Shown piece after piece: positions 1 to 44,443 of a stretch of DNA of 44,443 nucleotides. Position 1 is the stretch's first letter; the number at the start of each line of letters is the position of its first letter. The notes beneath the pieces are model-generated. The model ran no database searches, was not told where the DNA came from, and saw only the letters and a list, made by a program, of their open reading frames with translations. A program made the translations under genes and the position numbers. This DNA comes from a virus, in IMG/VR virus record IMGVR_UViG_3300027082_000002, positions 1 to 44,443 of that record; one strand, given 5' to 3'.

Positions 1-271
1 CACCGAGATCTATGGCGGCACCCTGGGCAGCGTCTCCAAGTCGCTCCAGCAGGCGTCGTTTACGCACTACGGCCAGGACGGCATCACCGATCCGATCGTC
101 AAGGTCAAGGGCGAGCGCCTGTGGACCCGCTACTACCAAGACCGCAACAAGCTGGCGCACCAGCTGACCCAGGGCATCATCGGCATCAGCCGCACCTTCC
201 CCGCCGGTGATCACGTCAACATCAGCGTCACCGTCTCCGCCGAGCAGGCCAGCGAAGACATGGACGGCTAA
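1..271 (+). CDS. Major tail tube protein, C-terminal part (5' end cut by window edge)
   Basis: The reading frame enters the window at base 2 and runs 90 codons to a TAA at 269-271. The visible part contains GGTLGSVSKSLQQ, a WTRYY segment and a basic middle, ending in an acidic EDMDG tail. It fits the C-terminus of the tail tube gene whose start lies at 43715-44443: the last 7 bases of the window repeat the first 7, and overlapping them joins the two pieces in frame. The position directly before the G/GT frameshift pair is that of lambda gene V. Tail tube subunits form the stacked rings of a flexible tail. The function is inferred from order rather than from a recognised motif. Confidence 0.7.
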   Translation, partial: TEIYGGTLGSVSKSLQQASFTHYGQDGITDPIVKVKGERLWTRYYQDRNKLAHQLTQGIIGISRTFPAGDHVNISVTVSAEQASEDMDG

Positions 272-350
272 GCGTCCCTGCACTACCGCACCACCTCCCG
301 GCCCCCGCGTGGGGCCGGCCTTATTCGCGTGACCATGGAGCGCTCCGCAC

Positions 351-866
351 ATGGAGTTCAATCTCGACAAGTTCAGCGGCACCGATTTCCACCCGAGGGA
401 AGCCGACGTGCCGGTGCCGGACCTCAAGGCGTTCTTTTCCGGCACGGCCGAGAAGGACGACGACGGCAAGGACAAGCCGCCGGCCTGGCGGGTGCGCGGC
501 CTGACCGGCCCGGAGCTGGCCCGCGTCAACGAGAGCCAGCAGCGCAACCGCGACCGCAACGCCATCGCCCAGGGCCTGCTCTCCGGCAAGGATGCGCAGG
601 TGACCGATGCGGTGCGCGAGCTGATCGGCGACGGCGACAGCGTGCCCGACGACATCGCCAAGCGCCTCGAGATGCTGGTGGTGGGCTCGGTCAATCCCGA
701 GATCTCGCACAGCGTCGCCGTGCGCCTGTGCACCGCCTACCCCATCGAGTTCTACCAGCTGACCACGCGCATCACCCAGCTCACCGGCCAGGGCAGCGAG
801 CCGGGAAAGCCCAAGCGCTCTTCAAGCAGCAAGACATCCGGGTCGCGCTCCAGCTCTGCCACTTGA
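351..866 (+). CDS. Tail assembly chaperone G (unshifted product)
   Basis: A 171-residue acidic to neutral protein whose last part, after SEPGKPKRSS, is a low-complexity Ser-rich tail. It lies between the tail tube gene and the tape measure, the place of lambda gpG, which coats the tape measure during tail assembly and is absent from the virion. A slippery heptamer at 803-809 gives a second, extended product, the usual arrangement in siphophages. Start: ATG 351, with a GGAG-like site in the ggagcgctccgcac leader. A longer overlapping frame opening at 329 is only the upstream shadow of the T frame and is not taken as a gene. Confidence 0.8.
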   Translation: MEFNLDKFSGTDFHPREADVPVPDLKAFFSGTAEKDDDGKDKPPAWRVRGLTGPELARVNESQQRNRDRNAIAQGLLSGKDAQVTDAVRELIGDGDSVPDDIAKRLEMLVVGSVNPEISHSVAVRLCTAYPIEFYQLTTRITQLTGQGSEPGKPKRSSSSKTSGSRSSSAT

Positions 867-988
867 AGGGCGAGTTTCTGTTCCGCGTGCGCCCCGACCT
901 CTTCCCCGTGGCGATGCTGACCCCGCTGGAAACCGAGCTGTGGTCGCTTTTCTTCGATGAGCACAACGCCAAACAGTCCAAGCACTGA
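351..988 (+). CDS. GT fusion tail chaperone made by -1 frameshift (join 351..808, 808..988)
   Basis: Slippage by -1 at the heptamer G GGA AAG (803-809) moves ribosomes from the G frame into the frame that ends at TGA 986-988. This adds about 60 residues (AQALFKQQDIRVALQ ... EHNAKQSKH) to most of G and gives about 212 residues. In lambda the heptamer is the same and the GT product, made in a few percent of translations, links the chaperone coat to the tail tube protein. The added part is rich in Phe, Leu and Glu and has no good start of its own near its head, which favours the fusion over a separate gene. Confidence 0.8.
803..809 (+). promoter_or_regulatory. Programmed -1 frameshift site GGGAAAG
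   Basis: The heptamer is in the right phase, G GGA AAG, relative to ATG 351, so both tRNAs re-pair after a one-base backward slip to GGG AAA. It is identical to the lambda G-GT slippery sequence. The zero frame closes at 866 and the -1 frame at 988. A downstream pseudoknot was not checked. Confidence 0.85.
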
Positions 989-1012
989 CCCAATCTGACA
1001 CCGGAGGTGGCC

Positions 1013-3781
1013 GTGGCCGACCTGGAAAAAACCGTCGCGATCATCTTTGAAGGCGTCGACCAGATGGGGTCGGGCATCGACTCCGCGACCAAGCGGATCG
1101 ACCAGTTCGCGAACAAGGCGGAAGAGGTGGCCGCGCCCCTGGCGGCGGTAACCAAGGGCCTGCTGGCGGCCGAGGCAGCGGCGTTGACCGTGGCCGTGGC
1201 CTTCGGCACCCGCGCCTATGATGCCGCCGTCAAGTTCGAGGCCGCCCAGGCGGATCTCGCCAAGACGCTCAGCGATAGCGACGGCAGCGTCGACCAGTTC
1301 ACTCAGCAGATCACCAGCCTCTCCAACGCCTACGGCGAATCCTCGACCGACTTGCTGCAGACCCTGGCCAACTACAAGCAGGCCGGTTTCTCGATTGAAG
1401 AGTCGCTGCAGCTGGTCAAGAATGGCCTGGATCTGGTGATCGCCGGCGACATCGAGGCGGCGCAGGCCAGCGAGATCCTGGTCTCCACGCTCAAGGGCTT
1501 CGACGTGCCGGCGAGCAACGCGGCCAACCTGCTCGAGGTGCTCAACGCCTCGAGCAACAGCTATGCCGTCAGCGTCGATCAGCTCTCGCAGGGCATGGCC
1601 CGGCTGTCGCCCATCGCCGCCGCCATGGGGCTGGACTTCGAAGAGACCGCCGAGCTGCTGATCCCGGTCATCGAGGTGTTCCGCTCCGGCCCCGAGGCGG
1701 CCAACGCGCTGCGTACCGGCCTGCTGCGATTGGGTGATGATAGCGCTCCCGTGCAGGAGGCCCTGGAAAGCATCGGCGTTGCCCAGCGTGACGCCAACGG
1801 CGTATTGCGCGATTCCAGCGACATTCTGACCGACGTCGCCAGCGCCACCAGCGACCTGACAGATTCCGAAAAGCTGTTCGTGGCCCAGCAGCTGTTCGGC
1901 ATCGAGCAGTCGACCAAGATGGTTACGGTGCTGGACTCTCTCGAGAATGCCAATATCGACGTCTCGGCGGCGATGGAGCAGTCGGCCAGCGTCTCGGAAG
2001 AGGTCGCCATCCGCCTCGGCACCGCGGAGAAGGCCGGCGACCGCGCGCGCGAGTCGTTCGAGAACCTGGCGCGCACCTTGGGCACCAACTTCCTTGACGA
2101 GATGGCCGGTATCAACTCGGCCATCGCCGAGGTGTTCATCCAGTTCGAGAAGGCCGCCTCCGATGGCGCCCTGGATGGCTTCTTTGAGGCCATCACGCCA
2201 ACCCTGAACGAGATTCAGCGGCTGGCTGGCGAAGTGGCCGCGGCACTGCCCGAGGCGCTGGAAGGCGCCGACTACTCGGGCTTCTCGGATGGCATGCAGG
2301 CGCTGTTCGGCGACCTGGAGAACGTCAGCATCGAGGCCGACGACCTGCAGGGCGTCATCGAGGCCCTGGGCGGCACCTTCAAGTCACTCAGCGAGTTCAC
2401 CGCCGGCACCGTCGAGGTGTTCAAGGGCGTGGCGGGTGCGCTGGCGCCGGTGATCGACGCTTTCCTGAGCCTGGACAGCGACACCCAGAAGCTGATCGGC
2501 ACCATTGGCGGCATCTCGCTGGTGGTTGGCCCGGCGGCTGGCGTGCTGGGCGGGCTGACCACGGCCGTCTCGGCGCTGGCCGGCAAGGGCGGCGTGGTGC
2601 CCCTGGCGGCTGGCAATGTCAAAAAGCTCTCAACGGCGCTCAGCACTACAGGCGGCCTGGGGTTCGCAGCCGTTGCTACCGCTGGCGCCCTGGCCAAGCT
2701 CTATGAGCGACTGACCGAACTCAATGAATTCAAGCTGACGTTCAGCGAAAAACTGGAAGAGGAGCTTGATAAGACCACCGGCGCCCAGAGGGAGGCGACC
2801 GAGCTAAGCCTGTTCGGCATCCAGAAGATTGCCGAGGCCTACAACGGGCTGTCTGACAACTTCGGCTGGGGGGATGAGGCGGCCGGGGATTTCCAGATCT
2901 TTGGCAGCGAGGCGGAAAAGGCAGCACTCGCGGTGGCGGGATTCGGCGAGGATGCAGCCGGTGCGGAAGATTCGGTCAAGGGAATCGGCGGCGCTGCAAG
3001 CGAGTCGGCCGAGAAAGTCGAGATCATCACCAAGCAGGCGGAGCTCGCGGCTATTGCCGTGGCTGACCTTGGGGACGATGGTGCTGATGAAATCAAGAAG
3101 CTGGACATCGCCGCCGTCGATGCCGCGCTCTCGGTAGCCAAGATCGGCGAGAACAACGAGAGCATCAACGTGCTCTCCGCCGACCTGAGCGACACCAGTC
3201 AGTTCGTGAAGGGGCTGGATGGCAATCTGATCGACGTGGGCAAGTCGATCTCGGTGATGGGCGAGTCGGCCAAGACCGCTGGCGAGGATGTCGAAGACGG
3301 CACAGAAAAGTTCTCGGAGTTCGAGAAGACCCTGCTGGAACTGGAGAGCAACGAGCGCATCAAGGCGATGGAATTTACCGCCGAGATCAATGTGGCCGAG
3401 ATCGAGGCCGATGTGCGTAAGGTGGAGGCGGTATTCGGCGCGCTGAACAACACCATCGCCAGCACCGGCGAGACGCTATCCAGCCTCTACGGCACCTTGG
3501 GCGGCGGCGACCTCTCGCGCCTGCAGGAGATCGATCTCGAACGCATCCTCAAGCAGGAGAACGACGACCGCCGCGAGGCCCTTGAGCTTGAGCGGCGCTT
3601 GGCCGAAACGCAGATCGAAAACATCCGCGCTAAAACCGACGCCCTACGCAATGGCGACGGCCTGATCAAGATCGACTCCACCGGCCTCGAGCCGGCGCTG
3701 GAAATGATCATGTGGGAGATCATCGAGAAGGTTCAGATGCAAGCCAATGCCGAGGGCGCCGAGTTCCTGCTCGGCATCTAG
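1013..3781 (+). CDS. Tail tape measure protein
   Basis: About 922 residues, the longest gene in the window, directly downstream of G/GT. It sets tail length and is ejected ahead of the DNA. The N-terminal 400 residues are rich in Ala, Asp and Glu with helical spacing typical of the TP901-type tape measure core. Around residues 490-530 lies a Gly/Ala/Val/Leu-rich hydrophobic stretch (LIGTIGGISLVVGPAAGV), the membrane-active part usual in these proteins. The rest is helical and charged. Two GTG codons compete (1007 and 1013). GGAGG at 1003-1007 is well spaced only for 1013, which I chose. Confidence 0.9.
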   Translation: MADLEKTVAIIFEGVDQMGSGIDSATKRIDQFANKAEEVAAPLAAVTKGLLAAEAAALTVAVAFGTRAYDAAVKFEAAQADLAKTLSDSDGSVDQFTQQITSLSNAYGESSTDLLQTLANYKQAGFSIEESLQLVKNGLDLVIAGDIEAAQASEILVSTLKGFDVPASNAANLLEVLNASSNSYAVSVDQLSQGMARLSPIAAAMGLDFEETAELLIPVIEVFRSGPEAANALRTGLLRLGDDSAPVQEALESIGVAQRDANGVLRDSSDILTDVASATSDLTDSEKLFVAQQLFGIEQSTKMVTVLDSLENANIDVSAAMEQSASVSEEVAIRLGTAEKAGDRARESFENLARTLGTNFLDEMAGINSAIAEVFIQFEKAASDGALDGFFEAITPTLNEIQRLAGEVAAALPEALEGADYSGFSDGMQALFGDLENVSIEADDLQGVIEALGGTFKSLSEFTAGTVEVFKGVAGALAPVIDAFLSLDSDTQKLIGTIGGISLVVGPAAGVLGGLTTAVSALAGKGGVVPLAAGNVKKLSTALSTTGGLGFAAVATAGALAKLYERLTELNEFKLTFSEKLEEELDKTTGAQREATELSLFGIQKIAEAYNGLSDNFGWGDEAAGDFQIFGSEAEKAALAVAGFGEDAAGAEDSVKGIGGAASESAEKVEIITKQAELAAIAVADLGDDGADEIKKLDIAAVDAALSVAKIGENNESINVLSADLSDTSQFVKGLDGNLIDVGKSISVMGESAKTAGEDVEDGTEKFSEFEKTLLELESNERIKAMEFTAEINVAEIEADVRKVEAVFGALNNTIASTGETLSSLYGTLGGGDLSRLQEIDLERILKQENDDRREALELERRLAETQIENIRAKTDALRNGDGLIKIDSTGLEPALEMIMWEIIEKVQMQANAEGAEFLLGI

Positions 3782-4203
3782 GGATTGCAGTAGAGCGAGA
3801 TCCTGTTGCGGTACTCGAATGTTCGGTAGCGCATTTCGCCGCGGGTCACTCCCTCGCCGGCAAGGGCCTCGATGCGTGCGATCGCATTGCGCGCCCGCTG
3901 GCACTTCTCAGGATCGGCATTCTCGCGCTGGATCTTGCGCACCGCCTCGCCTGTTTCCTCGATGCGCTGCTGGCGCTTATCGCTGGCCGCCTGCTGGCGC
4001 TTGGCTCGCTCGCGCTCCATGGCCTGCTGCTGTTCAGGGCTGGCGCCGGGTGTGACCGAGATGCCACGGATTGCCTGGCCCTCGCCCTCGCACGGTTGCT
4101 GCTGATAGACCGGGCCATCCGGCCCCGCGCACTTGTGCACCTGGGCCGCGGCCGGCATTGCCAGCATCGCCAGCGCCACCAGCGCCACACGCCATCGCAT
4201 CAT
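3778..4203 (-). CDS. Secreted DUF4124-type protein, reverse-strand moron in the tail module
   Basis: A 141-residue protein on the strand opposite to every neighbour. It opens with a clean signal peptide (MMRWRVALVALAMLAMPAAAQ). After it comes VHKCAGPDGPVYQQQPC, the Lys-Cys and Gln-Pro-Cys pattern of the DUF4124 domain found in periplasmic proteins, then a Gln/Arg/Glu-rich helical region and a final Cys (LYCNP). The start is ATG 4203 with GGAGG just upstream; longer frames to 4254 lack a ribosome site. It overlaps the tape measure stop by 4 bp. A secreted protein from the lysogen is likely (moron), perhaps altering the host envelope; its function is unknown. Confidence 0.7.
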   Translation of the reverse strand: MMRWRVALVALAMLAMPAAAQVHKCAGPDGPVYQQQPCEGEGQAIRGISVTPGASPEQQQAMERERAKRQQAASDKRQQRIEETGEAVRKIQRENADPEKCQRARNAIARIEALAGEGVTRGEMRYRTFEYRNRISLYCNP

Positions 4204-4253
4204 CCCTATCTCCTCCCATGGTCCTGTGATCACCCTAGCCCGAGGACACCCCA

Positions 4254-4601
4254 ATGCGCTACCTGATCGGCCTGGCGGCCCGTACCTACGACCCCGAGGG
4301 CACGTTGCAGGTGCCGTGGCGCGACGGCACCCAGACCGAGAGCCTGTCCCGTCGCGTCAACCGCGTGCGCACGCTCGATGGCGGCGTCTCGGTCTCCGAC
4401 CGCGGCCACGCCCCCGGCGACCGCACCGTCGTCGTCAGCCTGCAGGGCCAACCGCTGGCGCTGGTCGAGCGCGCCCGCCGGATGCTGCGCCTGCACGGCA
4501 ACATTACCGTCAGCATGCGCGACGGCTGCTTCACCGCCACGCCGGACAGCTACGACGAAAACCGGCAGGAACTCACCGTGCTGATCTCCGGCACCGCCTG
4601 A
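4254..4601 (+). CDS. Tail-associated protein, family not recognised (115 aa)
   Basis: A compact, Arg-rich 115-residue protein (MRYLIGLAARTYDP ... LTVLISGTA) with alternating charged and hydrophobic strands suggesting a beta-rich fold. It directly follows the tape measure in the plus-strand late operon, where minor tail proteins of the distal tail usually lie (lambda M and L region). It has no motif I can name. The sequence RDGTQTESLSRRVNRVRTLDGG is well formed and in host-like codons, so it is a real gene. It could be a distal-tail or hub adaptor; this rests on position alone. Confidence 0.55.
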   Translation: MRYLIGLAARTYDPEGTLQVPWRDGTQTESLSRRVNRVRTLDGGVSVSDRGHAPGDRTVVVSLQGQPLALVERARRMLRLHGNITVSMRDGCFTATPDSYDENRQELTVLISGTA

Positions 4602-4682
4602 CCCGACCCCTCTCGCCCTGAATCCTGACGCCCCGGCCCTCTCTGATAGAGCGCGCCGGGCGCTTTCGTTGGAGCACCCGAC

Positions 4683-5915
4683 ATGCGCTACGGCTTCGTT
4701 AACAACTTCGAGCAGATCCTCGCCGCCGACCTCGCCGCCGGCGCCACGACCATGACGCTCGACGGCGGCGGGGCGGATCTCTCGGCCGCCAGCGCCGATC
4801 TCGTCTACACGCTCACCCTGGACGACGGCGCCGGCAAGGTCGAGATCGTCCACGTCACTGGCGCGAGTGGCAATGACCTGACCATCGTCCGCGCCCAGGA
4901 GGGCACCACCGGCCAGACGTGGGCCGTTGGCACGGCGGTCGGGCTTCGGTTGACGGCGGGGATCATTGCGGGGTGCGTCAGGACAGACGGCAATAGCACC
5001 GTTTCGAAAGGCGCGACTGTGGGGGCCGGCGTCGAATGGGCGGTATCCATAGGGGATGGCGCGTCTGTGGCAGCCAACGAAGCGATGGCTTTAGGCAGTG
5101 CCAGTTCGGCTGCCGGCCAGTTTTCATCGGCACTCGGGCCATATTCCGGCACCACCGCTGCGGGCGTCGAGGGGGTGGCCGTGGGTGGCGGATTGGTAGA
5201 TGCCAACTCTGGCGTGTCAATCGGCCCGTACTCGTTTTGCTATGCTGAGTTCGGTTTGGCGGCAGGGGCTTACGCCGCTGCCTACGGCACGGAGACTTTC
5301 GCGGCCGGGTATGCGGCTGCTGTTAACAATTCGGCCTCCGAGGGGTCAATGGCAGCCGGTGCCTATGCCGTAGTAGACAACGCCAGCTTCGCCACCTCAC
5401 TTGGATATGAGTCCTATGGCTCGGCTGACTTCGGTGTGTCGCTCGGCGGGCACGCTGAAAACGTCATACCCGGCGGATTCCGGCTGACAGCACTGGGCTA
5501 TCTGCCCGCCACGCCCATCGCCAATGCGGCAACGTTCCCTGCCAGCGCTGTGCCACGCGCGTCACAGCAGGTTGTCATCAACACGGATGCGCTGGATCTC
5601 ACCGATGAAGCCGCTGCTGTCACACTCGACCTGCCGCCCAACACGATGCTGTTCATTGACGCCATCGACGTTGTGATCACTGGCAGCGACACGCCGGGAG
5701 GCTCTCCAGAGGTCACGGTCGGCCCCGACGAGGTGACGCCTGCCGTCTACCTGGCCGCCACGCCCGTGGCAAAGACCGCCGTGGGCGAGCGCGAGACGCA
5801 CAGCCCGCTCGTCGCCGATGGCGTGAGCAGCCTGCGGGTGGCTACCAGCACCGCCGGCACCGGCACGACCTATCAAGCCAAGATCGTCTTCCGCGGTTAC
5901 GTGATGGAGCTGTGA
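4683..5915 (+). CDS. Tail fibre-like protein with YadA-type head repeats
   Basis: 410 residues. Residues 1-95 form an N-terminal domain (MRYGFVNNFEQILAADLAAG). Residues about 105-265 consist of irregular repeats with A/S-x-G and small residues (VSIGDG, MALGSAS, SALGPYS, VAVGGG, SIGPYS, LAAGAY, SLGYES, VSLGGHA), the pattern of the left-handed beta-roll head of trimeric autotransporter adhesins (YadA, Hep_Hag). The last 130 residues look like a beta-sandwich (TPAVYLAAT ... YQAKIVFRGYVMEL). It starts after a good spacer at ATG 4683 and is followed by the next tail gene after 1 base. Probably a trimeric structural or receptor-binding tail-tip protein. Confidence 0.65.
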   Translation: MRYGFVNNFEQILAADLAAGATTMTLDGGGADLSAASADLVYTLTLDDGAGKVEIVHVTGASGNDLTIVRAQEGTTGQTWAVGTAVGLRLTAGIIAGCVRTDGNSTVSKGATVGAGVEWAVSIGDGASVAANEAMALGSASSAAGQFSSALGPYSGTTAAGVEGVAVGGGLVDANSGVSIGPYSFCYAEFGLAAGAYAAAYGTETFAAGYAAAVNNSASEGSMAAGAYAVVDNASFATSLGYESYGSADFGVSLGGHAENVIPGGFRLTALGYLPATPIANAATFPASAVPRASQQVVINTDALDLTDEAAAVTLDLPPNTMLFIDAIDVVITGSDTPGGSPEVTVGPDEVTPAVYLAATPVAKTAVGERETHSPLVADGVSSLRVATSTAGTGTTYQAKIVFRGYVMEL

Positions 5916-5916
5916 C

Positions 5917-6516
5917 ATGTTCAACAGCAGCCCGCTCAATAGCAAGGCGATCAATGGGCAAGCCGGCAATAGCTTTGCCGACTGGACGCAGCTTTTGCCG
6001 ATCGAGCGCCAGGCCATCTACTTGCTCGACATCGGGGATCTGCGCCTGCCGATCAGCAGCGCCCAGGCCACCATGAGAAAGACCGGCCAGTCCTTCTTGC
6101 AGGTCGTAGTGCCCAACGGTGATCAGTACATCAACGCCCTGGACGGTCTGCGCGGCACGGTAATGGAGCTGCGCAGCGGCTACCGCTACGCCGATGACAG
6201 CCTTAGCCCGCTGGAAGTCATCGCTACGGCGCCCTATCAACTGCTGGCCCGCAACCAGGGCGCGATCAACGATACCCTGACGCTCTCCGGATATGGCACC
6301 CTGCCAACTGCCTCGAGCCGTCTGCGCGAGCTGGCCGGCGTGCAGACGCGCACCATTGATGCTGATGGCAAGCGCCGCACGCGCTGCGAAATTGACCTGC
6401 TGCTACGCCCCGGCCACCTGGCGCGCGACAGCGACAGCGTAACGTTCCCGGTGGGTGTGATCCAATACTTCATCAACGCGGTCAGCGAGGCGATGGAGGT
6501 GATGCAGGATGGGTAA
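5917..6516 (+). CDS. Tail tip/baseplate-like protein, unnamed family (199 aa)
   Basis: A 199-residue protein starting one base after the fibre gene stop and overlapping the next gene by 8 bp, so translation is coupled. The N-terminus is polar (MFNSSPLNSKAINGQ). The middle has mixed strands (YLLDIGDLRLPISSAQATMR, GDQYINALDGLRGTVMELRSGYRY), and a basic stretch DADGKRRTRCEIDLLLRPG precedes a hydrophobic C-terminus. The gene context (after the tape measure, before the large coiled-coil tail protein) points to a hub or baseplate component, as in other siphophages that replace lambda K, I and J with a different tip set. No active-site motif is seen. Confidence 0.5.
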   Translation: MFNSSPLNSKAINGQAGNSFADWTQLLPIERQAIYLLDIGDLRLPISSAQATMRKTGQSFLQVVVPNGDQYINALDGLRGTVMELRSGYRYADDSLSPLEVIATAPYQLLARNQGAINDTLTLSGYGTLPTASSRLRELAGVQTRTIDADGKRRTRCEIDLLLRPGHLARDSDSVTFPVGVIQYFINAVSEAMEVMQDG

Positions 6517-8284
6517 AGGGCGCATCCTCAACGGCGGCACCGATGGCCTGTATCAGATCGAGATCCTCGAGGACCGCACCCGCGCCGAGGCCGCCAAGGC
6601 CACGGCACAGGCCAGGGTCGCGGATCTCGGCCAGCGCATCACCGAGCTGGATAGCCAGATAGCCGACGCGCAGAGCGAGGTCGATCAAGCGGCCTCCGAT
6701 CAGGACGCCGCCATCGACCAATACCAGGCCGAGATGCAGGCCAATGGCGAGAGCGACATCAACCTGACCGAGCAAGCCGTGGCGCTTCAGGAGGCCGCCG
6801 CCAAGCGTGACGCGCTCAAGAGCAACCAGCGCGCACTCAAGATCGAGCGCGAAAGCCTGCAATCCCGCATTGCCTTGATTGACTCGCTGCCCACGCTGCG
6901 TCAGCAAGATGCCTGGTGCGCGGACTACACCGAGGATCTCTCGGGTGAGGTGGCTACCGCCGAGGTGCCGGGCGAGATCGGCCAGGTGATCATTCAGCCG
7001 GGGTTCGAGGGCGCCAACGTGTGGAGCCCCGGCGTCGACGGCGCCATCCAGCCGGCATTGAGCGGCACACCGGCCTCGGTCTTCTATAACCTGGCCATGC
7101 TGCCCGGTTGGCAGAAATGGCGACCGACGTTCCGCATCGCCACCGTCAGCAACATCGACAACGACCTGTGTGACATCGCCCTAGACCCCGCAACAAGCAG
7201 CCAGCAGGGCCTCAACGTCAACGCCCAGGGCAGCTATTCAGGCGTGCCGATCATGTACATGGACTGCAACGGGGACGCCTTCGAGGACGGCGACCGGGCG
7301 CTGGTGGCGTTCTCCGGTAATACCGAGCAGCCGATGGTGGTGGGGTTTGAGCAGGAGCCGAAGGAGTGTGGGTTCTGGGCCACGCAATCATACTCCATCT
7401 TTAATGCTTCATGGTCAGGCGATCTTCTATTCGATACCACCAAGTCAACTCTCGAAACTGATAGAGAGGCCGCTGGAGGATGCTTCACGAAAGTCACTTT
7501 CATAAGCAAAACATGGGCGCTTAACGAGATACCCAGGTCGCGGATAATCATTAACGCTCAGTACAAGCAGAAAGAATCTTTTATAACTCACTATGATTAC
7601 AAAAGCGATACATCCTTTAGCTACGCAGGAGGGGGGGCGTTCAGCGTAAGCTCAAGCGTTGGAGGCTATCGGTACCAAAAGTCCGTAGCGACATCATGCA
7701 TGAGTGCGTCTTGGCCAGAACCTGATAACGGCTTCCAAAACGATGCACGACAATCGGATCAAATCTCAGTGCTCGAGTTCTCAACCAGCTATCTTGCGCC
7801 GTTTGATATTTCAATTAAAAATACATTCCGAATGCAGTACAACTTTCAAAAAGACGAGACGTATTCCGGCAGCGGGAACGTGAACACCAGCATTAGCAAA
7901 TCTTTTTCTATCTCAGTCGCGCAGGATTATCTAATCAACGGATCTAAGGTTTCTACAGAGGTTCCATTGAAGAGCGGATCGGGGAGCGATTATTTCTACG
8001 CGCACGAAGATCACGTGAACAATACAGTCCCTGCGAGAATTCACCACATCAAGCTAAAAGGCGAAGAGCTGGTCGTGTTTGAATACGAAATGTATTCCAT
8101 GGACCAGTATATGGAGGATTCTCAAGAGGACGGAGCCGTTTCGGGTTACACCTTCACCCTCAGAAAATCCGGGGGGTCTTGGTCTGCGGCAGATCTCAGC
8201 AATTACGAGAGCATCGCGCCTGCTGGGTCCGATAACTATGATGAAATGCAGCGGCTGCTTGAGCTTGATCAGATTTTCGGGTGA
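6509..8284 (+). CDS. Large tail tip protein with N-terminal coiled coil and AT-richer distal domain
   Basis: 591 residues. Residues about 20-130 are a long heptad-rich, Ala/Gln/Glu coiled coil. Residues 140-290 are a structured region (IQPGFEGANVWSPGVDGAIQ, VNAQGSYSGVPIMYMDCNG, DRALVAFSGNTEQPMVVGFEQ). From about base 7375 onward the base composition becomes visibly AT-richer and codon choice shifts. The remaining 300 residues are rich in Ser, Tyr, Asn and Asp, as in host-interaction domains. It is the last rightward gene before the convergent leftward operon. I infer a tip or fibre protein whose outer domain was exchanged by recombination. Confidence 0.6.
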   Translation: MGKGRILNGGTDGLYQIEILEDRTRAEAAKATAQARVADLGQRITELDSQIADAQSEVDQAASDQDAAIDQYQAEMQANGESDINLTEQAVALQEAAAKRDALKSNQRALKIERESLQSRIALIDSLPTLRQQDAWCADYTEDLSGEVATAEVPGEIGQVIIQPGFEGANVWSPGVDGAIQPALSGTPASVFYNLAMLPGWQKWRPTFRIATVSNIDNDLCDIALDPATSSQQGLNVNAQGSYSGVPIMYMDCNGDAFEDGDRALVAFSGNTEQPMVVGFEQEPKECGFWATQSYSIFNASWSGDLLFDTTKSTLETDREAAGGCFTKVTFISKTWALNEIPRSRIIINAQYKQKESFITHYDYKSDTSFSYAGGGAFSVSSSVGGYRYQKSVATSCMSASWPEPDNGFQNDARQSDQISVLEFSTSYLAPFDISIKNTFRMQYNFQKDETYSGSGNVNTSISKSFSISVAQDYLINGSKVSTEVPLKSGSGSDYFYAHEDHVNNTVPARIHHIKLKGEELVVFEYEMYSMDQYMEDSQEDGAVSGYTFTLRKSGGSWSAADLSNYESIAPAGSDNYDEMQRLLELDQIFG

Positions 8285-8606
8285 TCATAGCAATCTATGA
8301 CAGGCCCTCATTCTGGCCATGGATCGCTCAACGGCTGGCGTTGATTCTGTGAGACACTCCCTTATTTGTGAGACCGACACCCGTGCAGCATACTGATTCG
8401 CAACGCCAATCCAGATTGGAGAAGCTCCATGTGTGAGCTTACGGCAAACGCCAATTCACCCAATTAAATCAACATCATGCCGGATCGAAACTGTCTCACG
8501 CTGACCCCGAGAAATGCCCGATAACGCCTTGATTTGCCGTTTTTCGACTCGGGACTGTGAGACAGCTTAGCGGGCCATCAGGGAGGGCCGCCGGCAAGGA
8601 TTCTCG
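8285..8606 (+). other. Gene-free stretch, candidate attachment/recombination site region (attP)
   Basis: No convincing gene lies between the end of the tail operon and the end of the leftward int operon. The stretch holds four copies of the core GTGAGAC: 8349-8355 and 8368-8374 (direct), 8492-8498 (inverted), and 8557-8563 (direct). CTGTCTCAC (8491-8499) and GTGAGACAG (8557-8565) are a perfect 9-bp inverted pair. Nested inside them is a second pair, CCCGAG (8506-8511) and CTCGGG (8548-8553). Repeated short sites flanking a less symmetric core are what an attP with integrase arm sites looks like, and the integrase gene is 660 bp away. The assignment is inference; a two-sided terminator or replication terminus is possible. 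Confidence 0.35.
8348..8565 (+). repeat. GTGAGAC repeat cluster (four copies, one inverted)
   Basis: TGTGAGACA 8348-8356, TGTGAGACC 8367-8375, CTGTCTCAC 8491-8499 and CTGTGAGACAG 8555-8565. The two direct copies are 19 bp apart (about two helical turns), and the last two form an inverted pair 66 bp apart. The motif was not noticed elsewhere in the window. Confidence 0.7.
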
Positions 8607-9002
8607 TCAGGCTCGGGCAAGCTCTTCGGGCACCTCGATCTGGTCGCCCAGCTTGGCGAAGACCAGGGCTCGCATAGCCGCGATCAGCGGGGTGGGGCCC
8701 AGCGAACACCTTTCCCCTGTCGCGCTCACCGGGCACACGGCATACCAGCGTTCATGTTCCCCGTGCTGCTCTATCAATGGGCCGCTCTGGCTCCAGTCGG
8801 TGGAAGGCGAGTACGAGCGTGGCTCAGGCATACCGCCTTGATCCAAATGTTTCCCAGGGAATAAAAGGCTTTTGATCTCCACTCCGCGCACCACGGCAGT
8901 CTTGTACAGATCACCTCTATCGCCATGTGGCAACCATCCTTCGGTTCGGGCCACCGCCCAGTCCAGAGCGTCGCCTTTCAGTTCTCTCGCATTGATCTTC
9001 AT
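8607..9002 (-). CDS. NinX-like DUF2591 protein
   Basis: 131 residues. It begins MKINARELKGDALDWAVARTEG and contains YSPSTDWSQSGPLIEQ and GPTPLIAAMRALVFAKLGDQ with VEVPEEL-like ending, the hallmarks of the DUF2591 family (phage NinX-type proteins), whose function is unknown. Its ATG at 9002 overlaps the stop of the upstream 84-residue gene (ATGA), so the two are co-translated. It is the last gene of the leftward int operon. NinX-like genes usually sit in the nin region of lambdoid phages; here the gene lies next to the integrase instead. Confidence 0.8.
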   Translation of the reverse strand: MKINARELKGDALDWAVARTEGWLPHGDRGDLYKTAVVRGVEIKSLLFPGKHLDQGGMPEPRSYSPSTDWSQSGPLIEQHGEHERWYAVCPVSATGERCSLGPTPLIAAMRALVFAKLGDQIEVPEELARA

Positions 9003-9253
9003 TCCCCGCCCTCTGCTTTAGCCAGAGCCGCTCGCGCCAGGATCACATCCTCGTCCGCCTCTCGCTCTTCCTCAGTCGGAAAGCTCACGTAGCCGTAGCT
9101 CTCCACCATCTCGGCCAGCGCATCGTAAAGCGCTTGCGCCGTCTCTGCCGGAACCCAGCGGCCGTTTTCAGCGCGGAACGCAAAATCGTACAACCTCTCC
9201 CTGTCTGGGTCGCCGGGACATAATAGCTCCTGCTCTATCCGGTATCGCTTCAT
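8999..9253 (-). CDS. Hypothetical acidic protein (84 aa)
   Basis: An 84-residue acidic protein (MKRYRIEQELLCPGDPDRERLYDFAFRAENG ... AALAKAEGGE), not recognised. A ribosome site GGAGGAAGG precedes ATG 9253. The gene starts 10 bp after the integrase stop and overlaps the DUF2591 gene by 4 bp, so it belongs to the int transcript. It contains Trp and Tyr and looks like a small soluble phage accessory protein. Confidence 0.6.
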   Translation of the reverse strand: MKRYRIEQELLCPGDPDRERLYDFAFRAENGRWVPAETAQALYDALAEMVESYGYVSFPTEEEREADEDVILARAALAKAEGGE

Positions 9254-9262
9254 TCCTTCCTC

Positions 9263-10273
9263 CTACTTCACCGGCCGGATGGCCTTGGATTTTCGACGGT
9301 AGTGCTGGCGCGTGACGGCCACACTGGTGTGGCCGAGCAGCTCCTGGGCGCGGGCGTCGTTCTCGGCATCCGAGCCCACCTTGGCGCGCAGGTCGTGCTG
9401 AGTGAACCTGGCCTCGAGGTCGGTCTCCTTGAGCGCCCGGCGCATGGTGTCAGCCCAGCGGCCGTCCCAAGTCTGGGTCAGCCCCTGGGCGTTGACGAAG
9501 CACTGCCCACGGCCATTGGGGAGCAGGTATAGGCTTGCCTTGGGCTTGCAGGCGCGCGCTTCGGCGAGGGCCAGCCGTAGGGCGTCGGTCAGCACGAACG
9601 AGAGGGCCTTGCCGGTCTTGCTGATGTGGATCGTCAGCTCGCTGGCGCTGATGTGGGCCTCCATGATGCGCAGGCAGTCCGATTTGCGGCAGCCGGTCAG
9701 CATGATGATGGCCGCGAACGCCCGCTGCTGGTCGCTGGCCACGCTCTGCCAGGCGGCCAATTCCCAGTCCTCGACATAGCGGGTGCGGGCCTTGGTGAGT
9801 CCGTCGCGCAGGCCGTAGGCCTTGACCTGCCCCTTGATCGGATGCCTATCAACGACGCCCCAGCGCACGGCGTAGTCGAGCACGCGGTTCAGCACCTTCA
9901 AGTCCTGGTTGGCCACCTGCATGCTCTTCTTCTGCTGGACCTCGTCGAGGTAGCGGTAGACCACCTTCGGCACGATAACGCCGACCGGGTTGTCGCCCAT
10001 CACCCGGCGCAACCGTTCGAGGCTCTGGCGGTAGTTGCATTGGGCGCTGTAGCTGAGCGTGGGCAGCACCTCGAGGGTATAGCGGTCGATCAGGCTCGCA
10101 AGCTTGTCGCTCATCTGCAGGTCCATGCGATCCGCGAAGGCACGCAGGGCCTCGCTGTAGCTGGCGCCCAGGCGAAACCAGCTTTTGCCATCGAACGCGG
10201 CCCGTTCGTGCTCCCGGGGCCGGTAGTAGAACGCCCCGTGTCGGTGCGCCCAGCGCGTCGGCATCCCCTTCAT
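9263..10273 (-). CDS. int: Tyrosine-family site-specific integrase
   Basis: 336 residues, usual for phage integrases. An N-terminal arm-binding part (MPTRWAHRHGAFYYRPREH) is followed by a core-binding helical domain (about 55-150) and the catalytic domain. Catalytic residues are visible: Arg196 (TGCRKSD), Lys222 (KTGKAL), His293 and Arg296 (TQHDLR), His315 (LLGHTS) and the nucleophile Tyr325 (TRQHYRRK). It joins attP to attB and, with an excisionase, reverses this. It lies 13 bp downstream of the DUF4224 gene in a leftward operon. Start at ATG 10273 with GGGAGAGG upstream; a second in-frame ATG lies three codons in. Confidence 0.95.
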   Translation of the reverse strand: MKGMPTRWAHRHGAFYYRPREHERAAFDGKSWFRLGASYSEALRAFADRMDLQMSDKLASLIDRYTLEVLPTLSYSAQCNYRQSLERLRRVMGDNPVGVIVPKVVYRYLDEVQQKKSMQVANQDLKVLNRVLDYAVRWGVVDRHPIKGQVKAYGLRDGLTKARTRYVEDWELAAWQSVASDQQRAFAAIIMLTGCRKSDCLRIMEAHISASELTIHISKTGKALSFVLTDALRLALAEARACKPKASLYLLPNGRGQCFVNAQGLTQTWDGRWADTMRRALKETDLEARFTQHDLRAKVGSDAENDARAQELLGHTSVAVTRQHYRRKSKAIRPVK

Positions 10274-10286
10274 GCTCCCTCTCCCC

Positions 10287-10511
10287 TCAGATTGCCCCCA
10301 GGTCCATCACGGCCTCGGCCTTCCTGCCTGCCCGCTGCCCCTTGACCCCCATCACCTGATCGTAGGCGCGTTCGTCGACCTTGGGCCAGCCGTCGGAGCC
10401 GATCTCGAACGGCACGCCCATCGCCTCCAGCTCGCGGATGACCGTGTGTCGCATCGAGCGGCCGGTGGTCTCGCGCAGCTCGTCGCGCGTCAGTGTGCGT
10501 CGCGTCATCAT
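10287..10511 (-). CDS. DUF4224 small protein, candidate excisionase
   Basis: 74 residues: LTRDELRETTGRSMRHTVIRELEAMG followed by a WPKVDERAYDQVMG segment, the pattern of DUF4224. It looks like a MerR/Xis-type winged helix: a helix-turn-helix, then a wing with DGWP. Genes of this family commonly sit just upstream of phage integrases, as here (13 bp). The likely role is directionality factor or int regulator; this is inferred from context and fold pattern. I chose ATG 10511 because GGGAGA lies 6 bases upstream. Confidence 0.75.
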   Translation of the reverse strand: MMTRRTLTRDELRETTGRSMRHTVIRELEAMGVPFEIGSDGWPKVDERAYDQVMGVKGQRAGRKAEAVMDLGAI

Positions 10512-10513
10512 CG

Positions 10514-10765
10514 TCAGTCTCCCGTGTATCGCCGACCACCCGGGCCGTAGCCGCGGCCTTCCCGCCATTTCTGCTCCTGCTCTCCCTGGGCTGAGCTTGC
10601 CGCCAGGGCATCGCGTTCCTTGGCTGTCTCCTCGGCGTGGTCATTGCCCGTCGCCCCAGCGGCGATCCGGCTCATTTGCCGCCAGAACTCTGCACCGGTA
10701 TAGGCCGGTAGGTTGTTCAGCAGTGATTCGAGTTTTTTCTGGGCGTAGTCATAATCCATGTTCAT
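10514..10765 (-). CDS. Hypothetical protein (83 aa)
   Basis: 83 residues (MNMDYDYAQKKLESLLNNLPAYTGAEFWRQMSRIAAGATG ...) with a helical N-terminus and a Gly/Arg/Glu-rich polar tail ending GYGPGGRRYTGD. It contains an ETAKERDALAA segment like those in phage coiled-coil accessory proteins. Start ATG 10765 has GGGAG upstream and overlaps the preceding stop by 4 bp. The family is not recognised. Confidence 0.55.
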   Translation of the reverse strand: MNMDYDYAQKKLESLLNNLPAYTGAEFWRQMSRIAAGATGNDHAEETAKERDALAASSAQGEQEQKWREGRGYGPGGRRYTGD

Positions 10766-11106
10766 GCTCCCTTCCTCCCGGCCTGCTCGGCCTGCTGTTG
10801 TGTGTCGTCGTCCAATACCTGCCTTGCCCAGTCCACTGCCGGCTTCATCTGGTGGCGGTACTGCGGGCCATCCCAAATGTCGACGATGCGGTAGAGCACC
10901 GCCCGAGTGCGCCCGACATGGTCAAGTGCGTCGGCGAGTTGCCGTGCAAGCGCGTCGCGCTCGGCCCGGAGTTCCAAGGCATCCTGCTCCGCGTTGTAGG
11001 CCTGCTCCTCAGCCTGCCGGGCGCGGGCTTCCCACTGCCGGGCAACGCCTGCCAGCTTGACGACCTCGGCCTTGGCATTTCCGGCCATGATCTCTACGTC
11101 GTGCAT
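10762..11106 (-). CDS. Coiled-coil hypothetical protein (about 114 aa)
   Basis: About 114 residues, almost all helical: long Ala/Glu/Arg/Gln heptads (ARQAEEQAYNAEQDALELRAERDALARQLADAL), then a Trp-containing patch (IVDIWDGPQYRHQMKPAVDWARQVL). Phages often carry such coiled-coil proteins in early operons; the role is unknown. ATG 11106 is part of a TGATG overlap with the upstream gene stop, and GGAG lies 7 bases before it. Confidence 0.55.
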   Translation of the reverse strand: MHDVEIMAGNAKAEVVKLAGVARQWEARARQAEEQAYNAEQDALELRAERDALARQLADALDHVGRTRAVLYRIVDIWDGPQYRHQMKPAVDWARQVLDDDTQQQAEQAGRKGA

Positions 11107-11588
11107 CACTTAGCTCCTCGTGCTTGTGGGGTCACCAGCGGCCAGGCCCTGATGACATCGTGATGGTGGTGTCTCGGATTGCCGCCGTCGCGGGCCTGCT
11201 TAAGCATGTCGCGCCAGGTGTCGGTGAGCTCGGCCAGCTGCTGGGCCTGGCCGGTCTCGAGTTCGACCGAGTGGCAATACTCGCCGCCCTGGTCATCGTG
11301 GAAATATGCCTCGGCCATCAGCCGCCAGCGGAAGGTGCCGGCCTCGCCGTAGTCGGCGGTGGCCTCGCGGCGATCGGCCGGGACGCTGGGCGGGAAGCGC
11401 CAGGTGCCGGTCAGGCCGTGGATGGTCTCGCCGCTCTCCTCCTGCTGAATGGGGATGCCGTCGAAGCGGACGCCGATCAGCCAGCGGCGGGCTCGGGCGA
11501 TGTAGCGATCCACCCCGGCCCGGCCCATCTTGCGAGCGCGATTCGTGCGCTGTGCGTGCGCCTCGGCGCGGCGTTGCTGGCGGTTCAT
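11106..11588 (-). CDS. Hypothetical protein with basic N-terminus and His run (160 aa)
   Basis: 160 residues. It opens with a strongly basic helix (MNRQQRRAEAHAQRTNRARKM). A beta-rich middle follows (RWLIGVRFDGIPIQQEESGETIHGLTGTW and WRLMAEAYFHDDQGGEYCHS), then a short His run (NPRHHHHDVI). I do not recognise the family. It overlaps both neighbours (ATGA upstream, TGATG downstream), showing tight translational coupling within the leftward operon. Confidence 0.5.
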   Translation of the reverse strand: MNRQQRRAEAHAQRTNRARKMGRAGVDRYIARARRWLIGVRFDGIPIQQEESGETIHGLTGTWRFPPSVPADRREATADYGEAGTFRWRLMAEAYFHDDQGGEYCHSVELETGQAQQLAELTDTWRDMLKQARDGGNPRHHHHDVIRAWPLVTPQARGAK

Positions 11589-11743
11589 TGGGCCTCCAAT
11601 AGCTCATCTCTCACCAACTTGGCTTGCATCACTGGCACGTTTCGGCGGTATACGTGGCGGCAGCGGGCGCAGTAGATCGTGGCCCATTGCCTGGGGCTGC
11701 CGGACAGACCCCAGGTCAGCCGGCGGCTGGGGCAGCAGGTCAT
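11585..11743 (-). CDS. Small Cys-containing protein, possible zinc ribbon (52 aa)
   Basis: Only 52 residues: MTCCPSRRLTWGLSGSPRQW, then ATIYCARCRHVYRRNV and an acidic end. The spacing C-C ... CxxC fits a small zinc-binding knuckle of the kind common in short phage proteins. The ATG at 11743 follows AGGAGGCCGC and overlaps the upstream stop (ATGA); its own stop overlaps the next start (ATGA). This double coupling is the main reason to call it a gene despite its size. Confidence 0.55.
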   Translation of the reverse strand: MTCCPSRRLTWGLSGSPRQWATIYCARCRHVYRRNVPVMQAKLVRDELLEAQ

Positions 11744-11994
11744 GCGGCCTCCTTTGTGATGCGGAAGAGTCGAGCGATATAGCGCGACGGCACCGTGCTG
11801 ACACCGAGGTCCCAGCGCCTCACGCTGGCCGGGGCCGCGCCGATGAGTTCGGCGACACGATCACGGCTCAGCAGGCACTGAACTGCCTGCTGGCATACGC
11901 GCTGGCGGCGCCGACGCTCGCTTGCCGAAACATGGCGCCGACCACTGACGGTGGTTGGCGGCTTAAGTCCGAAGTCGTAGGCAGATAGCTTCAT
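11740..11994 (-). CDS. Helix-turn-helix-like small protein (84 aa)
   Basis: 84 residues: a polar N-terminus with MKLSAYDFGLKPPTT, a basic helix (SASERRRRQRVCQQAVQ), then a probable helix-turn-helix (SRDRVAELIGAAPASVRRWD) and VPSRYIARLFRIT. A regulatory DNA-binding role is plausible. It is the first gene of the int transcript downstream of the 12.04 kb terminator, so a promoter is expected just upstream, where AATGCTCA repeats lie. The start at ATG 11994 has a weak GGGGGTG; a longer form from ATG 12030 would translate the repeats and is less likely. Confidence 0.55.
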   Translation of the reverse strand: MKLSAYDFGLKPPTTVSGRRHVSASERRRRQRVCQQAVQCLLSRDRVAELIGAAPASVRRWDLGVSTVPSRYIARLFRITKEAA

Positions 11995-12003
11995 GGCACC
12001 CCC

Positions 12004-12040
12004 AATGCTCAGTCGAATGCTCACGCGCATTGAGCGCGCA
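12004..12040 (+). repeat. AATGCTCA/TGAGCATT repeat cluster upstream of the int operon
   Basis: Between the terminator at 12040-12064 and the first gene of the int operon lie AATGCTCA, AATGCTCA and the inverted GCGCATTGAGC within 37 bp. Several short direct and inverted copies at a probable promoter suggest an operator. Related motifs occur at 31633-31673. Confidence 0.5.
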
Positions 12041-12064
12041 AAGAAAGCCCGCCGGGTGGCGGGC
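12040..12064 (-). terminator. Intrinsic terminator (leftward)
   Basis: Read on the minus strand: a perfect 7-bp stem GCCCGCC/GGCGGGC with a 4-base loop, then TTTCTTT. It lies 25 bp after the stop of the Myb-like gene, before the int operon, so it separates recombination from integration transcription unless antiterminated. Confidence 0.8.
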
Positions 12065-12088
12065 AGGTGTAAAGGAATCCTTGAAGAC

Positions 12089-12508
12089 TCAGGCGGCGCG
12101 CTTGACGCGCTGTCGCATCCTCATGCGCTCGGCGTTGCTGCGTCGTTGTCGCCTGCCGTTCTCGGTGGCCTGCCGCCTGACCAATGCCGGCATGCCCGCC
12201 AGGCGCCTGTAGATAGTCCCGGACGCGATCGGCGCTCCCAGAGCCGTCAGGTATCTGGCCACTTGTGGAACGCTCATGGAGCGCGCCTCGATACAGTCGA
12301 TGATGGCGGTGTCGATGCGCGTCCAGTCACGGCGCCGCCAGCCCTGGCGGTCTCGGCTGGTCAAACCGATGCGCTGGGCGGTGCCGCGGGTCTCGATGAG
12401 GCCGCGGCCGAGGTCGGCGGCAATATCGGCATACCGATATCCAGCAGTGACCATCTCCTCGAGTCGGTCGTATTCGCCCCGAGACCAGGGGTTTCGCTTG
12501 CGTGGCAT
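12089..12508 (-). CDS. SANT/Myb-like helix-turn-helix protein (139 aa)
   Basis: 139 basic residues. The N-terminal half (RNPWSRGEYDRLEEMVTAGYRYADIAADLGR ... TRGTAQRIGL) repeats the Trp-anchored pattern of SANT/Myb-like phage DNA-binding proteins. A second helical segment (VPQVARYLTALGAPIASGTIYRRL) looks like another helix-turn-helix. It resembles the start of the larger plus-strand gene at 23226 (RKPWTPEEDARLIALREAG ... TRGSVSSRMTKLGL), so the two are distant paralogues. It lies between two terminators, so it is probably transcribed on its own or only after antitermination. The start at 12508 has AGGCC upstream. Confidence 0.7.
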   Translation of the reverse strand: MPRKRNPWSRGEYDRLEEMVTAGYRYADIAADLGRGLIETRGTAQRIGLTSRDRQGWRRRDWTRIDTAIIDCIEARSMSVPQVARYLTALGAPIASGTIYRRLAGMPALVRRQATENGRRQRRSNAERMRMRQRVKRAA

Positions 12509-12520
12509 GGCGGCCTCCAT

Positions 12521-12542
12521 AAGAAAGGGCCCCGCAGGGCCC
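12521..12542 (-). terminator. Intrinsic terminator (leftward) after DUF2303 gene
   Basis: On the minus strand GGGCCC TGCG GGGCCC forms a GC stem with a short loop, followed by TTTCTT. It begins 8 bp after the stop at 12550. This is a good intrinsic terminator for the bet-exo-DUF2303 transcript. Confidence 0.75.
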
Positions 12543-12549
12543 GATGTCG

Positions 12550-13347
12550 TCAGGGAGTGAAGGTGCCCTGTAGGCATTCGAGCTCGGGCAGCGCCTCCTC
12601 GATGCGGCCGGCGAACTCCTCGGCGATCTCGGCATTGGCGGCATCCAGCGCCATGGCGCGCAGACGGAAACCGGGGCCGCCCTTGGTCAGGCTGGCGACG
12701 CGCATGGCAAAGTCGCGCACCTCGAGGCCGTCATGCGGGGCGAAGCGCCAGGAGATCACTGCAGGCAGGCGCTCGGCGTTCTTGACGGTGACCTTGCTCA
12801 TGACGCCGACCTGGGAGCTGTGCTCCTGCTTGTCGCTGTCGATGCTGGTCAGGTCATCGATGGAGACCTTGCGGAAGGCGTGCAGCACCTTACGCAGCTC
12901 CAGGTCCTCGCCCTGACTGTTCGCGAAGGTCATCAGATGGCCCCAGTCCTCGAGCAGCTCGACGATGCTGTCCTGGTCGAAGGTGTTGCCGTTGGCGCGA
13001 AGGAAGGCGGCGAACTCCGGCGTCTTGGGCAGCACCAGCGAGGCGACGTGATCGCAGTGCCCGGGGCCGTCAACGTGGCCGATGTCGAGGAAGCAGCGTG
13101 CGGCCATGGCGTCGCGGTCGATAAAGACAGGCGCTCGGGCTGGGCCGTTGCTACCGACGTAGCAGATGAAGGCGTCGATGCCCTGGGTATGGAACTTGCC
13201 GCGGAACCTTCGCCGCTGGGCGCGGTACTTCTCGAGGTCGGCGAGCTGGAACTCGCTACCCAGGATCAGGGCCTCGCCGTCGAGAACCTCGGTGCCGGTC
13301 TTGTGGGACTGCTCGAGGTGCTGAAGAGCGTCTTTGGAAAGGCTCAT
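12550..13347 (-). CDS. DUF2303 family protein (YfdQ-like)
   Basis: 265 residues matching the DUF2303/YfdQ pattern: an N-terminal DALQHLEQ helix; YRAQRRRFRGKFHTQGIDAFICYV; the conserved VFIDRDAMAARCFLDIGH; CDHVASLVLPKTPEF; then a long helical middle and a WRFAPHDGLEVRDF-containing C-terminal part. The function is unknown; the family is common beside phage recombination genes. It overlaps the upstream 120-residue gene by 4 bp. The two proteins share the wording SQVGVMSK and SQVGVIHKLSFKV, which hints at a working pair. Confidence 0.85.
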   Translation of the reverse strand: MSLSKDALQHLEQSHKTGTEVLDGEALILGSEFQLADLEKYRAQRRRFRGKFHTQGIDAFICYVGSNGPARAPVFIDRDAMAARCFLDIGHVDGPGHCDHVASLVLPKTPEFAAFLRANGNTFDQDSIVELLEDWGHLMTFANSQGEDLELRKVLHAFRKVSIDDLTSIDSDKQEHSSQVGVMSKVTVKNAERLPAVISWRFAPHDGLEVRDFAMRVASLTKGGPGFRLRAMALDAANAEIAEEFAGRIEEALPELECLQGTFTP

Positions 13348-13706
13348 TGGTCATTCTCCTGCTGCTGGGTGGTCTTGCGGTGGTGGTGCCCGATCATGTC
13401 GATCTGGTTCTTGGGCTCGAGGGTCATCTCGCCGCCCTGGTTCACGTACATGACGGTCTCGGTGGTGTGGTCTTCGGCGGTGGCGCCGTGGGCGGTGGGC
13501 ACCTTGAACGACAGCTTGTGGATCACGCCGACCTGGCTACCAGAGCCGATGTTCTCGATGGTCAGCTCGAGAGAGACCTTGGCCTTCTTCTTGGGGTTGT
13601 CGGTGGCGGATGCCGCGGCGTGGCTGAGGATGGTGCCCAGGCGCTCGGCCAGGACACCGCCATCGAGGTCCTCGAAGAACCGGGTTACGTCAGTGGGTTT
13701 GCTCAC
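13344..13706 (-). CDS. Hypothetical protein paired with DUF2303 (120 aa)
   Basis: 120 residues from a GTG start at 13706, which has AGGAGGG eight bases upstream. SLELTIENIGSGSQVGVIHKLSFKVP indicates a beta-rich core; the C-terminus has a His pair (MIGHHHRKTTQQQ). The gene always-overlap with DUF2303 (ATGA) and the similar short segment in both suggest they act together. I do not know the family's activity. It lies in the recombination operon just after the YqaJ exonuclease. Confidence 0.6.
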   Translation of the reverse strand: MSKPTDVTRFFEDLDGGVLAERLGTILSHAAASATDNPKKKAKVSLELTIENIGSGSQVGVIHKLSFKVPTAHGATAEDHTTETVMYVNQGGEMTLEPKNQIDMIGHHHRKTTQQQENDQ

Positions 13707-13758
13707 GATGATGCCCTCCTGGGGCGAGGTGAGGGGCCTGCCGGCCCCGGGTGGGTGA

Positions 13759-15408
13759 TCAAGCGGCCTCGAGCGAGGCCATGGCGTCGGGGTAGCCGCT
13801 CCAGTTGTCCACGCCGGCGGCCTCGAGGGCGTCGAGCTTGGCCCGGGCGGCGAGCAGCGCCTCGTACTCCTTGCGGCTGATCTCGACCGTCTCCGGCTTG
13901 GCGATGTCGCTGCCGCGCTGGAAGTTGTCGGCGGCCTGGCTGATGCGGCTGGTGTCAATCGGCCGGCGGGTATAACCCATCCCGGCATCGTGCGGATCGA
14001 CCCTCTGCAGCTCGGTCTCCGGCTGCGCCGGCTCTTTGGGCTGCTCCTTCTGCGCCTGCCGTTCGGCCTCGGCCTCCCGCTTGGCCTTCTCCGCCTCTTC
14101 CTGCCGGATCTTCTCGCGCTCGGCGTCGAGCTTCTTCTGCTCCTCCTGCTTGTGGTGGGTGATGCGGTTCTCGACCTGGAGCTTGATGAGCTCGGCATCG
14201 CGCTGTATCAGGTCGCGCCAGTCGCTGAACAGAAAGGCGTAGTCGCCCTGGTGCTTCTCGATCAGCGCCTTGTTGTCGGCCAGGCGCTTGGCTTCCTGCT
14301 GGGCCTCGATCTTGGCCCGCGCCACCTCATCATCGGCGGCGGCCTGCAGGGTGGTGATGGTCTTCTTGCCCTTCATGGCCGCGGCCACGTTGAGCACGGA
14401 AGCGAGCTTGATGGGGCTATCCAGCTTGTCGAGCCAGGCGTTGTACTCCCATTCCGCCTTGCGGTGGATCTCGAGGCGCCGATTCTCCTTCTCGGCCTTG
14501 ACCAGCTTGTCGAGCTGCAGACGCTTCTGGCGCATAGTCTCGCGCAGCTCGTCGATGGTGCTGAACAGCTCGGCGATGCTGGCGGTCTGCTCCAGGGCGG
14601 CCTGCTTGCTGGTCTCGAGCTGTTTCTCGCCCTTCTGCAGGAACTTGACCGTCTCGGCGGCATCGGCGAAGTGCTGATCGGTGGTCAGCTTGGTGCGGAT
14701 GCCCTCGATCATGGCCATGGCCTGGGCCTTGAACTGCGGGAGGTTGCTGGCCTTGACCATCCCGGTCAGGTCGATCTGCAGGGCGGGTAGCGACTCGGGC
14801 GCGTCACCCTGGGGCGCGACCGTCTGCTCTGTGGGCTGGTAGTCGGCGAGATCCTGACGGAACTGATCCCAGCCGGCGAGCAGGCGCTGGAAGCGGGCTT
14901 CGTCGGGGTAGTGCCAGCAGTGCACCGTGTTCTCTGGCGTGCCGTCGGTGCAGGTGAACAGGCACTTTTCAGCACCGCTGACGATGAGCTGCTGGTCCAT
15001 TTGCACCAGGTAGTGCTCGGGCAGGTCGTTGTCCCGCACCGCGGCGGCCAGCTCCTGGTTGAACAGCTTGGTCTCCCAGATGACATCCTCGAGCATGGTG
15101 CAGCCGTCGAAGCTGGCCAGCAGGTGCGTATGCTCCTCGCTGGTGGCAGTAGCGGGGTACAGCTCTTCCCCGATGATCTCCTCGGCGATGGGCCGGGCCG
15201 CGGCCTCGGCGGCGTGCCCCTTGTCGAACAGGCGTTGCTGAGCCTCGCTCACCTCGGGGATTTCGCCGGTGTACTTCTGCTTGAGGAGATCCGCGCGGCT
15301 TTGGTATTTGCTGACCCCGGCCATCGCCGGGGCCTCGCTGGCGGTGTAGTGGCTACAACGCAGGGCCCTCCAATCCTCGGACCCCTGGCGTACGGTGTGG
15401 ATGATCAT
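13759..15408 (-). CDS. YqaJ-type viral recombinase exonuclease with long C-terminal extension
   Basis: 549 residues. The N-terminal 220 residues are the YqaJ domain: WRALRCSHYTASEAPAMAGVSKY, FDKGHAAEAAARPIAEE (catalytic Glu), FDGCTML (Asp), then WETKLF (ExK) and LVQMDQQLIVSG (the Gln-rich helix). It belongs to the PDDEXK-type 5'-3' double-strand exonucleases that make single strands for the annealing protein. Residues 260-500 are mostly coiled coil, with Lys/Glu/Arg repeats, beyond the usual family length. It overlaps bet by 4 bp, so the exonuclease-annealase pair is co-translated as in lambda Red. Confidence 0.85.
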   Translation of the reverse strand: MIIHTVRQGSEDWRALRCSHYTASEAPAMAGVSKYQSRADLLKQKYTGEIPEVSEAQQRLFDKGHAAEAAARPIAEEIIGEELYPATATSEEHTHLLASFDGCTMLEDVIWETKLFNQELAAAVRDNDLPEHYLVQMDQQLIVSGAEKCLFTCTDGTPENTVHCWHYPDEARFQRLLAGWDQFRQDLADYQPTEQTVAPQGDAPESLPALQIDLTGMVKASNLPQFKAQAMAMIEGIRTKLTTDQHFADAAETVKFLQKGEKQLETSKQAALEQTASIAELFSTIDELRETMRQKRLQLDKLVKAEKENRRLEIHRKAEWEYNAWLDKLDSPIKLASVLNVAAAMKGKKTITTLQAAADDEVARAKIEAQQEAKRLADNKALIEKHQGDYAFLFSDWRDLIQRDAELIKLQVENRITHHKQEEQKKLDAEREKIRQEEAEKAKREAEAERQAQKEQPKEPAQPETELQRVDPHDAGMGYTRRPIDTSRISQAADNFQRGSDIAKPETVEISRKEYEALLAARAKLDALEAAGVDNWSGYPDAMASLEAA

Positions 15409-16169
15409 GACTGCACCTCTTGGATCTTCTGCTGCTGCTCGTCGGTGAGAATTGCCTTACTGCTGACCATGGCGATGATCTGCTCGGGCGTGCGCTTGCC
15501 GGCCTCGATGGCGGCCTGCCAAGTAGGAAAGTTCTTCTCGAAGTCGGCGTCGCTGTAGTACTCCAGCGCCTCGCGCTGCGGGTTGATGTCGCGCTCGACG
15601 TTGGTGCTGCGGTACCGGTCGGCCTCGTCCTCGTCGATGATTCCCGAGAGGCCGAAGGCGTAGCGGGCGCACTGGATGGTGGCCTTGTGGCGCAGCATGC
15701 GAACCGGCCACTTCTTCCAGGGCTCGCTGTTGCCGGCGCACTCGCTCAGGTACTCGGTGACCTCGGTGGCGCGGCTGCGGTCCTTGCGGTAAATCCGGCA
15801 AGTGATCGCCATCAGGCTTCCCTGGTTGTCGAGCCTGTCGTCGAACTCCATGCCGTCGAACTGCGGATGGCTATTGATGATCTTCAGCCAGCCGTCGATA
15901 CTGACGATCGGCTGAATGGCGCCGCGGTTGTTGAAGGCGTAGATCTCCTTCGCCAGCGGGTTCAGCCGGTATTCGTTGGCGATGGACATGAAGACCATCA
16001 GCTCCTCGTGGCTGACCTGCTGCTGCCCGCCCTTGGCCTTCATCAACGTCTGGGTCATCAGGTTCTGGACGGTGTCGGGATCGACGCTCAACCGCTGGGC
16101 CATCATCTGAAAGGGTGTCTGCTGTTGCGGCGTCTGCGGGTGCTGGTGGACTTGCGCGGGTTGGCTCAT
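15405..16169 (-). CDS. bet: Single-strand annealing protein, Bet/RecT family
   Basis: About 254 residues, clearly like lambda Bet. YRLNPLAKEIYAF, IVSIDGWLKIIN, FDGMEF, CRIYRKDRS, RMLRHKATIQCARYAFGLSGI and DEDEADRY match the conserved core. It anneals complementary single strands made by the neighbouring exonuclease, in repair, replication restart and recombination between phages. A Gln/Pro/His-rich N-terminal tail (QVHQHPQTPQQQTPF) is extra. Two ATGs compete (16178 and 16169). GAGGAG sits one base before the first, so the second, about 10 bases away, is the probable start. Confidence 0.93.
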   Translation of the reverse strand: MSQPAQVHQHPQTPQQQTPFQMMAQRLSVDPDTVQNLMTQTLMKAKGGQQQVSHEELMVFMSIANEYRLNPLAKEIYAFNNRGAIQPIVSIDGWLKIINSHPQFDGMEFDDRLDNQGSLMAITCRIYRKDRSRATEVTEYLSECAGNSEPWKKWPVRMLRHKATIQCARYAFGLSGIIDEDEADRYRSTNVERDINPQREALEYYSDADFEKNFPTWQAAIEAGKRTPEQIIAMVSSKAILTDEQQQKIQEVQS

Positions 16170-16244
16170 CGGTCTCATACTCCTCGGTGATTCATGTCGT
16201 GTGGATCATCCGGCCCCGCCCAGCTCCACCTGGACGGGGCTTTC

Positions 16245-16559
16245 TCATTCCAGGCCGCGCTCGATCATCCCGAGCACGATGCGGTCCAGCTTCTGCCCCG
16301 CTCGCTTGGCAATCGCCAGCATCTCGGCGTCGTCATCCTCGCGCCACGCTTTGAGCAGGCCGCAGGCAACCTCCCCTTCGTCTTCCTCTCCTAGCGCTTC
16401 CCAGACATGCCCGGAATCCTTGCCATCCGGCAGGTCGCCGTCTGCCATGTACTCGTCCAGGGCATCCTTGCAAGCGTCCTCATGTGCCTGGCGTTCAGCG
16501 TGGTCGTCATCGTCAGGCGGCGTGGTGCGCCAAAGGTCATATGCGTGCGCGTTGTTCAT
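16245..16559 (-). CDS. Acidic hypothetical protein (104 aa)
   Basis: 104 residues, very acidic (a [17 protein letters not shown] segment and GEEDEGE), helical, with two Cys. Such small acidic early proteins are often nucleic-acid mimics or inhibitors of host enzymes, but no family is recognised. It overlaps the upstream gene by 4 bp. The 75 bp between it and bet contain a GC hairpin (about 16209-16236) with a T run on the plus-strand side only. Confidence 0.6.
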
Positions 16560-16771
16560 GGCGTCTCCTCCATTGCTTCCTTCGTGATTCGGTCAAGCGC
16601 CTTATCAGCCATTTCAATCACCCATTCACCCCATCCGAGTTCGTCATCAACTGGGTCGTCATCCGGGCGACCGGCATGCACTTCGAAATAGGTGCATAGG
16701 GCGATGGCGAGGTTGTCAGCCATGGCATCCTCATCCATCGGGACGCCGCCGATGCGTGATCGAAGGTTCAT
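16556..16771 (-). CDS. Acidic hypothetical protein (71 aa)
   Basis: 71 residues ([34 protein letters not shown] ...). A central Asp/Glu-rich segment is followed by [20 protein letters not shown]. It is co-translated with the genes on both sides through ATGA overlaps. The second half resembles part of the downstream 104-residue protein only in composition. The function is unknown. Confidence 0.55.
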
Positions 16772-17040
16772 TCTGCCTCCTTCCGGCGCTCAGCCAGCCA
16801 GGTCGCCAGGGAATCCCGCGCCTCTGATACCGACTGCCGGTCAGTACCCAGGTCGCTTTCCTCCCCCTCGATGCGGTCAAACCTGTGCGTACCGGACTCG
16901 TCTTTTCCGGTGCAGATCGACAGCGTGACCAGCGTGCTGCCGTCGTGCAGATGGAAGGTCGGCGCGACGTAGATGCCGAATTCGCGGCGGATGGTGTCTG
17001 CCAGCTCAAGGATGCTTTTCAGTGCCGTGATGTCTGTCAT
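16768..17040 (-). CDS. Hypothetical protein (90 aa)
   Basis: 90 residues with a helical N-terminus ([18 protein letters not shown]), a short beta segment ([21 protein letters not shown]) and a helical Arg/Glu-rich end. It fits the leftward chain of small genes with ATGA overlaps. It is not recognised; it could be a small structured binding protein. Confidence 0.55.
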
Positions 17041-17246
17041 TGCTCACTCCTTGCTCGGCGCTCCGAGCGCTCTAAGTCTCGCTGTAAATCGGCCTCGGCC
17101 TGGCGCACTTCCTGCCAAACCCCGTACAGGCAAATGGCGATGGCGATGGCCAGAGACGCGGCGACAACCGAGCCGGCTACCGCCCAGCCGGTGGCGCCCA
17201 TCTCTTGCGCGATGTGCTGGATGATGTTATCTGTCGGCGCTGGCAT
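17037..17246 (-). CDS. Small single-span membrane protein (69 aa)
   Basis: 69 residues with one clear membrane segment, residues about 20-42 (WAVAGSVVAASLAIAIAICL), followed by a charged cytoplasmic helix ([23 protein letters not shown]). The positive residues after the span place the C-terminus inside. Small membrane proteins in early phage operons often serve exclusion or host takeover; no specific role can be given. Its start overlaps the 56-residue gene upstream. Confidence 0.6.
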   Translation of the reverse strand: MPAPTDNIIQHIAQEMGATGWAVAGSVVAASLAIAIAICLYGVWQEVRQAEADLQRDLERSERRARSEQ

Positions 17247-17397
17247 GCGACCTCCTTACCCTCGTGATCAGCTCCACCGGCAGACCCATGGACCGAGCGG
17301 CTTTCTTGGCGGCGTGGCGGCTGGCATACAGCCCCATGTCTGGCCTCGGCGCGATCCTGCCTGCGTGCGATTCGCGGATGATGTAGCGGCTACTCAC
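17227..17397 (-). CDS. Small basic protein (56 aa)
   Basis: A GTG-started 56-residue frame with a GGAGG site a few bases upstream. The sequence VSSRYIIRESHAGRIAPRPDMGLYASRHAAKKAARSMG has an RxH..AKKAAR pattern like the short DUF-type phage proteins that pair a beta strand with one basic helix. The GTG overlaps the upstream stop (GTGA), and its end overlaps the membrane-protein gene by 20 bp. It fills what would otherwise be the only gap in the chain, which supports it. Confidence 0.55.
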   Translation of the reverse strand: MSSRYIIRESHAGRIAPRPDMGLYASRHAAKKAARSMGLPVELITRVRRSHASADR

Positions 17398-18020
17398 GGG
17401 GCCTCCTCGGCTTGGCGGCGAACCGGCTCGCGCTTCTCGACTTCTTGTCGCGCAAGGCTCAACAGGAAATCAACCGCCTGGCGTGCGGTGGGGGCTTCGT
17501 AGAGGTGGTTCCTGTTCGCGCCCTCGATCAATGCGAGCTGAATTGCCTTCGCCGTCTCAACGTCCCGGCGGGCGAGGGAGGCTGAGGGCTTCTCGTCAGT
17601 GGCAGCGTCCCAATACGCCAAAACGGTACTCGTCTGCGGGCCTCTTTCGGTGAGTGACCACTGCTGGAGCTCATGCTTGAGTCGCCACCCCGCGCTCAAC
17701 AACTGTGCGCAATGCGCCGCCAGGGCATCGCGCTCCTCGCCGATGGTCGTTAAATCGGACGACATTCCTTGCGCCATGTCGTGATAAGCGTCGCGCTCGT
17801 TCATAGCCGTGATGGTTGCCTCCTGGCACTCAAGCGCGATCTCCACGGCTTCGCGCCGGTCACGCTCCGTCCTCTCCAGCTCCTTGATGGCATCCTCACC
17901 CTCTCGGATTCGGGACTCGGCCCACTCTGGCTCGTCACGGATCATCTGCCGAAGCGTCTTCTCGCTGCCGTCGATGCCGTAGTAAACCTTTGCTGTGCTT
18001 CCTAGTGGATATTCGCTCAT
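17394..18020 (-). CDS. Coiled-coil early protein (208 aa)
   Basis: About 208 residues. The N-terminus contains EYPLGSTAKVYYGIDGSEKTLRQMI. Residues 30-120 are a long Glu/Arg/Ala coiled coil, and the end is AIQLALIEGANRNHLYEAPTARQAVDFLLSLARQEVEKRE. It is not a family I can name; DUF-type ead or Ea-like proteins with coiled coils are common here. GGGAGG is too close to the first ATG (18026) and correctly placed for 18020. Confidence 0.6.
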   Translation of the reverse strand: MSEYPLGSTAKVYYGIDGSEKTLRQMIRDEPEWAESRIREGEDAIKELERTERDRREAVEIALECQEATITAMNERDAYHDMAQGMSSDLTTIGEERDALAAHCAQLLSAGWRLKHELQQWSLTERGPQTSTVLAYWDAATDEKPSASLARRDVETAKAIQLALIEGANRNHLYEAPTARQAVDFLLSLARQEVEKREPVRRQAEEAP

Positions 18021-18163
18021 GTCCATACCTCCCGTAATTCCCGCTCCAGCCGCCTCTCCTCCAGCAGCCGCTCAATATCGAATCGCCGCCGGTATATCCG
18101 TGACGCGGCCATGTCGAGCTGGTCATTGCGCTGCCTTTTCGTGATCGGTCGAGTGGTGTCCAT
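18017..18163 (-). CDS. First gene of the leftward early operon, small basic protein (48 aa)
   Basis: 48 residues, strongly basic (MDTTRPITKRQRNDQLDMAASRIYRRRFDIERLLEERRLERELREVWT), a likely RNA- or DNA-binding helix pair. Size, charge and place (just beyond a terminator at the head of the leftward operon) recall lambdoid N-like antiterminators, but no arginine-rich box or N signature is certain. ATG 18163 has GGAGG upstream. The same frame stays open to ATG 18220 through the terminator hairpin, giving a 67-residue form. Confidence 0.5.
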   Translation of the reverse strand: MDTTRPITKRQRNDQLDMAASRIYRRRFDIERLLEERRLERELREVWT

Positions 18164-18174
18164 GCTGCCTCCAG

Positions 18175-18196
18175 AAAAAGGCCCGGCGGACCGGGC
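18175..18196 (-). terminator. Intrinsic terminator in the leftward leader
   Basis: Minus-strand GCCCGG TCCG CCGGGC followed by CTTTTT; the stem is 6 perfect GC pairs. It lies 12 bp before ATG 18163, so leftward transcripts would stop before the recombination operon unless antiterminated or unless translation from ATG 18220 opens the hairpin. Confidence 0.8.
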
Positions 18197-18216
18197 AAGA
18201 TCGAACAGCGATGCCA

Positions 18217-18330
18217 TCACGCATCGGGAAGGGCTGGCCGGTGCTGATCTCCGGCTTGACCGTTCGGCTCGCCCACGATGGGACTCGCTGCAAGGATTAC
18301 GGACACCTCGCTGGGCTTGCCTGCGCGCAT
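18217..18330 (-). CDS. Possible leader peptide (37 aa)
   Basis: MRAGKPSEVSVILAASPIVG followed by a polar end. Its ATG is joined to the stop of the 19-residue ORF in a TGATG, and its own stop TGA overlaps ATG 18220 of the frame that runs into the first early gene. No independent ribosome site is seen. It may be a leader peptide whose translation matters more than its product. Confidence 0.3.
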   Translation of the reverse strand: MRAGKPSEVSVILAASPIVGEPNGQAGDQHRPALPDA

Positions 18331-18389
18331 CAGCCTGCGCATTCAGCCCTTCCCGATGGCCAGCAGTTTTCGCCCTGCTGGCGCGGCAT
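18330..18389 (-). CDS. Possible leader peptide (19 aa)
   Basis: MPRQQGENCWPSGRAECAG then TGA. It begins 9 bases after a start-stop ATG-TAA and is coupled by TGATG to the 37-residue ORF. A GAGG abuts the ATG, too close for normal use, so re-initiation from the start-stop site is the likely route. The call is weak. Confidence 0.25.
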   Translation of the reverse strand: MPRQQGENCWPSGRAECAG

Positions 18390-18398
18390 CCTCAGCGG

Positions 18399-18417
18399 TT
18401 ACATGACAACCTCCTTT
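18399..18417 (-). promoter_or_regulatory. Start-stop site: strong Shine-Dalgarno, ATG, TAA
   Basis: On the minus strand AAAGGAGG (18417-18410), five bases, ATG (18404-18402), then immediately TAA (18401-18399). The ribosome site is the best in the region yet opens a zero-length peptide. Start-stop sites and minigenes (compare lambda bar) hold ribosomes or peptidyl-tRNA and can regulate what follows. Confidence 0.6.
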
Positions 18418-18467
18418 GACCGAGTTCCGGGTCTTTCTGGCTGGCCCGTTTTCGCCTTTTGGTCGTG

Positions 18468-18566
18468 ATGCGGTGCCGGAGTCGAACCGGACCGTCTCTT
18501 GGCGCCATAGGGCAGATCCATGCCTGCCATCCGACGCCGAGCTGATCGCCCTGATCTTCACCGCAT
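18468..18566 (-). ncRNA. tRNA-like RNA fold (aberrant tRNA or structured leader)
   Basis: On the minus strand the ends ATGCGGTG and CACCGCAT pair perfectly (8 bp). Just inside the 3' end is a T-arm-like CCGG TTCGACT CCGG with the GGTTCGANTCC consensus. A small GATC/GATC hairpin stands where a D arm would be. A long hairpin with GGCAG/CTGCC at its tip fills the middle. No standard 7-base anticodon loop and no encoded CCA are seen, so it is not an ordinary tRNA. It could be a tRNA mimic, a leader structure or a decayed tRNA. Confidence 0.4.
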
Positions 18567-18814
18567 CGGTAATGCCGCCTGGCGCTTCCCCGGTCCCATG
18601 GCAGGCGGGGCAGGCGACATTCCGATGGGCACCGATACGCTCGATGCCCAGCGTTTCCGGTACTTCAACAGCCCCGGTCGGCGTGATCCTGGCGCGCTCT
18701 CGCCGCTACAAACGACTACGGCGGGCCAGGCATATCGAGTTGTTAGAGAGCGGGCTGTGATCCGGTCAGCCTCCGGTGGTGCGTGGCGGGCTGTTTGCCC
18801 TGTCCGCGCTGATA

Positions 18815-18853
18815 AAATTAGCAGCACTGCTTTATGTCGTCAACAGCGGTGCT
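18815..18853 (-). promoter_or_regulatory. Candidate leftward early promoter (PL) with operators
   Basis: Minus strand TTGACG (18843-18838), 17 bases, TAATTT (18820-18815). The dyad AGCAG-CA-CTGCT (18820-18831) fills the spacer edge next to -10, and AGCGGTGCT (18845-18853) abuts -35. The same words occur in the Cro promoter region (ACAGCACTGCTACTATC, 19775-19791, against ACAGCGGTGCTACTATT here), so one repressor probably controls both. The -10 is weak. Confidence 0.5.
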
Positions 18854-18874
18854 ACTATTTTTTCTCGCAGGCAC

Positions 18875-18896
18875 AAAAAACCCGCCAGGCGGCGGG
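18875..18896 (-). terminator. Intrinsic terminator after the repressor gene
   Basis: Minus strand CCCGCC GCCT GGCGGG then TTTTTT: a strong, short GC hairpin with a perfect U run 20 bp after the repressor stop. It isolates the repressor transcript from the leftward leader. Confidence 0.9.
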
Positions 18897-18915
18897 CTGT
18901 GAGGGGTGGGCTAGA

Positions 18916-19704
18916 TCAGCTCAGGTGGGATGGGGGCTTCGGGAGCACCGTTTGCCACCAGAACACGCGACCAATGATGCGCAGGAACTGGCATTCGTCG
19001 GGGCCGATGATCTCGTCTGGATACTCGTTGTTGTAGCTGACAACGCGGATTCGCCCCATGGGCATGCGGTAGAGGATCTTGACGCGAAGCATGCCGTCAT
19101 GGTCGAAGGCGTAGACCTGGCCGTCGACAATTCGCGTGAAGCTGCGATCAATGGCGACAGGCGTCCCGTCCATTATCCATGGCGCCATGGAGTCACCTAC
19201 CAACGTCGCGCAGGCGGCGTCTTCAGGGCTGACGCCAGCCTGCTCAAGCGCGCTTATCGGCAGGCGCTTGGTCTGGCCATGGTTTTCGATCACCTCAAAC
19301 TGGCCCGCTCCAGCAGCCAGCTCCACCTCCCTGTAGTACGGCACATCAATCTCCCCGCTTAATGGCTCATCGTCGTCTAATGCGACTTCATGACCCGTCA
19401 TCTGAGCATTGTTGGGCTCGCGAGGCAACCGAGCGGCCAGCCTGGGGCTGATTTCGGATGGAGACACGCCCATGGCGCGAGACAGCTTGGCCAGGGCTTC
19501 CAGGTTGATAGGGATGCGTGCGCGAACGTACTGGCTGACGGCGCTTTGGCCGCTCCAGCCGCACAGATCGGCGAGATGCTCCTGTGTCGCGGGGCGCCCT
19601 GCCGCTTTCTCCGCAGCCTTCCAGCGGCGGTAGGCGGCATCCAGGCGCTCTGCGTCGGCACGCTCTTCAGGGGTCAAGGGGCGTCGCTTCGGGGGTGTAT
19701 TCAT
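18916..19704 (-). CDS. CI-type repressor, S24/LexA-like
   Basis: 262 residues. The N-terminal half (about 38-62: ATQEHLADLCGWSGQSAVSQYV) is a Cro/CI-type helix-turn-helix. The C-terminal half is an S24 peptidase domain with Ser172 (LVGDSMAPWIMDG) and Lys209 (GMLRVKILYR). Ala-Gly bonds near residues 130-133 (ELAAGAGQF) are plausible RecA-stimulated cleavage sites. It maintains lysogeny by blocking the early promoters and is inactivated on SOS. It diverges from the Cro gene across a 118-bp operator region. The start is ATG 19704; further upstream starts run into the operators. Confidence 0.92.
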   Translation of the reverse strand: MNTPPKRRPLTPEERADAERLDAAYRRWKAAEKAAGRPATQEHLADLCGWSGQSAVSQYVRARIPINLEALAKLSRAMGVSPSEISPRLAARLPREPNNAQMTGHEVALDDDEPLSGEIDVPYYREVELAAGAGQFEVIENHGQTKRLPISALEQAGVSPEDAACATLVGDSMAPWIMDGTPVAIDRSFTRIVDGQVYAFDHDGMLRVKILYRMPMGRIRVVSYNNEYPDEIIGPDECQFLRIIGRVFWWQTVLPKPPSHLS

Positions 19705-19822
19705 ATTAGAGATTTTAGAAGCCGTGCTTATATTCGCACCAGCAGCACGGATGCTTTTTTGTTGCCTATGAAAAACAGCACTGCTACTATCATGGAGACT
19801 CGACACTAACCCGGTGGACAAC
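19705..19822 (+). promoter_or_regulatory. Immunity operator region with rightward early promoter (PR)
   Basis: Rightward promoter: TTGCCT (19762-19767), 17 bases, TACTAT (19785-19790). Operator-like dyads: AGCA-C-TGCT (19777-19785) in the spacer next to -10, AGCACGGATGCT (19744-19755), and CCGTGCT (19722-19728) as inverted partner of AGCACGG (19744-19750). On the other strand a TATAAG lies at about 19728-19733, a possible -10 for repressor transcription. Three sites between divergent cI and cro is the classical arrangement. Confidence 0.7.
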
Positions 19823-20023
19823 ATGGCCGACATACCCCTGCGCGAATTCGTGCAAGACAAGACTCAAGCCGAAGCGGCCAAGAAGATCGGCGTCACGCAA
19901 AGCGCGCTATCTCAGATGCTTCGCAGCGACCGGAAGATCTTCGTTCGCGTCGACGCTCGAGGCAGGGTTCGCAGCGCTTACGAGATTCGCCCGATTGGTT
20001 CCAAGAAGCCTGGCCCTCGATGA
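19823..20023 (+). CDS. Cro-like repressor (66 aa)
   Basis: 66 residues with a helix-turn-helix like lambda Cro: PLREFVQDKTQAEAAKKIGVTQSALSQMLR, then a basic C-terminus (VRVDARGRVRSAYEIRPIGSKKPGPR). It competes with CI at shared operators and turns early transcription down during lytic growth. ATG 19823 has GGTGG five bases upstream; a GTG at 19814 lies closer to the predicted transcript start and is less likely. First gene of the rightward operon. Confidence 0.85.
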   Translation: MADIPLREFVQDKTQAEAAKKIGVTQSALSQMLRSDRKIFVRVDARGRVRSAYEIRPIGSKKPGPR

Positions 20024-20086
20024 CATGACTTCATCGTAGCCCGGCCCACCCGGGGCAGCAGCATGAAAACCACAAGAGGTTTCCAC

Positions 20087-20575
20087 ATGGATAAGCATCA
20101 GGCCCAACCCACTCGCGACATGGACGCCTTCATCGACCCGGTGCACGACGCGGCCTTCTCGAACTGCATCAAGCGCATGGCAAGCAATGTCGGGATGTCC
20201 GCCAAAGTGCTGTATCGCCGCCTGGATGAGAACGACGCGATGCCGCTGCGCTTTACCGACTTCGTGGCGATCTTCTGGAGCGTCGATGAGGAGAGCCGGC
20301 AGAGCATTCTCCAGCCGTTTCTCGATGACATGGGGCTGGTGGCCACACCCGCCGCGAAAGCCGCTGAGGGCGCTTCTCTGCTCGACCTGATGGCGAACCA
20401 TCAGATCAGTTTCGGCTGCGTGGCCGGGACGGTGCGGGATGCCCTGGAGGACGGTCGCATCGACGCGCGAGAGCGCAAGGCGATTGCCGAGGCGGTGAAT
20501 GAAGAGATCGACGCGCTGTGCAGGTTGCGCAGTGCGCTGGAAGGGATGGCCGAGCCGAAGCTGGCGAAGGCCTGA
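20087..20575 (+). CDS. CII-like lysogeny regulator (Phage_CP76/CII family)
   Basis: About 162 residues. An N-terminal helix-turn-helix (DAAFSNCIKRMASNVGMSAKVLYRRLDE) with a following LRFTDFVAIFWS segment is typical of the CP76/CII-type phage regulators; the C-terminal half is helical (RDALEDGRIDARERKAIAEAVNEEIDALCRL). It should activate repressor and integrase promoters when lysogeny is chosen. The place right after cro agrees. ATG 20087 is chosen for its AGAGG; an ATG at 20063 has a poorer site. Confidence 0.8.
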   Translation: MDKHQAQPTRDMDAFIDPVHDAAFSNCIKRMASNVGMSAKVLYRRLDENDAMPLRFTDFVAIFWSVDEESRQSILQPFLDDMGLVATPAAKAAEGASLLDLMANHQISFGCVAGTVRDALEDGRIDARERKAIAEAVNEEIDALCRLRSALEGMAEPKLAKA

Positions 20576-20643
20576 CGCAACGACGCCCGCCAGGAGGCCA
20601 ATCCAAGGGCGGGCGTCATCACTAAGCAAGTGAGGTAAGCATA

Positions 20644-21447
20644 ATGCACCAACTCCAACCGTTCAACTTCGATAGTCACCAGGTGCGCGTCATCCAGGCA
20701 GATGACGGCGAACCGATGTTTGTGGTTCGCGACATTGTCGTCGCGCTGGAGTATAGCGACAGCAGCCTGTCCAACCTCAATCGCCTGATCGGGCATGTCC
20801 CCGAGGAGTGGAAGGGTCGTAATCCGATTCCGACCCTTGGCGGCGCTCAGTCTGTGCTGACGCTGACCGAGCAGGGCCTGTATTTCTTCGTCGCGCGCAG
20901 CGACAAGCCCAAGGCACTGCCGTTCCAGAAATGGCTCGCCGGCGAGGTGCTGCCGTCGATCCGCAAGACAGGCCAGTACCAAGCACCCGGCACTGAGCCC
21001 GCCAACACTCCCGCCACTCTGGCCCTGGTCGAATGCGCGGCCAACCTGCTGCGCGCCTCTGACTCCGGCAAGGTCGTCATGCTGCGCAAGGCGGGTCAGG
21101 CCATCGGCGCCGATACCTCCTTCCTGCCGGACTACACCGAGGACAGCGCGCCGGGCCACGTCGGCGCCATGGACACCGCTAGCGCCACCCAGCTGCTGCG
21201 TGACCACCAGATCCCGCTGGGGGCGGCCAAGCTCAACCAGGTGCTGGAAGAGATCGGCATCCTCGAGCGCCGCACCCGTCGCACCACCCGCGGCGAGAGC
21301 AAGCCGTTCTGGTGCATCACCGAATCCGGGCTGGCCTTCGGCAAGAACATCGTCAGCCCCCAGTCACCGCGCGAGACGCAGCCTCACTACTACCGTGAAC
21401 GCTTCCTTGACCTGCTGGCACTGGCCGGCATGGAGGCGGCGTCATGA
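20644..21447 (+). CDS. Bro-N domain antirepressor
   Basis: 267 residues. The N-terminal 110 residues are a Bro-N domain (FNFDSHQVRVIQADDGEPMFVVRDIVVALEYSD ... LTEQGLYFFVARSDKPKALPFQKWLAGEVLPSIRKTGQY). The C-terminal part has ASATQLLRDHQIPLGAAKLNQVLEEIGILERRTRRT, a helix-turn-helix-like antirepressor C-domain. Such proteins bind and inactivate CI or other repressors. It sits between cII and the replication genes and overlaps the initiator gene by 4 bp. With a cleavable S24 repressor it provides a second, RecA-independent route to induction. Confidence 0.85.
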   Translation: MHQLQPFNFDSHQVRVIQADDGEPMFVVRDIVVALEYSDSSLSNLNRLIGHVPEEWKGRNPIPTLGGAQSVLTLTEQGLYFFVARSDKPKALPFQKWLAGEVLPSIRKTGQYQAPGTEPANTPATLALVECAANLLRASDSGKVVMLRKAGQAIGADTSFLPDYTEDSAPGHVGAMDTASATQLLRDHQIPLGAAKLNQVLEEIGILERRTRRTTRGESKPFWCITESGLAFGKNIVSPQSPRETQPHYYRERFLDLLALAGMEAAS

Positions 21448-22406
21448 GCGCACTAAAGAACGTCGTCAGCTTCCCTTCGGAGGCCAGGAGGGAGAGTCGT
21501 GTGAACTCCTGGAAATGGAACGAGCTCGAGGAGGACGTGTTGGATGAACTGCCGCACGTCTGCCAGATCATCTACCTGCGCATCATGCGCAAGCACATGG
21601 ATTATGCGACCGGCATCGTCGGGCGTGTGCGCAAGATCAGCTACGAGCAGATCAAGGAGCGCCTTCGCTATACCCCGCCACCGCAAAGCCGCGAGAAGTC
21701 CGTCGAGTACAGCACCGACCAGATCAAGAAGCTGATCAAGAAGCTGGTTGACGCGGGGCTGCTGGAGCGACTGCACGACACCAGCCAAGGCATTCAGCCC
21801 ATGGAATTTCGCCTCCCGCTGGCCTGTACAGACCTCGATTCACAGGGCCACGACAGGGCCACGGCAACAGGGCCACGACAGAACCCGCATTCCAGAGCCT
21901 CTGGCGAGGGTAACAGAGCCACGACAGAGCCACGTAAAAACGCGCCACAGGGCCACCCTTCCGGGTCCGGTAATAACCCCTCCTTACCTAAAGGTAAGGA
22001 GTCGTCAGGGAAATCGAGATCGACCAAGAGGAATAGGTTCGAGCAGGGCGACATGGACCTGGCCGAACGTATGGCCGGTCACGTTGACAGCCTCGCTGGT
22101 GAGCCGGGCAAGCGAAGCCTCGACGCCTGGGCCAACGAGATTCGGCTGATGCGCGAGCGTGACGGCCACACCCCAGAGCAAATCCGATGGCTGATGGACT
22201 GGTCCGCTGCCGACTCGTTCTGGCAGCGCAACGTCCTGTCGCCGGCAAAGCTGCGCGAGAAATGGCAGCAGCTGGTGATCCAGGCCAAGGCTCAGCACAA
22301 ACCCAAGAGCCGGCCCGATGGCCGCAAGGGCTTTGCCCAGCCCAAGGAGCAGGGCACCTACACGCCGACCGACATGGACAACCTGCCTGCCTGGATGAGG
22401 GATTGA
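21444..22406 (+). CDS. O-like replication initiator carrying the origin
   Basis: 320 residues. The N-terminal 130 residues are a winged-helix replication domain (CQIIYLRIMRKHMDYATG ... RKISYEQIKERLRY ... LVDAGLLERLHD). The middle is a low-complexity linker whose DNA holds the iterons. The C-terminal 90 residues (GHTPEQIRWLMDWSAADSFWQRNVLSPAKLREKWQQLV) match the end found in lambda O-like and DnaT-like initiators, which bind the helicase loader. It is followed 2 bp later by the DnaC-like loader: an O-P pair. Confidence 0.85.
   Translation: MSALKNVVSFPSEARRESRVNSWKWNELEEDVLDELPHVCQIIYLRIMRKHMDYATGIVGRVRKISYEQIKERLRYTPPPQSREKSVEYSTDQIKKLIKKLVDAGLLERLHDTSQGIQPMEFRLPLACTDLDSQGHDRATATGPRQNPHSRASGEGNRATTEPRKNAPQGHPSGSGNNPSLPKGKESSGKSRSTKRNRFEQGDMDLAERMAGHVDSLAGEPGKRSLDAWANEIRLMRERDGHTPEQIRWLMDWSAADSFWQRNVLSPAKLREKWQQLVIQAKAQHKPKSRPDGRKGFAQPKEQGTYTPTDMDNLPAWMRD
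21842..21957 (+). repeat. Replication origin iterons inside the initiator gene
   Basis: Six copies of an 11-bp unit ACAG(G/A)GCCACG: 21842-21852, 21853-21863, 21867-21877, 21913-21923, 21924-21934 and 21947-21957 (last base differs). A seventh degenerate copy starts at 21878. Two pairs are exactly tandem. Position in the middle of an O-like gene is as in lambda ori. Confidence 0.8.
21981..22000 (+). repeat. Perfect palindrome next to the origin
   Basis: TCCTTACC TAAA GGTAAGGA: 8-bp arms with a 4-base AT centre, 24 bp downstream of the last iteron, within the linker codons. It could be a melting or protein-binding element of the origin. It has no T run, so it is not a terminator. Confidence 0.7.
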
Positions 22407-22408
22407 TC

Positions 22409-23233
22409 ATGACTGCACCGCTGACCACCACTCCTGACGTTCGCAGCCACCTGGCCAACGTGCTGTCCGGCAAGGCCGAGACGCACGGCGAACACTGCCG
22501 CATCCACGGCAGCTACATCGCCACCAAGATGCCCAACGGCAAGTGGTCCGACTGCCCGGACTGCATCGAAGAGGAAAAGGATCTGCAGCGCCAGGCCGAG
22601 CAACGCGCGCGCGCCGGGCAGGCCAACGCCGGCCGCCTCGAGAAGCTCCGCGAGGGCTCGTTGATCCCGCGTCGCTTCCAAAGCCGCACGCTGGAGGGCT
22701 TCAAGACCGATAGCCGCCGCGACAAGGCCTTCGCCCTGACGGCCTGCCAGCGCTACGTCGAGCGCTTCGACGAGCGCCTCGAGCAGGGTGGCGGCATGGT
22801 GCTGACCGGCTCCGTGGGCGCCGGCAAGAGCCACCTGGCCTACGCCATCGGCAATGCACTGCTGGAGCGTGGCCATCGCGTGATGGGCATCGACGTCTAC
22901 GAGCTCATCGACCTGATCAAGGAGCGCGCCTTCAGCCGCGAGAAGGGAGCTAGCGAGCGCGAGGCCATCAAGGCGTTCGTCGCCGGCCTCGACCTGCTGA
23001 TCCTCGACGAGATCGGCGCCCAGCTGGGCACCGAATGGGAGCGCCTGATGCTCTTCAAGATCATCAACGAGCGCTACAAGGCCCAGCTGCCCACCATCCT
23101 GATTTCCAACATCGACGCGGGCGCACTGAGCGACTACCTGGGCGAGCGCATCCTCGACCGCATGACCGAGGGCGGTGGCATGACGCTGACCCTGGACTGG
23201 GAGAGCTACCGCAAGGAGGCCGGCCATGCGTAA
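22409..23233 (+). CDS. DnaC/IstB-like helicase loader ATPase
   Basis: 274 residues. A Cys/His knuckle at the N-terminus (C30, H33, then CPDC at 49-52) precedes the AAA+ core with Walker A GSVGAGKS (134-141), Walker B LLILDE (196-201), and sensor residues in PTILISNIDA. This is the DnaC-type loader that brings host DnaB to the phage origin with the O-like protein. It overlaps the next gene by 8 bp. ATG 22409 follows the initiator stop directly. Confidence 0.9.
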   Translation: MTAPLTTTPDVRSHLANVLSGKAETHGEHCRIHGSYIATKMPNGKWSDCPDCIEEEKDLQRQAEQRARAGQANAGRLEKLREGSLIPRRFQSRTLEGFKTDSRRDKAFALTACQRYVERFDERLEQGGGMVLTGSVGAGKSHLAYAIGNALLERGHRVMGIDVYELIDLIKERAFSREKGASEREAIKAFVAGLDLLILDEIGAQLGTEWERLMLFKIINERYKAQLPTILISNIDAGALSDYLGERILDRMTEGGGMTLTLDWESYRKEAGHA

Positions 23234-23948
23234 GCCCTGGACCCCCGAGGAGGACGCCCGGCTGATCGCCCTGCGCGAGGCCGGCCACTCCATCAACCAG
23301 GTGGTCGCGGTGCTGGGCCGCACCCGCGGCAGCGTCTCCAGCCGCATGACCAAGCTGGGGCTGTTCAACAAGAACACACAACGGCCCTGGACGGCGGAGG
23401 AGATCGATCATCTGATCGCCCACTACCGCGACCCCGAGTGGCCGGTGAAGCGCCTGGCCGCGCGCTACGGGCGCACCAAGGGCGCGGTGCGTATGCGGGC
23501 CGCGTATCTCGGCATCCAGCAGCCGGAGCGGGATTACAAGACCAAGCCCGCCGAGGTGGACCAGCGCATCGTCACCCTGGCGATGGCCGACCTGCCCAGC
23601 GACGAGATCGCCGAGCGGGTGGGCTGCTCGCCCGGCTACGTGTGGCGGGTGATGAAGCAGCGGCCGAACCTTCACCGCCAGTGGAAGCGCGAGAACACCC
23701 CGGCACCGGCGGACACCGGGGAGGCCTACGCCGAGGCACAGAAAATTAACACGCCGCCCGCCGAGCCCGAGCCGGCACCGTCGGCCGTGCCTGCCGAGCT
23801 TCTCGACCGCTGCGCCGCCATGCACCTGACGCTGCTCGAGCAGACCCGCGAGGCCTACGCCCGGGGCAACGAGAGCGCCGGCCGTGAGCTGGCCTGGCTG
23901 ATCGAGACCGGCGAGCAGCTGGTGGCCGCGGGAGGTGAGGCGGCATGA
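23226..23948 (+). CDS. Tandem SANT/Myb-like DNA-binding protein (240 aa)
   Basis: 240 residues with two Trp-anchored Myb/SANT-like repeats (RKPWTPEEDARLIALREAGHS, then RPWTAEEIDHLIAHYRDPEWP) and a third helix-turn-helix (LPSDEIAERVGCSPGYVWRVMKQ). A Pro/Ala/Glu linker separates them from a helical C-terminal domain. Proteins of this kind occur beside phage replication genes; the function is not settled. The N-terminal repeat resembles the leftward gene at 12089-12508. It overlaps both neighbours by 4-8 bp. Confidence 0.75.
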   Translation: MRKPWTPEEDARLIALREAGHSINQVVAVLGRTRGSVSSRMTKLGLFNKNTQRPWTAEEIDHLIAHYRDPEWPVKRLAARYGRTKGAVRMRAAYLGIQQPERDYKTKPAEVDQRIVTLAMADLPSDEIAERVGCSPGYVWRVMKQRPNLHRQWKRENTPAPADTGEAYAEAQKINTPPAEPEPAPSAVPAELLDRCAAMHLTLLEQTREAYARGNESAGRELAWLIETGEQLVAAGGEAA

Positions 23949-24565
23949 GCAAGCCCAAGCCCTACATCTCCCGCGCCACGACCCTGCAGGACGCTCTGGC
24001 TGCAAGCAGCGAGTTCTTGCCGATTCCTGGTTATGAGGATCGATTCGAGATCAATAGGCACGGCGTGGTGAGGAGTATTCGCAGACCCGTCAACAGTCCT
24101 GTTGCTGGTGGCAGCAGAATGATCGGCGGCAAGGTTCTCAAGCCAGCCATTGTGAAGGGGTACCCAGCGATACAGCCGAACGTTAAAGGCACTCGCAAGA
24201 CGCTGTATCTCCACCGGGCTATGGCCGAGCTATTTGTTCCCAACCCGGATGGCAAGCCGTTCGTCAACCACATTGACGGCGACAAGACAAACATGAGCCC
24301 AGATAACCTTGAGTGGTGCACGCACAAAGAGAACATGCGTCACGCCTTCTCTACTGGGTTGGCGCCTAACCCCAAGACCGGGCCTGGCGAAGCGAGCCCT
24401 TCGGCAAAGCTCAACAACGAAAAAGTACGCCTCATCAAGTACCGCCTAAAGCTCGGCGAGAGCCATGCCTCAATAGCTGCTGATTTCGACGTCCGCCCCG
24501 GAACAATCACCTTCATCGCGAATGGCGATACATGGGCTCATGTACGCATGGAGGGTGAATCATGA
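23945..24565 (+). CDS. NUMOD4-HNH homing endonuclease fused to a NinB-like N-terminus
   Basis: 206 residues. Residues 1-20 (MSKPKPYISRATTLQDALAA) do not belong to the nuclease: they resemble the first residues of the NinB gene that follows (YVSQARSMEDILAA). From residue 24 the sequence is a NUMOD4 motif (PIPGYEDRFEINRHGVVRS), then an HNH core (LHRAMAELFVPNPDGKPFVNHIDGDKTNMSPDNLEWCTHKENM), and a C-terminal helix-turn-helix (GESHASIAADFDVRPGTITFIAN). Base composition falls at the junction near base 24008. The nuclease gene appears to have captured the ninB start codon and ribosome site. Confidence 0.85.
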   Translation: MSKPKPYISRATTLQDALAASSEFLPIPGYEDRFEINRHGVVRSIRRPVNSPVAGGSRMIGGKVLKPAIVKGYPAIQPNVKGTRKTLYLHRAMAELFVPNPDGKPFVNHIDGDKTNMSPDNLEWCTHKENMRHAFSTGLAPNPKTGPGEASPSAKLNNEKVRLIKYRLKLGESHASIAADFDVRPGTITFIANGDTWAHVRMEGES

Positions 24566-25047
24566 GCGAAAAAGAGTATGTGTCCCAAGCCAGGAGCATG
24601 GAAGACATCCTCGCAGCCATCGCAAAGCTGCCTGGGATATGCAGCAAGGCGCTGCAGCAGTGGGGGGCTATTGAAATTGTGGTGAGGAAGAAAAAACGAA
24701 AGCGAAGTCTTGATCAAAATCGCCTCGGTCGCCTGTGGTGCAAGGAGGCCAGCGAGCAAGGCGACATGACCGCCGAGGAGTATCGCGGGTACTGCAAGCT
24801 TCACTTCGGCATGGCCATCCTCTGCCGCGACTCCGAGAAGTACCTGGCCGCCTGCCAGAAAGTGCTAGGTGGCCTCACCTATGAGCAGAAGCTGGCGCTG
24901 ATGATGCAGCCGCACGACTACCCGGTCACGCGGGGCATGACCAAGCGGCAGAAGGCCGAGTACCTGAACGAGTGCTACCAGCACTTCACCGGGCTTGGCT
25001 TCCGGCTGACCGAGCCGAGCCTGCAAGGCTATGAGGAGGCGGCATGA
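24562..25047 (+). CDS. ninB: NinB-like recombination protein
   Basis: 161 residues: KRKRSLDQNRLGRLWCKEASEQGDMTAEEYRGYCKLHFG, then TRGMTKRQKAEYLNECYQHFTGLGFRLTEP, the NinB family pattern. NinB (Orf) is a recombination mediator that binds SSB and single-stranded DNA in the lambda Red pathway. The N-terminal 50 codons are AT-richer than the rest, like the HNH gene just upstream, and the start is coupled to it by ATGA. The N-terminal segment therefore seems to have arrived together with the nuclease gene. Confidence 0.85.
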   Translation: MSEKEYVSQARSMEDILAAIAKLPGICSKALQQWGAIEIVVRKKKRKRSLDQNRLGRLWCKEASEQGDMTAEEYRGYCKLHFGMAILCRDSEKYLAACQKVLGGLTYEQKLALMMQPHDYPVTRGMTKRQKAEYLNECYQHFTGLGFRLTEPSLQGYEEAA

Positions 25048-25304
25048 AGCGCAGTTCAGAATTGCGGCGCAAATCGCCCATTTCGGCTGGTTCAGGGCTC
25101 AAGCGTAAACCGATGAAGGCCCGGCCCAAGCGCAAGGCCAGGACCGACAAGCGCTGGCGATCGCCGGACTACCTCGCCTGGGTGCGGCAACGCCCCTGCT
25201 GCTTTTGCGCGCTCGGGCCTTGCGATCCGCACCACGTCATCGGGCTTGGCTGGGGGCTCTCCGGCATGGGCCTCACGGCACCGGAAGACAAGGAGGCTTT
25301 ATGA
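25044..25304 (+). pseudogene. Truncated DUF968/HNH-like gene, 5' remnant
   Basis: 86 residues ending in HHVIGLGWGLSGMGLTAPEDKEAL. The final domain matches residues of the intact gene at 26373 up to the exact GLSGMGL-AP point (KRWRSPDYLAWVRQRPCCFCALGPCD against KRFRSKKYTNWVKSRPCVFCGISPCD). The downstream catalytic MPLCRYHHDAVH part is missing and replaced by EDKEAL and a stop, where the Dam gene begins. The N-terminal 25 residues are basic. The ribosome site and start are intact, so a truncated zinc-knuckle protein may still be made. Confidence 0.75.
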
Positions 25305-25756
25305 GCAATATGGACGTTCATTTCAGTAGCAAGACGGACATGTGGGCGACGCCGAACGACTTCTTTGCCAGCTTAGATGCCGTTTTCCGATTTGAGACTG
25401 ATGTTTGTGCGATTGCTGAGAATGCTAAGTGTGCCCGTTACTTCACCCCTGAGATGGACGGGCTTTCTCAGGAATGGGCGGGTATCTGCTGGATGAACCC
25501 GCCCTATGGCCGGGGGATCGGGGCGTGGGTCGGGAAGGCTCTGGAGAGCGCCAAGACGAACGGCGCCACTGTGGTATGCCTCCTGCCCGCTCGTGTGGAT
25601 ACGCGCTGGTGGCACGACTACTGCACACAAGGCGAGGTGCATTTCCTTAAGGGGCGGCTCAAGTTCGGCGACGCCAAGCATAGCGCGCCATTTCCCTGTG
25701 CAGTCGTGGTGTTTCGCCCCTCCGTTCTCGACGCAGATATTGAGGTGGCTGCATGA
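25301..25756 (+). CDS. Phage N6-adenine DNA methyltransferase (Dam-like)
   Basis: 151 residues: SKTDMWATPNDFFASLDAVFRFETDVCA, the catalytic motif WMNPPYG (NPPY at 66-69), VVCLLPARVDTRWWHDY and LKGRLKFGD, characteristic of the phage DNA N-6-adenine-methyltransferase family. It methylates adenine in a short site, protecting against host restriction or marking phage DNA. AAGGAGG lies just before ATG 25301, and both ends overlap neighbours (ATGA). Together with the HNH gene that follows it interrupts DUF968. Confidence 0.88.
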   Translation: MSNMDVHFSSKTDMWATPNDFFASLDAVFRFETDVCAIAENAKCARYFTPEMDGLSQEWAGICWMNPPYGRGIGAWVGKALESAKTNGATVVCLLPARVDTRWWHDYCTQGEVHFLKGRLKFGDAKHSAPFPCAVVVFRPSVLDADIEVAA

Positions 25757-26376
25757 CCTGGCATAAAAAGCGATTCACCCCAGATGAGAAGAAGGTTCAT
25801 GTCCAGTGCAAGAACTGCGCGCGGGATATGTGGCTGCCGCCCAGCAAGGTCGAGATGTACCGATGCTGCTCGAAGGCATGCAAGTCGGCTATCAGCGCCG
25901 CCAGGATTGGCGCTCGGACTCGGCCATGCGAGACGTGCGGCACCGTTTTCACTCCGAGGAAATATCAGGTTGAGAACGGCGCTGGCCGTTACTGCTCGCA
26001 AGCCTGCAATGAGGCTGCGAGGAGCGCACTCATGACTTACGAGGCAAAAGCGAAAGCAAAGGCCGTGATGGCTGAAATGCGCGCAGCCGGAATGATCAAT
26101 ATGCCAAAAGGGGAGCAGAACCACAGGTGGGCTGGCGGTGTTTCTCGGGCCAACGGTTACATCAACCTTCGCAAAGGCGCGCGCTACATTCCCGAGCACA
26201 GGCTGGTAATGGAGGAGCACCTTGGCCGACGCCTCCGAACTGATGAGGTTGTGCACCACATCAACCACGACAAGACGGATAACCGGATTGAAAATCTGCA
26301 AGTCATGTCGCGCGCCGAGCACATCGACGAGCATCGTGACGACCTCGTGGCGGGGCTGAGGAGGGCCGGCAAATGA
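25753..26376 (+). CDS. HNH homing endonuclease with N-terminal zinc fingers
   Basis: 207 residues. Two Cys4 modules at the N-terminus (VQCKNCARDMWLPPSKVEMYRCCSKAC, then PCETCGTVFTPRKYQ ... GRYCSQAC) bind zinc. The C-terminal HNH core reads YIPEHRLVMEEHLGRRLRTDEVVHHINHDKTDNRIENLQVMSRAEHIDEH, with the HH, N and H residues of the family. This is a free-standing homing endonuclease of the kind phages pass to each other. ATGA overlaps link it to Dam and to the intact DUF968 gene, so the three move as a unit. Confidence 0.87.
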   Translation: MTWHKKRFTPDEKKVHVQCKNCARDMWLPPSKVEMYRCCSKACKSAISAARIGARTRPCETCGTVFTPRKYQVENGAGRYCSQACNEAARSALMTYEAKAKAKAVMAEMRAAGMINMPKGEQNHRWAGGVSRANGYINLRKGARYIPEHRLVMEEHLGRRLRTDEVVHHINHDKTDNRIENLQVMSRAEHIDEHRDDLVAGLRRAGK

Positions 26377-26708
26377 AGGACAAGCGATTCCGCTCGAAAA
26401 AATACACCAACTGGGTGAAGTCCCGCCCGTGCGTGTTCTGCGGCATTTCGCCATGTGACGCACATCACGTTATTGGCCTTGGGTGGGGCTTGTCTGGGAT
26501 GGGCCTCAAAGCACCATGCTCGTTCACCATGCCGCTGTGCCGCTATCACCATGACGCCGTGCATCGCTCGCCGGGGCTGCAATCACAGCAGCCGACCTGG
26601 CTGCGCTGGACGATCCGCGCGGCGCTGGCTGAGGACTTTGACACCGAGACGCGCGAGGAGCTGACCCATGCCCTTGCGTTCCTTGAGGCACAGGAGGCAG
26701 AGGCATGA
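26373..26708 (+). CDS. DUF968-like HNH protein, intact copy
   Basis: 111 residues: RSKKYTNWVKSRPCVFCGISPCDAHHVIGLGWGLSGMG, then MPLCRYHHDAVHRSPG, an HNH-like zinc site (CxxC ... HH ... CxxHH), then a helical C-terminus. The family is a putative nuclease of the lambdoid nin region (compare the Ref and DUF968 proteins), perhaps processing recombination structures. It is the complete homologue of the truncated gene at 25044. DNA of the shared part differs mostly at silent positions, so it is not a fresh duplicate. Confidence 0.78.
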   Translation: MKDKRFRSKKYTNWVKSRPCVFCGISPCDAHHVIGLGWGLSGMGLKAPCSFTMPLCRYHHDAVHRSPGLQSQQPTWLRWTIRAALAEDFDTETREELTHALAFLEAQEAEA

Positions 26709-27043
26709 GCGTTTGCATGACATGCGGCGGGGTGGATGGTCACGGCTTTGGCTGTGATGAGGCGTGGGCCGAGGAGCGCGCCGACGTGCTGGGGCAGAAC
26801 GGCAACGATGGCCAGCACTATGACGCCGTTGACCGCCCCGAGCACTACCAGAGCGAAGCCGGCATCGAGTGCATCGACGCCATTCGCGCCGCCCTGGGCC
26901 TCGAGGGATTCGTGGCGCACTGCCGGGGCACGGCTCTCAAGTACGCCTGGCGCTCGGGCAAGAAGGCCGCCCATGCCGAGGATCTACGGAAGGGGGCTTG
27001 GTACTTGACCAAGGCCGCCGAGGCACTGGAGGACGAGCAATGA
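26705..27043 (+). CDS. DUF3310 protein
   Basis: 112 residues. A short Cys/His N-terminus (MSVCMTCGGVDGHGFGCDE) is followed by the DUF3310 domain: YDAVDRPEHYQSEAGIECIDAIRAALG, RGTALKYAWRSGKK, and EDLRKGAWYLTKA. The family is widespread in phages and has been annotated as nucleotide kinase-like, but its activity is not established. It overlaps both neighbours by 4 bp in the nin-like region. Confidence 0.8.
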   Translation: MSVCMTCGGVDGHGFGCDEAWAEERADVLGQNGNDGQHYDAVDRPEHYQSEAGIECIDAIRAALGLEGFVAHCRGTALKYAWRSGKKAAHAEDLRKGAWYLTKAAEALEDEQ

Positions 27044-27237
27044 ACGCATACGAGCACGCTGTCGATGATGAACTGATTGTGGCGCATCTCGGCGTGACGG
27101 TTCCCGGCGACGATTACGAGACCGCAAGGAAGAAGCTCCAGCAGCTCATCGACTGGCATATCACCGTGGCGACTGACCCGCGCGTCAACGGAGGGTATCG
27201 GCTGGTCAAGGTTGAGGAGGACGAACCATGCAAATGA
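27040..27237 (+). CDS. Hypothetical protein (65 aa)
   Basis: 65 residues (MNAYEHAVDDELIVAHLGVTVPGDDYETARKKLQQLIDWHITVATDPRVNGG ...) with a helical core and acidic start, common in small nin-region genes. ATGA-coupled to DUF3310 upstream and overlapping the next gene by 10 bp. The family is not recognised. Confidence 0.6.
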   Translation: MNAYEHAVDDELIVAHLGVTVPGDDYETARKKLQQLIDWHITVATDPRVNGGYRLVKVEEDEPCK

Positions 27238-27419
27238 TCAGCAGCGCAGCAGGCACCCGGCTGGCTCGCGCCAAGGTGGCGCTAGACAAGCTGCATGACC
27301 GTGGCCCGCACGACCTCGATGCCGACGACGCCTGGGATGAGTACGTCAACGCAGCCGAGGACCTGGCCGATGAGCTGGTGGCGCAAGGCTTCCACGCCCT
27401 GGATGGGGCAGAGAAATGA
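27228..27419 (+). CDS. Hypothetical acidic protein (63 aa)
   Basis: 63 residues (MQMISSAAGTRLARAKVALDKLHDRGPHDLDADDAWDEYVNAAEDLADEL ...), all-helical with an Asp-rich middle. The ribosome site GAGGACG lies within the end of the preceding gene. The function is unknown. Confidence 0.55.
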   Translation: MQMISSAAGTRLARAKVALDKLHDRGPHDLDADDAWDEYVNAAEDLADELVAQGFHALDGAEK

Positions 27420-27628
27420 CGGCTTTAGCGTACTTCCTTATAGGCATGGTTGTTGGCTGTTTCATGGCGTATGCGGCTGGAGATGGCCTGGAGTCAGAGC
27501 CGGTCGCTGCTGGACTCATGGGGCTCGTCGCTTGGCCGCTGGTGCTTCTCATAGTCGTTGTGGCTCTGCCTTTTCTGCCCCTGCTGTGGCTTTTCGGCAA
27601 GTTAGGTGAAGCGGGGGGCGAGCGATGA
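27416..27628 (+). CDS. Small membrane protein with two spans (70 aa)
   Basis: 70 residues with two hydrophobic helices: about 3-21 (ALAYFLIGMVVGCFMAYA) and 33-58 (LMGLVAWPLVLLIVVVALPF). A short polar turn and a charged C-terminus frame them. A hairpin membrane protein in this place could be an exclusion or accessory factor; size and topology also fit a small holin, but it lies 2.4 kb before the late promoter, so a lysis role is unlikely. Confidence 0.6.
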   Translation: MTALAYFLIGMVVGCFMAYAAGDGLESEPVAAGLMGLVAWPLVLLIVVVALPFLPLLWLFGKLGEAGGER

Positions 27629-28020
27629 GCAAGACGAGTCGCACCAAGGGAGCCGCAGGGGAGCGCGAACTGGCCGCCCTGCTCGGCGAGCGGTTGGGGC
27701 TCAGTCTCCGCCGCCGCCTTGCGCAGTACCAGGCCGGCGGGCACGACCTCGAGGGATGGGACGGCGTGCATATCGAGGTGAAGCGCTACAAGGCCGCCAG
27801 CCAGGGGCAGGTGGCCGGCTGGTGGCAGCAGACGCTCGAGCAGTGCGCAGGCGGTGAGACGCCGCTGCTGGCATACCGTGCCGACCAGCAGGCGTGGCGC
27901 TTCGTGCTTCGCCCCTGCGATTGGGGCGGCCCGACGCCAGAGCCGGCAGAGGTCGACATCGACGGGCTGTGCGCCTGGGTGCGCAGCGGGCAGCAATTGA
28001 CCATGGAGGTCAGCGAATGA
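27625..28020 (+). CDS. PDDEXK-type phage nuclease, possible Holliday junction resolvase
   Basis: 131 residues. A KGAAGERELAALL helix carries the first acidic residue; then GGHDLEGWDGVHIEVKRYK supplies the D and E-x-K of the PD-(D/E)XK fold, followed by WWQQTLEQC and PLLAYRADQQAWRFVL. Proteins of this shape replace RusA or NinG in nin-like regions and are likely structure-specific nucleases for recombination intermediates. Start and stop both overlap neighbours. Confidence 0.75.
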   Translation: MSKTSRTKGAAGERELAALLGERLGLSLRRRLAQYQAGGHDLEGWDGVHIEVKRYKAASQGQVAGWWQQTLEQCAGGETPLLAYRADQQAWRFVLRPCDWGGPTPEPAEVDIDGLCAWVRSGQQLTMEVSE

Positions 28021-28148
28021 AGCGTATCGCGTATTGGGCGACTCTCACCGTGCTGGCCGGGGCCATCACGCTCGGGCTGTCAGCCATTGGCGAGCCGCAA
28101 TCGGCATGGTTTGTCTGCGACCTCATGGGTGTGGAGGTGTGCGGGTGA
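28017..28148 (+). CDS. Tiny membrane or secreted protein (43 aa)
   Basis: 43 residues: a basic start (MKRIAYWATL) and one hydrophobic segment (TVLAGAITLGLSAIG), then a Cys-containing tail (WFVCDLMGVEVCG). Coupled by ATGA overlaps on both sides, which is the main evidence. It may be a signal-anchored peptide; the role is unknown. Confidence 0.5.
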   Translation: MKRIAYWATLTVLAGAITLGLSAIGEPQSAWFVCDLMGVEVCG

Positions 28149-28327
28149 CCGACAAGCAAGCCGAGAAGCCGCATATCAGCAGAGCCAAGAGAGGCGGATG
28201 GAAGTGCGTCGGGGCGCACATCATCTGCTACAGCAGCAACGTGTATGAGGCGTGGGCCGGATGGGCGGGCGTGCCTGTGGATCGTCCGTATGAGCCAGAA
28301 AAGCGCAGCCGCCGGGAGGACGCATGA
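28145..28327 (+). CDS. Hypothetical protein (60 aa)
   Basis: A GTG start overlapping the previous stop (GTGA) opens 60 residues with SRAKRGGWKCVGAHIICYSSNVYEAWAGWAG. This matches the small phage proteins that read GWKC ... G.S...AYEAW, perhaps a short beta-hairpin domain. The C-terminus is basic (YEPEKRSRREDA). The function is unknown. Confidence 0.55.
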   Translation: MTDKQAEKPHISRAKRGGWKCVGAHIICYSSNVYEAWAGWAGVPVDRPYEPEKRSRREDA

Positions 28328-28524
28328 AGTGGCACAAGCGCAGCGAGACGAGTATCGGATGCGGCGACTGGATCATCTGCCGTACCCGGCACAGCGGAGT
28401 GGATATGTACACGCTGCATCGCGGACAGGACGTGGTGGGGTTTTACGAAAAATCTGCGGAAGCAAAGAAATCGGCTGAGTGCGGAGGAGGAGAGCTGTGG
28501 GCGAACTCGCGTGGGGAGTATTGA
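28324..28524 (+). CDS. Hypothetical protein (66 aa)
   Basis: 66 residues (MKWHKRSETSIGCGDWIICRTRHSGVDMYTLHRGQDVVGFYEKSAEAKKSAEC ...), a small beta-rich fold followed by a helix, with a DUF-like GCGDWIIC start. The HNH gene begins inside its last 28 bases. The reading frame past the HNH start is short (GELWANSRGEY), and could be a trimmed C-terminus left by that insertion. Confidence 0.55.
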   Translation: MKWHKRSETSIGCGDWIICRTRHSGVDMYTLHRGQDVVGFYEKSAEAKKSAECGGGELWANSRGEY

Positions 28525-29117
28525 GAGAGCTTCTGGACTATGACGCAGGCTCAGGGATTTTTACTTGGCGTCAGCGAGATCGCAGCTGGTTTAAGTCCGA
28601 CAAATCGTGCCAGCTATGGAACGCGCGAGATTCGGGAAAGCGAGCCGGCTGCATCCAGCGCAGGAAAAGAAACGGCTATCGTTCTCGCCATATAAGGCTG
28701 CTAGGAAAAAGCTATATGGAACATCGCTTGGCTTGGATGTGGATGATGGGAGAGATGCCAAAAGGACAGATAGACCATATAAACCGGGATGCTACAGACA
28801 ATCGATGGTCAAATCTAAAACAATCAACATGCGATGAGAATTCCAAAAATCACTCAATGCGGGCGAATAACTCGTCTGGCGTTACAGGCGTGTATTGGAA
28901 GACGGATGCGGGAAAGTGGTGTGCGGTTTGCGGGCTTGGCGGGAAGTCTCACCACCTCGGGTATTTTGACGACATTGAAGAAGCTGCAAAAGTTGTCACT
29001 GAGTTTCGATGCCGGCATGGGTTTTCTCCTGGCCACGGGGTTCGCCTAGCCCATTACCACAATCAGGACGACACGGCAGCACAGGCAAAGGCAGCGGCAG
29101 CCAAGGAGGACTCATGA
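28497..29117 (+). CDS. HNH homing endonuclease with AP2-like C-terminal domain
   Basis: 206 residues from GTG 28497, six bases after GGAGGAGGAG; a GTG at 28479 precedes this site and is not chosen. N-terminal LRELLDYDAGSGIFTWRQRDRSW and GYRSRHIRLLGKSYMEHRLAWMWMMGEMPKGQIDHINRDATDNRWSNLKQST are the HNH domain with its H-N-H set. The C-terminal part SGVTGVYWKTDAGKWCAVCGLGGKSHHLGYFDDIEEAAKVV is an AP2-type DNA-binding domain. The gene is visibly AT-richer than its neighbours, a sign of recent acquisition. Confidence 0.88.
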   Translation: MGELAWGVLRELLDYDAGSGIFTWRQRDRSWFKSDKSCQLWNARDSGKRAGCIQRRKRNGYRSRHIRLLGKSYMEHRLAWMWMMGEMPKGQIDHINRDATDNRWSNLKQSTCDENSKNHSMRANNSSGVTGVYWKTDAGKWCAVCGLGGKSHHLGYFDDIEEAAKVVTEFRCRHGFSPGHGVRLAHYHNQDDTAAQAKAAAAKEDS

Positions 29118-29743
29118 GCGAGCGACTCAAGATTGCAACCGACCCCAAGATTGCATGGGCGATGGCGATGGATAGCGGCGTCCGGTCGCAGATGGGGCCG
29201 ATCCTCGAGGATCTTCGCAACGGCGGGGGCATTCAGTACACCGTAAAGGGTGGGGAAGGCGCCTCGCATGGCGCTGACTACGCCCCCATCTATGCCCGCA
29301 TTGCGCAGATGGAGCGGGAGCGTCCCGAGCTGGCCGCAGTGGGGCACGTGCTTTGTCATCCCGATATTGAGCGCGGCAACGCCTGGCTAGACGAGGCGGC
29401 GGACGCGGTGCATGGGGTTGCGGTCGGCATGATCCCGAATTGGAGCGATGGTCGAGCGTGGAAGCCTGCGAAGAAGACGCGTGTCGTGTATTTGGTGCGC
29501 GTGGCGATGATGGAGCGCCGCCTTAACCTGAGCAATGACCGCCCAGCCTGGCCGCCAGAGAGGATCGGCGAGATGATGGCCGACTGGTATGGCGTGTCGA
29601 TCACTACCCGCGACTGGTCACGCGACTGGATGCCGACATGGGCGGTAATCCATGCTGCTATCAACCAGATGGAGGCTGACGCGGTAGAGCCTGTCAGCGA
29701 TGTGATCGGCGAGATGATCCAGAAAAGCCGCCGCGCTGCATGA
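29114..29743 (+). CDS. Last early gene, unrecognised; positional candidate for late antiterminator
   Basis: 209 residues without a family I can name (SERLKIATDPKIAWAMAMDSGVRSQMGPILEDLRNGG, PNWSDGRAWKPAKKTRVVYLVRVAMMERRLNLSNDRPAWPPERIGEMMADWYGVSITTRDWSRDW). The basic Trp-rich middle could bind nucleic acid. In lambda-type genomes the gene here is Q, acting on the late promoter that follows. The next 240 bp hold a promoter and two terminators, the target set for such a protein. The role is inferred from place only. ATG 29114 follows AAGGAGG. Confidence 0.55.
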   Translation: MSERLKIATDPKIAWAMAMDSGVRSQMGPILEDLRNGGGIQYTVKGGEGASHGADYAPIYARIAQMERERPELAAVGHVLCHPDIERGNAWLDEAADAVHGVAVGMIPNWSDGRAWKPAKKTRVVYLVRVAMMERRLNLSNDRPAWPPERIGEMMADWYGVSITTRDWSRDWMPTWAVIHAAINQMEADAVEPVSDVIGEMIQKSRRAA

Positions 29744-29782
29744 GATGAATTCACGCGCCTATCATGCAGAAGTGAAAAGCAT

Positions 29783-29811
29783 TTGATTTTCCGCGCCCGC
29801 CATGCTACCTT
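29783..29811 (+). promoter_or_regulatory. Candidate late promoter
   Basis: TTGATT (29783-29788), 17 bases, TACCTT (29806-29811) on the plus strand, 40 bp after the last early gene. Two terminators follow before the lysis genes, as with lambda PR'. Confidence 0.5.
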
Positions 29812-29857
29812 ATTTGTAGGCTGGCGGTGCTTCGCACTAAACAGCCCATCCATTCGA

Positions 29858-29884
29858 AGCCCTGCCCATCCGGCGGGGCTTTCG
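29858..29884 (+). terminator. Intrinsic terminator 1 of the late leader
   Basis: AGCCCTGCC (29858-29866), loop CATCC, GGCGGGGCT (29872-29880): nine pairs including one G-U, then TTTCGCGTTT. It lies about 45 bp after the predicted late promoter. Confidence 0.7.
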
Positions 29885-29959
29885 CGTTTATGCCGCCCTG
29901 CGGGCCTGTTCCCCCGCCATAGACCGGGCGGCACCCTGTCCCCGTGCCCTCCCGCACTT

Positions 29960-29984
29960 GGCCCCTGACTAGCGGGCCTTTTTT
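29960..29984 (+). terminator. Intrinsic terminator 2 before the lysis cassette
   Basis: GGCCC (29960-29964), nine-base loop, GGGCC (29974-29978), then six T. A short stem with a perfect U run, 18 bp before the endolysin start. Confidence 0.65.
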
Positions 29985-30002
29985 ATTCGCTGAGGTGAAC
30001 TC

Positions 30003-30362
30003 ATGAAGCTGTCGGAGAACTTCGCCCGCCATGAGTTCGCCTGCTCGTGCGGCTGCGGCTTTGACACTATCGACGCCGCCACGCTTGAAGTGCTGGAGGA
30101 GGTGCGCCGCTATTTTGGCCGCCCCGTGATCGTCACCAGCGGGGCGCGATGCCGTGAGTACAACGCCAGTGTTGGGGGCGTGCCGGAGAGCCAGCATATT
30201 CTAGGCCGCGCTGCTGACATCAAGGTGCAAGACCATCCTCCGATGGCTGTCGCTGATTTCATTGCAGAGAGATTTCCGAGTGCGAGCATCGGGCGATACA
30301 TCACTTTCACACACGTCGACACCCGCTCCGATGGGCCGGCTCGCTGGGGGAGTCATGGCTGA
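30003..30362 (+). CDS. Endolysin, M15-type D-Ala peptidase
   Basis: 119 residues of the Peptidase_M15_3 (VanY/zinc) family: MKLSENFARHEFACSCGCG, VTSGARCREYNASVGGV, then the zinc ligands His65 and Asp72 (ESQHILGRAADI) and His104 (YITFTHVDTRSDG). It cuts peptide crosslinks in peptidoglycan. No signal peptide or SAR domain is seen, so a holin is needed for release. It is the first gene after the late leader and overlaps the next by 8 bp. Confidence 0.9.
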   Translation: MKLSENFARHEFACSCGCGFDTIDAATLEVLEEVRRYFGRPVIVTSGARCREYNASVGGVPESQHILGRAADIKVQDHPPMAVADFIAERFPSASIGRYITFTHVDTRSDGPARWGSHG

Positions 30363-30609
30363 CCCACGAGACCCTGATGTCTGGGAGATGATCTTCACGC
30401 AGACGCCGACGTTTCTGCGCTGGTTGCTCGGCATCCTGACCCTCGGACTGTTTACGTTGGCAAGCGTCCTGTACCGCTGGCACCGGGCCGACATGAAAGA
30501 GATGCACGAGCGCATGGACAGGATGGACTCGCTCGCCAACCGCAGGCACGACGAAACCAACCGCCTGCTTTTGCAGATCGCCTCGAACACGCGGAAGGAC
30601 CAGTCATGA
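30355..30609 (+). CDS. Membrane protein of the lysis cassette, holin or spanin candidate (84 aa)
   Basis: 84 residues with one membrane helix (about 21-41: FLRWLLGILTLGLFTLASVLY) followed by a basic coiled coil (WHRADMKEMHERMDRMDSLANRRHDET). Positive charges right after the span favour a cytoplasmic C-terminus, against a classical inner-membrane spanin. Gene order (endolysin, this gene, lipoprotein) nevertheless resembles an Rz/Rz1-like set. The assignment is uncertain. Confidence 0.6.
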   Translation: MADPRDPDVWEMIFTQTPTFLRWLLGILTLGLFTLASVLYRWHRADMKEMHERMDRMDSLANRRHDETNRLLLQIASNTRKDQS

Positions 30610-30971
30610 AAGCCATCATCGCCGTATCGTTGCTCGCACTGCTCACCGCCTGCGGCATGACACCCTCGTCATCCCCGATTGCGGGTGACGGCTATCAGTT
30701 CGGCGACCTGACTGATCGCGTGCTGACGCTACAGGCCCGCTACTGCGCAGAGACTGACCCACGCCGGAGGGCAGTTCGACTGGCGGCTCTCCGTGCTGCC
30801 GGTGTGCCTGTGCCTGCAAGTGGTGCGTGTACCGACATCCTCGCGCTGATCCCCGAGCCCGCACTCGATGTGGACGTGGAGCAAGCCGAGACCGACCAGC
30901 GCCGATTCGAGGGCCTGAGCGATGCAGATACAGATACCGCACCGGCTGCTGACGACTCGCGCCCCGAGTGA
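30606..30971 (+). CDS. Lipoprotein of the lysis cassette, possible outer-membrane spanin
   Basis: 121 residues beginning with a lipoprotein signal (MKAIIAVSLLALLTACG; lipobox LTAC, Cys16), then a periplasmic part with two further Cys (YCAETDP, GACTDIL) and an acidic tail. A lipoprotein next to a lysis membrane protein fits an o-spanin, though it is longer and less Pro-rich than Rz1. It overlaps the next gene by 50 bp. Confidence 0.65.
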   Translation: MKAIIAVSLLALLTACGMTPSSSPIAGDGYQFGDLTDRVLTLQARYCAETDPRRRAVRLAALRAAGVPVPASGACTDILALIPEPALDVDVEQAETDQRRFEGLSDADTDTAPAADDSRPE

Positions 30972-31311
30972 CGCGCCCTCGCCATGGCTGGACAGTGGCC
31001 GCCCTCGCTGGATGGTCGCCTCCCCCTGGGTGGTGATCGCTGACGGCAAGCGCTTCGAGATCCCCGCCGGCTTCATCTTTGACGGCTCATCAATCCCGCG
31101 CCTGCTGTGGTGGCTGTTCCCGCCTGGCTATACGCCTGCATGGGAGGCGGCCTGTTTCCACGACTGGTGCTATGCCTTCGCCTATCGCGATGTAAGCAAG
31201 GCGTTCGCAGACGATGCCCTGCGGGACATCATGACCAAGCAGGGGGCCGCGCCATGGGTCGCTCGACTGTTCCACGTCGCCGTCTCCAAGTTTGGTCGCG
31301 GCGGCTGGTAG
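30922..31311 (+). CDS. DUF1353 protein
   Basis: 129 residues: WVVIADGKRFEIPAGFIFDGSSIPRLLWWLFPPGY, then ACFHDWCYAFAYRDVSKAFADDALRDIM, the DUF1353 signature with the invariant DGSS(I/V)P and HDW. Common in late regions of tailed phages, often near lysis genes; activity unknown. It begins inside the lipoprotein gene in another frame. Confidence 0.85.
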   Translation: MQIQIPHRLLTTRAPSDAPSPWLDSGRPRWMVASPWVVIADGKRFEIPAGFIFDGSSIPRLLWWLFPPGYTPAWEAACFHDWCYAFAYRDVSKAFADDALRDIMTKQGAAPWVARLFHVAVSKFGRGGW

Positions 31312-31382
31312 GGCACAGCCTGCTGGCCCTGCTGGCTGCAAACCTGCTGGTCGGGCTCATCTGGCATCGAGGCAAGCAATGA
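31254..31382 (+). CDS. Small membrane protein (42 aa)
   Basis: 42 residues: a strongly basic start (MGRSTVPRRRLQVWSRR) then one membrane helix (GHSLLALLAANLLVGLIWH). It is embedded in the end of the DUF1353 gene in another frame and coupled to the next gene (ATGA). It could be a small holin or antiholin. The short length keeps confidence low. Confidence 0.4.
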   Translation: MGRSTVPRRRLQVWSRRLVGHSLLALLAANLLVGLIWHRGKQ

Positions 31383-31564
31383 CCGCACGACAGAAGGCCG
31401 CCCAAGGCATGAAGGCCAACGCCGACAACGGCTCGCTAACGCTGGTTGCTGTGGTGGCATGGGCCGCTGCCGAGTATGGCGGCGTGCAGCTCCCGCCCGG
31501 TATCAGCGAGATGGTCGCGGGCTGGGTGGTGATGCTTGGGACGAGACTCAAGGGGGCGCTGTGA
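31379..31564 (+). CDS. Small membrane protein, holin-like (61 aa)
   Basis: 61 residues with a hydrophobic segment (LTLVAVVAWAAAEYGGVQLPP) and a second weaker one (MVAGWVVMLGTRL), polar ends, and a basic N-terminus (TARQKAAQGMKANAD). This outline resembles short phage holins with AEY-GV-LP between helices. It is coupled to the 36-residue ORF by TGATG. Holin candidate. Confidence 0.5.
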   Translation: MTARQKAAQGMKANADNGSLTLVAVVAWAAAEYGGVQLPPGISEMVAGWVVMLGTRLKGAL

Positions 31565-31674
31565 TGGCGAAGTTCCGTGGTGAGCGCCCCGCGAGCCCTG
31601 CCAGTGGCAGAGGTGCGGACTGGGGCGTTCAGCCAATGCGCTCAATGCTCAATCCAATGCGCAGCGAGCATTAA
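31564..31674 (+). CDS. Small basic ORF (36 aa)
   Basis: MAKFRGERPASPASGRGADW followed by a tail encoded by the AATGC repeats and ending SEH. The ATG is joined to the upstream stop as TGATG. There is no homology or structure to support function; it may be a fortuitous frame across the repeats. Confidence 0.3.
   Translation: MAKFRGERPASPASGRGADWGVQPMRSMLNPMRSEH
31633..31673 (+). repeat. AATGC-rich repeat cluster downstream of the lysis genes
   Basis: CAATGCGCTCAATGCTCAAT is followed by CCAATGCGC and then GAGCATT, giving two copies of CAATGCGC and CAATGCTCAA with an inverted GAGCATT. The same words occur at 12004-12040 (AATGCTCA twice, GCGCATTGAGC), so this could be a shared protein-binding motif. 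Confidence 0.5.
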
Positions 31675-31796
31675 CATCCAGCCGCAGGTGGAGGTGATCC
31701 CCTCTGGCTACTCAAGGGCGTGCGCCGCGAGGCGATAGGTCATCACTAGCGCCGACAGAAAGCTGCCGGCGTGCCTAAATTGAGAAGGTGGTGTGG

Positions 31797-31802
31797 TAAA
31801 AT
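31797..31802 (+). promoter_or_regulatory. Extended -10 promoter candidate for the HNH gene
   Basis: TG-G-TAAAAT (31794-31802) makes an extended -10 element 6 bases before the leader hairpin. No well-spaced -35 is seen. It would let the HNH gene be expressed independently of the late operon. Confidence 0.45.
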
Positions 31803-31807
31803 AAAAC

Positions 31808-31873
31808 GAGCCCCAGGGGGGTGCGCTAACACCGCCCTGAGGCTCTAACCACGAGCAATGTAGGAGATTGCCC
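31808..31873 (+). ncRNA. Structured 5' leader of the HNH gene: long hairpin plus Shine-Dalgarno-loop hairpin
   Basis: Hairpin 1 (31808-31845): GAGCC/GGCTC, CAGGG/CCCTG and GGTG/CACC stack as 5, 5 and 4 pairs, separated by one C-A and one G-G mismatch, with a CGCTAA loop. Hairpin 2 (31855-31871): GCAAT/ATTGC with a GTAGGAG loop that presents the ribosome site 7 bases before ATG 31874. It is not followed by a U run, so it is not a terminator. It looks like a conserved leader that controls or insulates translation. Confidence 0.65.
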
Positions 31874-32503
31874 ATGGCTGCCGCCAAGCATACCAGCGCC
31901 CACGTTTGTCGTCACTGCGAAAACGAATTCCACGGGCGAAAGCGCAAATACTGCACTCCAGATTGCCAACAGCAGGCCGCCTACCAGCGCAAGGTAAAAC
32001 GTGGCATCAAGGGCGCGACTGGCCGCTCCAGACGTGTCCCGCGCCCCATCATTAATGGCCGCCGGGTGTGCCTTGATTGCAACAGGGGCCTGCCTATGGC
32101 GTCTTTCCCCGAATGCCGTACAGCGAAAAGCGGGAGGAGGGGCGTGTGCCGCGGATGCTGGCGCGTCTACTCCAGGGTGAAGCGCCAGGCTGAGAAGGCA
32201 ATCAGTCTGTCAGTCGACAGGGAGATGCGCGCCGCTCTGAACAGACGGGGCGGGTCCAGCAAGATCGAAAGGCTATGCGGCTATTCAGTCGCTGAGCTGA
32301 GATTCCATCTTGAGCGTCAATTCACCCGGGGGATGTCCTGGGAGAACTTCGATCAGATCCACATCGATCACATCATACCGCGGGCCTCGTTCAATCTCAG
32401 CGATGAGAGGGATTGGCGCGCCTGCTGGGCGTTGACCAACCTCCAGCCGCGATGGGCCCGGGATAACCAGTCGAAGGCCGCCAGGCGACTCTCGCTCCTG
32501 TGA
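31874..32503 (+). CDS. HNH endonuclease with N-terminal zinc finger, next to cos
   Basis: 209 residues. N-terminal zinc knuckle (VCRHCENEFHGRKRKYCTPDCQQ), a basic linker, a second Cys cluster (RRVCLDCNRGLP ... SGRRGVCRGCWRVY), then a C-terminal HNH core (MSWENFDQIHIDHIIPRASF ... CWALTNLQPRWARDNQSK). This is the IDHI-P and N-L-P layout of free-standing HNH endonucleases. It directly precedes the cos region and terminase, a place where several phages keep an HNH protein that assists packaging, but selfish homing is equally possible. Own leader and probable promoter. Confidence 0.85.
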   Translation: MAAAKHTSAHVCRHCENEFHGRKRKYCTPDCQQQAAYQRKVKRGIKGATGRSRRVPRPIINGRRVCLDCNRGLPMASFPECRTAKSGRRGVCRGCWRVYSRVKRQAEKAISLSVDREMRAALNRRGGSSKIERLCGYSVAELRFHLERQFTRGMSWENFDQIHIDHIIPRASFNLSDERDWRACWALTNLQPRWARDNQSKAARRLSLL

Positions 32504-32669
32504 AAAACGCGGGTCCTTCTGGAGCCCCTAACCCCCGTCCACGGGGCGCTGAGACCCCGGATTTCGACAATTTTTCGCCCCTCCTGGGCCACCACCACCA
32601 CCCGCCGCCATGCCGCGCCGTTGCTGATTTCGGCGCTGCTGATGGTGGGGAATCGCGGACGCATCGAAT
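32504..32669 (+). other. Candidate cos region (cosN about 32541-32560)
   Basis: The 166 bp between the HNH gene and the terminase small subunit carry GCGGGTCCTTCTGG (about 32509-32522) and ACGGGGCGCTGAGACCCCGG (32541-32560), then an AT tract (GATTTCGACAATTTTTCG). From memory lambda cos reads GGGTCCTT, some distance, ACGGGGCGGCGACCTCGCGG, so the shared ACGGGGCG-GA-CC-CGG frame is strong. By analogy the 12-base overhang would start at about 32544 (GGGCGCTGAGAC). The Nu1-like and A-like terminase downstream agrees. Confidence 0.6.
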
Positions 32670-33173
32670 GTGGCAGAGATCAATCGCCTGGAAGAGGCCT
32701 ACAACTGGAACATCACCAGGCTAGCTGACGCATTCGACCTCGACCGGGGGACGGTGCGCCGTCGCCTACGGGAAGCTGGCGTCGTGCCGGCGGGTTCTCG
32801 CAATGGGGCCAACGTCTACGCCCTGCGTGATGCTGCACCGGCATTGTTCGGCAACACCGTCAGCCATGCTGGAGCGGAGCCGGACGAGCTTTCCCCGCAA
32901 GATCGCAAGGCGTGGTTCCAGTCGGAAAACGAGCGCATCAAGTACGAGCAGGAGATGCGAAGCCTGGTGCCTGCCGAAGAGGCCCACCGCGAGATGAGCC
33001 GGCTGGCCAAGGCGGTCGCGAGTGGACTGGACAGCCTGGCCGACATGCTCGAGCGGGATGCCGGCCTGCCGCCGGAAGCCATCGACCTGGTGGAGGCCAC
33101 CACCGACGCCCTGCGCGAGCAGATGTACCAGGCGATCATCGACGACGACGGCGAGGAGCTGGCCGATGGGTAG
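32670..33173 (+). CDS. Terminase small subunit (DUF1441, Nu1-like)
   Basis: 167 residues from GTG 32670. An N-terminal winged helix (YNWNITRLADAFDLDRGTVRRRLREAG) reads cos, then a helical region with LSPQDRKAWFQSENERIKYEQEMRSLVPAEEAHREMSRLAKAVASGL, the DUF1441 pattern, and an acidic C-terminus that contacts the large subunit. It recognises cosB and starts DNA packaging. It overlaps the large subunit start by 8 bp. Confidence 0.85.
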   Translation: MAEINRLEEAYNWNITRLADAFDLDRGTVRRRLREAGVVPAGSRNGANVYALRDAAPALFGNTVSHAGAEPDELSPQDRKAWFQSENERIKYEQEMRSLVPAEEAHREMSRLAKAVASGLDSLADMLERDAGLPPEAIDLVEATTDALREQMYQAIIDDDGEELADG

Positions 33174-35244
33174 CACCGCCAGCGCCGCCGCCATCCGCCG
33201 CGATGTCGCCGAACTGATCCGCCCGCCGCGCCGCATCCGGGCCAGCCAGGCCGCTGCCGAGCGGATGAAGGTGGTGGGCGGTGACGGCACGGTGCGCGAC
33301 TGGAGTCCCGAGGCCACGCCCTACATGGTCGAGCCGCTCGACTGCATGGGCCTGCGCAAGTACGACGCGGTGATCTTCGTCGGCCCCGCGCGGACCGGCA
33401 AGACCAATGCCCTGGTCGATGGCTTCGTCGCCTACAAGATCGACTGCGACCCCGGCGACGGCCTGATCATCCAGATCAGCGAGGACAAGGCCCGCGAGTT
33501 CAGCAAGAAGCGCATCGACCGCATGCTGCAGCACTCGCCGGCGCTGGCCGCCCGGCTCAGCCCTCGCGGCCACGACAACAACGTGCACGACAAGACGTTT
33601 CGGGCCGGCAACTACCTCGGCATTAAGTGGCCATCGAAGAACGTGATGGCGTCGAGCGACTACCAGTTCGTGCTGATCACCGACTTCGACCGCCTGGGCG
33701 ACGACATCGATGGCGAGGGCGACCCCTTCACCCTGGCCAGCAAGCGCACGCAGACCTTCGGCTCCACCGGCATGACGCTCGCCGAGAGCTCGCCGGGGCG
33801 CGAGATCACCGATCCCGACTGGCGCCGCCCCGACGATGCGCCGCACATGGCGCCGCCGACCACCGGCATTCTGGATCTCTACAACCAGGGCGACCGCCGC
33901 CTGCTCTACTGGCAGTGCCCCGAGTCGGCCTGCCGGCGCTGGTTCACGCCGACCATGGACCACTTCAACCAGGCCAGCGCCCGCGTGTTCTGTCCGCACT
34001 GCGCCACCGAGATCGACCCCAAGGCCAAGCGCGCCTTGAATCTGGCCGGGCGCTGGGTGCCGGAGGGCTGCGAGCTGACCCTCGAGGGCGAGCTGATCGG
34101 CACGCCGCGTCAGACGCGGATCGCCTCGTTCTGGATGGAAGGCCCGAGCGCCGCCTTCCAGAGCTGGGCGAGCCTCGCCGAGAAGCTCAAGCGCGCCGAG
34201 GAGACCTTCGAGACCACCGGATCTCAGGAAACGCTGAAGACCGTCATCAATACCGACTGGGGCCGGCCTTACCTGCACCGTCGCAGCGAGGTGCAGCGTT
34301 CCAGCCAGCAGCTCATGGACCGCGCCGAGCAGACCGAACGGCGCACCGTGCCGCATGGCGTGCGCTTCCTCACCGCCACCGTCGACGTGCAGGGCGGCAA
34401 GCATCGCCGCTTCGTGGTGCAGATTCACGGCTGGGGCGTGCAGCGCGAGAAGTGGATCATCGACCGCTTCAACATCAAGGAAGACCGCGGCCCGGACAAC
34501 GACCAGCCGCCGCGCCAGATCAGCCCGGCCACCCAACCAGAGGACTGGGACCTGCTGACCCGCGACGTGCTCAAGCGCTCCTATCGCCTCGCCGATGGCA
34601 GAGGCCGGCGCATGCCGATCCTCGCCGTGGCCGTCGACACCGGCGGCGAGAAGGGCGACGACGGCGAGTCAGTCACCAGCCAGGCCTACGACTGGTTCCG
34701 CCGGCTGCGCAAGGATGGCCTGCAGTCTCGCGCCTACCTGGTCAAGGGCGGCAGCAGCCGGACAGCCAATCGCGTCACCAAGAGCTGGCCCGACAACACC
34801 GGCCGCAAGAGCCGCAAGAGCCGCGCCCGCGGCGACGTGCCGCTCTACATCCTCGGCACCGATCTGCTCAAGGACGCCGTGGCCGCGATGATGGATCGCG
34901 ACAACCCCGGCGCCGGCTACATGCACGTGCCCAGCTGGCTCGGCCGCTGGTGGTACGACGAGCTGACCTACGAGGTCCGCGACCCGGCCACCGGCAAGTG
35001 GAGCCGCCCCGGCAAGCGCCCGAACGAGGCGTTCGACCTGCTGGCCTACGACTCGGCGCTGGGCATCATCCTCGGTATCGAGAAGATCGACTGGGCCGCG
35101 CCGCCGCCCTGGGCCACCGACTGGGACGAAAACATTCTCGTCTTCGATCCGGAGGCTGGCCAACGACCCGCCGAGCCCGCCTACAAGCACGAGCAGGCAC
35201 CGCCCAAGAAGCGCCGCCGCAAGGTGGCCAAGCCCCGAATCTAG
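33166..35244 (+). CDS. Terminase large subunit, lambda GpA family
   Basis: 692 residues. The ATPase has Walker A GPARTGKT (about 73-80), a Walker B-type VLITDFDRLGDD with the GpA-specific spacing, and TLAESSPGREI as coupling segment. A zinc-like CPESACRRWF ... CPHCAT lies in the middle. The C-terminal nuclease domain carries ATVDVQGG and VAVDTGGEKGDDGESV acidic residues. It cuts at cos and pumps DNA into the prohead. ATG 33166 is inside the small subunit end. Confidence 0.95.
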   Translation: MGSTASAAAIRRDVAELIRPPRRIRASQAAAERMKVVGGDGTVRDWSPEATPYMVEPLDCMGLRKYDAVIFVGPARTGKTNALVDGFVAYKIDCDPGDGLIIQISEDKAREFSKKRIDRMLQHSPALAARLSPRGHDNNVHDKTFRAGNYLGIKWPSKNVMASSDYQFVLITDFDRLGDDIDGEGDPFTLASKRTQTFGSTGMTLAESSPGREITDPDWRRPDDAPHMAPPTTGILDLYNQGDRRLLYWQCPESACRRWFTPTMDHFNQASARVFCPHCATEIDPKAKRALNLAGRWVPEGCELTLEGELIGTPRQTRIASFWMEGPSAAFQSWASLAEKLKRAEETFETTGSQETLKTVINTDWGRPYLHRRSEVQRSSQQLMDRAEQTERRTVPHGVRFLTATVDVQGGKHRRFVVQIHGWGVQREKWIIDRFNIKEDRGPDNDQPPRQISPATQPEDWDLLTRDVLKRSYRLADGRGRRMPILAVAVDTGGEKGDDGESVTSQAYDWFRRLRKDGLQSRAYLVKGGSSRTANRVTKSWPDNTGRKSRKSRARGDVPLYILGTDLLKDAVAAMMDRDNPGAGYMHVPSWLGRWWYDELTYEVRDPATGKWSRPGKRPNEAFDLLAYDSALGIILGIEKIDWAAPPPWATDWDENILVFDPEAGQRPAEPAYKHEQAPPKKRRRKVAKPRI

Positions 35245-35253
35245 GAGGTCCGC

Positions 35254-35478
35254 ATGGCCTACACGACCGACGACCTCGCCAAGGTACGCCAGGCGATCCT
35301 CGACCTGGCCAGCGGCAACCGGGCGACGATGGTCACCAAGGACGGCCGTACCGTCCAGTACGCTCGCGCCGACATCGACAAGTTGCGCGCCCTGGAGCGC
35401 ACCATCGCCGCCGACCTGCAGCCGACCACCGGCCGCCGTTCGCGTACCCGTTACACCGTGACCAGCAAGGGGCTGTGA
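35254..35478 (+). CDS. Head-tail joining protein gpW
   Basis: 74 residues matching lambda gpW: YTTDDLAKVRQAILDLASG, QYARADIDKLRALERTIAADL and a basic C-terminus. The gpW ring sits below the portal and keeps DNA in, preparing for tail joining. Its place between terminase and portal is conserved. One base separates it from the portal. Confidence 0.9.
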   Translation: MAYTTDDLAKVRQAILDLASGNRATMVTKDGRTVQYARADIDKLRALERTIAADLQPTTGRRSRTRYTVTSKGL

Positions 35479-35479
35479 C

Positions 35480-36958
35480 ATGACCGTGAGCACCAAGCCC
35501 CGCATCCGCTATCGCGGCAACCAGGTGGTGCGCGCCCAGTACGAGGGCGCGAGCACCAAGCGACGCATGGCCGGCAAGGGCACCACCGTCACCGGGCCGA
35601 ATGCGCCCATCGAGCGCAACCTGGCGACGCTGGTGGCGCGCAGCCACAACGCCATCCGCAACAACGCCTATGCCGCCGCGGCCAAGGAGAAGTACATCAG
35701 CAACCTGGTCGGCACCGGCATCAAGCCGCAGTGGGGCGACGCCACCATCCAGGCGCTGTGGGACCAGTGGGCCGGCGAGTGCGATGCCGATGGCGTCGAC
35801 AACTTCTACGGCCTGCAGAGCCTGGCCGCCGGCTCGCAGTTCGAGGCCGGCGAGGCGCTGGCGCGCATCCGCTACCGGCGCACCAGCGATGGCCTGTCCG
35901 TGCCCATGCAGCTGCAGGTGATCGAGCCCGAGCACCTCGACCCGACCTACAGCCAGGCTTATGGCGGCAGGCTGATCAAGATGGGCATCGAGTTCAACGG
36001 CATCGGCCAGCGCAGCGCCTATCACCTGTGGCGCTTCCATCCGCACGAGCGGCTGACCAGCGAGATCAACGAGCGCGTGCCGGTGCCGGCCGACAACGTC
36101 GTGCACATGTACCGCCGCGGCCGACCCGGCCAGCTGCGCGGCGTGCCCGAGCTGACCAGTGTCATCGTGCGGCTCTACGAGATCGACGAGATGCAGGACG
36201 CCACCCTGGCCCGTCAGAAGCTGGCGCAGCTGTTCGGGGCCTTCGTCCACCGCAAGACCAGCCACGATCCCGAGGACGACGGCCCGACCTTCGGCGAGCT
36301 GGTGAGCATGCCCGGCGACGCCGAGCCGCTCGACGAGTTCACCCCCGGCGGCATCCACTACCTGGAGGACGACGAGCAGGTGACGTTCAGCTCTCCGCCC
36401 GACATCCAGAGCCAATACACCGAATGGCTGCGCACCGAGCTGCTGGCCGTGGCCGCGGGCGCCGGCATCACCTACGAGCAGCTGACCGGTGATTTGAAAG
36501 GGGTTAACTACTCCAGCATCCGCGCCGGCCTGCTCGAGTTCCGCCGCCGCGCCGAATCGCTGCAGGCCATGCTGCTGGTGCATCAGTGGTGCCGCCGCAT
36601 CGCCGCCAAGTGGCTCGACGTGGCCGTGACCTCCGGCGCCCTGAGCCTGCCCAACTACTGGCGCAACCGGGCGGCGTATCTGGCCATCGACTGGATCGCC
36701 CCGAAGTGGAGCTGGGTGGACCCGCTCAAGGAATCCACCGCCGACCTGCTCGAAGTGCGCGCCGGCTTCAAACCGCGCAGCGAAGCCGCCGGCGAGCGTG
36801 GCTGGTCCCTCGAACAGCTCGACGCCGAGATCGACAAGGGCCACCAGAGCGCCGACCGCTACGGCCTGTTGCTCGACAGCGACCCCCGCCACATGGCCAA
36901 GAACGGCAGCCTGCACCAGGCCCTTGTGGCCCTGGCCAACACCGACGAAGAGGACTGA
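35480..36958 (+). CDS. Portal protein (lambda gpB type)
   Basis: 492 residues: RNLATLVARSHNAIRNNAYAAAAKEKYISNLVGTGIKP, RPGQLRGVPELTSVIVRLYEIDEMQDATLARQKLAQ and TYEQLTGDLKGVNYSSIRAGLLEFRRRAE match the lambda-type portal family, with the final part (SEAAGERGWSLEQLDAEID) as usual. Twelve copies form the vertex for DNA entry and exit. The gene is followed 4 bp later by the protease. Confidence 0.95.
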   Translation: MTVSTKPRIRYRGNQVVRAQYEGASTKRRMAGKGTTVTGPNAPIERNLATLVARSHNAIRNNAYAAAAKEKYISNLVGTGIKPQWGDATIQALWDQWAGECDADGVDNFYGLQSLAAGSQFEAGEALARIRYRRTSDGLSVPMQLQVIEPEHLDPTYSQAYGGRLIKMGIEFNGIGQRSAYHLWRFHPHERLTSEINERVPVPADNVVHMYRRGRPGQLRGVPELTSVIVRLYEIDEMQDATLARQKLAQLFGAFVHRKTSHDPEDDGPTFGELVSMPGDAEPLDEFTPGGIHYLEDDEQVTFSSPPDIQSQYTEWLRTELLAVAAGAGITYEQLTGDLKGVNYSSIRAGLLEFRRRAESLQAMLLVHQWCRRIAAKWLDVAVTSGALSLPNYWRNRAAYLAIDWIAPKWSWVDPLKESTADLLEVRAGFKPRSEAAGERGWSLEQLDAEIDKGHQSADRYGLLLDSDPRHMAKNGSLHQALVALANTDEED

Positions 36959-36962
36959 CCTC

Positions 36963-38162
36963 ATGAAATGGTTTACCGCCAAGGCCCAAGCGGACAATCC
37001 GCGCGCGGCCCACGTCGTCATCGACAAGCCCATCGGCTCCGACTGGGCGCCGGACTGGATCGCCGATTTCACCGGCGAGCAGCCGGCCCGCGAGTTCATC
37101 GCCGAGATCGACGCCCTGGGCGAGCTGGACGAGATCACCCTGGAGCTGAACAGCCCCGGCGGCGATGTCGCCTCCGGCGTGCGGATCATGAACTACCTGA
37201 TCAACCACCAGGCCAAGGTCCACGTCCGCGTGACCGGCATGGCGGCCAGTATCGCGACCGTCATCATGATGGCCGGCGACACCCGCACCATGGGCGTCGG
37301 CACCACCATCATGACCCACCGGGCCAGTTCGCTGATGGTCGGCTTCTTCAATGCCCAGGAGATGGCCGAGACCGCCGCCAATCTCTCCAAATTCGACGAC
37401 GCCCTGGTGGATGCCTACGTGGCCGCCACCGGCAAGAGCGCCGAGGAGATCAACGGCCTGCTGGACCAGGGCGACACCATCATGGGTGCCGACGAGGCCA
37501 TCGAGTGGGGCTTCGCCACCGACAAGGACGCCAAGCTAGCCGCCGTGGCCAGCGCCGACATCGCGCCTTACCTGCGCCAACTCAAGCAAGAGGGCGAACT
37601 GGTCAACCTGCGCGCTCAGGTGGCTGCCACGTTCGAGCCCACCGCCATGACCGCCGCCGATGCGCTGGCGCTGGCCTTCGACCTGACGCCCGAGCAGGCC
37701 GAGGCACAGGCCGCCGACCTGGGCGACCAGATCCTCGCGCTGCGTCAGCAGGCGCCGGCCGATGATGATCTTGAGCCCTTCAACCTCGTCGCCAGCGCGC
37801 TGATGCTTGATCCGGCCGAAGCGCGCGCCAACCCTCAGCAGGTGGTCGACACCCTCAAGGACCTGCGCAAGAACGGCAGCTTCTCCGCCGCCGACCTCAC
37901 CGCCGAGGTCGAGCGAGAGCGCGCCCGCGTCTCCGCCATCGTCAAAGCCTGCCAGACCACCGGCCAGGCCCAGCTGCTCGACAAGCTGATCGAGAACGGC
38001 ATGGCCGAAGAGCAGGCCTCTGAGTACATCTACGACGTGGCCGCCGCCAGCGGCAACCGTCACAGCATCCACAACGCGCACTCCCCGGAAGGCGGGCACA
38101 AGCCCGGCATCGACTACGCCGCGATCTACGCCCGCCAGAACCGCACCAAGGCCACCGCCTGA
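36963..38162 (+). CDS. Head maturation protease with scaffold region (lambda gpC/Nu3 type, ClpP fold)
   Basis: 399 residues. The ClpP-like domain holds ELNSPGGDVASGVRIMNYL, catalytic Ser96 (TGMAASIATVIMMAGD) and His119 (TIMTHRASS). After residue 210 the sequence is an Ala/Leu/Glu-rich helical region, usual for a scaffold encoded as the C-terminal half, and it ends with GHKPGIDYAAIYARQNRTKATA. It guides prohead assembly and cleaves head proteins. A separate internal scaffold start is possible but not identified. Confidence 0.9.
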   Translation: MKWFTAKAQADNPRAAHVVIDKPIGSDWAPDWIADFTGEQPAREFIAEIDALGELDEITLELNSPGGDVASGVRIMNYLINHQAKVHVRVTGMAASIATVIMMAGDTRTMGVGTTIMTHRASSLMVGFFNAQEMAETAANLSKFDDALVDAYVAATGKSAEEINGLLDQGDTIMGADEAIEWGFATDKDAKLAAVASADIAPYLRQLKQEGELVNLRAQVAATFEPTAMTAADALALAFDLTPEQAEAQAADLGDQILALRQQAPADDDLEPFNLVASALMLDPAEARANPQQVVDTLKDLRKNGSFSAADLTAEVERERARVSAIVKACQTTGQAQLLDKLIENGMAEEQASEYIYDVAAASGNRHSIHNAHSPEGGHKPGIDYAAIYARQNRTKATA

Positions 38163-38221
38163 CCGGCCGGCCTGACCCCGCGCCCCGGCGCACCCGAAAA
38201 CGCCACTGAAGGAGATTCCCC

Positions 38222-38581
38222 ATGGCGAGCTTCACCGAAGGCCGGCACACCGGCGAGCACATCGTTTCCGAGGCCAACGGCGCCCGCTCTCGCGAGCAAG
38301 GCACCCTGGCGGCCGGCGACCTGCCGGCTGGCACCGTGCTGGCGCTGAATGGCGACGGCGACTACGTCCAGCTGGCGCCCGGCGCCAGTGACGGCACCGA
38401 GACCGCCAAGGCCGTGCTGTATGGCGCCGTGGATGCCTCCAGCGCCGCCCAGCCCTGCACCGTGCATGTGCGCGCCTGCGAGGTGCAGGAGGATGCCCTG
38501 GGCCTGCCGGACGGCATCACCGAGGGCCAGACCACCACGGCCATGAATGACCTGATCGGCGTCGGCATCATCCCGCGCTGA
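38222..38581 (+). CDS. Head decoration protein (lambda gpD type)
   Basis: 119 residues with the gpD pattern: EGRHTGEHIVSEANGARSREQGTLAAGDLPAGTVLA, AKAVLYGAVDAS and ACEVQEDAL. Trimers stabilise the expanded capsid. AAGGAGA lies before ATG 38222. An 80-bp gap to the capsid gene holds only a ribosome site and short GC repeats. Confidence 0.92.
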   Translation: MASFTEGRHTGEHIVSEANGARSREQGTLAAGDLPAGTVLALNGDGDYVQLAPGASDGTETAKAVLYGAVDASSAAQPCTVHVRACEVQEDALGLPDGITEGQTTTAMNDLIGVGIIPR

Positions 38582-38663
38582 TCGCGCCCCTCACCTGACC
38601 ATCGAGTGCCCACGGCCCCTGTGAGGGCTGGGCGACTGACTCATACCGTATAGGAGCCTTTCC

Positions 38664-39650
38664 ATGGGCATCTTCGATTCCGACCCGTTCACTATGTCGA
38701 GCCTGACCGCCTCCATCAACGAGGTGACCTACACGCCCAGCCAGATCGGCAGCCTGGGGCTGTTCGAGGCTGATGGGGTTTCGACTACCAGCATGGTCAT
38801 CGAGAAGGATGGCGACACCCTCGGCCTGGTCGAGAACAAGCCGCGCGGCGCCCCCGGCACCGTGGTCGGCGCCAACAAGCGCACCGGCGTCTCCTTCCAA
38901 GCCGCCCACCTTATCGCCACCGCCAACGTGATGGCCGACGAGGTGCAGAACGTCCGCGCCTTCGGCAGCGAAGACAGCGAGCAGGCCGTGCAGGCCGTGG
39001 TCAATGCCCGCCTGGCCAAGATGGCGCGGCGCATCGACCTGACCCACGAGCACCACCGCCTCGGCGCCATCATGGGTCAGGTGCTGGACAGCGATGGCAC
39101 CACCGTCATCTACGACCTGTTCAACGCCTTCGGCGTGACCCAGCAGACCGTGGCCATGGCCATGGACACCGCCACCACGGACATCCAGGGCAAGGCGCTG
39201 GACATCCACGAGAAGGTGGAAGACGCCCTGGGTGGGCTCTCCTACACCGGCATCACCGTGCTGTGCGGCAAGTCGTTCTGGCGCAAGCTGATCAGCCACA
39301 AGGCCGTGAAGGACGCCTATGCCCGCTATCAGGACGGCGCCCGCCTGCGCGACGACCCGCGTGACGGCTTCATGTTCGGCGGCATTTTCTGGGAGCGCTA
39401 CCGCGGCGGCGGCGCCGTCAAGGTCGCCGACACCGAGGCCTATGCCGTTCCCGAGGGCGTGATGGATCTGTTCATCACCCGCTTCGCCCCGGCCGACTAT
39501 ATGGGTGCCGTCAACACCCTGGGCCTGCCGTTCTACTCCAGCTCCGCCATGCTGGACCACGACAAGGGCGTGAGCCTCGAGGCGCAGTCCAATCCGGCGC
39601 ATCTCTGCACCCGGCCCAAAGCCTGCATCAAGCTCACCGAGAACACCTGA
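38664..39650 (+). CDS. Major capsid protein (lambda gpE type)
   Basis: 328 residues, close to the 341 of lambda gpE. Diagnostic segments: VTYTPSQIGSLGLFEADGVSTTSMVIEKDGDTL, VQNVRAFG, MARRIDLTHEHHRLGAIMGQVLDSDGTTVIYDLFNAFG and FGGIFWERYRGG, then SNPAHLCTRPKACIKLT at the end. It builds the icosahedral shell. Strong ribosome site (AGGAG) before ATG 38664. Confidence 0.95.
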   Translation: MGIFDSDPFTMSSLTASINEVTYTPSQIGSLGLFEADGVSTTSMVIEKDGDTLGLVENKPRGAPGTVVGANKRTGVSFQAAHLIATANVMADEVQNVRAFGSEDSEQAVQAVVNARLAKMARRIDLTHEHHRLGAIMGQVLDSDGTTVIYDLFNAFGVTQQTVAMAMDTATTDIQGKALDIHEKVEDALGGLSYTGITVLCGKSFWRKLISHKAVKDAYARYQDGARLRDDPRDGFMFGGIFWERYRGGGAVKVADTEAYAVPEGVMDLFITRFAPADYMGAVNTLGLPFYSSSAMLDHDKGVSLEAQSNPAHLCTRPKACIKLTENT

Positions 39651-39663
39651 TAGGTAACTCGTC

Positions 39664-39984
39664 ATGAGCTTCAGCGACCACGCCGACCGCCTCGATGAGG
39701 CGGTCATGCAACACCTGGCCGACACCCATTCGGCCACTTACACCCCGGCCACCGGCGACCCGACCACGATTCCCGTGATGGTGGATCGTGATGTCGAGCG
39801 CACGGTGCCTGGCATGCAGGGCGTCGTGATGGAACGGCGCACCGAGCTTGCCGCCTACGCGGCCGATCTGCCCAACGCCAAGCGCGGCGAGACGGTCACC
39901 GTAGGCACCGAGACCTGGCGCCTGGTCACCAAGGAATCCGACGACGGCGCCTTCGTCACCTGGATCGTCAAGCCCGACCGCTGA
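39664..39984 (+). CDS. Head-tail connector protein (lambda gpFII type)
   Basis: 106 residues (FII has 117). MSFSDHADRLDEAVMQHLADTHSATYTP, a beta-rich middle with VMVDRDVERTVPG and TVTVGTETWRLVTKESDDG are the FII family features. It completes the head so the tail can bind. It starts 13 bp after the capsid gene. Confidence 0.85.
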   Translation: MSFSDHADRLDEAVMQHLADTHSATYTPATGDPTTIPVMVDRDVERTVPGMQGVVMERRTELAAYAADLPNAKRGETVTVGTETWRLVTKESDDGAFVTWIVKPDR

Positions 39985-40005
39985 TCCCAAGAGCAGGAGG
40001 CCGCC

Positions 40006-40617
40006 ATGGCCACCCCAAAAGGTTTCAACATCACGGTTGATAAGGCCGATGTTAAGCGCATCTACGACGACCTGGCCTACATCAAGAATGGCGCCCCACG
40101 CGCCATGTCCCGGGCGATCAACCACACCATCGGCGTAGTGCGCACTGAGGCGGCCTCGAAGATAGCAGGCAAGGGTGGCCTCTATGCCTACAAGGTCGCC
40201 TACATCAAGGAGAAGCTGAAGCCGGACAACGCCAACGTCAACAAGCTGACCGGCTCGATCAAGACGCCTTGGCGCGGCACCTTGCTGACGCGTTTCCCGC
40301 ATCGGGAATTGAAGCAGGGGATCAGCGTCAAGGTCATGAAGACGGGCGGCACGAAGAAAATGCCCGGCGCTTTCTTCATCGACCTGCACGGCAAGAAAAA
40401 CCCTGATACCGGCGCTGTTGAGACCATCAAGGCCATCGCCTACCGCCCGAGCGACCCGAGCAAGGTCAACTGGCAACGCACCGGCCTGCGCATCGGCTAC
40501 GGCCCTTCGCCGTCTCAGGCGTTCAAGAAGGTGCAGCCCGAGATGACATCGACGGGCGGCAATCGCCTAATGCAGCGACTTCAACACGAGGCTGGGCGTC
40601 TGCTCGACAAACAGTAA
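40006..40617 (+). CDS. Minor tail protein Z-like
   Basis: 203 residues: an N-terminal helix region with GAPRAMSRAINHTIGVVRTEAASKIAGKGGLYAYKVAYIKEKL, then a beta-rich middle and a C-terminal AHFKK-type basic helix (SQAFKKVQPEM). This is the lambda gpZ pattern: a tail completion protein at the head-proximal end. Gene order FII-Z-U is conserved. Somewhat lower GC than its neighbours. Confidence 0.82.
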   Translation: MATPKGFNITVDKADVKRIYDDLAYIKNGAPRAMSRAINHTIGVVRTEAASKIAGKGGLYAYKVAYIKEKLKPDNANVNKLTGSIKTPWRGTLLTRFPHRELKQGISVKVMKTGGTKKMPGAFFIDLHGKKNPDTGAVETIKAIAYRPSDPSKVNWQRTGLRIGYGPSPSQAFKKVQPEMTSTGGNRLMQRLQHEAGRLLDKQ

Positions 40618-40626
40618 GGAGCCGAG

Positions 40627-41085
40627 ATGGCCACCCCCATCCGCGAACAGATCCTCGAGGCGCTTAAGGCCAAGCTCTCCGGACTCGCCGCCTTCGATGG
40701 CCACGATGCCCAGCGGGCGAACAGCGAACTCGACATCGACAGCCTGCCAGCCATCTCACTGTGGGACGGATCTGACGCCAGCGTCGAGACCGATCAGCGC
40801 TATGGCGAGGTCACGGTGACCACGCAGGTCGGCGTCGAGACCGTGCATCAAGCCGATGCCGACTACGCGACGTGGAGCACCCAGGCGAACGCGGTGCTGG
40901 CCGAGCTGATCACTGCCGCGACCGGCGGCGACCGCACCCTCGGCGGGCTGGCCGATGACGTGCGCTACGCCGGCACCACCCTCTATTACCCCGAGCCGGG
41001 CAGCGACATCATCGGCGTCGACATCGTGCTCGAGGTGCGCTGGCGCCACGACCTCGGCGACCCCACGACCAACAGCATGGGCTAA
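40627..41085 (+). CDS. Tail terminator (lambda gpU type)
   Basis: 152 residues with IREQILEALKAKLSGLAAFDG at the start, and YGEVTVTTQVGVETVHQADADYATWSTQANAVLAELI, then a beta-rich C-terminus (IIGVDIVLEVRWRHDLGDP), the outline of gpU. A hexamer caps the tail tube when the right length is reached. In lambda V follows directly; here a three-gene cassette separates them. Confidence 0.82.
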   Translation: MATPIREQILEALKAKLSGLAAFDGHDAQRANSELDIDSLPAISLWDGSDASVETDQRYGEVTVTTQVGVETVHQADADYATWSTQANAVLAELITAATGGDRTLGGLADDVRYAGTTLYYPEPGSDIIGVDIVLEVRWRHDLGDPTTNSMG

Positions 41086-41100
41086 CCCCAGGAGACCGCC

Positions 41101-41430
41101 ATGGCCACCCTTCAAGAGATGCGCAGCGAATCGCGCCCCTATCACACCGACGTGCGTTGGTTTCACTCGGAGACCGTGACCGACGCCACCTCCGAACCGC
41201 TGATCCTGCCCAGCCTGGGCCGTGATGTGGCCGTGGCCGTGAGCCCTGGCACGTCGGCGCGAGTGGAGTACACGCTCTCCAGCTATGCCGAGATCGAGGC
41301 TGATACCGCCACCTGGCACGCCTGGCCGCTCGGTGATGTGGCGGAGGACGCCCTGGATGCCGCGGATGGCGGCATCTCCGCCCTGCGCTTGGTCAGCACG
41401 GGCGCGAGCAACTGGGAGGTGACGGTATGA
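41101..41430 (+). CDS. Small protein of the inserted tail cassette (109 aa)
   Basis: 109 residues. A beta-rich fold: IPSLGRDVAVAVSPGTSARVEYTLSSYAEIEADTATWHAWPLGDVAEDALDAADGG. The wording WPLGDV is seen in small virion proteins that accompany fibre genes, but the family is not certain. It is coupled to the next gene by ATGA, so both probably form one structure. Placed between U and V. Confidence 0.6.
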   Translation: MATLQEMRSESRPYHTDVRWFHSETVTDATSEPLILPSLGRDVAVAVSPGTSARVEYTLSSYAEIEADTATWHAWPLGDVAEDALDAADGGISALRLVSTGASNWEVTV

Positions 41431-42221
41431 GCCTGTGGAAAGGCGGTCTGTGGGCCTCACAGCGGCGCTGGAGCAGGGCTCCGCTCAGCCTCGGACCCGG
41501 CCCGCAGATCCTGGCGTCTGGCGACGGCGCCGATGGCTGGTACGGCGAGGTGGCTACGGCGGACTTCTTCGCCGGCGATGAGCTGGCCTCGATCCTCGGC
41601 GTCACCGAAGGCACGGCCCAGGAGAGCGATGCTGGCTGGCTGAAATTCGCCAGTGCCGGCAAGGTGCTGTTTGTGGCCAAGCGCCCCTTCCGCCACTCGA
41701 TCAGCTGGGATCATCTCTATAGCCGAGGCATCGTCTACGGCACCGACGACAACGGCGCCAACCCGCGTGGCACGCCGGTCAACCAGCGCACCACGGTCAC
41801 GCTCAACGGCAACGAGTACATCGTGCGCTTGATGACGTGCGCCCATGCCGACCCCTTCGCCGAATCCGATCCACTGTTCTTCACCGCCGACATGTACCAG
41901 GGCGATTTCGGCGGCGGCTCCGAGTGGAATCGGCTGATCTATCGCGTGCATAACGCCGTGCCCAGCGATCCTGCTTTCGACGGCATGCGTGCCGAGCGCC
42001 ACGGCGGCCCCCAGTCGGGCGAGAACTGGGCCAACTACACCGACAGTGACCTGGGCATCCTGGGCAACGGCCGGGCGTGCTGGGGGCAGGAGATGTCGGA
42101 TAGCACCTCCTACCGTGTCCTTCGTGGCTTTGACGACGTTGCGGGCTTCTCTCGCATCTACGCGTTCTACACGGGTAGCATCTACGGGTGGAGGCCCTGC
42201 CTTGAGCTGGTGACTGATTAA
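41427..42221 (+). CDS. Putative receptor-binding or adhesin-like tail protein (264 aa)
   Basis: 264 residues, rich in Trp, Tyr, Asp and Gly. N-terminal 100 residues have ILGVTEGTAQESDAGWLKFASAGKVLFVAKRPFRHSISWDHL, and the C-terminal half shows ILGNGRACWGQEMSD, YRVLRGFDDVAGFSRIYAFY and a final YGWRPCLELV. The pattern GWRP-LEL and Trp-rich loops are typical of C-type-lectin-like or DUF1566-like adhesin domains. I infer a surface protein for host recognition. No reverse transcriptase or variable-repeat pair was found, so no diversity-generating element is suggested. Confidence 0.6.
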   Translation: MSLWKGGLWASQRRWSRAPLSLGPGPQILASGDGADGWYGEVATADFFAGDELASILGVTEGTAQESDAGWLKFASAGKVLFVAKRPFRHSISWDHLYSRGIVYGTDDNGANPRGTPVNQRTTVTLNGNEYIVRLMTCAHADPFAESDPLFFTADMYQGDFGGGSEWNRLIYRVHNAVPSDPAFDGMRAERHGGPQSGENWANYTDSDLGILGNGRACWGQEMSDSTSYRVLRGFDDVAGFSRIYAFYTGSIYGWRPCLELVTD

Positions 42222-42241
42222 AAGCCGCTCTATCCGTGCGG

Positions 42242-42278
42242 GTGGGGCAGTGTTGCGGTATAATAAGCACTGCGCCAC
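42242..42278 (+). other. Hairpin with promoter in its loop, before the HNH/AP2 gene
   Basis: GTGG-G-GCAGTG (42242-42252) pairs with CACTGC-G-CCAC (42268-42278): ten pairs around one G-G mismatch, 15-base loop containing TATAAT (42259-42264). TTTT follows the stem, so for read-through transcripts it can act as a terminator of the fibre operon, while TATAAT can start a new transcript for the HNH gene. It resembles the leader at 31.8 kb in build (symmetric G-G mismatch, nearby -10). Confidence 0.5.
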
Positions 42279-42295
42279 TTTTGCGGAGATCTTGT

Positions 42296-42982
42296 ATGAA
42301 GCGCTTTTACCATGGTGTAGGTTTCGACGACTCAGGGAAGCGAAATGCTATTTATAAAGGGAAGGCGCTCGTATGGGTAAACCCTGCGTTCCAGCGCTGG
42401 AAGAGCATGCTGAAGCGCTGCTATGGGCCATCGGGCATGAGTGACGATTCCTATATGGACACAATGGTGTGTGAGGAGTGGCACCGATTCTCTCGGTTCG
42501 AGCAGTGGATGTTGACTCAGCAGTGGGAAGGCATGGATTTGGATAAGGACTTCCTGTCACTGCATCGAAAAATCTACTCGCCAGCTACTTGCGCCTTCAT
42601 CCCCAAGGGCGTGAACTACTTCCTGGGGAGTAGCCCCAAAAGGCGGGGAAGTTACCCGCTCGGCGTGAATTACGACAAGAGCCGAGAGAAGTACGCCGCC
42701 TATGTCAGTCTTGGCAACAAAAGCGTCGGACTTGGCCGGTTCAAGACTTCGGATGAGGCGCATCGCGCCTACCAAGAGGCGAAACTTCAGGCTGGGCATC
42801 GGCTGCTGGGGTCTCACGCAAACGACCTTGACCCTCGCATAGCGGTCGCTATGAGCGTCGTGCTCGACAGTCTTTCCGACGACATCGAAGGAGAGCGAGA
42901 AACTATCTCTCTTCATCCCATCAGGCTGTCGGGCATGTACAAGCGGCGGATAGCCGAACAGACAGCAGTGAGGACCGCATGA
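42296..42982 (+). CDS. Homing endonuclease-like protein with AP2 domain in the tail module
   Basis: 228 residues from ATG 42296. The N-terminal half (YKGKALVWVNPAFQRWKSMLKRCYGPSGMSDDSYMDTMVCEEWHRFSRFEQWMLTQQWEGMDLDKDFL) is a Trp/Cys-containing nuclease-like module met in phage HNH/AP2 proteins. The second half holds YPLGVNYDKSREKYAAYVSLGNKSVGLGRFKTSDEAHRAYQEAKL, an AP2-type DNA-binding domain. It interrupts the late operon, is AT-richer than its neighbours and is coupled to the next gene (ATGA). Function inferred. Confidence 0.75.
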   Translation: MKRFYHGVGFDDSGKRNAIYKGKALVWVNPAFQRWKSMLKRCYGPSGMSDDSYMDTMVCEEWHRFSRFEQWMLTQQWEGMDLDKDFLSLHRKIYSPATCAFIPKGVNYFLGSSPKRRGSYPLGVNYDKSREKYAAYVSLGNKSVGLGRFKTSDEAHRAYQEAKLQAGHRLLGSHANDLDPRIAVAMSVVLDSLSDDIEGERETISLHPIRLSGMYKRRIAEQTAVRTA

Positions 42983-43617
42983 TCCGCGATGACTTGACCC
43001 CGATGCAGTACCGCATCCGCTTCGTGGATGCCGGCGTGGTGCGCGTGCACTACGGCGACGACCGACACTACTACGAGCAGCTGGTCGCTCGCCATGGCCA
43101 TCTCAACGACCTGCGCATCGAGCCCCTGGTGCTCACCGACGAGCAGCTGGCGCGCCTCGCGGAGATCCAGGGCGCCGGCCTTGGCGGCCATGACGCCGGC
43201 ATCTATGTGCGCTACGCCACCACCGAGCGCGAGGACACCGGCCACTTCGATTCCGCCAAGCTGACGGATTACCGCCGCGATCAGGCCGAACCGGCCATCA
43301 AGGCCCAGCGCCAGGCCGCCGAGGCGCGGGGCGTCACGCTCAATGGCGTGCGCTATGACGGCGATCCGGGCAACCGGCAGGCCCTGAGCGAGGCCCTGCA
43401 GGCCGCCGACGACGACGGCCGCAGCGTCTTTGCCGCCTGGAAGGACAGCGACGGCCACTACCATGTCGATCACCCGGTAGCCGATGTGGAGGCCGCGCTA
43501 CGCAAGATCGGCCAGCGCCGCTCCGCGCTGATCGCCCTGGAGGGGCAGTACGTCGCCCAGGTGGCCGCCGGCCAGGCGGATAGCCTGGCGCTGGATTGGT
43601 CCACCGACTACGACTGA
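42979..43617 (+). CDS. DUF4376-like protein, possible tail fibre assembly partner
   Basis: 212 residues. Middle and C-terminal parts fit DUF4376: RDQAEPAIKAQRQAAEARGVTLNGVRYDGDPGNRQALSEALQAAD, WKDSDGHYHVDH and ALIALEGQYVAQVAAG. Proteins of this family sit next to fibre genes and may help fibre folding. The N-terminus (PMQYRIRFVDAGVVRVHYGDDRHYYEQL) is beta-rich. With its ATG overlapping the HNH stop, it must have been adjacent to the adhesin-like gene before that insertion. Confidence 0.65.
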   Translation: MIRDDLTPMQYRIRFVDAGVVRVHYGDDRHYYEQLVARHGHLNDLRIEPLVLTDEQLARLAEIQGAGLGGHDAGIYVRYATTEREDTGHFDSAKLTDYRRDQAEPAIKAQRQAAEARGVTLNGVRYDGDPGNRQALSEALQAADDDGRSVFAAWKDSDGHYHVDHPVADVEAALRKIGQRRSALIALEGQYVAQVAAGQADSLALDWSTDYD

Positions 43618-43644
43618 CGCCGCCCCTCGACATCTAACCCTTCC

Positions 43645-43668
43645 AGCCCGCCATCCGGCGGGCTTTTT
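43645..43668 (+). terminator. Intrinsic terminator before the tail tube gene
   Basis: AGCCCGCC (43645-43652), ATCC loop, GGCGGGCT (43657-43664), then a T run. It is a strong hairpin 28 bp after the DUF4376 stop. Confidence 0.85.
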
Positions 43669-43671
43669 CAT

Positions 43672-43690
43672 GCCCGGCCGCCGGGCTTTC
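43672..43690 (+). terminator. Second tandem terminator before the tail tube gene
   Basis: GCCCGG (43672-43677), CCG, CCGGGC (43681-43686), then TTTC. A weaker U run than the first; the tandem pair lies directly before the tail tube ribosome site AAGGAGAG. Confidence 0.65.
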
Positions 43691-43714
43691 TCAGTGCAAT
43701 AAGGAGAGCCAGAC

Positions 43715-44443
43715 ATGGCGATCACATCAAACCCGAAGCTCGAGTATGAGTCCGGCCAGGCCTTCCAGCCGTTCGAGGCGATGAGCGACTCGGGGGACGC
43801 GACTACCTTCGAGGCCTCATTCGCGCCGTGGTCCGGCCGCTCGGGCTTCGAGGCCACCGTGCTGCCGTTCGGCCTGGCGACCGGCGGGGCGATCACCCCC
43901 GACACCGGCAACGACAGCGTGGCCGTGGCGGCGCTGTCGGCCTACATGCCCGGCACCGCGGCCGCCAATGCGGACGGCCTGGCCAGCGTGTCCTCCGGCA
44001 CCGTCAGCGTGACGCGCGCATCGGTGGATACCCACATCATCAACAGCATCACCGTGGATGCCTCCGGCTCATTCGCCGCGGTGCAGGGCAGCGAAGGCAC
44101 GTCGTTCAGCGAGACCCGCGGCGCGGCCGGCGGCCCGCCGTTGATCCCGGTGGATTCCGTCGAGATCGGCCAGGTGCGCCTGTCCACCGCTGCCGCGGCG
44201 GTGGTGTCCTCCACCGAGATCTTCCAGGTCGTCAACGTGCACCAGGAGCGCTACGACCAGCCGGTGTGGACCGAAGACCCCACCAACGGCGAGATCACCT
44301 TCTCCGCGGCGCTGCCCAAGATCCACACCGGCACCGTGCCCAAGCAGGTGCATGTGCGCGGCTACACGCCCATCTTCGCCGAGATCCCCCGGGTCTCCGA
44401 TTGGGTGCCGGCGGACGAGAGCAACACGGTCAACTCCACCGAG
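43715..44443 (+). CDS. Major tail tube protein, N-terminal part (3' end cut by window edge)
   Basis: 243 codons, ending exactly at a codon boundary at the window edge; the remainder appears to be bases 8-271. Ala/Ser/Thr/Val-rich beta-strand composition (EYESGQAFQPFEAMSDSGDATTFEASFAPWSGRSGFEATVLPFG), with AVVSSTEIFQVVNVHQERYDQPVWTEDPTNG. The joined length would be about 331 residues, larger than lambda gpV, so an extra domain is likely. It is the gene before G/GT, hence the tail tube. AAGGAGA precedes ATG 43715. Confidence 0.7.
   Translation, partial: MAITSNPKLEYESGQAFQPFEAMSDSGDATTFEASFAPWSGRSGFEATVLPFGLATGGAITPDTGNDSVAVAALSAYMPGTAAANADGLASVSSGTVSVTRASVDTHIINSITVDASGSFAAVQGSEGTSFSETRGAAGGPPLIPVDSVEIGQVRLSTAAAAVVSSTEIFQVVNVHQERYDQPVWTEDPTNGEITFSAALPKIHTGTVPKQVHVRGYTPIFAEIPRVSDWVPADESNTVNSTE

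Follow-up and report, generated by a model that had tools for sequence, protein, structure and literature searches.

A DUF968 gene present in two copies around a Dam–HNH pair in a nin-like phage operon: a probable insertion carrying part of a diverged DUF968 gene

How did a Dam-type methylase gene and an HNH nuclease gene come to lie between a truncated and a longer copy of the same DUF968 gene? The question is raised by a nin-like operon in virus record IMGVR_UViG_3300027082_000002, the whole 44,443 bases of which constitute the window analyzed here. The operon is encoded on the + strand in the order HNH1 (23945–24565), ninB (24562–25047), DUF968 copy 1 (25044–25304), Dam (25301–25756), HNH2 (25753–26376), DUF968 copy 2 (26373–26708), and DUF3310, which starts at 26705 and together with the next small gene forms the right flank (26705–27237). 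Successive frames from HNH1 through DUF3310 are joined by 4-base ATGA overlaps, and the four frames between 25044 and 26708 were recovered exactly as the first-pass annotation had placed them. HNH1 is a NUMOD4-HNH_3 nuclease (Pfam HNH_3 and NUMOD4) whose first ∼20 codons are a ninB head. The following ninB (Orf family; phrog_7283, E = 2.4e-23) is composite, with a low-GC3 5′ third and a relative-like 3′ part. A third HNH nuclease gene, HNH3 (28479–29117, + strand), lies where two further genes of this operon meet, as recognized by comparison with locus L128, bringing the homing-type HNH genes to three within ∼5 kb.

Both DUF968 copies score above the Pfam cut-off of 27.8 bits (42.7 bits for copy 1 and 72.7 bits for copy 2), and they are the sole partial gene duplication in the window (self-BLASTP, E ≤ 1e-4). 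The copy 1 product has 86 amino acids and that of copy 2 has 111, with residues 35–80 of the former aligning to residues 3–48 of the latter (33/46 identical, 72%; pair E = 1e-25). Over this shared stretch DNA identity is 91/138 (66%), and the codons differ at 17 of the 33 identical residues, bearing out the earlier description of the shared parts as alike in protein but different at silent sites. Estimated by NG86, dN is ∼0.26 and dS is ∼2.4, the latter being saturated and unreliable. The low amino acid divergence of the core together with the many silent differences argues that the truncated copy would have been a working gene until recently, because both copies apparently worked for most of the time since their separation.

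Copy 1, hereafter the stump, consists of a basic N-terminal tail and the first half of the HNH core. Its product was said to stop six residues past the shared part, and indeed GLTAP is followed by EDKEAL and a stop codon. Dam, an HNH gene, and a DUF968 copy are all present downstream as annotated; the copy was called complete, however, and while copy 2 has a complete HNH core and a C-terminal part, it lacks the ∼33-residue basic tail that the stump shares with most full-length relatives. Tail-less DUF968 forms are also found elsewhere (L102, L103, and L105). The AlphaFold2 model of copy 2 (pLDDT 93.8) contains strands at residues 29–32 and 52–55 and a helix at 57–65; in this model, strand 52–55 and helix 57–65 with strand 29–32 carry both halves of the active site. 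The stump ends at the equivalent of copy 2 residue 48 and has no counterpart of H60/H64. By the predicted structure of copy 2, the full HNH core with both metal-site halves is thus present in copy 2 and not in copy 1, the stump having lost the second strand and helix, i.e., half of the HNH active site. A Foldseek search with the copy 2 model returned HNH nucleases as all of its top seven matches, which at weak E-values of 0.1–0.3 is consistent with that assignment only, and PHROG 96 (phrog_96), to which DUF968 corresponds, is named HNH endonuclease. For Gram-positive phages, Curtis et al. (PMC4118853) described DUF968 proteins in which an Orf (NinB) domain is fused to an HNH nuclease. The present locus is reminiscent of such Orf-linked nucleases in that both copies match DUF968 (PF06147) and their relatives follow ninB (orf). 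It differs in that Orf/NinB and the DUF968 nuclease, one protein in some Gram-positive phages, are encoded here by neighboring genes, and in that copy 1 is cut within the HNH core while copy 2 is without the basic tail. Copy 2 is probably a working, tail-less DUF968.

An uninterrupted counterpart of the locus is found in IMG/VR contig L219, which contains ninB, an intact DUF968 gene (129 residues), DUF3310, and a homolog of the window gene o27040, with no Dam or HNH between them. Three parts of the window match this contig at the DNA level: 25092–25282 in copy 1 (L219 3123–3316, 73% identity), 26427–26564 in copy 2 (L219 3228–3365, 75%), and 26843–27215 from DUF3310 to o27040 (L219 3731–4103, 71%). 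DUF3310 and the next gene are 76% and 66% identical to the genes directly 3′ of the intact DUF968 in L219, and the right flank is thus collinear with it. L219 is only ∼73% identical to the window, and the left flank is not common to both since the L219 ninB is of a different type (28%). Single intact DUF968 genes following ninB occur also in L008, L009, L095, L103, L126, and other loci from Halomonadaceae-group prophages and IMG/VR contigs. Copy 1 aligns to the 5′ part of such intact genes (74% to L126/L219 over residues 17–80; 62% to L008/L009), and the nearest relatives of copy 2 are L220 (67%) and L126/L219 (63%). The BLASTN similarity of copy 1 to intact genes ends at 25282 (L219, L126, and L217) or 25285 (L095 and L097), just 5′ of the Dam ribosome-binding site (AAGGAGG, 25290–25296), placing the left junction and Dam leader at 25283–25300 (+ strand).

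Phylogenetic analysis placed L126 and both copies in one clade (98/95), with the pair of copies alone supported at only 87/54 and the internal order left open. A suggestion from a quick tree that the two copies have different nearest relatives was dropped, as the careful tree gave it no support. Short-form DUF968 genes (L102 and L103) were rejected as the donor of copy 2, its core motif being that of the long form and the tree separating the short forms. Within copy 2, a GC3 changepoint that might mark a composite boundary was not significant (p = 0.69), and in a nearest-relative scan the core was nearest L217/L126 while L220 came closest to the C-terminal part, by margins too slight for a boundary to be claimed. 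Searches of phages, plasmids, 275 Halomonadaceae-group genomes, and IMG/VR turned up no Dam–HNH2–DUF968 donor. Annotated phages and plasmids contain distant relatives of DUF968 and HNH2, none so arranged; searches for HNH2 and Dam in the 275 genomes gave weak or partial matches only; and a Pfam family search over the wider order yielded few matches and no split genes.

The Dam gene is apparently full length and contains the NPPYG motif (within WMNPPYG), scoring 99.7 bits and above the cut-off for PF05869 (phrog_111, E = 1.5e-53). Dam homologs 65–77% identical are found in L001–L007, and in L004–L007 they lie just 5′ of ninB-like genes. One Halomonadaceae prophage (L104/L116; also L206) has an intact DUF968 immediately 3′ of Dam and ATGA-linked to it, with a RusA-like gene next and no HNH. 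Dam lies one or two genes upstream of DUF968 in enterobacterial phages, the order in L145, L147, and L151 being Dam, RusA-like gene, DUF968, and it is upstream of DUF968 in about a dozen of the fetched loci. Judging from these Dam–DUF968 and Dam–ninB neighborhoods, Dam is a usual resident of such operons, and a donor with Dam beside DUF968 would be natural. The window resembles other nin-type regions (L003–L007, L104, L145, and L151) in having a full-length Dam (PF05869) in a nin-like operon, and differs from them in that an HNH gene separates Dam from DUF968. The first-pass annotation had proposed that the methylase was cargo or protected the cleavage site; since Dam directly precedes an intact DUF968 in L104/L116, a special role of either kind is possible though not needed. 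The Dam gene (25301–25756) also exhibits 65–75% DNA similarity to Dam of Paenibacillus phage Lily, a Staphylospora plasmid, and Acinetobacter phages, and may thus have traveled widely between hosts. GATC occurs 291 times in the window, whereas base composition alone predicts ∼147, so that the site is in excess and not avoided. Two GATC sites of copy 1, at 25159 and 25224, are without equivalents at the corresponding aligned positions in copy 2.

HNH2 combines a zinc finger with an HNH_3 nuclease part whose H-H-N-N-H motif is intact (47.2 bits, E = 1.7e-12, cut-off 24.8 bits); a zf-FCS match lies only below its own cut-off. As predicted from its sequence, it has both the catalytic motif and the DNA-binding part of a free-standing homing endonuclease gene. 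It occupies a separate frame carried by neither a self-splicing intron nor an intein, and Rfam returned no intron family up to E = 1 in 23000–29800. A group I or II intron between the DUF968 copies was likewise rejected, with no Rfam match and a 46-residue overlap that rules out simple exons. HNH2 is inserted relative to alleles without it, namely L219 (no Dam–HNH) and L104 (Dam–DUF968 without HNH); the insert relative to L219 comprises both Dam and HNH, leaving the exact HNH edges unfixed.

The best described relatives of HNH2 are hidden HNH frames inside mycobacteriophage DNA methylase genes, among them the hidden HNH of the ShiLan element (∼39% over 136 amino acids), whose patchy distribution has been taken as evidence of active homing (PMC11855218). 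HNH2 shares with that element a zinc finger, an HNH part, and an association with a DNA methylase. In contrast to the ShiLan HNH, which is out of frame inside the methylase, HNH2 is a separate, ATGA-linked gene 3′ of a Dam-type methylase. The mycobacteriophage methylase genes with an HNH2 relative inside them include both N6_N4 and C5 cytosine methylases, which are unrelated families (L093 1866–3749 and L094 1653–3537). Among HNH2-related IMG/VR loci, 15/80 have a methylase-motif gene within 700 bases. The motif was found in 15 of 209 near genes as compared with 3 of 626 distant genes over all loci, and in 4/121 as compared with 0/399 after dereplication (Fisher p = 0.003); Pfam identified N6_N4 and D12 methylases beside these relatives. 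Of the dereplicated HNH2-like loci, only 4/43 have a methylase-motif neighbor. HNH2 may thus have as strong a link with Dam as with DUF968.

The simplest reading of the locus would be insertion of Dam–HNH with part of a diverged DUF968 gene, because L219 keeps the gene order of the window with an intact DUF968 and without Dam–HNH. Entry of this unit into a resident DUF968, with HNH2 as the possible cutter, appears reasonably probable, and it is favored by two nearby HNH insertions, HNH1 in ninB and HNH3 at its joint, whose sites are empty in relatives. Counting against it are the donor searches that found no such block, the modest identity of L219 together with its different ninB, and the absence of a significant boundary within copy 2. 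Alongside the observed anatomy, uninterrupted relatives, natural Dam–DUF968 order, and methylase association of the HNH2 family, we infer the direction of the event, its donor, and HNH2 as the cutter, as follows. An ancestral operon like that of L219 (ninB, DUF968, DUF3310, o27040) would have received, within its resident DUF968, Dam, the HNH2 gene, and a 5′ core from a diverged DUF968; the first 80 codons of the resident gene would have remained as the stump, while a tail-less, probably working DUF968 was re-made on the 3′ side. The most likely source of the unit is a phage in which Dam stood directly 5′ of DUF968, with HNH2 at the joint between them. Recombination at a break in DUF968 is likely, with homology inside DUF968 serving to join the right side and a junction free of homology forming on the left, just 5′ of the Dam ribosome-binding site, and HNH2 may have made the cut in the manner of free-standing homing endonucleases. 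Copy 2 had been attributed to a diverged phage that supplied it together with Dam and HNH; insertion with a diverged DUF968 part is retained from that proposal, and a separate donor phage is plausible rather than proven, as the tree leaves the order of L126 and both copies open.

The same arrangement could have arisen by ordinary mosaic exchange between a ninB–DUF968 phage and a Dam–HNH2–DUF968 phage, in which one junction, within the first DUF968, was illegitimate or homeologous and HNH2 was a passive passenger that had settled earlier at the Dam–DUF968 joint. This explanation has a substantial chance of being correct, if less than an even one. It draws on the natural Dam–DUF968 order of L104/L116 and the many loci with Dam upstream of DUF968, on the gene-by-gene switching of best relatives along the operon, which marks a highly mosaic region, and on the promotion of exchange between diverged sequences by Red-type recombinases (PMC2327257). 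A nuclease role looks less coincidental, however, given that ∼5 kb contain three homing-type HNH genes, of which at least two have empty sites in relatives, and nuclease genes have been reported at the boundaries of phage gene exchange (PMC10448857). Taken by itself, entry driven by the nuclease would come close to an even chance without quite reaching it, and passive exchange slightly less close. Alternatively, Dam and HNH2 may be the mobile pair, HNH2 belonging to a family that homes on methylase genes, with Dam or a methylase related to it containing the cleavage site and DUF968 merely marking where the tract ended. The HNH insertions in mycobacteriophage methylase genes and the N6_N4 and D12 neighbors of the IMG/VR relatives speak for such a pair, but the scarcity of methylase neighbors among dereplicated loci and the existence of 65–77% identical Dam relatives without an HNH directly beside them make it rather unlikely.

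An old tandem duplication of DUF968 within the lineage, followed by Dam–HNH insertion between the copies and reduction of the first, was already disfavored and is improbable. The copies do group in the careful tree, though weakly, but silent sites near saturation with conserved protein would require that the duplicate be kept working for a long time. Two intact, adjacent DUF968 genes without Dam–HNH, which the first-pass annotation had named as the mark of simple paralogs, were found in no relative among ∼150 partly redundant DUF968 loci, the second match in L110 being distant and of HNH type only. It is more improbable still that the stump is a retained functional product rather than debris, for example a DNA-binding fragment or a translational coupler between ninB and Dam. 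The stump does keep an intact frame, tied by ATGA overlaps to both neighbors, yet half of the HNH fold seen in the copy 2 model is missing, and no second such stump was found in the ∼150 loci to indicate conservation.

Compared with known systems, the insertion reading has precedents. Free-standing phage homing nucleases of the T4 mob/seg type beside or inside genes are known (reviewed in PMC2988022), as are the genes split by mobA and mobE (PMC2988022) and nuclease genes at the boundaries of phage gene exchange (PMC10448857). HNH2 resembles the T4 enzymes in lying within or beside an important phage gene, in its intact motif and sporadic distribution, and in the diverged target sequence that flanks it, as expected of co-conversion. 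Unlike those cases, the putative homing gene HNH2 belongs to an insert that has a cut-off target on one side and a replacement copy on the other rather than the two parts of a simply split gene, and a methylase lies between stump and nuclease. With its stump, methylase, nuclease, and replacement copy in succession, the locus would be a new variant. Entry of a mobile nuclease free of introns and inteins into a tight operon without killing its target is not well documented, and in the present operon relatives provide the preinsertion site for two of the three HNH genes. The DUF968 target sits among recombination genes (NinB/Orf and its HNH partner) and could itself influence recombination.

The first-pass annotation considered that ninB and DUF968 had been invaded according to the same plan, and ninB is the cleaner of the two apparent cases. 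HNH1 carries a ninB head in frame: its residues 1–20 are 95% identical to the ninB start of L095, and the corresponding DNA (23929–24003) is 84% identical. Within the downstream ninB, the match to relatives picks up again at 24655 (L095), 24712 (L242), or 24735 (L097 and L103). GC3 changes at 23993 in HNH1 (1.00 to 0.63, p = 0.015) and at 24730 in ninB (0.57 to 0.89, permutation p = 0.0005), and relatives L095, L238, and L242 have ninB without an insert. These similarity breaks and GC3 shifts give HNH1, together with the 5′ third of ninB, the look of foreign DNA set into an older ninB, as expected from homing with co-conversion. The shared plan holds for the similar order and the empty sites in relatives, but not in detail, since the ninB remnant is fused in frame to HNH1 and the ninB copy is full length, while in the DUF968 case the stump has a frame of its own and the copy is tail-less. 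Whether ninB and DUF968 constitute two adjacent instances of a repeatable route by which homing HNH genes enter compact essential operons, leaving a stump and bringing a rescue copy, is doubtful. A general entry route, as had been suggested, gains no support from the ∼150 partly redundant DUF968 loci, among which no other Dam–HNH–DUF968 block or split DUF968 was found. If true, each HNH would bring the 5′ part of a diverged target and re-create a working, cleavage-resistant gene behind it, the old 5′ end becoming a stump, and no splicing element would be needed. The appeal of the locus itself lies in the related outcomes seen in two neighboring genes. HNH3 lies cleanly at its gene joint 2 kb downstream, where L128 is continuous (5288|5294) at the position interrupted in the window (28479|29120). 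In IMG/VR contig L250 (4118–5530), an HNH3-type nuclease lies ∼0.6 kb 3′ of an intact DUF968, and the gene is not split there.
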